In this document: positions 1 through 33,752 of the stretch, piece by piece | Numbering within the stretch: the first letter of the stretch is position 1 | Layout: every line of letters starts with the position of its first letter | Assembly (NCBI GenBank): GCA_017480545.1 | Contig: JAFVAI010000014.1 | Location: 1 to 33,752, forward strand | Length of the DNA: 33,752 nucleotides | Source of the DNA: Schwartzia sp. (in: firmicutes) | GTDB lineage: Bacteria; Bacillota; Negativicutes; Selenomonadales; Selenomonadaceae | Reading direction: 5' to 3' | Notes under the pieces: generated by a model | What the model was told of the DNA's origin: nothing | Seen by the model: the letters and a program-made list of their open reading frames with translations, nothing else | Databases searched by the model: none | Made by a program: the position numbers and the translations under genes

Positions 1-139
1 GCTAAAGCGCTAAGCGTCTGCTTATCGTCAGGCAAGGAAGATGGCGTGAAGGCGTAGCATCGCTACGTCAAACGGCATCTGACGCGGCATGACGGAAAAA
101 GACCCGGCAGGGGTGCGGCGGGACTTGTTCGGTGTTTCC
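1..139. mobile_element. MITE-like repeat, copy A (cut by window edge)
   Basis: This is the right part of a short non-coding repeat found five times in the window. Copy A shares the blocks GCTAAAGCGCTAAGCG, CTTATCGTCAGGCAAGG, the hairpin GCGTAGCATCGCTACG, and AAAAAGACCCGGC, and ends GTTTCC at 139. The following TAAA (140-143) is the expected position of one target-site duplication, but its partner lies outside the window. It runs opposite to copies B, C and E. It lies upstream of the symporter promoter. No open frame is conserved between copies. Confidence 0.85.
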
Positions 140-265
140 TAAACAACAAAGGGATGTCGCGTGAGGGCAAAAATTTACAAGCGGCCCCGGCCTGTATTCC
201 TCCGGAAATTTTCGTTTGCGGGACAGGATGAAGATTCCGTGTGCGATGATTTCGGGTTTTTCTCG

Positions 266-313
266 CCCTGAAAATTTTTGAAGTAAGAATTTCTTACCTC
301 AAAATTTTCGGGG
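266..313. repeat. Palindromic repeat 2, copy 1
   Basis: This is an AT-rich, near-perfect palindrome. Its arms are CCC-GAAAATTTTT-G-AAGTAAGAA and the complementary TTCTTACCT-C-AAAATTTTC-GGGG. The same palindrome occurs at 15104-15142, with the G/C pair flanking the central arm swapped to C/G. It lies just upstream of the -35 box of the symporter promoter. It could be a REP-like element, a bidirectional terminator or a protein site; the sequence does not decide between these. Confidence 0.7.
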
Positions 314-328
314 CGACGTTTCCGTTTC

Positions 329-357
329 TTGACGGCATCCGCAGAAATCGTTACAAT
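329..357 (+). promoter_or_regulatory. Sigma-A type promoter of the symporter gene
   Basis: The -35 box is TTGACG (329-334), followed by a 17-bp spacer and the -10 box TACAAT (352-357). The GTG start of the downstream gene is 68 bp beyond the -10 box. The promoter begins about 15 bp downstream of palindromic repeat 2. Confidence 0.8.
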
Positions 358-424
358 GGGGAACAAATGGCGAAACCGCCATCATCGGATAGAATAGAAT
401 GTGTTTAGGAAGGAATGATTTTCC

Positions 425-1720
425 GTGGCAGACCGGAAACCCGATGCGAATGTAAATGAAACGGCGCGCGCCGTCCTGGCGGAGCACCGCCCGCAGGGGC
501 AGGGAAAGCAGCTTGCGCTTTGGATCGCCGCGTTGGTCGTCGGCGGCATCCTCGGCTGCATGGGCATCGCCCAGCTGGACGAGCTTTTCTCGTTTATCGC
601 CGCCGTTTTCACGCGGCTGTTCCAGTTCATCGCGGTGCCGACCATCGCGCTGGCCGTCATCACCACGCTGTCGGAGCTGGGCGCGGACAGGAACACGAAG
701 CGCATCTTCGCCCACGCCGTTACCTATACGCTCCTGACGACCTTCATGGCGGCTTTCGTCGGCCTCGCGCTGTATCTTTGGATCGCGCCGGGCAATCTGC
801 CCGCCGATGTCATAGGGCGCGGCGCGGCGGACGTGCCGATGGAAAAACTCGGCAATCTTTCCTACTATAACCACTTCCTGACTGTCGTGCCGAACAACCT
901 CCTGCAGCCGTTCCTCTCCGGCAACGTGCTTTCCATCATCTTCGTCGCGGCGGCGGCGGGCCTCGGCCTCGCCTTCATGCCGAAAACGGAAAACCGCGCA
1001 ACGCTGGTGAAGGGGCTGTTGGGCGCGCAGGAACTGCTGTTCACCCTGATCCGCGGCCTGCTCTGGGCACTGCCGCTCGGCATCATGGCCTTCGCAGCGG
1101 AGCTCTCCGCGCAGATCGCGGCGGGCGTCATCGTCGGCGCCCTCGGCAAATACGTCGCCGTCGTCCTTGGCGGCAACGCCATCCAGTTTTTTATCGTGCT
1201 GCCGCTGTTCCTGCTGGCGCGGGGGCTGAACCCGGTCCATGTTTTCCGCCAGATGTCCCCGGCACTCGCCGTCGCGCTCTTCACGAAAAGCTCGGCGGGT
1301 ACGCTGCCGGTGACGTTGGCCTCGGCGGAGCAAAACCTGAAGGTCAATCCCGCCGTCTCCCGCTTCGTGCTTCCCATCTGCACCACCATCAACATGAACG
1401 GCTGCGCGGCCTTTATCCTCGTCACCTCGCTCTTCGTCATGCAAAACGCGGGCTTCGAGCTGACGATGCCCGCGATGCTCTCCTGGGTGGTCATCTCCGT
1501 ACTGGCCGCCATCGGCAACGCCGGCGTCCCGATGGGCTGCTACTTCCTGACGTTGTCGCTGATGTCCTCGGTGGGCGCGCCGCTGGGCCTGATGGGCGTC
1601 ATCCTCCCGATCTACACCATCATCGACATGATCGAGACGGCGGAAAACGTCTGGTCCGACTCCACGGTCTGCGCCATGACGAACCATGATTTGGAAGGGA
1701 AACTGGGGGAAGCGGCGTAG
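425..1720 (+). CDS. Dicarboxylate/amino acid:cation symporter (DAACS family)
   Basis: This is a 431-aa polytopic membrane carrier of the GltP/SstT fold that takes up an amino acid with sodium or protons across the inner membrane. The start is GTG at 425, behind AGGAAGG. Family hallmarks are the serine-rich hairpin SSAGTLPVT (about residues 287-296), the TM7 motif TINMNG (321-326) and the TM8 block from D401 to D412. The spacing matches the archaeal GltPh block D-x-x-R-T-x-x-N-x-x-x-D exactly, but Glu404 sits where dicarboxylate carriers have the substrate-binding Arg, and Asn325 replaces the Asp of NMDGT. An acidic substrate is therefore unlikely; a neutral or cationic amino acid is an inference. 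The family is near certain; the substrate is unknown. It is monocistronic and ends at a bidirectional terminator shared with the rubrerythrin gene. Confidence 0.9.
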   Translation: MADRKPDANVNETARAVLAEHRPQGQGKQLALWIAALVVGGILGCMGIAQLDELFSFIAAVFTRLFQFIAVPTIALAVITTLSELGADRNTKRIFAHAVTYTLLTTFMAAFVGLALYLWIAPGNLPADVIGRGAADVPMEKLGNLSYYNHFLTVVPNNLLQPFLSGNVLSIIFVAAAAGLGLAFMPKTENRATLVKGLLGAQELLFTLIRGLLWALPLGIMAFAAELSAQIAAGVIVGALGKYVAVVLGGNAIQFFIVLPLFLLARGLNPVHVFRQMSPALAVALFTKSSAGTLPVTLASAEQNLKVNPAVSRFVLPICTTINMNGCAAFILVTSLFVMQNAGFELTMPAMLSWVVISVLAAIGNAGVPMGCYFLTLSLMSSVGAPLGLMGVILPIYTIIDMIETAENVWSDSTVCAMTNHDLEGKLGEAA

Positions 1721-1737
1721 CTTTTTCCGAAAAACAA

Positions 1738-1784
1738 AAAACACGCCCGCGCGGGAGAGAAATCTCCCCACGGGCGTGTTTTTG
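1738..1784. terminator. Bidirectional terminator between convergent genes
   Basis: The arms AAACACGCCCG and CGGGCGTGTTT, with an inner GGAGA/TCTCC pair, are followed by a T run on both strands. It serves the symporter gene (+) and the first rubrerythrin gene (-). Confidence 0.85.
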
Positions 1785-1795
1785 TGTGCAAAGAA

Positions 1796-2368
1796 TTACT
1801 CCATTTCCTGCCGGATGGCAAAGAACGACTGCGGGTGGCCGCAGACCGGGCATTCCTGCGGGGCCTCTTCCGACTCGGCGATGAAGCCGCAGTTCGCGCA
1901 CATCCAGAGCTTTTTCTCGCCGCGCTTGAAGAGCTTTTCGTTCTCCACGTTGGCCAGCATCAGGCGGTACTGCTTTTCGTGGCGCTTCTCGATTTCGGCG
2001 ACGCGCTCGAAGAGATAGGCGATTTGCTCGAAGCCCTCTTCCTTCGCCTTTTTCGCGAAGGCCGGGTACATGCTGGTCCATTCCTCGTTCTCGCCGTCCG
2101 CCGCCATTTTCAGATGCTCGGACGTCGGCTTTGTCAGGCCGCCCAAGAGCCAGAACCAAATCTTCGCGTGGGCGCGCTCCTGCGCCGCCGTCTCGTCGAG
2201 GACGTCCGCGATCTGCCGCGCCATCTTCGGGTCCTTCTCCGCCTGGCGGGCAAAGAACGTGTATTTGACGTGGGCCTGCGATTCCCCGGCGAACGCCGCC
2301 GCCAGATTCTTCTCCGTCTCCGTGCCTTTCAGGCGTTTCATTTCCTCCAGAGCTTTGTTTTCATTCAT
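1796..2368 (-). CDS. rbr: Rubrerythrin (paralogue 1)
   Basis: This 190-aa cytoplasmic non-heme iron protein is predicted to reduce hydrogen peroxide in anaerobes, using electrons from rubredoxin. The N-terminal ferritin-like diiron domain carries both ligand motifs (ETAAQERAH and [10 protein letters not shown]). The C-terminal rubredoxin-like domain has CANCG and CPVCGH. The start is chosen at 2368 (MNENKALEE), behind AAGGGGGAAA. The frame stays open a further 22 codons into the adjacent mobile repeat, but that extension (beginning MGRRDLFG) is repeat-derived and lies upstream of the better ribosome site. Copy B of the repeat begins only 37 bp upstream of the start, so the native promoter has been displaced or replaced. 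It is about 60% similar by eye to the second rubrerythrin at 3647. Confidence 0.93.
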
Positions 2369-2404
2369 CTCATTTTCCCCCTTAAAAAAATTGTATATCC
2401 CAAA

Positions 2405-2612
2405 GGAAACGCCGAACAAGTCCCTTCGGCCCACGCCGGGTCTTTTTCCGTCATGCTGCGTCAGATGCCGTTCGACGTAGCGATGCTACGCCTTCGCGGC
2501 ATCTTCCTTGCCTGACGATAAGCAGACGCTTAGCGCTTTAGCGCTTAGCGGTCGCTTATGCAAAGCTAAAAATCCCTCGGCGTGGCCTCGAATTGACTTA
2601 TTCGTCGTTTCC
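2405..2612. mobile_element. MITE-like element, copy B, with CAAA target duplication
   Basis: This is a complete 208-bp element. It begins GGAAACGCCGAACAAGTC and ends GACTTATTCGTCGTTTCC, an inverted terminal pair, and is bracketed by direct CAAA at 2401-2404 and 2613-2616. Inside are a hairpin (GACGTAGC-GAT-GCTACGCC within GATGC/GCATC outer arms) and direct CGCTTAGCG repeats. There is no transposase. The ends resemble, from memory, those of the IS5 group of insertion sequences, which also duplicate 4 bp; that assignment is inference. The element fills the gap between the secreted hypothetical gene and rubrerythrin 1, both on the minus strand. Confidence 0.9.
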
Positions 2613-2644
2613 CAAAGTTTCGCCGCGAAGGGCGAAATTTCCTC

Positions 2645-3469
2645 CTATGGCGTTTGCGGCGTCAGCGAAAAGCCCTGCCACGAATCCAGCAACAGCGTTC
2701 TCATGCCGTTCTCTTGGAGCTTCGACTCGCGCAGCTCCTGCACCGGATACCATTGCATATGCACACGAAACCGCTCCTCGCAGCCCGCCGCGTAATCCGA
2801 AGCGGCAGAACCAAAGGCCGCCTGGCTCAGATTGTTCCCGTAACGGTCCTCGGCATGGTCGAACACGGCCTCCGGCGCGCCCTGCTCGGAATAAATGCCG
2901 TAGTTCCCGAATTCGGAGGCGATGGTCTGGATTTGCAGCGCGCCGTTTTGCAGGGAAACATACTGGCACGCGACGCGGTACCCGGCGTCGCCGATGCGGA
3001 GCAACGTAGAAGCGCCGTAATAGGTGATATTGCGCCGGGCGTCGCGATACGCGTCTTTCACATGGCGGAGATTCGGGTCGATCTCATTGTCCGTGAAGAC
3101 GATGGACACGGGATCGAGCCGCTTCCCGTTGACGCTGATTTCATAGGCGTAAAGCTTCCGCGAGACCGGGACGGAGGCGATGTGTTTCCAAGCCGAGCGC
3201 ACGTTTTCAATCTCCGTCTGCTCCGCTTCCTCCGGTACGCCGCGTTGCGTTTCCTGCAAAAAGAGCAGCTCGATGCGCCCGTTCCCGTCGAGATCCGTGA
3301 CCGCGAAATCCCCCGGTTCGCGCAGGCGCATCTCCAGATCGTCGCCCTGGGTGACCGGCAGATTCAGGATCGCGTCAATCTGCTCTTCCGGCGTCGCCGC
3401 CTCCGCCGCGGCCCCGAACAGTCCGACGGCCGTCGCCAGCGCAAGGCCCAAGCCTTTGATTCGATTCAT
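2645..3469 (-). CDS. Secreted protein of unknown function
   Basis: I do not recognise the family. The 274-aa protein begins MNRIKGLGLALATAVG and has a clear Sec signal peptide with probable cleavage after AAAEA (about residue 24). The mature part is hydrophilic and has no transmembrane segment. It contains a segment typed as ITDLDGNGRIELLF-like (here AVTDLDGNGRIELLF, about residues 57-71), resembling the DxDxNG loops seen in calcium-binding or VCBS-like repeats. The start at 3469 is supported by GGAGGG seven bases upstream; the longer frame to 3550 has no ribosome site. It is divergent from rubrerythrin 2. A periplasmic or surface location is inferred. Confidence 0.75.
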   Translation of the reverse strand: MNRIKGLGLALATAVGLFGAAAEAATPEEQIDAILNLPVTQGDDLEMRLREPGDFAVTDLDGNGRIELLFLQETQRGVPEEAEQTEIENVRSAWKHIASVPVSRKLYAYEISVNGKRLDPVSIVFTDNEIDPNLRHVKDAYRDARRNITYYGASTLLRIGDAGYRVACQYVSLQNGALQIQTIASEFGNYGIYSEQGAPEAVFDHAEDRYGNNLSQAAFGSAASDYAAGCEERFRVHMQWYPVQELRESKLQENGMRTLLLDSWQGFSLTPQTP

Positions 3470-3552
3470 GTGATATCCCTCCATAACCCAGATTCTCAAT
3501 GTATAATTCGCCGCCCGTCGAAAAATTCCTGCCGTGACCGCCAAAACCATGC

Positions 3553-3581
3553 TTGTCAGCCGCCCACAATTTTCTTATAAT
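3553..3581 (+). promoter_or_regulatory. Promoter of rubrerythrin 2
   Basis: The -35 box is TTGTCA (3553-3558), followed by a 17-bp spacer and a perfect TATAAT (3576-3581). It lies 65 bp before the start codon, in the divergent gap with the secreted hypothetical gene. Confidence 0.85.
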
Positions 3582-3646
3582 AGGGGAAGCAGTTTTATGG
3601 GGGTTTCCTTCCGGCGGAAGCCGGACGGGAGAGAAAGGAGAAACGG

Positions 3647-4183
3647 ATGATGGAACTCAAAGGCTCGAAAACCGAGAAGAATCTCTGGGCGGCGTTCGCC
3701 GGGGAGTCGCAGGCGCGCAACAAGTACACCTATTACGCCTCAAAGGCGAAAAAGGACGGCTACGTCCAGATTTCGCAGATTTTTGAGGAGACTGCGGGCA
3801 ACGAGAAGGAGCACGCGAAAATCTGGTTCAAGCTCGTCGAGGGCGTCGGCGACACCGCGGCAAACCTCAAGGCCGCCGCGGCGGGCGAGCACGAGGAATG
3901 GACCGGCATGTACCCCGAATTCGCGAAGGTCGCGCGGGAGGAAGGCTTCGACAAGATCGCCATGCTGTTTGAGAAGGTGGCGGAAATCGAGAAGGAGCAC
4001 GAGACGCGCTACAATCTGCTCCTCGCCAACATGGAGCAGGACAAGGTCTTCAAGAAGAGCGACAAGATCCTCTGGCAGTGCCTGAACTGCGGCTACATCT
4101 GCGAAGCGCAGGCGGCCCCGGAGAAATGCCCGGTCTGCGACCACCCGCAGGCGTACTTCCAGCAGGTCGCGAAAAACTACTGA
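3647..4183 (+). CDS. rbr: Rubrerythrin (paralogue 2)
   Basis: This 178-aa protein has the complete rubrerythrin layout: a ferritin-like diiron domain with ETAGNEKEH and [10 protein letters not shown] ligand motifs, then a rubredoxin knuckle pair CLNCG and CPVCDH near the C terminus. Its role is peroxide detoxification in the cytoplasm. The start ATGATG at 3647 follows AAGGAG; the second ATG (3650) is also possible. It has its own strong promoter and a strong terminator, so unlike paralogue 1 it is an intact single-gene unit. Two diverged copies within 2 kb suggest an old tandem duplication later split by the secreted gene and the mobile repeat. Confidence 0.95.
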
Positions 4184-4208
4184 CCGGAAGAGTCGCCCTT
4201 TGCAAACC

Positions 4209-4244
4209 AAAAGCCTTGTGCCGCCATCGGCGCAAGGCTTTTTT
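4209..4244 (+). terminator. Rho-independent terminator after rubrerythrin 2
   Basis: AAAGCCTTGTGCCG and CGGCGCAAGGCTTTTTT pair around a CCAT loop, with a T run on the plus strand. Confidence 0.88.
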
Positions 4245-4284
4245 GGCCGACGGGCGGCGGCGGTTTTTGATTCGCTTGGGTTTG

Positions 4285-4293
4285 TGATATAAT
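4285..4293 (+). promoter_or_regulatory. Extended -10 promoter of the rplI operon
   Basis: The sequence is TGATATAAT, an extended TGn element with a perfect TATAAT at 4288-4293, 60 bp before rplI. The -35 region (TTTTGA at 4265-4270, 17-bp spacing) is poor, which fits an extended -10 promoter. Confidence 0.65.
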
Positions 4294-4352
4294 AGGGAAT
4301 CATTCGCGCGAAAGCGCGCTTGATACACGAGAATATAAGGAGAATGATTCGC

Positions 4353-4799
4353 ATGAAAGTAATTTTGCAGCAGGATGTCAAGGGCGTCGGGAAGAAGGGC
4401 GACATTGCCGAGGTTTCGGAGGGGTACGGGCGCAATTTCCTGTTGCCGAAAAAGCTGGCCCTGCCCGCCAACGCGCAGAACGTGAACCTCGCGAAGCAGA
4501 AGGCCGGGGCCGCCGCGCACAAAAAAGCGCAGGAGGCTGACGAGGCGAAGCTGCTCGCCTCCCAGCTCGCGAAGGCGGAGGTCACGATCCCGGTGAAGGT
4601 CGGCGAAGGCGGCAAGCTCTTCGGCTCGGTGTCGGGCAAGGACGTGGCGGACGCACTGAAAAAGGCCCACGGCGTCGAAATCGACAAGCGGAAGATTTCG
4701 CTCGCGCAGGAAGTCACGGGCGTCGGCGATTACGAGGCCGTGATCCGGCTCCACCCGGAGGCGACGGCGAAAGTGACCGTCCACGTGACGGAAGGCTAA
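4353..4799 (+). CDS. rplI: 50S ribosomal protein L9 (bL9)
   Basis: This 148-aa protein binds 23S rRNA at the L1 stalk base of the large subunit. The N-terminal domain signature is MKVILQQDVKGVGKKGD, followed by the GYGRNFLLPKKLA block; a long helix and the C-terminal globular domain follow, ending in KVTVHVTEG. The length is exactly typical. The start ATG at 4353 sits behind AAGGAG; upstream in-frame starts lie in the leader. It is the first gene of the operon with lonC (9 bp gap) and dnaB, the common Firmicute rplI-dnaB association. Confidence 0.98.
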   Translation: MKVILQQDVKGVGKKGDIAEVSEGYGRNFLLPKKLALPANAQNVNLAKQKAGAAAHKKAQEADEAKLLASQLAKAEVTIPVKVGEGGKLFGSVSGKDVADALKKAHGVEIDKRKISLAQEVTGVGDYEAVIRLHPEATAKVTVHVTEG

Positions 4800-4808
4800 G
4801 CCGCGCCC

Positions 4809-6773
4809 ATGGGAAGCCTGTTTGATTTTTTCAAAAAAGGCAGCGGCCCGGCGGAGCGGGACAGCTACATCGCTTCCTCCGACGAACCGCTGGACCGCGA
4901 GATCGACGCGCTTTACGGGATGCTGGCGGATATCCTCGGGTCGGACAAACTGGTCATCAAGGCGGGCAAGATGGACGCGATGCGCTTCATGCGGTCGCCG
5001 CTCCGGGGCGAGCGTGTGCTTGGCCTCGAACGCATTATCCTCGAAAACCCGACCATCGAGCACGTGCCCTCCGACGCGGAAATCCCGAAGCTTTTGACCG
5101 AGCTGTCCGAGAGCATCGCCGACCTGATGGCGCGCCGCTCGTTGGAGGACAAGATCGAGAAGAAGATCGCGGAGAAGCTGGAGGAGAACCATCAAGACTA
5201 CGTGAAGGATATCCGGATGCAGGTGCTCGACGAAGAGCGCCCGCATGGCGAGTCCCCGCAAGCGAAGGCGCGGCGCGAGGCGCTGGAAAAGCTCGACACG
5301 GTGAAGCTGACCCAGTCGGTGATGGAGCTATTGCGCCCAAAGACGCTGGAAGAAATTGTCGGGCAGCCGCGCGCCGTCCGCTCGCTCTTGGCGAAGCTTT
5401 CGTCGCCATACCCGCAGCATCTTTTGCTCTACGGGCCGCCCGGCGTGGGCAAGACGACGGCGGCGCGCCTCGTCCTGGAGCAGGCGAAGCGCGTGGCGGC
5501 GTCGCCCTTCGCGGAAGACGCGCCCTTCGTCGAGACGGACGGCACGACGCTCCGCTGGGATCCCCGCGACATGACGAATCCTTTGATCGGATCGGTCCAC
5601 GACCCGATTTATCAGGGCGCGCGCCGGGACCTGGCCGATTTCGGTGTGCCGGAGCCGAAGCCCGGCCTCGTCACCGATGCCCACGGCGGCGTCCTCTTCA
5701 TCGACGAGATCGGCGAAATGGACGTAATGCTCCAAAACAAGCTGCTGAAGGTGCTGGAGGACAAGCGCGCCTTTTTCGAGTCCACCTATTACGACCCCAC
5801 GGACCCGAAGGTGCCGCCCTATATCAAGAAGCTGTTCGACGAAGGCGCGCCCGCCGATTTCGTGCTGATCGGCGCCACCACGCGGGAGGCGCGGGACATC
5901 AGCCCGGCCCTCCGCTCGCGCTGCGCGGAGATTTATTTCGAGCCGCTGACCCCGGCGCACATCGTTCGCATCGTCGAGAACGCCGCGAAAAAGCTTGACG
6001 CGGCGCTCGCCGACGGCGTCGCCGAGCTCATCAGCGATTACACGGTGGAGGGGCGCAAGGCCATCAATCTTTTGGCGGATGCCTACAGCTTCGCGCTGGA
6101 ACGCCGCGAGGCGGAAGGCCCCACCGTCATCGGCAAGGACGACGTCTACGCGGTGGCGCAGGTCAGCCGCCTCTACCAATACGTCAAGGACCGTTCCTCG
6201 GAGCGGCCCGAGGTCGGCCACGTCTTCGGCCTCGGCGTCGCCGGCTATCTCGGCTCCGTCATCGAGATCGAGGCCGTCGCCTTCCCCGCCCATGAAAAGG
6301 GCAAGGGCGCGGTGCGCTTCAACGAGACGGCGGGCAGCATGGCGAAGGACTCGGTCTTCAACGCGGCCTCCGTGGTGCGCCGCCTGACGGGCATCGAGCT
6401 TTCCGACTACGACCTCCATATCAACGTAATCGGCGGCGGCAACATCGACGGCCCCTCGGCGGGCGTCGCGATCCTCTCCGCCATCACCAGCGCGCTGACG
6501 GACCGCCCGCTGCGGCAGGACGTCGCCGTCACCGGGGAGATTTCCCTGTACGGGCATGTGCGCCCCGTGGGCGGCGTTTTCGAGAAAGCCTATGGCGCGA
6601 AACAGGCGGGCATGAAGACACTGGTGATTCCCGAAGAAAACAGGAAAGACATTCCCGAAGGCCATCTGGGCCTTTCCATCCACCCCGTGGAAACGGCGGA
6701 GGAAGCCTTCCGCCTGCTCTTCGCGGACGGATGGACGGACACGGAAAGGAAGGACGCCGATGCCAACGGCTGA
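4809..6773 (+). CDS. lonC: ATP-dependent Lon-family protease (LonC type)
   Basis: This 654-aa soluble serine protease fuses an AAA+ motor to a Lon proteolytic domain. The N-terminal part (to about residue 180) is charged and helical, without the long Lon substrate domain or LonB transmembrane helices. Walker A is GPPGVGKTT (about 209-217), Walker B/DEXX is LFIDEIGEMD (about 296-305), and the sensor/arginine region is SPALRSRCAE. The catalytic dyad is Ser550 in DGPSAG and Lys593 in GGVFEKAYG; the spacing of 43 residues is that of E. coli Lon. Both ATPase motifs look intact, whereas characterised LonC proteins have been described as weak or lacking in ATPase. The gene overlaps dnaB by 14 bp, implying coupled translation. 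Confidence 0.88.
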   Translation: MGSLFDFFKKGSGPAERDSYIASSDEPLDREIDALYGMLADILGSDKLVIKAGKMDAMRFMRSPLRGERVLGLERIILENPTIEHVPSDAEIPKLLTELSESIADLMARRSLEDKIEKKIAEKLEENHQDYVKDIRMQVLDEERPHGESPQAKARREALEKLDTVKLTQSVMELLRPKTLEEIVGQPRAVRSLLAKLSSPYPQHLLLYGPPGVGKTTAARLVLEQAKRVAASPFAEDAPFVETDGTTLRWDPRDMTNPLIGSVHDPIYQGARRDLADFGVPEPKPGLVTDAHGGVLFIDEIGEMDVMLQNKLLKVLEDKRAFFESTYYDPTDPKVPPYIKKLFDEGAPADFVLIGATTREARDISPALRSRCAEIYFEPLTPAHIVRIVENAAKKLDAALADGVAELISDYTVEGRKAINLLADAYSFALERREAEGPTVIGKDDVYAVAQVSRLYQYVKDRSSERPEVGHVFGLGVAGYLGSVIEIEAVAFPAHEKGKGAVRFNETAGSMAKDSVFNAASVVRRLTGIELSDYDLHINVIGGGNIDGPSAGVAILSAITSALTDRPLRQDVAVTGEISLYGHVRPVGGVFEKAYGAKQAGMKTLVIPEENRKDIPEGHLGLSIHPVETAEEAFRLLFADGWTDTERKDADANG

Positions 6774-8109
6774 AAGAATCCCCCCGCAGAATATCGAGGC
6801 CGAGCAGGCCGTTCTCAGCGCGATGCTCCTGACCAAGGAAGCCATCGCCGCCGCCGCCGAGATCCTGCGGCCCGACGACTTTTACCGCGACGCGCACCGG
6901 CGCGTGTTCGAGGCCATCCTCGACCTGTTCCAGCGCGGCGAAGCCGCCGACCTCGTCACCGTCACCGAACAACTGAAAAAAACCGATCAGCTGGAGCGCG
7001 TGGGCGGCATTGCTTTCGTTTCCTCGCTGGGAACCCTCGTGCCCACCGCCTCGAATATCCAGTACCATTCACGCATCGTGCTGGAAAAGGCGCGGCTCCG
7101 CCACCTGATCGAAGCCGCCACCGAGATTGCCGGGGAAGCCTACGAGGACTCGATGGAGCTGGACGACCTGATGAACAGCGCGGCCCAGAAAATGCTCGCC
7201 GTCACCGGGCGCGGCAGCGAGGGCGGCACCAAGTCCATCGGCGAGCTGGTCATGGAAGTCTTCCGGAAGACCGAGGAACGGGAAAAACTGAAAAACGCCC
7301 TGACCGGCCTTGCCTCCGGCTTCGCCGACCTCGACAAGCTGACCTCCGGCTTCCAGCCCTCCGACCTGATCCTCGTGGCGGCGCGCCCCTCCATGGGCAA
7401 AACGGCCTTCACGCTGAACATCGCCTCCTACGTCGCCGTGAAGCTCAAGCAGCCCGTGGCCTTCTTTTCCCTGGAAATGTCCAACACCCAGCTCGTCCAG
7501 CGCATGCTCTGCGCCGAGGGCGCCATCGACTCCCAGGCCCTGCGGGCCGGCAACATGGACGACGACGACTGGGAGCGGCTGATCATCGCCTCCGACCGTC
7601 TGTCCAGCGCGCCGATCTACATCGACGACACGCCGGGCATCACCGTCACCGAGCTGCGCTCGAAGGCGCGCCGCATCAAGAACGAGCACGGCCTGTCCCT
7701 GATCGTCATCGACTATTTGCAGCTCATGCAGGGGCGCACCGGCAAAAACAGCGAGAACCGGCAGCAGGAAATCTCCGAGATTTCCCGCTCCTTGAAAGCC
7801 CTCGCCCGCGAACTCGCCGTCCCCGTCATCGCGCTCTCCCAGCTCTCGCGGAGCGTCGAGGCGCGGCAGGTCAAGCGTCCCATGCTCTCCGACCTGCGCG
7901 AATCCGGCTCGCTGGAGCAGGACGCCGACATCGTCATGTTCCTCTACCGCGAGGACTATTACGACAAGGAAACGGAAAACGCCAACATCACCGAAGTCAT
8001 CATCGCCAAGCACCGCAACGGCCCCATCGACAGCGTGAACCTCTTCTTCGAGAAACGCTTCACGAAATTCACGGGCATCGCGGCGGAAAACATCCCGAAA
8101 CCGCAATAA
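6760..8109 (+). CDS. dnaB: Replicative DNA helicase DnaB
   Basis: This 449-aa hexameric helicase unwinds DNA at the replication fork. The N-terminal primase-interaction domain begins IPPQNIEAEQAVLSAML. The RecA-like domain has Walker A ARPSMGKTAF (about 208-217), Walker B LIVIDYLQLM, and the QQEISEISRSLKALA and DLRESGSLEQDAD helicase motifs. There is no intein. The start ATG lies inside lonC; the ribosome site GGAAAGGA is within lonC coding sequence. It is the last gene of the rplI-lonC-dnaB unit. Confidence 0.98.
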   Translation: MPTAERIPPQNIEAEQAVLSAMLLTKEAIAAAAEILRPDDFYRDAHRRVFEAILDLFQRGEAADLVTVTEQLKKTDQLERVGGIAFVSSLGTLVPTASNIQYHSRIVLEKARLRHLIEAATEIAGEAYEDSMELDDLMNSAAQKMLAVTGRGSEGGTKSIGELVMEVFRKTEEREKLKNALTGLASGFADLDKLTSGFQPSDLILVAARPSMGKTAFTLNIASYVAVKLKQPVAFFSLEMSNTQLVQRMLCAEGAIDSQALRAGNMDDDDWERLIIASDRLSSAPIYIDDTPGITVTELRSKARRIKNEHGLSLIVIDYLQLMQGRTGKNSENRQQEISEISRSLKALARELAVPVIALSQLSRSVEARQVKRPMLSDLRESGSLEQDADIVMFLYREDYYDKETENANITEVIIAKHRNGPIDSVNLFFEKRFTKFTGIAAENIPKPQ

Positions 8110-8117
8110 AGGCACAC

Positions 8118-8153
8118 AAAAATCCCCAACGCCCATTGACGTTGGGGATTTTT
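8118..8153 (+). terminator. Terminator of the rplI-lonC-dnaB operon
   Basis: AAAAATCCCCAACG and CGTTGGGGATTTTT form a perfect 14-bp stem around an 8-nt loop. It works on either strand and also ends the DUF2922 operon from the right. Confidence 0.9.
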
Positions 8154-8163
8154 GCGTACCCGG

Positions 8164-8376
8164 TCAGATCAATTTCGTCTCGTTGACTTCGCGAACCCCG
8201 GCGGCCTTGATCTCCGTGGGCAGAGCCTCGCCCACCAGAATCGCCTGCTTGTCGATGATCGACTGCATCACCGGCTCCACGTCCGCGCGGACGAGGTCGT
8301 CCTTCGGCGCGGCAAGGCTCATGGTCGTGGTCTTGCCGTTGTCCAGCGCGAAACGCATATTCAGCGTCTTTGCCAT
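8164..8376 (-). CDS. DUF2922 family small protein
   Basis: This 70-aa protein begins MAKTLNMRFALDNGKTTTM. The pattern of a short beta strand, GK, then APKDDLVRADVEPVMQSII matches the DUF2922 family, which is widespread and uncharacterised in Firmicutes. The start at 8376 follows a near-perfect AAGGAGGTGG; the extra three codons upstream lack a site. It is co-directional with, and 39 bp downstream of, the DUF1659 gene, its usual partner. The strong ribosome sites of both genes suggest high expression. No function is known. Confidence 0.8.
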   Translation of the reverse strand: MAKTLNMRFALDNGKTTTMSLAAPKDDLVRADVEPVMQSIIDKQAILVGEALPTEIKAAGVREVNETKLI

Positions 8377-8415
8377 CGCTTCCACCTCCTTCCCTTCTTA
8401 TCGTTGCTCCCGCGA

Positions 8416-8640
8416 TTACTCGCGGACCAGCGCGGACGTATCCTGGCGCGCGATACCGTTCAGCGGGTATGTCTGGAGTGCGCCCACCGCCGACGCGACA
8501 TCGTAAGCGTTCTCATCCGAAATCGCCGGATTGACGCTGCGGATCGTGCGCTGGCTGCAAGCCGCCGAGCCGTCCGCCTTCACGCCGGTCTCCACGGAGA
8601 GAAGCAGCTTCGTGCTCTGGTCTTTCTTGACAGTCGCCAT
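8416..8640 (-). CDS. DUF1659 family small protein
   Basis: This 74-aa protein begins MATVKKDQSTKLLLSVETG. The middle and end (AYDVASAVGALQTYPLNGI) fit DUF1659, the partner family of DUF2922 in Firmicute two-gene operons. The start at 8640 is preceded by AAAGGAGGTGATT, an anti-16S match of nine bases. I see no signal peptide or transmembrane segment. The pair may form a small complex, but this is inference from co-occurrence only. Confidence 0.8.
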   Translation of the reverse strand: MATVKKDQSTKLLLSVETGVKADGSAACSQRTIRSVNPAISDENAYDVASAVGALQTYPLNGIARQDTSALVRE

Positions 8641-8707
8641 TGCAATCACCTCCTTTCACCCGCATACATGACACGGGAAAGGGGATATACAACAGCGCGA
8701 AAAAATT

Positions 8708-8752
8708 TTTGCCCCCGGGCTTCCGAAACGGGATGCCCGGGGGCGTTTTTTG
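8708..8752. terminator. Bidirectional terminator
   Basis: GCCCCCGGGC and GCCCGGGGGC pair around a 14-nt loop, with T runs on both sides (GTTTTTT on plus, AAAAATTTTTT on minus). On the minus strand it ends the regulator gene starting at 9306. Confidence 0.8.
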
Positions 8753-8766
8753 TTTCCTTTATTTCT

Positions 8767-9306
8767 TTATCCTCTTTGCATCAACCGGCGGAGCACCGCT
8801 TCCTCTTCGTCGCGCACCAGCTCGGCGCGGATGCGGCGGGCGTCCCCGATATGGGCGAGAGCCGTCCGCTCGCTCCAGAGCGTCCGCACCTTCGCGCCGC
8901 CGGAGAGGGCGATGACCGCCGTTTCCTGTCTGCCGCGCAAGGCCTTCCGCCCGCGCGGCTTTTCCGGCTCCGGCTCGGGACTGGCCAGCGCGGCGACATT
9001 GATATGCGCCATCGTGTTGTCGCCGCCGACCCGCGGGCGGCGTGTCTTCACCGGCGCCAGCACCAAATCGGCGGAAGCAGCGATGGGATTGTTCAGTGTG
9101 CGGCGCGTGTACCTGGCCGCCCAGCGGCGGAGCAGCGCCACGTCCTTGCAGCGGCGACGGGCCAGCGCCGACAGCGTGGCGCGCATCGTGCGGCGGAATA
9201 CCAGCGCCGTGCCGTTCGTCAGCACGACGCGTGTGACATCGCCCTCGGGCGTGTACTCCGGGAGCAGGGCCGCGATTTCGGAATCTTTGGGAAGCATGTT
9301 TTCCAT
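8767..9306 (-). CDS. Basic hypothetical regulator, possibly ComK-like
   Basis: This 179-aa protein begins MENMLPKDSEIAALLPEY and is very rich in Arg in the middle (residues 38-75), consistent with DNA binding. By eye the order of blocks recalls ComK, the Bacillus competence regulator: a short strand VVLTNGTAL, a basic patch, NPIAASADLVLAPV, HINVAAL, then TAVIALSGGAKVRTLWSERTAL. Identity is low and this could be coincidence. The start at 9306 follows GAAGGAAAA; the upstream frame to 9369 is leader. A consensus promoter with repeated TTTGTTC motifs precedes it, and it is divergent from a sigma factor gene. Transcriptional regulation is plausible; the family is uncertain. Confidence 0.55.
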   Translation of the reverse strand: MENMLPKDSEIAALLPEYTPEGDVTRVVLTNGTALVFRRTMRATLSALARRRCKDVALLRRWAARYTRRTLNNPIAASADLVLAPVKTRRPRVGGDNTMAHINVAALASPEPEPEKPRGRKALRGRQETAVIALSGGAKVRTLWSERTALAHIGDARRIRAELVRDEEEAVLRRLMQRG

Positions 9307-9401
9307 TGACTTTTTTCCTTCTTTCCAGTTTGAGATTTTCCGCACGAAAGCGCGAGGCGGACGGGGCATGCCCGTTTCGCGCCGACCACAAACACAGCCA
9401 T

Positions 9402-9449
9402 ATTATAGAATATTTGTTCCCAACTGTCAACAGAAACAAAATTTTGTTC
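9402..9449 (-). promoter_or_regulatory. Consensus promoter and putative operator of the 9306 gene
   Basis: On the minus strand the -35 box is TTGACA (9425-9430), followed by a 17-bp spacer and TATAAT (9402-9407), a full sigma-A consensus. TTTGTTC (plus strand) occurs at 9413-9419 and again at 9443-9449, exactly 30 bp apart and on either side of the -35 box. The second copy sits in the palindrome ACAAAATTTTGT. Such a strong promoter flanked by phased repeats is probably repressed by a bound protein. Confidence 0.75.
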
Positions 9450-9528
9450 GCAAATGTCGAGTCGCAGTCCGCCCGGCTTTTGCGGTTCCGGATGAAAAAG
9501 CGCAGACTATGGGCAAGCGCGAATCCAT

Positions 9529-9544
9529 GAGGAACCGGTTCCTC
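9529..9544. promoter_or_regulatory. Perfect 16-bp palindrome before the sigma factor gene
   Basis: GAGGAACCGGTTCCTC is a perfect palindrome ending 17 bp before the ATG at 9562. It could be an operator or a short RNA hairpin close to the ribosome site. Confidence 0.45.
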
Positions 9545-9561
9545 GCCGAAAGGTGAGGACA

Positions 9562-10113
9562 ATGACAGAAGAACATTGGATTGCTGCCGCGAAAGGCGGC
9601 GACAGGGAGGCCATGGCGAATTTGCTTGCCCGGTATGAAGGACTTTGCCGGAAAGCCGCCGGGCAGGCGCATCTTGCGCCGCTGGGGGAAGACGCGCTTT
9701 CGGCGGCGCGGGAGAGTTTTCTCCGCGCCGTGCGCGAGTACGACGAGCGCCGGGGCGTGCCGTTCCCCGGCTTTGCCAAGGCAAAAGTCTACGGCGATCT
9801 CCGTACGCTGTTCAAGCGGGCGCGCCGCGGATGGCAGCGCGAGGTCTTTCCGGCGGAGACGGAGGACGGGGAAAGCCCCTTCGCCGCCATTCCCGATCCT
9901 CGGGACGACCTGGCGAGGTTCGAGGCCGACGACGCGTTCCGCGCGATGCTCGCGCCGCTCTCCGAAAAGCCGCGCCGCCTCCTGGCGATGCTTTACGCGG
10001 ACGGCATGACGCAAAAAGCCGCCGCCGCCCGGCTCGGCATGAGCCAACAGGCGGCGGCGGTGGTAAAGGCAAGGGCGCTGAAGCAGCTGCGCAAAATCGC
10101 GATGCGTGTTTGA
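9562..10113 (+). CDS. Sigma-70 family RNA polymerase sigma factor (small)
   Basis: This 183-aa protein begins MTEEHWIAAAKGGDREAM. Region 2 is recognisable (residues 5-90, with REYDERRGVPFPGFAKAKV, like the FxxYA block of group 3 and SigH-like factors). Region 4 is at the C terminus, with a helix-turn-helix LYADGMTQKAAAARLGMS followed by a basic helix. It lacks regions 1 and 3. The start ATG at 9562 follows AGGTGAGGAC; GTG at 9553 is a weaker alternative. It is divergent from the basic regulator at 9306, and the two may form a regulatory pair. Its target promoters are unknown. Confidence 0.82.
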   Translation: MTEEHWIAAAKGGDREAMANLLARYEGLCRKAAGQAHLAPLGEDALSAARESFLRAVREYDERRGVPFPGFAKAKVYGDLRTLFKRARRGWQREVFPAETEDGESPFAAIPDPRDDLARFEADDAFRAMLAPLSEKPRRLLAMLYADGMTQKAAAARLGMSQQAAAVVKARALKQLRKIAMRV

Positions 10114-10216
10114 CGGATATAAAAAAGCCGCTTCTTTTGTTGGCTGAATTAGGGATTGTTCCTAGAGGGAACCTCGAAAAACTTTTTTTCATACTTATCT
10201 CAGACCAAAATTTTAA

Positions 10217-10424
10217 GGAAACGCCGAACAAGTCCCTTCGGCCCACGCCGGGTCTTTTTCCGTCATGCTGCGTCAGATGCCGTTCGACGTAGCGATGCTA
10301 CGCCTTCGCAGCATCTTCCTTGCCTGACGATAAGCAGACGCTTAGCGCTTTAGCGCTTAGCGGTCGCTTATGCAAAGCTAAAAATCCCTCGGTGTGGCCT
10401 CGAATTGACTTATTCGTCGTTTCC
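10217..10424. mobile_element. MITE-like element, copy C, with TTAA target duplication
   Basis: This is a complete 208-bp element, nearly identical to copy B and in the same orientation. It has the same terminal inverted repeats and direct TTAA at 10213-10216 and 10425-10428. The flanks contain TATCTCAGACC (about 10197) and GACCTGAGATA (about 10439). Removing the element therefore leaves a palindromic target with arms of about 8-11 bp. It sits between the sigma factor gene and the restriction-modification genes. Confidence 0.92.
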
Positions 10425-10460
10425 TTAAATAAAAACTTTGACCTGAGATACGCCTGCTTC

Positions 10461-10534
10461 GCAAGCTACAGACGAGCCTACGGCTCGTCTGTAGCTTGCA
10501 CTCTCTGTAAAGATTTGAAAATCTTAACAGAGAG
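10461..10534. repeat. Two tandem perfect hairpins upstream of the methyltransferase
   Basis: The first hairpin has 18-bp arms (10461-10478 and 10482-10499, starting GCAAGCTACAGACGAGCC) that match perfectly around a 3-nt loop. The second (10501-10514 and 10521-10534, arm CTCTCTGTAAAGAT) matches at 13 of 14 positions around a 6-nt loop. Neither is followed by a T run, so they are not standard terminators. They lie between the mobile element and a TATAAT at 10558-10563 that probably drives the methyltransferase. Confidence 0.75.
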
Positions 10535-10604
10535 TAGTATAAAAGCGCGGAATGTTATATAATAGGAACGCATTTATAATTCATGAAAGACGAAGGAAAG
10601 AATA

Positions 10605-11810
10605 ATGGTTAGATCAAAGTTCCAACGGTTCGAATCTAACAGAAACGCGATTTCTCTCTTCAGCGGTGCCATGGGGCTTGACATTGGACTTGGACAAGCG
10701 GGGCTAAATGTCGTTTTAGGACAAGATTTTGACCCGGTATGCGTTAAGACAATGCAAGCGAATCATCATAAAGTCATTGGCGGTGATATACGAGGCTTGG
10801 AGGCGGAAGATTTGCTCGCAATGACGGAAATGACGGTAGGAGAACCTTTTCTCGTTTGCGGCGGTCCTCCGTGCCAACCGTTTTCCACGGCGGGGAAACG
10901 CTTGGGTATTCTCGATCCTCGCGGCAGTCTGTTTATGGACTTTATCCGAATGATTGATTATATTCGCCCACGTTTCTTTGTTATGGAAAATGTCAAGGGA
11001 ATAATGTCATCTCCTTTGAAACACTTGCCAACAGGAGAACAAAACCAATCCGACTCCGAGCAACGACTAGGGACAGTTTTGAGTGTTATTTTATCTGAGT
11101 TTAACAAACTCGAATACAGAACAGTGTATGGAATTCTTGATGCCGTTAATTACGGCGTTCCTCAATTTAGGGAAAGATTCGTTTTAATCGGCAGCAGAGA
11201 TAACGAGGAAATATTTTTGCCGTTTCCTACCCATTTCCAAATGCATCAAGATTTGCACTATCGTTGGAAGACTGTGGGCGATGCTATACGCGATCTCGAA
11301 AATGCAGTTGGTGAATGTGGAAAGCTGACGCCAGAACGAAAAAAATATCTTCAAATGATTCCAGAGGGCGGAAATTGGCGGGATTTACCCAAAGATATTA
11401 TTCCCGTTGCAATGGGAGGCGCCTATAAGTCTGGCGGAGGAAAGGCAGGTTTCTATCGCAGATTGTCCTATTCACAGCCTGCACCCACGATAACAACCTC
11501 ACCCACACAGAAAGCAACCATGTTATGCCATCCTAAACAGGACAGACCCTTAAGCGTAAAAGAATATGCACGTATTCAGCAATTCCCTGATGATTGGATA
11601 TTCGCAGGGACAACAGCAGCAAAATACAAACAGATAGGAAATGCAGTTCCGATTGGTTTGGCAAGGGCTATTGGCGAGGCGGTTATGGCAACAGCCAACA
11701 ATTCATCAACCATAAAAACCAAACGTTTTAGAGGAACAAGCATCCACAATAGAATAAAAACTGCAATGGAATTAGGGGGAAACGATGGAACCTATCAATA
11801 TCAGCTATGA
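10605..11810 (+). CDS. DNA (cytosine-5-)-methyltransferase of a type II RM system
   Basis: This 401-aa enzyme transfers methyl from S-adenosylmethionine to C5 of cytosine in the site recognised by the partner nuclease. Motif I is LFSGAMGLDIGLGQAG, motif IV is GGPPCQPFS with catalytic Cys90, motif VI is FFVMENVKG, motif VIII is YGVPQFRERF, and motifs IX-X are at the C terminus ending QIGNAVPIGLARAIG. The target-recognition region lies between VIII and IX. The start ATG at 10605 follows GAAGGAAAG. Base use is clearly AT-richer than the flanking genes, with A/T-ending codons, a sign of transfer. It overlaps the nuclease gene by 26 bp. The recognition site cannot be read from sequence. Confidence 0.95.
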   Translation: MVRSKFQRFESNRNAISLFSGAMGLDIGLGQAGLNVVLGQDFDPVCVKTMQANHHKVIGGDIRGLEAEDLLAMTEMTVGEPFLVCGGPPCQPFSTAGKRLGILDPRGSLFMDFIRMIDYIRPRFFVMENVKGIMSSPLKHLPTGEQNQSDSEQRLGTVLSVILSEFNKLEYRTVYGILDAVNYGVPQFRERFVLIGSRDNEEIFLPFPTHFQMHQDLHYRWKTVGDAIRDLENAVGECGKLTPERKKYLQMIPEGGNWRDLPKDIIPVAMGGAYKSGGGKAGFYRRLSYSQPAPTITTSPTQKATMLCHPKQDRPLSVKEYARIQQFPDDWIFAGTTAAKYKQIGNAVPIGLARAIGEAVMATANNSSTIKTKRFRGTSIHNRIKTAMELGGNDGTYQYQL

Positions 11811-12753
11811 CGAAGAAGAAGTTAAGAAAGCAATAGCAAACGCACTTGAAAATTTCTATAACTCATTGCTTAGTAAACTCGATGCTATAGACCTTAAAAC
11901 AATTATGAAGTCCAAGAATCCATATTTATATCGAGCGAAGTCAATGCAAACTTCCGCTGATATCATAGAGTCCATTTTGCAGGCGTTTGTAAGTTCCAGC
12001 GAAGAAACTATTTTTGGAAATTGCTTTTTCGAACCGATTGCTATTGCGGCGTGCAGAGGAACAAAATCGGCGACAAGGGGCGTAGATATCGAGTTACATG
12101 ATACAACAGACAATATAAAGTATTTTGTGGCAGTAAAGAGCGGAACTTCGATATTTAATGCTGATAGCATGAAAAAACAGGGTGAAAACTTTGAAGAAGC
12201 ACAAAGAACCTTAAGAACCTCTGGCGGTCGAATCGGTTTTTCCGCTATTGTCGGTTATGCTTATGGGACCAAGACCGAAACAGGAAGAGGGAAAGCCAAA
12301 ATATACGAGGAAGTTGCGGGAGAAGAATTTTGGGAGGCTTTGACCGGCGACAAGGACTTCTACACAAAAATCATATCGTACATGGGCACTCTTCCAGAGC
12401 AGTATATTGAAGATTATCGTACTGCATATAATAAGGCTTCGAATCGTTTAATCCGGGATTTTTCCATAGAGTTTTGCAATTCGGATGGAACGATTAACTG
12501 GGAGAAACTTGTCGATTATAATTCCGGAAGCCCTTCTCGAAAAGCAAGAGAAGCGTTAGAATGTGATTCACGAATAATCATCAACGAAATACAAAAGAAT
12601 CCTAACATAAATAAGGCTACACTGCAGGAAAACTGTAACCTCTCTGACTCACGCATCAAGAAAATATTAGCTTATCTGGTAGAATCGGGATATTTACTTC
12701 AGGAACGCAACGGAAATAAAATACATTGGAAAATATTAAGGCCAATGGAATAA
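11785..12753 (+). CDS. Type II restriction endonuclease (PmeII-like, PD-(D/E)XK)
   Basis: This 322-aa protein is encoded directly after and overlapping the C5 methyltransferase, which is the strongest evidence for its role. A nuclease-like core contains GVDIELHDTT (Asp101, Glu103) followed by YFVAVKSG (Lys118), fitting a PD-(D/E)XK active site. FFEPIAIAACRG precedes it. The C-terminal 70 residues look like a winged helix (KATLQENCNLSDSRIKKILAYLVESGYL), likely for DNA binding. From memory the overall layout resembles the PmeII family. The start ATG at 11785 follows TTAGGGGGA. It is AT-rich like its partner. The product is not truncated. Confidence 0.8.
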   Translation: MEPINISYDEEEVKKAIANALENFYNSLLSKLDAIDLKTIMKSKNPYLYRAKSMQTSADIIESILQAFVSSSEETIFGNCFFEPIAIAACRGTKSATRGVDIELHDTTDNIKYFVAVKSGTSIFNADSMKKQGENFEEAQRTLRTSGGRIGFSAIVGYAYGTKTETGRGKAKIYEEVAGEEFWEALTGDKDFYTKIISYMGTLPEQYIEDYRTAYNKASNRLIRDFSIEFCNSDGTINWEKLVDYNSGSPSRKAREALECDSRIIINEIQKNPNINKATLQENCNLSDSRIKKILAYLVESGYLLQERNGNKIHWKILRPME

Positions 12754-12754
12754 C

Positions 12755-12795
12755 AAAAAGCCGCCCCCGCGCTTATAATGGTGCGAGGGCGGTTT
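12755..12795. terminator. Bidirectional terminator between nuclease and amidase genes
   Basis: AAAAAGCCGCCC and GGGCGGTTT pair around an inner GC stem and an AT-rich loop. On the minus strand it ends GGCGGCTTTTTG and terminates the amidase operon. Confidence 0.7.
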
Positions 12796-12821
12796 ATGTG
12801 AGGCGGTTGTACATTTAATAC

Positions 12822-13316
12822 TTATTGCTCCCGGTACCAGCCCGCTTTTCCGATCAGCTCTTGCATGCGCGCATAGAGAGCGTCGCCGGGGCAGGCGGTG
12901 GCGGCCAGGTCGCGATGGCCGACGATGTGCGCTCTGTCCGGTGCGAGGCCGAAGGCCGCGGACAGCACCGCCAGGAGCATCGCGCAGGCTTCGATTTGGA
13001 CCGCGCTTGGCGCCTCCGCGCAAAAATTTCCGCAAAGGGCCACGCCGAGGCTTTCGCCGTTCGCTCCTTCCGTGTGGGCGCCGACGGCGTACGCCGGGCG
13101 ACCGGATTCTATCGCGCCGTTTTTTCGGATCAGGTAATGGTAGCCGATGCCGGCCCATCCGAGCCGCCGGTGCGCCGCGTCGATCTCGGCGGCGCTCGGG
13201 TCCTCCCCCGCCGCGCCGCCCGTGTGGTGCAGGACGACGAGATTTGTCCCGTCCCTCGCGCCGAGGCGCCCCGACGGAAACCGCAGACCGTAATCAACAA
13301 CATGGATTGCTTCCAT
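12822..13316 (-). CDS. N-acetylmuramoyl-L-alanine amidase (Amidase_2/PGRP)
   Basis: This 164-aa, single-domain zinc amidase cleaves the bond between MurNAc and L-Ala in peptidoglycan. Zinc ligands are visible: His30 in VLHHTGG, His134 in VGHRDL, and Cys142 in TACPG; Tyr59 (GIGYHY) fits the catalytic tyrosine. A Thr stands at the position of T7 lysozyme Lys128, as in many PGRPs. No signal peptide or wall-binding domain is present, so export needs a partner, as with phage endolysins. The start at 13316 follows GGAGGGG. It lies 42 bp downstream of a 55-aa membrane peptide gene in the same direction. No other phage genes are nearby. Confidence 0.9.
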   Translation of the reverse strand: MEAIHVVDYGLRFPSGRLGARDGTNLVVLHHTGGAAGEDPSAAEIDAAHRRLGWAGIGYHYLIRKNGAIESGRPAYAVGAHTEGANGESLGVALCGNFCAEAPSAVQIEACAMLLAVLSAAFGLAPDRAHIVGHRDLAATACPGDALYARMQELIGKAGWYREQ

Positions 13317-13358
13317 AATAATCCCCTCCAACTTTTCACGCCAAACTCCACGCTCCCC

Positions 13359-13526
13359 TTAAAACCTTCGCCCTGCGGCGATCTTCACGCCGCCCAGATA
13401 GCCCAAAAGGCCGCTGGCTATGCTCATGGCAAGCTCCTGTTGGCGGAGCCAGATGGTCATGATGAGCCCCGCGCCCAGCGCGCTTGCCACGAGGATATCG
13501 GCGAAATTCACGCGGTCAACCTGCAT
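13359..13526 (-). CDS. 55-aa membrane peptide, holin-like
   Basis: This small gene begins MQVDRVNFADILVASALGAG and ends GVKIAAGRRF. Its start ATG at 13526 is behind a strong AAGGGGGTGA. Hydrophobic stretches at about residues 9-26 and 33-50 are separated by the charged WLRQQE, giving two short membrane segments and a basic tail. It is directly upstream of the amidase. A holin-like or membrane-anchor role for amidase export is an inference from size, topology and position; no family was recognised. Confidence 0.65.
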   Translation of the reverse strand: MQVDRVNFADILVASALGAGLIMTIWLRQQELAMSIASGLLGYLGGVKIAAGRRF

Positions 13527-13588
13527 CGTGTTCACCCCCTTTCACAGATTTACATGGCGAAAAGGAGGAGAAACTCAACGGACGGAGA

Positions 13589-13646
13589 AATAAATTCCGG
13601 AAAGAAAATAAATTCCTATTGACAAGATAGGAATTTATGATATGCT
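13589..13646 (+). promoter_or_regulatory. metY promoter overlapped by a 12-bp inverted repeat (Rrf2/CymR-like operator)
   Basis: TTGACA (13619-13624), a 16-bp spacer and TATGCT (13641-13646) form the promoter. A perfect inverted repeat ATAAATTCCTAT / ATAGGAATTTAT (13608-13619 and 13627-13638) straddles the -35 box and spacer. An extra direct half-site AAATAAATTCC lies at 13589-13599. The AATTCC/GGAATT core resembles, from memory, sites of Rrf2-type cysteine regulators such as CymR. Repression of metY when cysteine is plentiful is inferred. Confidence 0.7.
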
Positions 13647-13702
13647 ATTCAACAATCCATAGGAAATTTTGATACCAAATTTTAGGCATTGGGGGAATTC
13701 AC

Positions 13703-14998
13703 ATGGCAAAGGAAAGGCAATACAAATTCGAAACGCTCCAGCTGCACGTCGGGCAGGAGCAGGCCGACCCGGTCACAGACGCGCGGGCGGTGCCGATTTA
13801 CCAGACGACCTCTTATGTGTTCCACGATTTCCAGCACGCGGCGGATCGCTTCGGGCTTCGCGACGCGGGCAACATCTACGGGCGGCTGACGAACCCGACG
13901 CAGGATGTCCTGGAGCGCCGCCTCGCGGCTCTCGAAGGCGGCTCGGCGGCGCTGGCGTTGGCTTCCGGCGCGGCGGCGGTCACCTACACGGTGCAGGCCC
14001 TCGCGCACAAAGGGCAGCATATCGTCGCGGCGAATACGCTGTACGGCGGAACGTACAACTTGTTCGAGCACACGCTGCCGGACTACGGCATCGACACGAC
14101 CTTCGTGGATCCGGCGGGCGGCGCGAAAGCCTTTGAAGAGGCCATCCGGGACAACACGCAGCTCATCTACATCGAGTCCATCGGCAACCCGAATGCGAAC
14201 CTGATCGACATCGCCGCCGTGGCCGAGGTCGCGCACAAGCACAAGATCCCCGTCGTCGTGGACTCCACCTTCGCGACGCCATACCAACTCCGCCCCTTCG
14301 AGTACGGCGCGGACATCGTCGTCCACTCGGCGACGAAGTTCATCGGCGGCCACGGCACGACCATGGGCGGCGTCATCATCGAAAGCGGCAAGTTCGACTG
14401 GGCGCAGTCGGGCCGTTTCCCGTGGCTCGTCGAGCCGAACGCCAGCTATCACGGCGTGAAGTTCTACGAGGCACTCGGCCCCGCGGCCTTTGTCACCTTC
14501 ATCCGCGCGACGCTGCTCCGCGACACCGGGGCGGCCATCTCGCCGCTGAACGCGTTCCTGCTCCTGCAAGGCGTCGAGACGCTTTCCCTGCGCGTCGAGC
14601 GCCATGTCGCGAACGCGCTGAAGGTCGTCGAGTTCCTCGAAAAGAACCCGAACGTCGAGAAGGTCAACCATCCGGCGGTCAAGACGCATCCCGACCACAA
14701 GCTGTACAAGAAATATTTCCCCAACGGCGGCGCGACCATTTTCACCTTCGAGATCAAGGGCGGCGCGAAGGCGGCGGAAAAATTCATCAACCATCTGAAA
14801 ATCTTCTCGCTTCTCGCGAACGTCGCCGACGTAAAATCGCTGGTCATTCATCCGGCCTCCACGACCCACTCCCAGATGACGGAAACGGAGCTGCTGGAAA
14901 GCGGCATCACCCCCGGCACCATCCGCCTCTCCATCGGCACCGAGCACATCGACGATCTCCTCTGGGATCTGGAGCAGGCCTTCGCCGCGCTGAAATAA
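13703..14998 (+). CDS. metY: O-acetylhomoserine aminocarboxypropyltransferase / sulfhydrylase
   Basis: This 431-aa PLP enzyme of the Cys/Met metabolism family makes homocysteine from O-acetylhomoserine and sulfide. It begins YKFETLQLHVGQEQADP, typical of MetY. It has SYVFHDFQHAA, GNIYGRLTNPTQ, the PLP-contacting GGSAALALASGAAAV, and the PLP lysine Lys212 in HSATKFIGGHGT. The C terminus IRLSIGTEHIDDLLWDLEQA is also diagnostic. Length matches MetY rather than the shorter MetB/MetC. The start ATG at 13703 follows GGGGGA. It is monocistronic between its regulated promoter and a strong terminator. Confidence 0.95.
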   Translation: MAKERQYKFETLQLHVGQEQADPVTDARAVPIYQTTSYVFHDFQHAADRFGLRDAGNIYGRLTNPTQDVLERRLAALEGGSAALALASGAAAVTYTVQALAHKGQHIVAANTLYGGTYNLFEHTLPDYGIDTTFVDPAGGAKAFEEAIRDNTQLIYIESIGNPNANLIDIAAVAEVAHKHKIPVVVDSTFATPYQLRPFEYGADIVVHSATKFIGGHGTTMGGVIIESGKFDWAQSGRFPWLVEPNASYHGVKFYEALGPAAFVTFIRATLLRDTGAAISPLNAFLLLQGVETLSLRVERHVANALKVVEFLEKNPNVEKVNHPAVKTHPDHKLYKKYFPNGGATIFTFEIKGGAKAAEKFINHLKIFSLLANVADVKSLVIHPASTTHSQMTETELLESGITPGTIRLSIGTEHIDDLLWDLEQAFAALK

Positions 14999-15048
14999 TA
15001 CTCATCTCTGTTGCATGAGGCTGCATTTGTACCGCATGGGCAAGATAC

Positions 15049-15096
15049 AAACGGGAGATTGCGAAGACAAAAATCTTCGGAATCTCCCGTTTTTTG
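15049..15096 (+). terminator. Terminator after metY
   Basis: AAACGGGAGATT-CGAAGA and TCTTCG-AATCTCCCGTTTTTT form a stem of about 18 bp around a CAAAAA loop. Confidence 0.9.
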
Positions 15097-15103
15097 TCGT
15101 GTC

Positions 15104-15142
15104 GAAAATTTTTCAAGTAAGAATTTCTTACCTGAAATTTTT
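15104..15142. repeat. Palindromic repeat 2, copy 2
   Basis: GAAAATTTTTC-AAGTAAGAA and TTCTTACCT-GAAATTTTTC form the same palindrome as at 266-313. Here the central arm is flanked by C...G instead of G...C, so pairing is preserved by a double change. It lies between the metY terminator and the hsp20 promoter. Confidence 0.7.
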
Positions 15143-15219
15143 CCAATGCCCCGGAGAGGCGTTTTCATAGGGGGGACGAAAAAATTCCGCTGTCCAAAAA
15201 ATTTTTACATTTTGTTGTT

Positions 15220-15255
15220 TTGACGTATTGACTTTTTGACTTTTGTGAGTATAAT
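15220..15255 (+). promoter_or_regulatory. hsp20 promoter with three TTGAC repeats
   Basis: The -35 box is TTGACT (15228-15233), followed by a 16-bp spacer and TATAAT (15250-15255). TTGAC occurs three times at an exact 8-bp period (15220, 15228, 15236). No CIRCE element is present. The long AT-rich leader then runs to the start codon at 15343. Confidence 0.7.
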
Positions 15256-15342
15256 AGTACTTGAAAAGAGGTTCCGAGAGGAATCCTCCGAAAAGAAAAG
15301 CGAGCAAGCCGAAAGGCGGGTATAGAAAGGAGTTTGATTTTT

Positions 15343-15807
15343 ATGTTTGGATTGGTACCGTTTGCGGCAAGAAAGGATTTGGCAAGGAGAGAGGATCCGT
15401 TCTCCCAGATTTTCGATGTGTTCAACGAGCCGTTTTTCTCCACCGGCCTCGCGCCGTTCTCCTCGAACTGGGGGGCGCAGTCCTTCCGGGTGGACGTCAA
15501 GGACATGGGCGACGCCTACGAGCTGACGGCGGAGCTGCCCGGCATGAAAAAGGAGGACATCAACCTTACCTACGAGAACAGCTACCTGACCATCGAGGCG
15601 AAGAAGGAAGAGCAGAAGGACGAAAAGGACGACAGCGGCAACTATATCCGCCGCGAGCGTTCGACGGGCAGCGTGTCGCGCTCCTTCTACATCGACGGCA
15701 TCGACGAGGCGAAGGTCTCGGCGGAGTTCAAAGACGGTGTGCTGAAGGTCGATCTGCCGAAGCAGACGAAAACCGCCGAAGTCTCCCGCCAGATCGCCAT
15801 CCACTGA
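15343..15807 (+). CDS. Small heat shock protein Hsp20 family
   Basis: This 154-aa chaperone with an alpha-crystallin domain prevents aggregation of unfolding proteins in the cytoplasm. The N-terminal arm (MFGLVPFAARKDLARRED) carries FDVFNEPFF. The crystallin domain runs from about residue 45, with YELTAELPGMKKEDINL, YLTIEAKKE, SRSFYIDGID and the terminal strand FKDGVLKVDLPK. The C-terminal tail ends QIAIH, containing an IxI anchor. The start ATG at 15343 follows AAAGGAG; an in-frame TTG at 15334 is too close to the ribosome site. Confidence 0.95.
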   Translation: MFGLVPFAARKDLARREDPFSQIFDVFNEPFFSTGLAPFSSNWGAQSFRVDVKDMGDAYELTAELPGMKKEDINLTYENSYLTIEAKKEEQKDEKDDSGNYIRRERSTGSVSRSFYIDGIDEAKVSAEFKDGVLKVDLPKQTKTAEVSRQIAIH

Positions 15808-15837
15808 CAGATTTTCCCTTCCCCTTTGATTTCCCAA

Positions 15838-15889
15838 AAACAGAACTGCCGCGTGAAGAAAAATTTGCTTCACGCGGCAGTTCTGTTTT
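15838..15889. terminator. Bidirectional terminator between hsp20 and the EAL protein gene
   Basis: AACAGAACTGCCGCGTGAAG and its exact complement pair around an 8-nt A/T loop, with T runs on both strands. Confidence 0.92.
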
Positions 15890-15906
15890 GTGTGCGATCC
15901 CGAATA

Positions 15907-18858
15907 TTACTCTTTTCTCTTCACGGCCACGAAAAGCCTGCGGCGGTTGGCCTCCCGGAAGGAGGTGATCCGGAGGTCTACGGGGGTGGGGATGCCGCCC
16001 ATGAGGATGCGGTATTGGAGCTCGAACCGTCCCTGCTCCTCGATGGCCCGCAGGATGGCGTCCTTGGAAAACCATCGCTGGAACTTTGGCAGGTCTTCGG
16101 GGTACAGAACCGTCCGGGCGTGTTCCAACGACTGCCCGAAGAAATCGTCGCCGCCCTGCGGCGTACCGAGTTCCTTGTAGGTGTCCGTGCTGGTGTATTC
16201 CACATAGCGCCCGGTTTCGGGATTGACCGTATAGAGGCTGAGATAGCCGTCGGAAAGGGCCATGACCCGCACCAGCATCGCGCGCTCCTTTTGCAGCGCC
16301 GCGAATTTTTCCTGCTGCTTCATCTGGGCGTCCACCACGTTGACGCCGATGATGATCCGGCTGCTGCCGGGCTGCTGCCGGGTGATTTTCATATTGACGT
16401 AGACGGGAGCGCCGGAGTCCATCACGCGGTAAGTCGCGGTGAAAACGCCGTGCCTGTCCAGCGCCTTGACGATATTCTCCTTGGAAAAGGCGGCAAAGAA
16501 CACTTCCCGGTCTTCCTCGTATATCCGATGGGCGTCCCGTCGGCTCGCGCCGAAGAAATCGTCCCCGTGGCGCTCCATGTCCATGTCCTGCCGACCGACA
16601 AGAGAGCTGTACTCGACGTATCGGTCCGTCTCCAGATCCACGACGTAAATGTTGCAATAGTCGGCGGCCAGTGCCCGCGCGATGTCGCCATAGGCCGCTT
16701 CCCCCCTCGGATCGGAGACGAAGAGCACCGCCACCGCCACCGCGACGCAGCCCGTGACCGGGTTCTCGCCGATGCGCCGTGCGAAGGAATGAACGACGGA
16801 GCCGTCCGGCATTTTTTCATCGTAAAAGGCGCGAAGATCCTGCTCGCAGCAGGCCTGCACCACGTTCCGCATAAAGCCTCCGCCGAACTCGCGGAAGGAC
16901 GAGGCCCGGCCGGACAGGTCGAAGCCAAGGAACCGACGGGCAAACTCGCGGTACGAAGGATTGCTCCGCACAAAGCGTGCCATGTCGCCCTTGATCTCGA
17001 GGACGCAGACCGGCAGCGTATTGAACGCGTTCTGGAAAGCGTCCGTCTCCTCCTTGGCCAGCGCGGTGAAATCGTAGAGATTGACGCGGCCCATGGATTC
17101 ATAATAGGAAGCTTCCTCGGGATTCTCGTAGCCGTCCCGCCGATGCTCCAGATGCCAAGCCAGCACCTGGTCGAACGGAAGGGGCTTGCTGAAATAATAG
17201 CCCTGCAGCTTCGAGCAACCGTTTTCCTGCAAGAACCGCATTTGTTCCTCGGTCTCCACGCCTTCGCAAACGGTGTCCACGCCAAGGGCGATGGCCATCT
17301 TGATCAACTCGGACAGGATGATCCTGCCGCTCTGGCTTTCGTCCAACTTCTGCATGAAGCCCATGTCAAATTTGATCAGGTCGAACCGGATGCCCCGCAA
17401 TACGTCCAGCGATGAATAGCCGCTGCCGAAATCGTCCATCCAGACGGGGAAGCCCAGCGCCCGGAAGCGATCGACCTGCGCTTTCATAAACTCGAAGTCG
17501 CTTCCGATCACGCTCTCCGTAATCTCGACGCTGATCCGGCCGCGGCTGACGCCCGCCGCGTCCACGCGCTTCCTGACCTCTTCCACGATGTCGCAGGCAT
17601 CGAAATCGGAGCGGGAAAGATTAATGGAATGGGAAACCGGGTACAGCCCCGCCGCTTCCTTTTCCTTCATGTGCTCCAGCACCCGCTCCAGCACATACAG
17701 ATCCAGCCGGTAGATAATCCCCGCGTCCTCCAGATAGGGGATGAAGGAGCTCGGCGGCAGGAAGCCCAGGTCCGGATCCACCCAGCGCGCCAGCGCCTCC
17801 TCGTCGCAGGCCCGGCCGCTCACCGCGCGAATGATCGGTTGGTAATAGACCTGAATCCACCGCTCCGCCAACGCCCGGTCAAAACGCTCCAGAATGTACT
17901 GCCGGTTTTCCTGATCGTCTCGCAAATCTTGGCTGTAGACATAGAAGGTGGAACCGTACGCCCCTTTGATCGCGTCGCAGGCCATCTTGGCCCGGTCAAA
18001 GGCCGAGGGAATCGGGAGGTCTTCGATACGGAACGGATAGACGCCGACGCAGATGGGGATATGCCTCTCCCCGTTCAGCTCGCTCCACTCCGCAAACAGA
18101 CGGCCGAGGGGCTCCTCCATGCCGTTCTCGTCCACCATCGCCGCGAAATGGTCGGCCCCGAGATGGCAGCAGTTCTCATTGTGAAAGAGGCGGCTCAGCA
18201 TCCGGGCGAACGACCGCAGCAGACGGTCGCCCTCCGCGAAGCTGTACTTGTGGTTGTAATACTTCATGCCGAGGAGATTGATGTAGAGGAGCGCGGGACT
18301 TCCCCCTTCCTCCCGCACGGCTCGCCGCTCCACCTCGGCCAACTCGATGAAATACGTCATGCTGGGGAGCCCGGTCAAAAAGTCGTATCGGTTCGCCTTC
18401 AGGATGCTCTCTTCGTGGAGCGCCTGCCGCAGGAGCAGGGTCAGCTCCGAGCCGTGCCCCTCCTTGTACTCCCCTTCCTCCGTGTACCAGACATGGGCGA
18501 TCTGCACACCCGTCTCGGTGATCTCGTGCTCGCCCAGCGCGTGAATGATCGTATAGCCCGTGCTGTCCTTCTTCCGGGTCCGATAGATCACATCGTAGCT
18601 GCCGCCCTTCGTGGCGAACTGCACGGCGGCGTTGGCAATCCGCGCGACATCGTCCGGGTGGGCGGCCTTGTACATATTGTGGTCCATGTCATAATACGCC
18701 TGGGCGCGATCCTCGTACCCGAACAGCCTGCAAAAGCCATCCGAGAGCGCAAGGGTGACCACCTTTTTCTCCAAAAACTGATAGACGGCAAACGGCTGCT
18801 TCAACCCCTCCAGAAAAGCCTTCCGCTCCCTGCTGAATTCGTATCTCTCCTTGCGCAC
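15907..18858 (-). CDS. PAS - degenerate GGDEF - EAL protein with tandem sensor repeats
   Basis: This 983-aa cytoplasmic protein (no transmembrane helix seen) belongs to the c-di-GMP family. An N-terminal PAS-like domain (about 15-150) is followed by a GGDEF fold (about 155-310) whose active-site loop reads GADHF at 234-238, so cyclase activity is unlikely. The EAL domain (about 325-580) keeps EAL at 354-356, SINLSRSDF, EITES, DDFGSGYSS, IKFD and EGVET, so phosphodiesterase activity is plausible. The last 250 residues hold two homologous PAS-like units (about 735-835 and 870-980), each with YVEY, DDFFG, an ED/F/FSK block, YRxM and a GxPV strand. The start GTG at 18858 follows AGGAGG. It probably lowers c-di-GMP in response to sensed signals. 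Confidence 0.88.
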   Translation of the reverse strand: MRKERYEFSRERKAFLEGLKQPFAVYQFLEKKVVTLALSDGFCRLFGYEDRAQAYYDMDHNMYKAAHPDDVARIANAAVQFATKGGSYDVIYRTRKKDSTGYTIIHALGEHEITETGVQIAHVWYTEEGEYKEGHGSELTLLLRQALHEESILKANRYDFLTGLPSMTYFIELAEVERRAVREEGGSPALLYINLLGMKYYNHKYSFAEGDRLLRSFARMLSRLFHNENCCHLGADHFAAMVDENGMEEPLGRLFAEWSELNGERHIPICVGVYPFRIEDLPIPSAFDRAKMACDAIKGAYGSTFYVYSQDLRDDQENRQYILERFDRALAERWIQVYYQPIIRAVSGRACDEEALARWVDPDLGFLPPSSFIPYLEDAGIIYRLDLYVLERVLEHMKEKEAAGLYPVSHSINLSRSDFDACDIVEEVRKRVDAAGVSRGRISVEITESVIGSDFEFMKAQVDRFRALGFPVWMDDFGSGYSSLDVLRGIRFDLIKFDMGFMQKLDESQSGRIILSELIKMAIALGVDTVCEGVETEEQMRFLQENGCSKLQGYYFSKPLPFDQVLAWHLEHRRDGYENPEEASYYESMGRVNLYDFTALAKEETDAFQNAFNTLPVCVLEIKGDMARFVRSNPSYREFARRFLGFDLSGRASSFREFGGGFMRNVVQACCEQDLRAFYDEKMPDGSVVHSFARRIGENPVTGCVAVAVAVLFVSDPRGEAAYGDIARALAADYCNIYVVDLETDRYVEYSSLVGRQDMDMERHGDDFFGASRRDAHRIYEEDREVFFAAFSKENIVKALDRHGVFTATYRVMDSGAPVYVNMKITRQQPGSSRIIIGVNVVDAQMKQQEKFAALQKERAMLVRVMALSDGYLSLYTVNPETGRYVEYTSTDTYKELGTPQGGDDFFGQSLEHARTVLYPEDLPKFQRWFSKDAILRAIEEQGRFELQYRILMGGIPTPVDLRITSFREANRRRLFVAVKRKE

Positions 18859-18899
18859 GATGCCGCCCTCCTCTCGTGATGAGCCAAAACCTCCCTATT

Positions 18900-18928
18900 A
18901 TCATACCACATTTTGCCCCATTCCCCAA
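18900..18928 (-). promoter_or_regulatory. Promoter of the EAL protein gene
   Basis: On the minus strand, TTGGGG (18923-18928), a 17-bp spacer and TATGAT (18900-18905) precede the GTG start by about 40 bp. Confidence 0.65.
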
Positions 18929-18929
18929 T

Positions 18930-19195
18930 CGAAGGCGCGCAAAAAATTTCCGGCGCGTCTGTCGTCATCTTCACGAACCGCAATCTATCCTATGATGAGG
19001 CAGCGATATTTCCGGCCGGTCACCGGCAATGCGCGGAAACCGGGCGGAGCAAAGCGGCGCGCCGCTCCCCATCGCCTCGACGGTTTTGGCAAAGAGCGCT
19101 TTAGCAAGGAACGCCCCTGTCGCAGGGGATTGACGGCGATTCGGTTGATACGCAAGCCCCCATGGCAGATGCAGGGGGCGATTCCATATCACAAA
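18930..19195. other. 266-bp intergenic stretch without a supported gene
   Basis: This lies between the EAL protein promoter and the guaA terminator. A GCCCCC / GGGGGC hairpin lies at about 19155-19181, and CCCCTG/CAGGGG (about 19125-19138) gives another. A minus-strand frame continues from guaA antisense through it, but has no ribosome site or recognisable product. It may be a decayed gene or a structured untranslated RNA; I cannot tell. Confidence 0.4.
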
Positions 19196-19196
19196 A

Positions 19197-19236
19197 ATAG
19201 AAGCCCGCATCTCCCAATGGGCAGATGCGGGCTTTG
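19197..19236 (-). terminator. Terminator of the recA-recX-guaA operon
   Basis: Read on the minus strand, AAGCCCGCATCT and AGATGCGGGCTT pair around a 10-nt loop and are followed by CTATTTTTG. Confidence 0.88.
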
Positions 19237-19238
19237 GA

Positions 19239-20783
19239 TTATTCGAACTCGATCGTCGCCGGCGGTTTCCCCGTGCAATCATAGAGCACACGGTTGACGC
19301 CCTTGACTTCATTGACGATGCGGCTGGCGGCTTTCGCCAAGACATCCCACGGGAGGCGGGCCGGCTCGGCGGTCATGAAGTCGCTGGTGAGGACGGCGCG
19401 GAGGGCTACGGCGTAATCATAAGTCCTGCCGTCGCCCATGACGCCTACCGAGCGCATATTGGTCAGCGCGGCGAAGTATTGGGCGAGCTCCTTGTCCGCG
19501 CCCGCGTTCGCGACTTCCTCGCGATAGATGGCGTCGGCGTCCTGCACGAGCTTGACTTTTTCCGGCGTGACTTCGCCGATGATGCGGATGCCGAGGCCGG
19601 GGCCGGGGAAGGGCTGGCGGTTCACGAGATGCTCCGGCAGGCCAAGCGCGCGCCCCGCTTTCCGCACCTCGTCCTTGAACAAGAGCCGCAACGGTTCAAC
19701 GATTTCCTTGAAGTCCACATAGTCCGGCAACCCGCCGACATTGTGGTGGGATTTGATGACGGCGGCTTTGCCGAGGCCGCTTTCGATGACGTCGGGATAA
19801 ATCGTGCCCTGCACGAGGAAATCCACGGCGCCTATTTTTTTCGCTTCGGATTCAAAGACACGGATGAATTCCTCGCCGATGATCTTGCGCTTTTGCTCCG
19901 GCTCGGTGACGCCCTTGAGCTTCGCGAAGAACTGTTCCCCGGCGTTGACGCGCACGAAGTTCAAGTCGAAGCCGCTGCCCGTGCCGAAAGCCGCCTCGAC
20001 TTCGTCGCCCTCGTTTTTCCGGAGCAGCCCGTGATCGACGAAAACGCAGGTAAGCTGCTTGCCGATCGCTTTCGACAGCAGCGCCGCCGCCACCGACGAA
20101 TCGACGCCGCCGGACAATGCGCAGAGGGCGCGGCCGCTGCCGATCTTCTCCCGGAGTGCGGACACGGTGTTCTCGATGAAGGGGCCCATGGTCCAGTCGC
20201 CCTTGCAGCCGCAAATGCCCCGCACGAAGTTTCTGAGCATGGTTTGCCCATCGACGGTGTGCATGACTTCGGGATGAAACTGGGTCGCGTAAAGGCCGCG
20301 TTCGACGTTCTCAAAAGCCGCGATGGGGCAGTCCGCCGTCCTCGCCGTAACCGTGAATCCTTCCGGCGCGCGCGCAACGCGGTCGGTGTGGCTCATCCAA
20401 ACGACGGTCCTGCCGCTGACGCCCGCGAAGAGCCGAGACGCAGGCTCCAGTATCTCCATTTCCGCGCGTCCGTATTCGCTGATCTCGGCGCCCTTGACTT
20501 CGCCGCCCAGTGCGTGGGCCATGAGCTGGGATCCGTAGCAGATGCCCAGCACCGGAACGCCGAGGGAAAAGAGGCCTGCGTCATAGGAAAGGGCGCCGTC
20601 GCCGTAAACGCTCCGGGGGCCGCCGGTCAGGATGATGCCCTTCGGCGCTTTCGCGCGGATCTCGTCCAACGTCAGCGTATGCGGATGGACCTCGCAGTAC
20701 ACGTCGCATTCCCGCACCCGGCGGGCGATGAGCTGATTGTACTGGCCGCCGAAGTCCAACACCAACACCAATTCATTCTTCAT
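19239..20783 (-). CDS. guaA: GMP synthase (glutamine-hydrolysing)
   Basis: This 514-aa enzyme converts XMP to GMP using ATP and glutamine, the last step of guanine nucleotide synthesis. The N-terminal class I amidotransferase has the catalytic Cys82 in GICYGSQ and the His-Glu pair in QFHPEV. The ATP pyrophosphatase domain has the P-loop [15 protein letters not shown]. The C-terminal dimerisation domain ends [23 protein letters not shown], diagnostic for GuaA. The start overlaps the end of recX by 11 bp, so it is translated from the same message. A nucleotide-synthesis gene coupled to recombination genes is an unusual partner. Confidence 0.98.
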
Positions 20784-21276
20784 AATCCGTCTCCTTCATC
20801 ATAAACTCGGGATGATCCGCCAAAAAGGCGTCCGTCGCCGCGTCGCAGACTTCGCAGGAAAAGCCGCGCCGATAGAGAAACTGCTTCATCTTCGCCCGGG
20901 GCGCGGGGCTGCGGAACCGTCCCCGAAGGGCGCGCGCCGCCGCCTGCCGCTCATGCCCGTCCCGTCCCTCGTCCTCAGGCGCCGAGGCGCGGACAAGGGC
21001 GGCGGGAAAGCCGCGCTGCAGAAGCTTTTGCCCGATCTGGCGCAGGCTCATCGCGCCGTCTTCGTACATACGTTGGAACGCCCGCGCGCAGGCCGCCTCG
21101 TCGTCCAGATACCGGCGCTCTTCCAACCGTGCCAACGCCGCATCGATTTCCTCTTCTTCATAGCCGCGGAGGCGCAGTTTGTCCGAGAGCCGCCGTTTCG
21201 ACTGCTCCCGCGCCGCCAGAAGCTCCACCGCTTTTTCCAGCGCGGACGGCTTAGGCTTCCCCGTCTTCTTCCGCAT
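20773..21276 (-). CDS. recX: Regulatory protein RecX
   Basis: This 167-aa modulator binds RecA filaments and limits their extension. The three-helix repeats are recognisable: [41 protein letters not shown] with [14 protein letters not shown], and the third repeat [21 protein letters not shown]. The start overlaps the end of recA by 26 bp and its stop overlaps guaA by 11 bp. This packing ensures co-expression with recA. Confidence 0.93.
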
Positions 21277-22357
21277 TCACGGCCTCCGCGATTTTCGCCC
21301 GCTTCGCCTGCGCTTTCTGCTCCGCTTCCTCCGCCTGCGCCGCGAGCGTCGCCAGCACTTTTTCCGACAGCTCGTCGTAAAGCTTCCGGTCCGCTTTCAA
21401 CATCTCCTTGACCGCGTCGCGGCCCTGTCCGAGGCGTGTGCCTTCATAGGAATACCATGAGCCGCTCTTTTTCACCACGTCCAGCTCCACCGCCATGTCC
21501 AACACACAGCCCTCGCGGGAAACGCCCTCGCCGTACATGATATCGAACTCCGCGAGGCGGAACGGCGGCGCGACCTTGTTCTTCACGATTTTCGCCTTCG
21601 TGTGCGCGCCGATGGACTCCGTGCCCTGCTTCAGGACCTCTCCCTTCCGCACGTCAATGCGGATCGTCGAGTAAAATTTCAGCGCGCGGCCGCCCGTCGT
21701 CACTTCCGGATTGCCGTAAACGACACCGACTTTCTCACGGATCTGGTTGATGAAGATTGCCACCGTCCGGGATTTCGAGATAAAGCCGGTCAGCTTCCGC
21801 ATGGCCTGGCTCATCAGCCGCGCCTGGAGGCCGACACGCATTTCGCCCATATCGCCGTCGATTTCTTCCTTCGGCACAAGGGCCGCCACCGAGTCCACCA
21901 CGACGATGTCGATGGCGCCGCTCCGCACGAGAGCTTCCACAATCTCCAACGCCTGTTCGCCCGTATCCGGCTGGGAAATCAGGAGGTTGTCGGTGTCCAC
22001 GCCGAGCCTTTTCGCGTAAATCGGGTCGAGGGCGTGCTCCGCGTCGATGAACGCCGCCACCCCGCCGCGCTTTTGCGCCGCCGCAATCATGTGCAGGGTC
22101 ACCGTCGTCTTGCCCGACGACTCCGGCCCGAAGACTTCGATGATGCGCCCGCGCGGCACGCCGCCCACGCCCAGCGCCACATCCAGCGGCAGGATATCCG
22201 TCGGGATGACCTCCACGTTCATATTCGCCGTCGCCTCGCCGAGCCGCATGATCGAGCCCTCGCCAAAGGTCTTGTGCAGATCCTTCAGCACCTTGTCCAG
22301 TGCGACGCTCTTGTCCGACGGCGCCTCAAAGCTTTTGCCCTTTTCTTTCTTCTCCAT
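21251..22357 (-). CDS. recA: DNA recombinase RecA
   Basis: This 368-aa ATP-dependent strand-exchange protein serves recombinational repair and SOS induction. Walker A is GPESSGKT (77-84), with [17 protein letters not shown] (Walker B and L1) and the L2 region [21 protein letters not shown]. The acidic C-terminal tail ends NAEEDGEA. The start ATG at 22357 follows AGGAAGGAGC. It is the first gene of recA-recX-guaA. The upstream region carries unusual interleaved inverted repeats; a standard Firmicute LexA box is not obvious. Confidence 0.99.
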
Positions 22358-22382
22358 GTTCCTGCTCCTTCCTTCGCCTTTT

Positions 22383-22437
22383 GACGGCGAACATCTTTTC
22401 TGATTGTATCATATTTCGCCGTCGGATAAAAGATGTT
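22383..22437 (-). promoter_or_regulatory. recA promoter region with interleaved inverted repeats
   Basis: On the minus strand a TACAAT -10 box lies at about 22403-22408. Two perfect inverted repeats interleave around it: GACGGCGAA / TTCGCCGTC (22383-22391 and 22415-22423), and AACATCTTTT / AAAAGATGTT (22390-22399 and 22428-22437). The half-site CGAAC at 22388-22392 is part of the overlap and recalls a Firmicute LexA half-box. The -35 box is weak, suggesting activator or repressor control. Confidence 0.6.
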
Positions 22438-22454
22438 TTTGCAAAAGCTTTCAT

Positions 22455-22492
22455 AAAAAAACGCGCGGCGCAATTTCTCCGCCCCGCGCTTT
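22455..22492 (-). terminator. Terminator of the csgG-like operon
   Basis: Read on the minus strand, AAAGCGCGG and CCGCGCG pair with an extra GCG/CGC inner stem and are followed by TTTTTTT. Confidence 0.78.
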
Positions 22493-22496
22493 GATG

Positions 22497-23846
22497 TTAT
22501 GCCGTTGTCTCGCCGTATCGGTTCCCGATTTTTTCCGCGATTTCCCGCACCGCTTTTTGCATCGCCTCAAACAGGCATTCCTCGCTGAATTCCCGGGTGC
22601 CGAAGCGAAGCAGATGGACGCCGAAGAGACCGGCCTCGTATTGTTTCGCCGCCGACTCGCCGACGCCCGTGGCGACGAAGACCTGCCCGCCCGTGGCGGC
22701 GTCCAGCACACGGACGGACAGCCCGACCCGGACGACGAGCGCCGTGCTGCCCGGACGTTTCGACTCGGAAACACCGAGGTCGGTCAGCGCTCCCGCCAAC
22801 AGCCAACGTGGCTGCACGTCGGCCAGAGGACGCCCGCCTGCTGCCGCTTCGGTTTTCCGCGCCGCCCGTGTGCCCGCCGCCCCATCGACGAAGGAAAGTC
22901 CCCGTTGGGCCAGCTCGTCCAACAGGTAATCCCCGGCAATCCCGTGGGCCGCCGTTTCCTCGCCGGCGAGGTTCGTGATACGGACGCGGCTCGTGAACGG
23001 GGGAACGGCGAACAGTTCCTTTCGGGGCGCCACCGTTTCCGTCCCGTCTTCCTCGGTTTCCTTGTCCCCGACCCGCGGCAGGCCGTCCTTCACGATGCCC
23101 TCCGCCGCCCGTTTGGCCTGCCGGTCCAGCACCGACAGCAACAGCTGCTCGACGGTGAAGCCCTTGCCGTACTGGCCGACGACGATCCCGATCAGCTGCC
23201 CGCGCTTGTCCATCGCGTCATGGCCCTCATAGACGCGCCCCGTCGGCGCGTGAACGACATAATAGGAAATTTCCGCGTGGATTTCCTTCGCGCGCATCTC
23301 AAAGCTGCTCACCTCCGCGTTCCAGAGGGAGCGCACCCGCTCCACGTCCATGCCGCCGAGGTTGCAGAAAAGCAGGTACTCCGAGCCGTAGCTTTGGCCC
23401 AGTCTCCGCGCCGCTTCCGCCGCGTTCGCGCCGAGGGTGTACGGCGCCCGCTGTTCCTTCCGCCACGCTTTCGCTTTTTCCTCGTTCTGCCGCCCATAGG
23501 CCGCGTCGGCGTAGCGGATCAGTGCCGCCCCCGCCATCTCGCGCCGGTAGTGATGGCCGCGCGCGATAGCATCCATATGGATCAGGGAAAAGGCTTCCGC
23601 GTCCTCCGACGCCGGACGGCGCATCACAAGACGGAGCTTTCCCGCGCGGAGCAGCGACTCCTCCAGAATATCGCGGAAGGTCTCGAAGAAACCGGATTGG
23701 AGCGCATAATCGCCGTAGCCCGCCACCTCGGCCACCATTGCCGTCGAGGGCGCGGCCCCGCACCGCGCCGCGAACAGCAGCAGGACGCAAAGAGCCGCCA
23801 GCGCCCGCGCCGCCCTGTCAAGCCTCGACGCGCCGCACACGATCAC
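22497..23846 (-). CDS. Secreted CsgG-like envelope protein (large)
   Basis: This 449-aa exported protein has a signal peptide (hydrophobic core ALAALCVLLLFAA, likely cut after about residue 32). The C-terminal half resembles the CsgG/HfaB fold: VVRVGLSVRVLDAATGGQVFVATGVGES, then a terminal helix EECLFEAMQKAVREIAEKIG. The N-terminal half has a second alpha/beta segment with LIGIVVGQYGKGFTV. It overlaps the end of the smaller csgG-like gene by 29 bp. The GTG start at 23846 is the best available; the ribosome site is weak, so translational coupling is likely. A role in outer-membrane secretion or assembly is inferred. Confidence 0.65.
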   Translation of the reverse strand: MIVCGASRLDRAARALAALCVLLLFAARCGAAPSTAMVAEVAGYGDYALQSGFFETFRDILEESLLRAGKLRLVMRRPASEDAEAFSLIHMDAIARGHHYRREMAGAALIRYADAAYGRQNEEKAKAWRKEQRAPYTLGANAAEAARRLGQSYGSEYLLFCNLGGMDVERVRSLWNAEVSSFEMRAKEIHAEISYYVVHAPTGRVYEGHDAMDKRGQLIGIVVGQYGKGFTVEQLLLSVLDRQAKRAAEGIVKDGLPRVGDKETEEDGTETVAPRKELFAVPPFTSRVRITNLAGEETAAHGIAGDYLLDELAQRGLSFVDGAAGTRAARKTEAAAGGRPLADVQPRWLLAGALTDLGVSESKRPGSTALVVRVGLSVRVLDAATGGQVFVATGVGESAAKQYEAGLFGVHLLRFGTREFSEECLFEAMQKAVREIAEKIGNRYGETTA

Positions 23847-24468
23847 GCATACGCTTCAGAAAGCCCTTCTTCCCGTTCACGAGGCTGTCCGCCGCGCCCT
23901 CCAACGCCTTGTGTACCTGCTCGAAATCCACCTTGTCCGTGCCGATGCGGATAATGCGGAGCGGCGCGTTCATCCGCGTATTCGTCGCCCGCCCGTCGCC
24001 GCGCCCGGCCAACCAGACGCGCCCGGTCTCCACCTCGATGCAGCGCGCCGACACATGGGCGTAGACCTTCGACTGGGTCACGCCCAGCCCGGCGACCTCC
24101 CCCGCGCTCCTGCGCGTGGAAAGCCCCGTGAGACTGCCGCAGATGATATACTGCGCGCCAACCAGCCGGCCGAAGTCCGCCGCCGTGCGCTCGTCCACCG
24201 GCCCGCTGTGGCCCAGCACCTGCTCCCGGAGGACCTGTTCAAGGTGCTCGCGCTCCACCACGTCAAAAGCGTCGGAATTCACCAGCGCGTCGTAAACGTA
24301 ATCGCTGACAATCGACGCGTCCTCCAGCGTGATGTCCCGCGGCACCGTCGCCTTCACCTCAAACGGAATGACGGCCACCACCGGCCGCGCGCTCTTCACA
24401 GGCGCCGCCGCCGCAACCCCGAACACCAAGCACCATGCCGCGAAAATCCCCAAAAACCAACGAACCAT
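23818..24468 (-). CDS. CsgG/HfaB-like secreted protein (small)
   Basis: This 216-aa protein begins MVRWFLGIFAAWCLVFGV and has a signal peptide cut near AAAA-P (about residue 22); the cysteine is not in a standard lipobox. The mature part follows the CsgG pattern: VVAVIPFEVKA, YVYDALVNSDAFDVVEREHLEQVLREQ, LVGAQYIICGSLTGLS, then YAHVSARCIEVETGRVWLAGRG. In Gram-negatives CsgG forms an outer-membrane secretion pore, so this fits a diderm Firmicute. A likely -10 TACAAT is at 24493-24498 (minus), with TTCCAA at 24515-24520. The mobile element D begins 84 bp upstream of the start. Confidence 0.78.
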   Translation of the reverse strand: MVRWFLGIFAAWCLVFGVAAAAPVKSARPVVAVIPFEVKATVPRDITLEDASIVSDYVYDALVNSDAFDVVEREHLEQVLREQVLGHSGPVDERTAADFGRLVGAQYIICGSLTGLSTRRSAGEVAGLGVTQSKVYAHVSARCIEVETGRVWLAGRGDGRATNTRMNAPLRIIRIGTDKVDFEQVHKALEGAADSLVNGKKGFLKRMRDRVRRVEA

Positions 24469-24552
24469 TCTCCTCGCCCCCTGTTCTCCTTTATTGTATC
24501 ATATCGGCCCTGCTTTGGAACTTTATAAGGAAAGAATTAGAAAAAGATTATG

Positions 24553-24712
24553 GGAAACGACGATTAAGTCAAGTCGTGCCCATGCCGAGGGATTTTTTCG
24601 TCAGGCAAGGAAAAGTGCTCGAAGGCGTAGCAGAGCTACGTCGAGAGTACTTTGACGCAGCATGGCGGAAAAAGACCCGGCATGGGCACAGCGGGACTTA
24701 TTCGGCGTTTCC
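24553..24712. mobile_element. MITE-like element, copy D, with TATG target duplication
   Basis: This is a 160-bp member in the opposite orientation to B, C and E. It starts GGAAACGACGATTAAGTC and ends GACTTATTCGGCGTTTCC, with direct TATG at 24549-24552 and 24713-24716. Both terminal arms also share GTGCCCATGCCG, making the terminal inverted repeat about 35 bp. The central hairpin has the GTAGC/GCTAC core of copies B and C but different outer arms (AAGTGCTCGA / TCGAGAGTACTT). The CGCTTAGCG repeat block is absent. Confidence 0.9.
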
Positions 24713-24747
24713 TATGCCGGGATGCAGATCCAGGAAGAATCATGCGC

Positions 24748-24788
24748 AAAAAACTGCCGCAAGAAGATTTTCTTCCTGCGGCAGTCTC
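24748..24788 (-). terminator. Terminator after the DAK2 gene
   Basis: On the minus strand, ACTGCCGCAGGAAGAA and TTCTTGCGGCAGT pair around a short loop and are followed by TTTTTTG. Confidence 0.85.
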
Positions 24789-24798
24789 CCGTCTTTCC

Positions 24799-26064
24799 CT
24801 ATTTATCCATCAATCCCCGTTGCATACGCTCGGCATTTTGCGAAGCGGACAGGCGGCGGTCGAAACTTCTGACGGCGGCTTCCTGCTGGGCCTCGCCGTC
24901 CACCGAAACGATTTCCACGCGGTGCCCAAGAATCCGCTTCACCTGTTGGAGCTCCAGCTTCATGCGCGGGCCGTCCGGCACCAGCACATAGGACTCCGCC
25001 AGATCGCTGTGGGCCGCGTTGACCAACGCGCCCACCGAGGGCACATCCCCTTCATCCCCGCGCGTAATCAACGTCGCCCCGAGCTCCGTGAGCCGCCGCG
25101 TTTGCTCCTCGCGGCGCGACACCGCCAAGAGCGCCACCGGCATCAGCGACGAATGAGCGAGCACCATCGAATGCGGCTCCGCCATATTGTTCAAGTGAAT
25201 ATCGGTCAGCGGGCCGAGCCCCGCCGCGTACTCCAGCACCACCCCGGGGTGCGCCGTATGCAGATGGACGTGCAGGAGCTGCCGTCTGCGCTCCACCACC
25301 ACGAAACTCGCCCGCTCCTGCAAGACGCGCTCCGTCTCCTCCTCGTTCGCCTGCTGGTTGCGAATGCAGAACGTCAAACAGTACGGATGGACCACGTCCC
25401 GCCGGGGATCGGGCAGCCCCGCCGACTGCTCCTTGCTGCCTACGGTAAAATTCAGCACCGGCGAAACGAAATTTCCGTTCAGCCCTTTTTGGCAGCCAAC
25501 CAAAAACGTCAGCATGATTTTCTCGCCCACGTCCAGCCCCGCGTCCGTCGGCCACTCCCCCGCCGCAATGGCCGCCGCGAGGATTTCGGTGATCGGCAGG
25601 TTGGCGCGGACCGCGTGGTAGGCGCTCTTCGCCGCCGCGCGCGCCGCATTGACAAAAGGCCGCTCCGGCTCCTCCGGCAAGACGCGCTGCGCGTACAAGA
25701 TGCCGTACTGGAACGCCTTGCCAAACTCCGAGGACGTGGCGTTGAACTTTCCGCTCAGCCCCTTCGCCAGCCCGCGGAAAATTTGCGACAGCACCACGCC
25801 GGAGTTGCCCCTCGCGCCAAGGATGGCCGCCGATGCCACGCGCCGCGCCAATCCGCCGATGCTGTCGTCCTTCGTCGTCGCGATAGGCATGATTGCCGCG
25901 CCCATCGTCCGCAGGATATTCGTGCCTGGGTGCGCGCCATGCTCCGGACGCAGCCGCCGATCCAGCGCGTTGATTTCCTCATATTCCAACAGGAACTCGC
26001 TGTACGCGCCCGTGACCATGCGTTTGAAATCGCTGCCCGTAATGACCTCTCCGTTTGTGCTCAT
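24799..26064 (-). CDS. DAK2-domain protein (FakA/YloV-like, altered metal site)
   Basis: This 421-aa protein has the two-part layout of FakA/YloV. A DAK2 domain contains GTNILRTMGAAI (about 47-58) and ILGARGNSGVVLSQIFRGL (about 79-97). A middle domain and an LHVHLHTAHPG motif follow, then a C-terminal domain with GDVPSVGALVNAA and SYVLVPDG. In fatty-acid and dihydroxyacetone kinases the first motif reads DGDTGTN, with aspartates binding Mg-ATP. Here it is GAHPGTN, so both aspartates are lost. Kinase activity is doubtful, or the protein uses other ligands. The start at 26064 is chosen because AAGGAG lies nine bases upstream; upstream ATGs are too close to it or lack a site. It is 118 bp downstream of the thioesterase gene and probably a separate unit. 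Confidence 0.75.
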   Translation of the reverse strand: MSTNGEVITGSDFKRMVTGAYSEFLLEYEEINALDRRLRPEHGAHPGTNILRTMGAAIMPIATTKDDSIGGLARRVASAAILGARGNSGVVLSQIFRGLAKGLSGKFNATSSEFGKAFQYGILYAQRVLPEEPERPFVNAARAAAKSAYHAVRANLPITEILAAAIAAGEWPTDAGLDVGEKIMLTFLVGCQKGLNGNFVSPVLNFTVGSKEQSAGLPDPRRDVVHPYCLTFCIRNQQANEEETERVLQERASFVVVERRRQLLHVHLHTAHPGVVLEYAAGLGPLTDIHLNNMAEPHSMVLAHSSLMPVALLAVSRREEQTRRLTELGATLITRGDEGDVPSVGALVNAAHSDLAESYVLVPDGPRMKLELQQVKRILGHRVEIVSVDGEAQQEAAVRSFDRRLSASQNAERMQRGLMDK

Positions 26065-26134
26065 GGCGTTCATCTCCTTCTTTCTGCATTCTATAGATAT
26101 TCGCGACACCCTTCTTATTTTCCTGCAAACGTCG

Positions 26135-26171
26135 CAAAAAACATCCCCGAAGCCAACGTCCGCTTCGGGGA
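26135..26171 (-). terminator. Terminator of the lysR-thioesterase operon
   Basis: On the minus strand, CCCCGAAG and CTTCGGGG pair around a 10-nt loop and are followed by ATGTTTTTTG. Confidence 0.85.
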
Positions 26172-26181
26172 AATCCTGCCA

Positions 26182-26586
26182 TCATCTGCCGAGCTTCTTC
26201 GCCGCCTTCGCGAGGAACGGCTCCGCCTCCACCGCGAAGCGCGCGTGGACGCCGCGCCCGATTTCGCCCGCCTCGTCGTAAGCGCGCACGGCGAACGTCA
26301 CCTTCCGCCCCTCCACCGCCGTGACCTCCGCCTCCGCGCGAAAGCCCATGCCCAGCGGGGTCGCCGACGTATGCTCGACATCGAGCGAAACGCCCACACT
26401 GGTCCAACCCTCCGGCAAACCGTCCTCCAACGCGTCTGCCGCCGCTTTCTCCATCAGCGCCGTCATGGCCGGGGTGCCCAGCACCGGCAGCGAGCCGCTG
26501 CCCAGCGCCCGTGCCGAATGCGCCTCGTCGGCGACACCCCGCGCCTCCCGCCTGAGGCCGACCTGAATTTTCTCCGTCGCGTTCAT
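26182..26586 (-). CDS. Thioesterase family protein (FlK-like hot-dog fold)
   Basis: This 134-aa protein has the pattern of FlK-type acyl-CoA thioesterases: LPVLGTPAMTALMEKAA near residue 33, SVGVSLDVEHTSATPLG at about 63-79, and the closing strands VTFAVRAYDEAGEIGRGVHARFAV. In FlK, Thr, Glu and His are catalytic; here Thr38, Glu46 and His72 sit at matching places. The substrate is unknown and FlK-like genes are common in anaerobes without fluoroacetate metabolism. The start ATG at 26586 overlaps the lysR stop (ATGA). Confidence 0.85.
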   Translation of the reverse strand: MNATEKIQVGLRREARGVADEAHSARALGSGSLPVLGTPAMTALMEKAAADALEDGLPEGWTSVGVSLDVEHTSATPLGMGFRAEAEVTAVEGRKVTFAVRAYDEAGEIGRGVHARFAVEAEPFLAKAAKKLGR

Positions 26587-27494
26587 TTCTTGCGCCCCTT
26601 CTCCGTAATCTTGTCCCGGTACATCTCTTTCAGCAGCTCGATAAAATGCGACGCGCCCGCCGAAAGCGTCCGGTTTTTCAGCCAAGACACCACCGTATGC
26701 GTCAGGATCTCCGGCTCCGTCAGCCGCTTCACCGTCAGCGCCCCGTCGTCGCCCATCAGGCTCTTCGCCGACGACGGCAAGAGCGCCATGCCCAGCCCCG
26801 CGCGCACACTCAAAACATCCAACACCACGCTGTCGCTGACCGAAATCAGCGTCGGCGCGAAGCCCGCCTGCTTGCAATACCCTTCAAGCGTCGCCTGCCA
26901 ACGGAGCGGCACGATAATCGGCTGGCCCTTCAAATCCTTCACCCGCACCGAATCCCCGTCGCCCAGCGTCTCGCCGGCCTCGCGGCTCATCATCAGCACC
27001 AACGGCTCGTTCGCCAGTACCACCGAATCGTACAGATTCGTATCCACCTGCGAGCGCGTAATCCCGATCTCGATAGCGTGGCTGTCCAGCATTTCCAAGA
27101 CACGGGTGCCCTCGCCTTCCCAGATTTCAAAGGTCACCATCGGCCAGCGGCGATGAAACTCGCTCATCAAACGGGGCATCACCAGCGCCCCCGACGACGT
27201 AATCGTCCCGATGCGGATGGCTCCGGCAACCCCGGTGCCGATCTCCGTAATCTCGCGCACCGTGCCGTCCACCATGCCAAGGATCCGCTCCACCCTCGCG
27301 TACAGCAGGCGCCCCGCCTCCGTCAGCCGGATCCGGCGGCTGCCGCGCTCAAACAGCCGGACGCCCAAAGCCCCCTCCAGCCGCTTCATCTGCCGCGAAA
27401 GCGCGGGCTGCGCGATATCCAGCCGAATCGCCGCATGGCTGATATTCCCTTCCTCCACCACCGTGTAAAACGCCTGCATATCCTTGATTTCCAT
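26583..27494 (-). CDS. LysR-family transcriptional regulator
   Basis: This 303-aa protein has the N-terminal winged helix-turn-helix typical of LysR (MQAFYTVVEEGNISHAAIRL, then QPALSRQMKRLEGALG), a linker helix, and a periplasmic-binding-like effector domain. It overlaps and is co-transcribed with the thioesterase downstream. The 5' leader contains a CATAG-AAC-CTATG palindrome and a TTCTAT-N11-ATAGAA repeat just downstream of its own -10 box, suggesting autorepression. The effector is unknown. Confidence 0.95.
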   Translation of the reverse strand: MEIKDMQAFYTVVEEGNISHAAIRLDIAQPALSRQMKRLEGALGVRLFERGSRRIRLTEAGRLLYARVERILGMVDGTVREITEIGTGVAGAIRIGTITSSGALVMPRLMSEFHRRWPMVTFEIWEGEGTRVLEMLDSHAIEIGITRSQVDTNLYDSVVLANEPLVLMMSREAGETLGDGDSVRVKDLKGQPIIVPLRWQATLEGYCKQAGFAPTLISVSDSVVLDVLSVRAGLGMALLPSSAKSLMGDDGALTVKRLTEPEILTHTVVSWLKNRTLSAGASHFIELLKEMYRDKITEKGRKK

Positions 27495-27515
27495 GCCCAG
27501 CCCCGCTTCACTGTT

Positions 27516-27583
27516 TTCTATACCAAATTAACATAGAACCTATGCTGACTTTATTATTATACTTCTTTTCCGGCAAAAAGCAA
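27516..27583 (-). promoter_or_regulatory. lysR promoter and LysR-type operator
   Basis: On the minus strand, TTGCTT (27578-27583), a 16-bp spacer and TATAAT (27556-27561) form the promoter. Downstream, CATAGGTTCTATG (27532-27544) and the inverted pair TTCTAT / ATAGAA separated by 11 bp match the T-N11-A form of LysR sites. Operator placement after the -10 box fits repression. Confidence 0.65.
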
Positions 27584-27598
27584 GGGAAGGGATACATG

Positions 27599-27630
27599 GA
27601 AAAAGCGGCTTTTCAACAAAGCCGCTTCCT
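27599..27630 (-). terminator. Terminator of the MBOAT-SGNH operon
   Basis: On the minus strand, AAGCGGCTTT and AAAGCCGCTT pair around a short loop and are followed by TTT. Confidence 0.85.
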
Positions 27631-27634
27631 TGTG

Positions 27635-28600
27635 TTATCGAATCATATATCCTTTAGGAAATACAACCTCATCCATCAAAATATCGACAAAAGCTCTCGC
27701 GCCTTCTTTATTCAGGTGATCGGAATTCATGAACCAATCGTAATTATGGATAAATCTTGCATCAAACGCAAAATCGTAATATTCCACTCCTGTATTTCTG
27801 ACAATTTCATCCATTGTTGCATGAAAATCATCAAAAAACGTCTCGTCGCTTTGCACCTCCGAAAGATATTCCTCCAAATATGGCACTGTAATCAAAACAG
27901 GGATTGCCCCTCTTTCACGACATATTCCAATAACATTATACAACGCCTCGATTTCCTCTTTATTCATGATTCTGTTACCTTGATCATCAAATTTGTCTGT
28001 CACCAAATGCCGTATACATGCCTTTTCAGCATCTTTCACCACATCGACCTCTGTTGCCTTCTTGCGCCATGTCCAGTCATGAGAATTTGAACTTTTCCCG
28101 ACAAGCGTTTTTACTACATCCATAGGATTCACCAACAGCGCGGGCACATAATTCATGCCCAGATCCATCCATATGTCATATTCCTTGATTGCTTCTCTCG
28201 GAAGGATTCTATAATACCGCTTGTTCTTGGCAAAAAAATCCTTGCCTTCAACCTCACTTTTCCCAAATAACGAAAAATAAGAAACAGGGATAAACACAAT
28301 CGTCCCTTTGCCGATATGTTCCTGATAATGCTTTAACAATCTGAAATCATACGACAGCGTTTGCGACGATAATCCAAAATTGAAGCATGAATACTTGTCC
28401 TCGAAATCCGCATAATTAAATCCATATAGCCCGTGGCTGGCGCCAAAATTGCATATCTGGATATGTTCGGGTATAGACGCAAATTTTTTCGCGTCATCTT
28501 TATCGCTGATATCCATTTTCATATATGCAACATTGATAACCCCAACAACAGCCGATACCAACAATACAAACAAAACCAGTTTTGAGATAAATTTTTTCAT
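27635..28600 (-). CDS. SGNH-fold envelope protein, MBOAT partner
   Basis: This 321-aa protein has one N-terminal membrane anchor (LVLFVLLVSAVVGVINVAY) and an extracytoplasmic SGNH-type domain. The nucleophile is probably Ser55 in CNFGASHG; the Asp-His pair is Asp294/His295 in NSDHLNKEGA. This is the DltD/AlgJ/PatB type of arrangement, in which the MBOAT membrane protein passes an acyl group to the SGNH partner for transfer to a glycan. It starts 6 bp downstream of the MBOAT gene stop. Both genes are AT-richer than the rest of the window. The acceptor polymer cannot be deduced. Confidence 0.8.
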   Translation of the reverse strand: MKKFISKLVLFVLLVSAVVGVINVAYMKMDISDKDDAKKFASIPEHIQICNFGASHGLYGFNYADFEDKYSCFNFGLSSQTLSYDFRLLKHYQEHIGKGTIVFIPVSYFSLFGKSEVEGKDFFAKNKRYYRILPREAIKEYDIWMDLGMNYVPALLVNPMDVVKTLVGKSSNSHDWTWRKKATEVDVVKDAEKACIRHLVTDKFDDQGNRIMNKEEIEALYNVIGICRERGAIPVLITVPYLEEYLSEVQSDETFFDDFHATMDEIVRNTGVEYYDFAFDARFIHNYDWFMNSDHLNKEGARAFVDILMDEVVFPKGYMIR

Positions 28601-28606
28601 AGCATT

Positions 28607-30037
28607 TCAGAACTGAAAATACACAAATTCAGTTGCAACTCCTTTCTGTGAGCAGAACAGAACAAGCAACGCCAAGCAAATATACAGCCCCCAGCGAACA
28701 ACTATTCCTCGTTTTCCCATCATGCCTATCATATCTTGCTTCAATGAATGATAGTCAACAACGAACAACAGCGCCCAAAAACAAGCTTCTACTGCAAATT
28801 TTGCCCTGCCTATCCCAATGGATGAAAAACCTTTATGCAAATATTCCACAGGGTTTCCGATTCCAGTCAACGCGTGCGTAATCACATACCATGCGTCCGC
28901 CACGGAATGAGAGACAAAAAAGAGCCACGCAAAGGCACAAAACACAAATACGCAAACCGTCCTGAGAATCCGCAAAACGCCTCTGCTTTCCTTTTTGCCG
29001 AATAGCAGATCTTCCAAAATCAAACCAAAACCATGCACACCGCCCCAAAGCACAAACGTCCAATTCGCTCCATGCCAAAGGCCGCTGGCCAGAAAGGTCA
29101 ATAGCAAATTGGCGTAATGACGGCATCTGCCGACGCGATTTCCTCCCAACGGAATATAGACATAATCCCGGAACCACGACGACAAAGAAACATGCCATCG
29201 TCCCCAAAATTCTTTAAGACTTTGCGAAATATACGGACTTTTGAAATTCGTCATCAAATCTACGCCAAACAACTTGGCTGTCCCAATCGCGATATCCGAG
29301 TACCCGGAAAAATCGCCATAAATTTGCAACGTAAAAAACAATGTGGCGAGCACCAGCGCAAAACCTTCATAGGATTGCGGCGCGTCATACACTTTGCCGA
29401 CATGTTGCGACAAGCCGTCGGCAATCACCAGCTTCTTGAAATAGCCCCATGCCATGAGTTTTAGCCCATACGTCGCGGAATCATAATCAAAATGATGCTC
29501 GGCCTTGATTTGCGGCAAAAGGTTCTTTGTCCGTTCAATCGGCCCTGCGACAAGCTGCGGAAAAAACGAGATAAATGCCGCGTATTTTCCAAAGTGCCGC
29601 TCGGCGGGAATCTCTCCCCTGTATACGTCAACGACATAGCCGATAGTTTGAAACGTATAAAAGGAAATACCAACCGGAAGCACAAAATTGATTGCAATCG
29701 GATCCAGCGGCACAGAAAAGAGGCCCAGTATATCCGCCACCGACGCGCTGAAAAAATTGAAATACTTGAAAAAGAACAGCACTCCCAAACATACAATCGA
29801 CGCAAATGCCAATATCCATTTTTTCTTGTCGGTTACGGACTTTTCCAGTATCCTTCCGGCCAGATAGGAAACCAATGTGGTGAACAAAATCAATACAACA
29901 TATTTCGCGTTCCAACTCATATAAAAGTAATAGCTGGAAACCAAAATCAACGCCCAACGCCAGCGATGCGGCAAAGCCCAGTACAGAATAAATACAACAG
30001 GCAAAAAAATCGCATACGCAAAAGAATTAAACAACAT
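28607..30037 (-). CDS. MBOAT family O-acyltransferase (AlgI-like)
   Basis: This 476-aa polytopic membrane protein carries the AlgI/DltB hallmarks: ISFYTFQTIGYVVDVYRG, FFPQLVAGPIER, FFTLQIYGDFSGYSDIAIG, EFWGRWHVSLSSWFRDYVYIPLGG, and the catalytic His322 in GLWHGANW. It transfers acyl (often acetyl) groups across the inner membrane for O-acylation of an extracellular polysaccharide. The start at 30037 (MLFNSFAYAIFLP) follows GGGGTG and fits the family N terminus; the longer frame to 30088 is leader. It forms an operon with the SGNH gene behind it. Confidence 0.93.
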   Translation of the reverse strand: MLFNSFAYAIFLPVVFILYWALPHRWRWALILVSSYYFYMSWNAKYVVLILFTTLVSYLAGRILEKSVTDKKKWILAFASIVCLGVLFFFKYFNFFSASVADILGLFSVPLDPIAINFVLPVGISFYTFQTIGYVVDVYRGEIPAERHFGKYAAFISFFPQLVAGPIERTKNLLPQIKAEHHFDYDSATYGLKLMAWGYFKKLVIADGLSQHVGKVYDAPQSYEGFALVLATLFFTLQIYGDFSGYSDIAIGTAKLFGVDLMTNFKSPYISQSLKEFWGRWHVSLSSWFRDYVYIPLGGNRVGRCRHYANLLLTFLASGLWHGANWTFVLWGGVHGFGLILEDLLFGKKESRGVLRILRTVCVFVFCAFAWLFFVSHSVADAWYVITHALTGIGNPVEYLHKGFSSIGIGRAKFAVEACFWALLFVVDYHSLKQDMIGMMGKRGIVVRWGLYICLALLVLFCSQKGVATEFVYFQF

Positions 30038-30111
30038 GGCTTGCACCCCAAAACCTGTATTCGCAAGCCGAAAAGCGAAACAATCCAAGCTTGCTGTGGA
30101 TAACTCCGCTT

Positions 30112-30139
30112 ATTATACCTCTTTTGTCCCCCCCCGCAA
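30112..30139 (-). promoter_or_regulatory. Promoter of the MBOAT-SGNH operon
   Basis: On the minus strand, TTGCGG (30134-30139), a 16-bp spacer containing a G tract, and TATAAT (30112-30117) precede the start at 30037. The run of eight G inside the -35/spacer is a possible slippage site that would alter promoter spacing. Confidence 0.65.
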
Positions 30140-30195
30140 GACATACGTGCGCCACGATGCGGCGCGCGTATATCTTGCTCCCGAAATTGGCGCAA

Positions 30196-30232
30196 AAAAA
30201 GAACGGCTCGTAACAAAACCGTTCTTTCATTT
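30196..30232 (-). terminator. Strong minus-strand terminator
   Basis: AAAGAACGG and CCGTTCTTT pair around a 12-nt loop, followed on the minus strand by TTTTTTTG. It is the second of two terminators between the YvyF-like gene and the MBOAT promoter. Confidence 0.85.
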
Positions 30233-30286
30233 GCTTCGGATGAGTGCCACACACGGGAAACGATACCCACGACACCCCATACACAA

Positions 30287-30448
30287 AAAATCCCCCGCGT
30301 GACGCGCCGGAAGCACGCTCCGCGGGGAATTTCTTGCGGACTGCCATCCGCTTTGGAGTGAGTTTCCTTCGGCGCTTCCTTGCGCCTCGGAGTTATGGGT
30401 CGCAATCCTTGCGAATTGCATGGCAGGCGTCATCCATTCTTGCAGACG
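30287..30448 (-). ncRNA. Structured 3' UTR with GGA-loop hairpins and terminator (candidate sRNA)
   Basis: Read on the minus strand after the YvyF-like stop codon, successive hairpins appear: GCGTC...GACGC with GGA in the loop, CGCAA-GGA-TTGCG, GGCGC-AAGGAA-GCGCC, and GCGGA...TCCGC. They end in CCCCGCG...CGCGGGG followed by TTTTTT. Several hairpins displaying GGA, then a terminator, is the design of CsrA-titrating RNAs, but no separate promoter was found and only two or three loops are convincing. This is a candidate only. Confidence 0.35.
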
Positions 30449-30850
30449 CTAAACATCATCATTGCGCCGTCCTCGGCCCCTTTGGCTCGCGGCCCTGTGC
30501 CGGACGCGCCGGGCGCTGTCTTCCAGTTCCTCGGCCATTTTCGCGCTGCACGGGCGGCAATAGCGCCCGGAGAGAATCATCTCGCCGCAAGCGGCGCAAG
30601 GGTACTCGACGTGGACTTCGATCCCGTCCAACCGCCCGGGCTGGAGCATATAAATGACCAACGACTTCTTCACCCCAAGGGCTCCGCAAATCTCATCGAC
30701 GCTGGACTTGGGGTGCTCGCGCAGAAAAGAAACGATTTCCGCCTTTTGTTCTTCCCGTTGCTTCATGCAGGCCGGGCAACAGGCGCCGCCGTTTTCCAGA
30801 AAAACCTTGCCGCATTCCGGGCAGTTCTTGAGTTTGGGCATCCGTGTCAT
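30449..30850 (-). CDS. YvyF-like flagellar operon protein (TIGR03826 type)
   Basis: This 133-aa protein has an N-terminal zinc-ribbon KLKNCPECGKVF with a second pair CCPAC, then a helix-turn-helix-like region IVSFLREHPKSSVDEICGALGV and MLQPGRLDG. A second knuckle (CAACG and CRPC) follows, with a basic tail. This matches the Firmicute flagellar-operon protein family that includes B. subtilis YvyF; its exact role is unclear. The start ATG at 30850 follows AAAGGAT; ATG at 30841 and the frame to 30913 are alternatives. It stands alone here, without other flagellar genes. Confidence 0.75.
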   Translation of the reverse strand: MTRMPKLKNCPECGKVFLENGGACCPACMKQREEQKAEIVSFLREHPKSSVDEICGALGVKKSLVIYMLQPGRLDGIEVHVEYPCAACGEMILSGRYCRPCSAKMAEELEDSARRVRHRAASQRGRGRRNDDV

Positions 30851-31029
30851 ATCTCGCACATCCTTTGCGTCTTGTTTCTGCGGACACGAAAGGAGGAACA
30901 GCACAGAGCGCACCCTCCCTTGCAGGTTTTGATATTAGATTCGCTTACGCGCCGATAAGGAGTACCCCCCGAAAACATTTGTTCGCATTTTGACCGCTCC
31001 TTGCTTGTCCTTCCCATCCGTCGGGCTGC

Positions 31030-31101
31030 CTATTCCTTGATGAATTCGTCCAAAATACATCTGGGCTCCCATTGGCCGAACTTCCAAAACGTATTCTTCA
31101 C
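31030..31101 (-). CDS. Possible 23-aa peptide
   Basis: A GTG start at 31101, preceded by AGAAGGAC, opens a frame MKNTFWKFGQWEPRCILDEF ending in IKE and TAG. Upstream lies the AT-rich ACGATATATATTGTAG. It could be a leader peptide, a remnant of a larger gene, or chance. The remaining gap 30851-31172 holds nothing else I can support. Confidence 0.25.
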   Translation of the reverse strand: MKNTFWKFGQWEPRCILDEFIKE

Positions 31102-31172
31102 AGGCTTTTATGTCCTTCTACAATATATATCGTAATTTTTCAAAAAAACTTAATACCCTTTTCGAAAAATTT

Positions 31173-32027
31173 TTACAGAATCCCCAATGCCCGCATATAG
31201 ACGGGCAGATTTTCCTCAAAGTTCACGCCGTAGCGGATATCGGTGCCGGCTTTTGCCGTTGCCTGGATGGCCGCCACGGTGAAGTCCACCGCCGCGCGCA
31301 CCGCTTCCGACAAAGGAAGGCCGCGCACCAGCGCGCCCACCAACGCGCTGCCGAAGACGTCGCCCGTGCCGTGATAGAGGCCGGGCACGTTCTCGCCGAA
31401 TATGTAGGCGATTTCCCCGGTGGCCCCGTCATAGGTCGCCGCGCCGAGCTGCCTGTCGTCGAAGTAGACGCCGGTCAGCACGATTTTTTCCGTCCGCGTC
31501 GCCTTCGCCAACCGCGAAAGCAGATCTTCAATATATTCTTTCGTATACGGGCCGGGCCGATATTCCTCGCCAAGAAGCAGGGCCGCTTCCGTCAGGTTCG
31601 GCTTGATCAAGTCGGCGTGGGCGCAAAGCTCCCGCATGGCGGGCGGGAAGGTCATATCGAAGGCCGCGTAGAGCTTGCCGTTGTCGCCCATGACCGGATC
31701 CACGGCAATCAGCGTGTCCGCGTCGGCCAAGAGGGAAAAGACTTCGCGCATCATGTCCATCTGCGCGAAAGAGCCGAGATAGCCCATATAAATCGCGTCG
31801 AATCTCTCGCCGAGACCGGTCCAGTGCCGCGCCATCGGCAGCATGTCGTCGGTCAGGTCGCGGCAGGTGTAGCCGGTGAAACCGCCCGTATGGGTGGACA
31901 GCACCGCCGTGGGCAGCACCGAGCACTCGACCCCCGCCGCCGAAATGATGGGCAGCGCCACCGTCAGCGAACAGCGGCCGACGCCCGAAATGTCATGCAC
32001 CGCCAAAACCCGTTTTTGCCGCTTCAC
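31173..32027 (-). CDS. pdxY: Pyridoxamine/pyridoxal kinase
   Basis: This 284-aa ribokinase-fold enzyme phosphorylates pyridoxal or pyridoxamine in B6 salvage. It begins VLAVHDISGVGRCSLTVALP, the family N terminus, with DPVMGDNGKLYAAF and LIKPNLTEAALL mid-way, and the catalytic anion-hole motif GTGDVFGSALVGAL near residue 223. The start follows the stop of the mannose gene by one base, so the two genes are co-transcribed although their pathways differ. Confidence 0.92.
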   Translation of the reverse strand: MKRQKRVLAVHDISGVGRCSLTVALPIISAAGVECSVLPTAVLSTHTGGFTGYTCRDLTDDMLPMARHWTGLGERFDAIYMGYLGSFAQMDMMREVFSLLADADTLIAVDPVMGDNGKLYAAFDMTFPPAMRELCAHADLIKPNLTEAALLLGEEYRPGPYTKEYIEDLLSRLAKATRTEKIVLTGVYFDDRQLGAATYDGATGEIAYIFGENVPGLYHGTGDVFGSALVGALVRGLPLSEAVRAAVDFTVAAIQATAKAGTDIRYGVNFEENLPVYMRALGIL

Positions 32028-32028
32028 G

Positions 32029-33435
32029 TCAGGTGTCCTCCTTCATTTCCGCCGCCACGCGCCCATAGGCGTCTTCCAGCCGCACAATGTCATCCTCGCC
32101 CAGATACTTGCCGTTCTGCACCTCGATGATCGACAGCGGCAGCTTGCCCGGATTCTCCAACCGATGGGAAGTGCCGATGGGGATGTAGGTGCTCTCGTTC
32201 TCGCGGAAGATGATTTCCTTGTCCCCCAACGTCAGCTTGCCCGTGCCGCTGATGACGGTCCAATGCTCACTGCGGTGGTAATGGATTTGCAGACTGATGC
32301 TCTGTCCCGGGTTGATGACGATACGCTTGACCTTGTAGCCGTCGCCCTCGGCCAGTGTCGTATACTTGCCCCAAGGGCGGTACATCGTGACGTTCTCCTC
32401 CGCCTCGCGGCGGCCTTCCTTTTTCAATGCGTCGACAACGCCTCGGATTTCCTGGGAATCGCCTTTGTGCGCCACCAGCAGCACGTCCGGCGTGTCCACC
32501 ACAAGCAGGTCGGACAGATGGAGCCCGACCACGAGCCTGTCGCCGCCGAGGATCATCGTGCGCTTGCAGGCCTCGGCGCGCACGTCGCCGGAAAAAGCGT
32601 TGCCCTCCCGGTCCGCCATCATATCGGCAATCGCGTCGAAACTGCCGACATCGTTCCACAAAATGCCGTCCAGCGGCGCCACGGCCATCTTTTGCGAATG
32701 TTCCGCCACCGCGTAGTCAATGGAAATCGAGGGCAGCGACGCGAAATTTTCTTTGGCCACCGCCACAGAGCCGGAAGCAACTGTCGCCAGTTCCGGCGCA
32801 AAGGCGGCAAACTCCCCCTGCATGGTGCCCGCGCGGAACAGGAACATGCCGCTGTTCCAATAATAATTGCCCGCGCGCAGATATTCCTCCGCCGCTTTCC
32901 GGGTCGGCTTCTCCTTGAAACGGATCACGCGCCGCACTGCCGCGTCGCTTTTTTCCGCCTCGATATAGCCATAGCCCGTTTCCGGCGCGTCCGGTGCCAC
33001 GCCCAGCGTCACGATATCGCCCCGCGCCGCCTGCTCCGCCGCGGTCCGCACCCGCGCCGTGAACCGCTCCGCCGGACGGATCACATGGTCCGACGGCGAG
33101 ACGCAAATCACCTCATCGTCGCCCGCGCCGAGCCGCTCGCGGGCATACGCCATCGCCAACGCGATGGCGGGCGCGGTATTCCTCCCCACGGGCTCCAAAA
33201 GCACGTGCGCGGCGTCGGCCCCGACCTCGCGAAGCTCGGCCCGCACATGGAAAAAATAGGCCTCCTGGGTCACGACCACGACATCCTCCGGCGACGCCAC
33301 GCGCAGGAAACGCTCGACGGTCTGCCCGAACAGGGAACGCTCCGCGCCGATTTTCAAAAACTGTTTCGGATAGCAGCTGCGGGAGAGCGGAAACAGCCGC
33401 GTCCCGCCGCCTCCGGCCAAAATCACGATTTTCAT
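32029..33435 (-). CDS. manC: Mannose-1-phosphate guanylyltransferase / mannose-6-phosphate isomerase
   Basis: This 468-aa bifunctional enzyme makes GDP-mannose for surface polysaccharides. The nucleotidyltransferase signature is VILAGGGGTRLFPLSR with YPKQFL. The substrate region has EPVGRNTAPAIALA, FKEKPTRKAAEEYL and YYWNSGMFLF. The C-terminal cupin (isomerase) domain has PWGKYTTLAEG, YKVKRIVINPGQSIS and HYHRSEHWTV. The start is placed at 33435 (MKIVILAGG), behind GGAGGAAATT. The frame continues 20 codons further into mobile element E, giving a chimeric start beginning MGRRDLCG, which is probably not used. It is cotranscribed with pdxY. Confidence 0.95.
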   Translation of the reverse strand: MKIVILAGGGGTRLFPLSRSCYPKQFLKIGAERSLFGQTVERFLRVASPEDVVVVTQEAYFFHVRAELREVGADAAHVLLEPVGRNTAPAIALAMAYARERLGAGDDEVICVSPSDHVIRPAERFTARVRTAAEQAARGDIVTLGVAPDAPETGYGYIEAEKSDAAVRRVIRFKEKPTRKAAEEYLRAGNYYWNSGMFLFRAGTMQGEFAAFAPELATVASGSVAVAKENFASLPSISIDYAVAEHSQKMAVAPLDGILWNDVGSFDAIADMMADREGNAFSGDVRAEACKRTMILGGDRLVVGLHLSDLLVVDTPDVLLVAHKGDSQEIRGVVDALKKEGRREAEENVTMYRPWGKYTTLAEGDGYKVKRIVINPGQSISLQIHYHRSEHWTVISGTGKLTLGDKEIIFRENESTYIPIGTSHRLENPGKLPLSIIEVQNGKYLGEDDIVRLEDAYGRVAAEMKEDT

Positions 33436-33465
33436 AATTTCCTCCGAAAAATCTTTGCCCGTTAA

Positions 33466-33711
33466 GGAAACGCCGCACAAGTCCCTTCGGCCCATGCCGG
33501 GTCTTTTTCCGCCATGCTTATCATGCGAATCGCAGTTAGGATTTTTAAATCCTTACTGCGATTCGCATGATAAGCAGCGAACCGCAATCTTCGATTGCGT
33601 GTGAGTCGCTTATGCAAAGCTGACGTCAGACGCGCTTTGGCGCTTAGCGGTCGCTTATGCAAAGCTAAAAATCCCTCGGCATGGCCTCGAATTGACGGAT
33701 TCGTCGTTTCC
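33466..33711. mobile_element. MITE-like element, copy E, enlarged with a long hairpin
   Basis: This 246-bp member has the same ends (GGAAACGCCG... and ...CGTCGTTTCC). The flanks are TTAA (33462-33465) and TTGA (33712-33715), an imperfect duplication. The usual GTAGC hairpin is replaced by a 62-bp inverted repeat (33515-33576) with 30-bp arms starting TGCTTATCATGCGAATCGC. A CGCAATC-TTC-GATTGCG hairpin and a duplicated GTCGCTTATGCAAAGCT follow. It lies 30 bp upstream of the mannose gene start. Confidence 0.9.
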
Positions 33712-33713
33712 TT

Positions 33714-33752
33714 GAAAAAACCGCTTCCATTTTACAATGGAAGCGGTTTTCA
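33714..33752. terminator. Terminator-like hairpin at the window end
   Basis: GAAAAAACCGCTTCCATT and AATGGAAGCGGTTTTC pair around a TTAC loop, with A/T runs on both sides. It probably terminates a gene lying beyond the window. Confidence 0.8.

Follow-up and report, generated by a model that had tools for sequence, protein, structure and literature searches.

In Bacillus, ComK is the master regulator of competence for DNA uptake; it targets genes of DNA uptake and recombination, and its hallmarks are binding to K-boxes, control of the late com genes, and binding to MecA. Small sigma factors such as ComX/SigX and SigH are also tied to competence. Bistable RNA leaders with anti-Shine-Dalgarno stems are familiar from riboswitch platforms and thermosensors, and we know of no three-arm leader switch for ComX/SigX or SigH. 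The LexA operator of Bacillota is GAAC-N4-GTTC. To our knowledge the LexA/SOS regulon of this phylum includes no ComK relative, and none is described in the publication titles listed.

The window analyzed here, a stretch of 33,752 nucleotides from Schwartzia sp., encodes on its minus strand a ComK-like regulator (8767-9306 including the stop codon at 8767-8769; open reading frame 8770-9306), a protein of 179 residues that is rich in arginine and has a LytTR-like predicted fold. On the plus strand lies a small sigma-70 family gene (9562-10113) of 183 codons from the ATG, with a GTG start at 9553 also possible. Both genes had been described in a sequence-only reading of this DNA, which proposed a competence-like or stress regulatory module in a diderm Firmicute. 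The lineage fits, relatives of the same class being Pelosinus, a Negativicute, and the idea of a stress module gains support from the LexA-type boxes described below. We consider it reasonably probable that the pair couples a ComK-type activator under SOS induction to a sigma factor whose translation is gated by an RNA switch, and that this module has been kept in many Negativicutes.

The ComK-like family is so far unannotated and is found beside a small sigma factor. The window protein received no Pfam or NCBIfam family name over the cut-offs, and the best NCBIfam match among 40 family members had an E value of 0.019. A single-sequence search with the window protein recovered relatives in 44 of 100 related genomes, and a profile search placed the family in 50 of the 100 (40 of the 74 of good quality). 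The single-sequence search pointed to 45 places, out of which 41 stretches were used, namely the window and 40 that were fetched (G002, G038, G039, and G082 were left out, G002 being added later); an iterated HMM detected the family in 41/41. The gene is also carried by 13 named loci (5 Pelosinus, 3 Sporomusa, and 5 other MAGs), a sample that reflects a search biased to the Sporomusa/Pelosinus group. No viral contig was found with the window protein, and no plasmid matched the ComK-like and sigma proteins of the Pelosinus group. A second ComK-like/sigma pair occurs in the window's own assembly (G000, contig C19, locus L031). Judged by sequence, contig C19 is probably contamination from a G002-like species, because it resembles G002 at 83% over 2.4 kb and shares its downstream gene, against 73% for the window in that region.

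The sequence-only reading had noted a faint ComK-like block order in the 179-residue protein and had named a profile search and structure prediction as checks. The profile comparison bears the resemblance out as real remote homology, since hhalign gave probabilities of 93-95% when shuffles reached at most 0.5. An alignment of the family (A1, made without the low-complexity row L059) matched five ComK sequences at 93.1 over 132 columns and ten ComK sequences, two of them partial, at 93.7, or at 95.4 with the roles reversed (scores 51-57); the match is colinear over 132-138 columns. As controls, 100 column shuffles gave a maximum of 0.5 with a score of 16, reversed ComK gave 0.3, and the profile of an unrelated sigma factor reached 0.1. 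These profile comparisons support the window protein as a distant homologue of ComK. At the curated cut-off, the Pfam ComK model (PF06338) matched neither the window protein nor anything in its genome. Weak matches to it in 3 of the 40 family members (best E 0.0091) did not surpass those of the same scan to NAD_kinase in five members (0.0011) and FlbD in one (0.0022). The ComK invariants of alignment A2 (the Cys block, FPT, and W) are not kept in A1. Because the protein stays below the Pfam cut-off and lacks the conserved Cys block, we file it as a relative of ComK and not as ComK. A six-frame search of the 100 genomes with Pfam ComK gave mostly short matches among the 45 listed, and the two of these that fall on family loci (G064 and G079) are the two longest.

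Structure prediction returned a confident AlphaFold model of the ComK-like protein (mean pLDDT 92.3, pTM 0.86). Foldseek with this model found nothing at E<=0.001 in the PDB and BFVD, and in a second look with VIA-align the six best entries were all LytTR domains (AgrA, pneumococcal ComE, and B. cereus), with Z of 6.8-7.2 over 88-103 residues at 2.7-3.7 A and the next entry at 3.1. A Z below 8 is weak by itself and calls for caution, but the gap to the next entry and the consistency of the six are not weak. The modeled fold thus resembles that of LytTR. At the sequence level, LytTR (PF04397) matched none of the 40 family members at E<=1, and hhalign of the family against LytTR gave 16.6% and 10.4%, with shuffles reaching no more than 2.2%; for ComK against LytTR the figure was 1.2%, less than its shuffles attained (up to 4.0). 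The model of a real ComK (L099) is poor, with a pLDDT of 51, a similar order of elements, and an uninformative fold search, and for this reason the proposition that ComK itself has a LytTR fold rests on transitivity. A search of the PDB by sequence profile gave complement C9 at a best E of 1.6, which we took as chance. With this model the ComK superfamily gains a candidate fold. In a cryo-EM paper on this superfamily, density is seen on DNA (PMC8170675).

The ComK-like gene has the perfect promoter noted in the sequence-only reading, TTGACA-17-TATAAT, which agrees with the consensus at 12/12 positions on the minus strand (9402-9430; TTGACA 9430-9425, TATAAT 9407-9402). A scan found this one site, and shuffles gave on average 0.9 sites at >=9/12. 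The promoter is kept in 7/7 copies of the genus, one of which is contig C19, G010 differing at one position of the -35 hexamer and G007 at one of the -10. Two TTTGTTC repeats had been described as flanking it. The copies do lie exactly 30 bp apart on the plus strand (9413-9449; 9413-9419 and 9443-9449), but one sits in the spacer between the -35 and -10 hexamers and the other upstream of -35, and such a pair is of modest weight (one or more arose in 20 of 100 shuffles at up to two mismatches). A role as phased operators fell away, the upstream copy not being kept in three of the seven genus copies (G005, G008, and G010). The spacer copy belongs to a GAAY-N4-RTTC box that is kept in 7/7. In the window this LexA-type box, GAACAAATATTC (9408-9419, minus strand), has one mismatch to GAAC-N4-GTTC, and the box is likewise one mismatch off in all seven copies, always between -35 and -10. 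The 9-mer GTGTTTGTG at about +1 (9387-9395, minus strand) begins 6 nt past the -10 hexamer, or 5-7 nt past it in other copies, and is present in 7/7.

Forty regions upstream of the ComK-like gene, each spanning at least 150 and at most 250 nt, were scanned for GAAC-N4-GTTC, which was perfect in 15/40 and within one mismatch in 30/40, ten genes having no box of this quality. Control genes of the same stretches gave 0/299 and 13/299 once 16 control windows overlapping those of the ComK-like gene were excluded (6 and 25 of 320 before, under slightly other limits). With one locus per genus the box was perfect in 12/29 and within one mismatch in 20/29, against 0 and 10 of 214 controls. None of seven other palindromic patterns was perfect upstream of any ComK-like gene, and no perfect LexA-type box lies upstream of the 31 sigma genes. 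At the level of the class, this contrast (15/40 versus 0/299) identifies LexA-type operator sequences upstream of the gene family. Among the named loci the box is perfect in 8/13, three of which coincide with L042, L052, and L069; P. propionicus and S. acidovorans carry GAACATATGTTC. In the window's genus, recA has a one-mismatch box in 9/9, and lexA has a weaker one with two or more mismatches. A leader structure in the mRNA of the ComK-like gene was considered and set aside (weak consensus, 3/14 pairs with double changes, and an unfavorable covariation term).

The sigma protein matches region 4 and ECF models over the Pfam cut-offs and scores 61.3 bits against a cut-off of 42.9 for TIGR02937, the sigma-70 superfamily model; region 2 is absent from its matches listed. 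Across the sigma family, region 4 is found in 22/22 members and region 2 in 15/22 at E<=0.01. The linkage expected from the pairing of the two genes is conserved: the same sigma family occurs in 31 of the 41 stretches, 208-4603 bp from the ComK-like gene (24 divergent, 5 convergent, and 2 on the same strand), and ten stretches show no sigma gene, some since the contig ends. The order typical of genomes of the Sporomusa/Pelosinus type is RecD2, (DUF2922, DUF1659), sigma, ABC-F, sometimes encapsulin, ComK-like, a small gene, a NarL-type regulator, and PGI. In the lineage of the window the ComK-like and sigma genes are directly divergent, and DUF1659 and DUF2922 proteins are encoded beyond the ComK-like gene on the minus strand (8416-8640 and 8167-8376, respectively). 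Members of the DUF1659 family are direct neighbors of the same sigma gene in L041, L052, L054, L057, L069, and L070, and DUF2922 stands beside DUF1659 and sigma in L041, L052, L054, and L069.

Several other features of these neighborhoods were observed. A single small ORF separates an encapsulin-family gene from the ComK-like gene in L041, L042, L043, L052, L060, and L069. In the window, the interval that separates sigma from an amidase-like gene (12822-13331, by eye) holds a C5 cytosine methyltransferase-like gene (motif seen by eye) and the next ORF, perhaps a restriction-modification pair (10605-12753). This segment is apparently an insertion, because amidase-like DNA directly follows sigma in G007 and in contig C19. 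A dispersed repeat of ~120-170 bp occurs four times in the window (22-140, 2403-2521, 10214-10333, and 24553-24719), once right after the sigma gene, and is 83-87% like its copy in G005. On a Priestia megaterium plasmid (L279, 4854-5916), an annotated ComK gene and a small sigma-70 gene face each other in convergent orientation, the latter matched by the sigma HMM of Negativicutes at 1e-15, a second ComK-sigma neighborhood.

The palindrome that had been noticed near the sigma start is indeed present (16 bp, 9529-9544, 17 nt before the ATG; 2 of 100 shuffles match it at up to two mismatches) and is one half of a three-arm leader element. On the plus strand, arm A (GAGGAAcc, 9529-9536) is followed by arm B (9537-9547), which is complementary to both other arms, and by arm C (9552-9560), which is like arm A and holds the Shine-Dalgarno sequence of the sigma gene. 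An AGCGCKAAT block (9516-9524) marks the presumed 5' end of the sigma mRNA, the start site having been placed by eye. The element is found in 38/40 sigma leaders (missing in L058 and L063), among which L084, L086, and L091 repeat L052, L069, and L042. In 35 rows, 32 of them distinct, helix A:B is paired in 99.5% of cells with 5/6 pairs changed on both sides, and helix B:C in 97.2% with 3/8 pairs so changed, counts that the relatedness of the rows inflates. The covariation score of each helix was reached by 0/500 shuffles; for B:C, pairs changed on both sides were reached by 4/500 and further pair types were not above shuffles (500/500). Columns 4/13/34 read G-C-G (18 rows), A-U-A (14), or G-U-A (3) in 35/35, and in L064 all three arms have changed with both pairings kept. 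Helix B:C is the more stable in 35/35 (mean -11.4 versus -5.8 kcal/mol). Two mutually exclusive helices that both covary are the mark of a cis-regulatory RNA switch, and the sigma leader has them.

Rfam has no match at the sigma leader; a guanidine-II match inside the sigma gene, below threshold (24 bits versus 32), was taken as chance. With one mismatch allowed, the palindrome occurs at 40 places in 35 of 100 genomes, and its backward control matched in 16 of the genomes searched. In 25 of 30 inspected loci the palindrome stands before this sigma gene; the other five are one-mismatch matches, one of which (L239) has weak sigma matches, and two of the ten remaining places, the window and L045, are known sigma leaders. 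A covariance model of the leader matched 65 of 398 genomes of the phylum at E<=0.01, in a search with stricter filters and few Negativicutes sampled, and exceeded 45 bits at four places only (both copies of the window's assembly, G029, and G015), the next scoring 30 bits. In the consulted portions of two published ncRNA surveys that refer to Negativicutes, the motifs named for this class are other ones (PMC6429828, PMC8632094). The two divergent transcripts each appear to begin with a conserved 9-mer (GTGTTTGTG and AGCGCKAAT), and by eye AGCGCKAAT lies ~6 nt past a -10-like TAnnnT in several other families. As a regulon motif AGCGCKAAT was rejected: 16/68 matches in the fetched loci fell outside the strict sigma context, two of them being the sigma leader of L048/L223 itself, and no com-gene enrichment was seen by eye.

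With ComK homology, sigma linkage, LexA-type boxes, and covariation of both helices computed here, we infer LexA binding, a translational switch, a joint regulon, and an output in competence. The minus strand would encode a DNA-binding activator of the ComK superfamily with a LytTR-like beta fold, and its strong housekeeping promoter would be repressed by LexA, so that DNA damage would release LexA and turn the gene on. The plus-strand gene would be a small alternative sigma factor. Pairing of arm B with arm C would hide its ribosome-binding site (OFF, the more stable default), and pairing of arm B with arm A would free it (ON). Activator and sigma factor may then jointly turn on a regulon, most plausibly for DNA uptake and recombination. 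As regards the competence-like character proposed by the sequence-only reading, uptake genes are present in the genome (ComEC, DprA, and PilB-type ATPases), but no target gene was found. ComEC as a correlate was discarded as not discriminating, being present in 97/100 genomes with or without the regulator when the family is missing from 50/100. Competence as the output of the module is therefore a reasoned guess with about an even chance of being right, because no site was found that links the genome's DNA-uptake genes to either regulator and because the family is patchy compared with near-universal ComEC. Natural competence is known in Veillonella, and the terms comX, sigma, and comK are absent from the portion consulted of the paper on it (PMC5397411). 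The ComK-like and sigma proteins are concrete candidate regulators in culturable Negativicutes (Pelosinus, Sporomusa), a DNA-damage input to a ComK-type regulator is suggested together with a possible link between DNA damage and gene uptake, and the leader is a small, covariation-supported RNA switch that can be tested with reporters. A wider proposal, which we advance tentatively and hold at less than an even chance, joins ComK and LytTR into one DNA-binding superfamily bridged by the ComK-like family and gives Negativicutes a competence cascade induced by the SOS response, leading from LexA through the ComK-like activator to the sigma factor, with a new three-arm RNA switch controlling the sigma step.

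The output of the module is where a different reading is most credible. A role in an SOS or stress response other than competence, for example through DUF1659/DUF2922 or through encapsulin, RecD2, and ABC-F neighbors, is a serious possibility short of an even chance: DUF1659 and DUF2922 adjoin the window pair as well as sigma in other families, genes for RecD2, ABC-F, and encapsulin often lie near the module, and the presence of ComEC is independent of the regulator, while the homology to ComK points to genes of DNA uptake and recombination and the genome has the uptake genes named above. The input could also be questioned, if the LexA-type box of the window were decayed or a chance motif and SOS control lost in this species. 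The box is one mismatch off, and the whole window holds 10 such matches when 15.3 are expected by chance; yet a box within one mismatch recurs in 7/7 genus copies at the same promoter position amid diverged surroundings, and the recA boxes of the genus are of the same quality, which makes such a loss rather unlikely.

The palindrome before the sigma gene might instead be a DNA operator for a dimeric repressor, its complementarity to the Shine-Dalgarno sequence being secondary. Its near-perfect twofold symmetry, its CCGG center, and its position 13 nt past the presumed start site would suit an operator, but this is unlikely given that arm C covaries with arm B (at columns 13/34, both sides have changed in 15 of the 32 distinct rows), that a protein-read operator need not keep both pairings as L064 does with three altered arms, and that 25/30 inspected palindromes precede this one sigma gene. 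Least probable of all, in our view, is a LytTR-type regulator that resembles ComK by convergence only; the solved-structure matches of the model are LytTR and the conserved Cys-containing block of ComK is absent from the family, but the profile match to ComK (93-95%) is far above those to LytTR (16.6% and 10.4%). We continue to favor an SOS-inducible, ComK-type activator coupled to an RNA-gated sigma factor.

Set against the described systems, the ComK-like protein shares with ComK (PF06338) of Bacilli a colinear profile match of 132-138 columns and a similar length, and the ComK gene on the Priestia plasmid likewise has a small sigma-70 gene as its neighbor. However, the family does not reach the Pfam cut-off and is without the conserved Cys block, and the six ComK genes of Bacilli that were inspected, one with only 37 nt upstream, have no LexA-type box within one mismatch. 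The LytTR domain (PF04397; AgrA, ComE) is approached in predicted fold (Z about 7 over 88-103 residues) but not in sequence, with no match in 40 members at E<=1 and weak profile similarity. As with ComX/SigX and SigH, a small sigma factor is found near a competence-type regulator, but the sigma family of the window forms its own sequence group, 16/22 members of which match HTH_16 at E<=0.01. With the LexA/SOS regulon of Bacillota the ComK-like family shares the perfect boxes found upstream of many of its members. Finally, the sigma leader resembles bistable leaders in its mutually exclusive helices, one of which would hide the ribosome site, and differs from them in being ~45 nt long with no evident aptamer and no Rfam match, and in being a strong element at four places in 398 genomes of the phylum.
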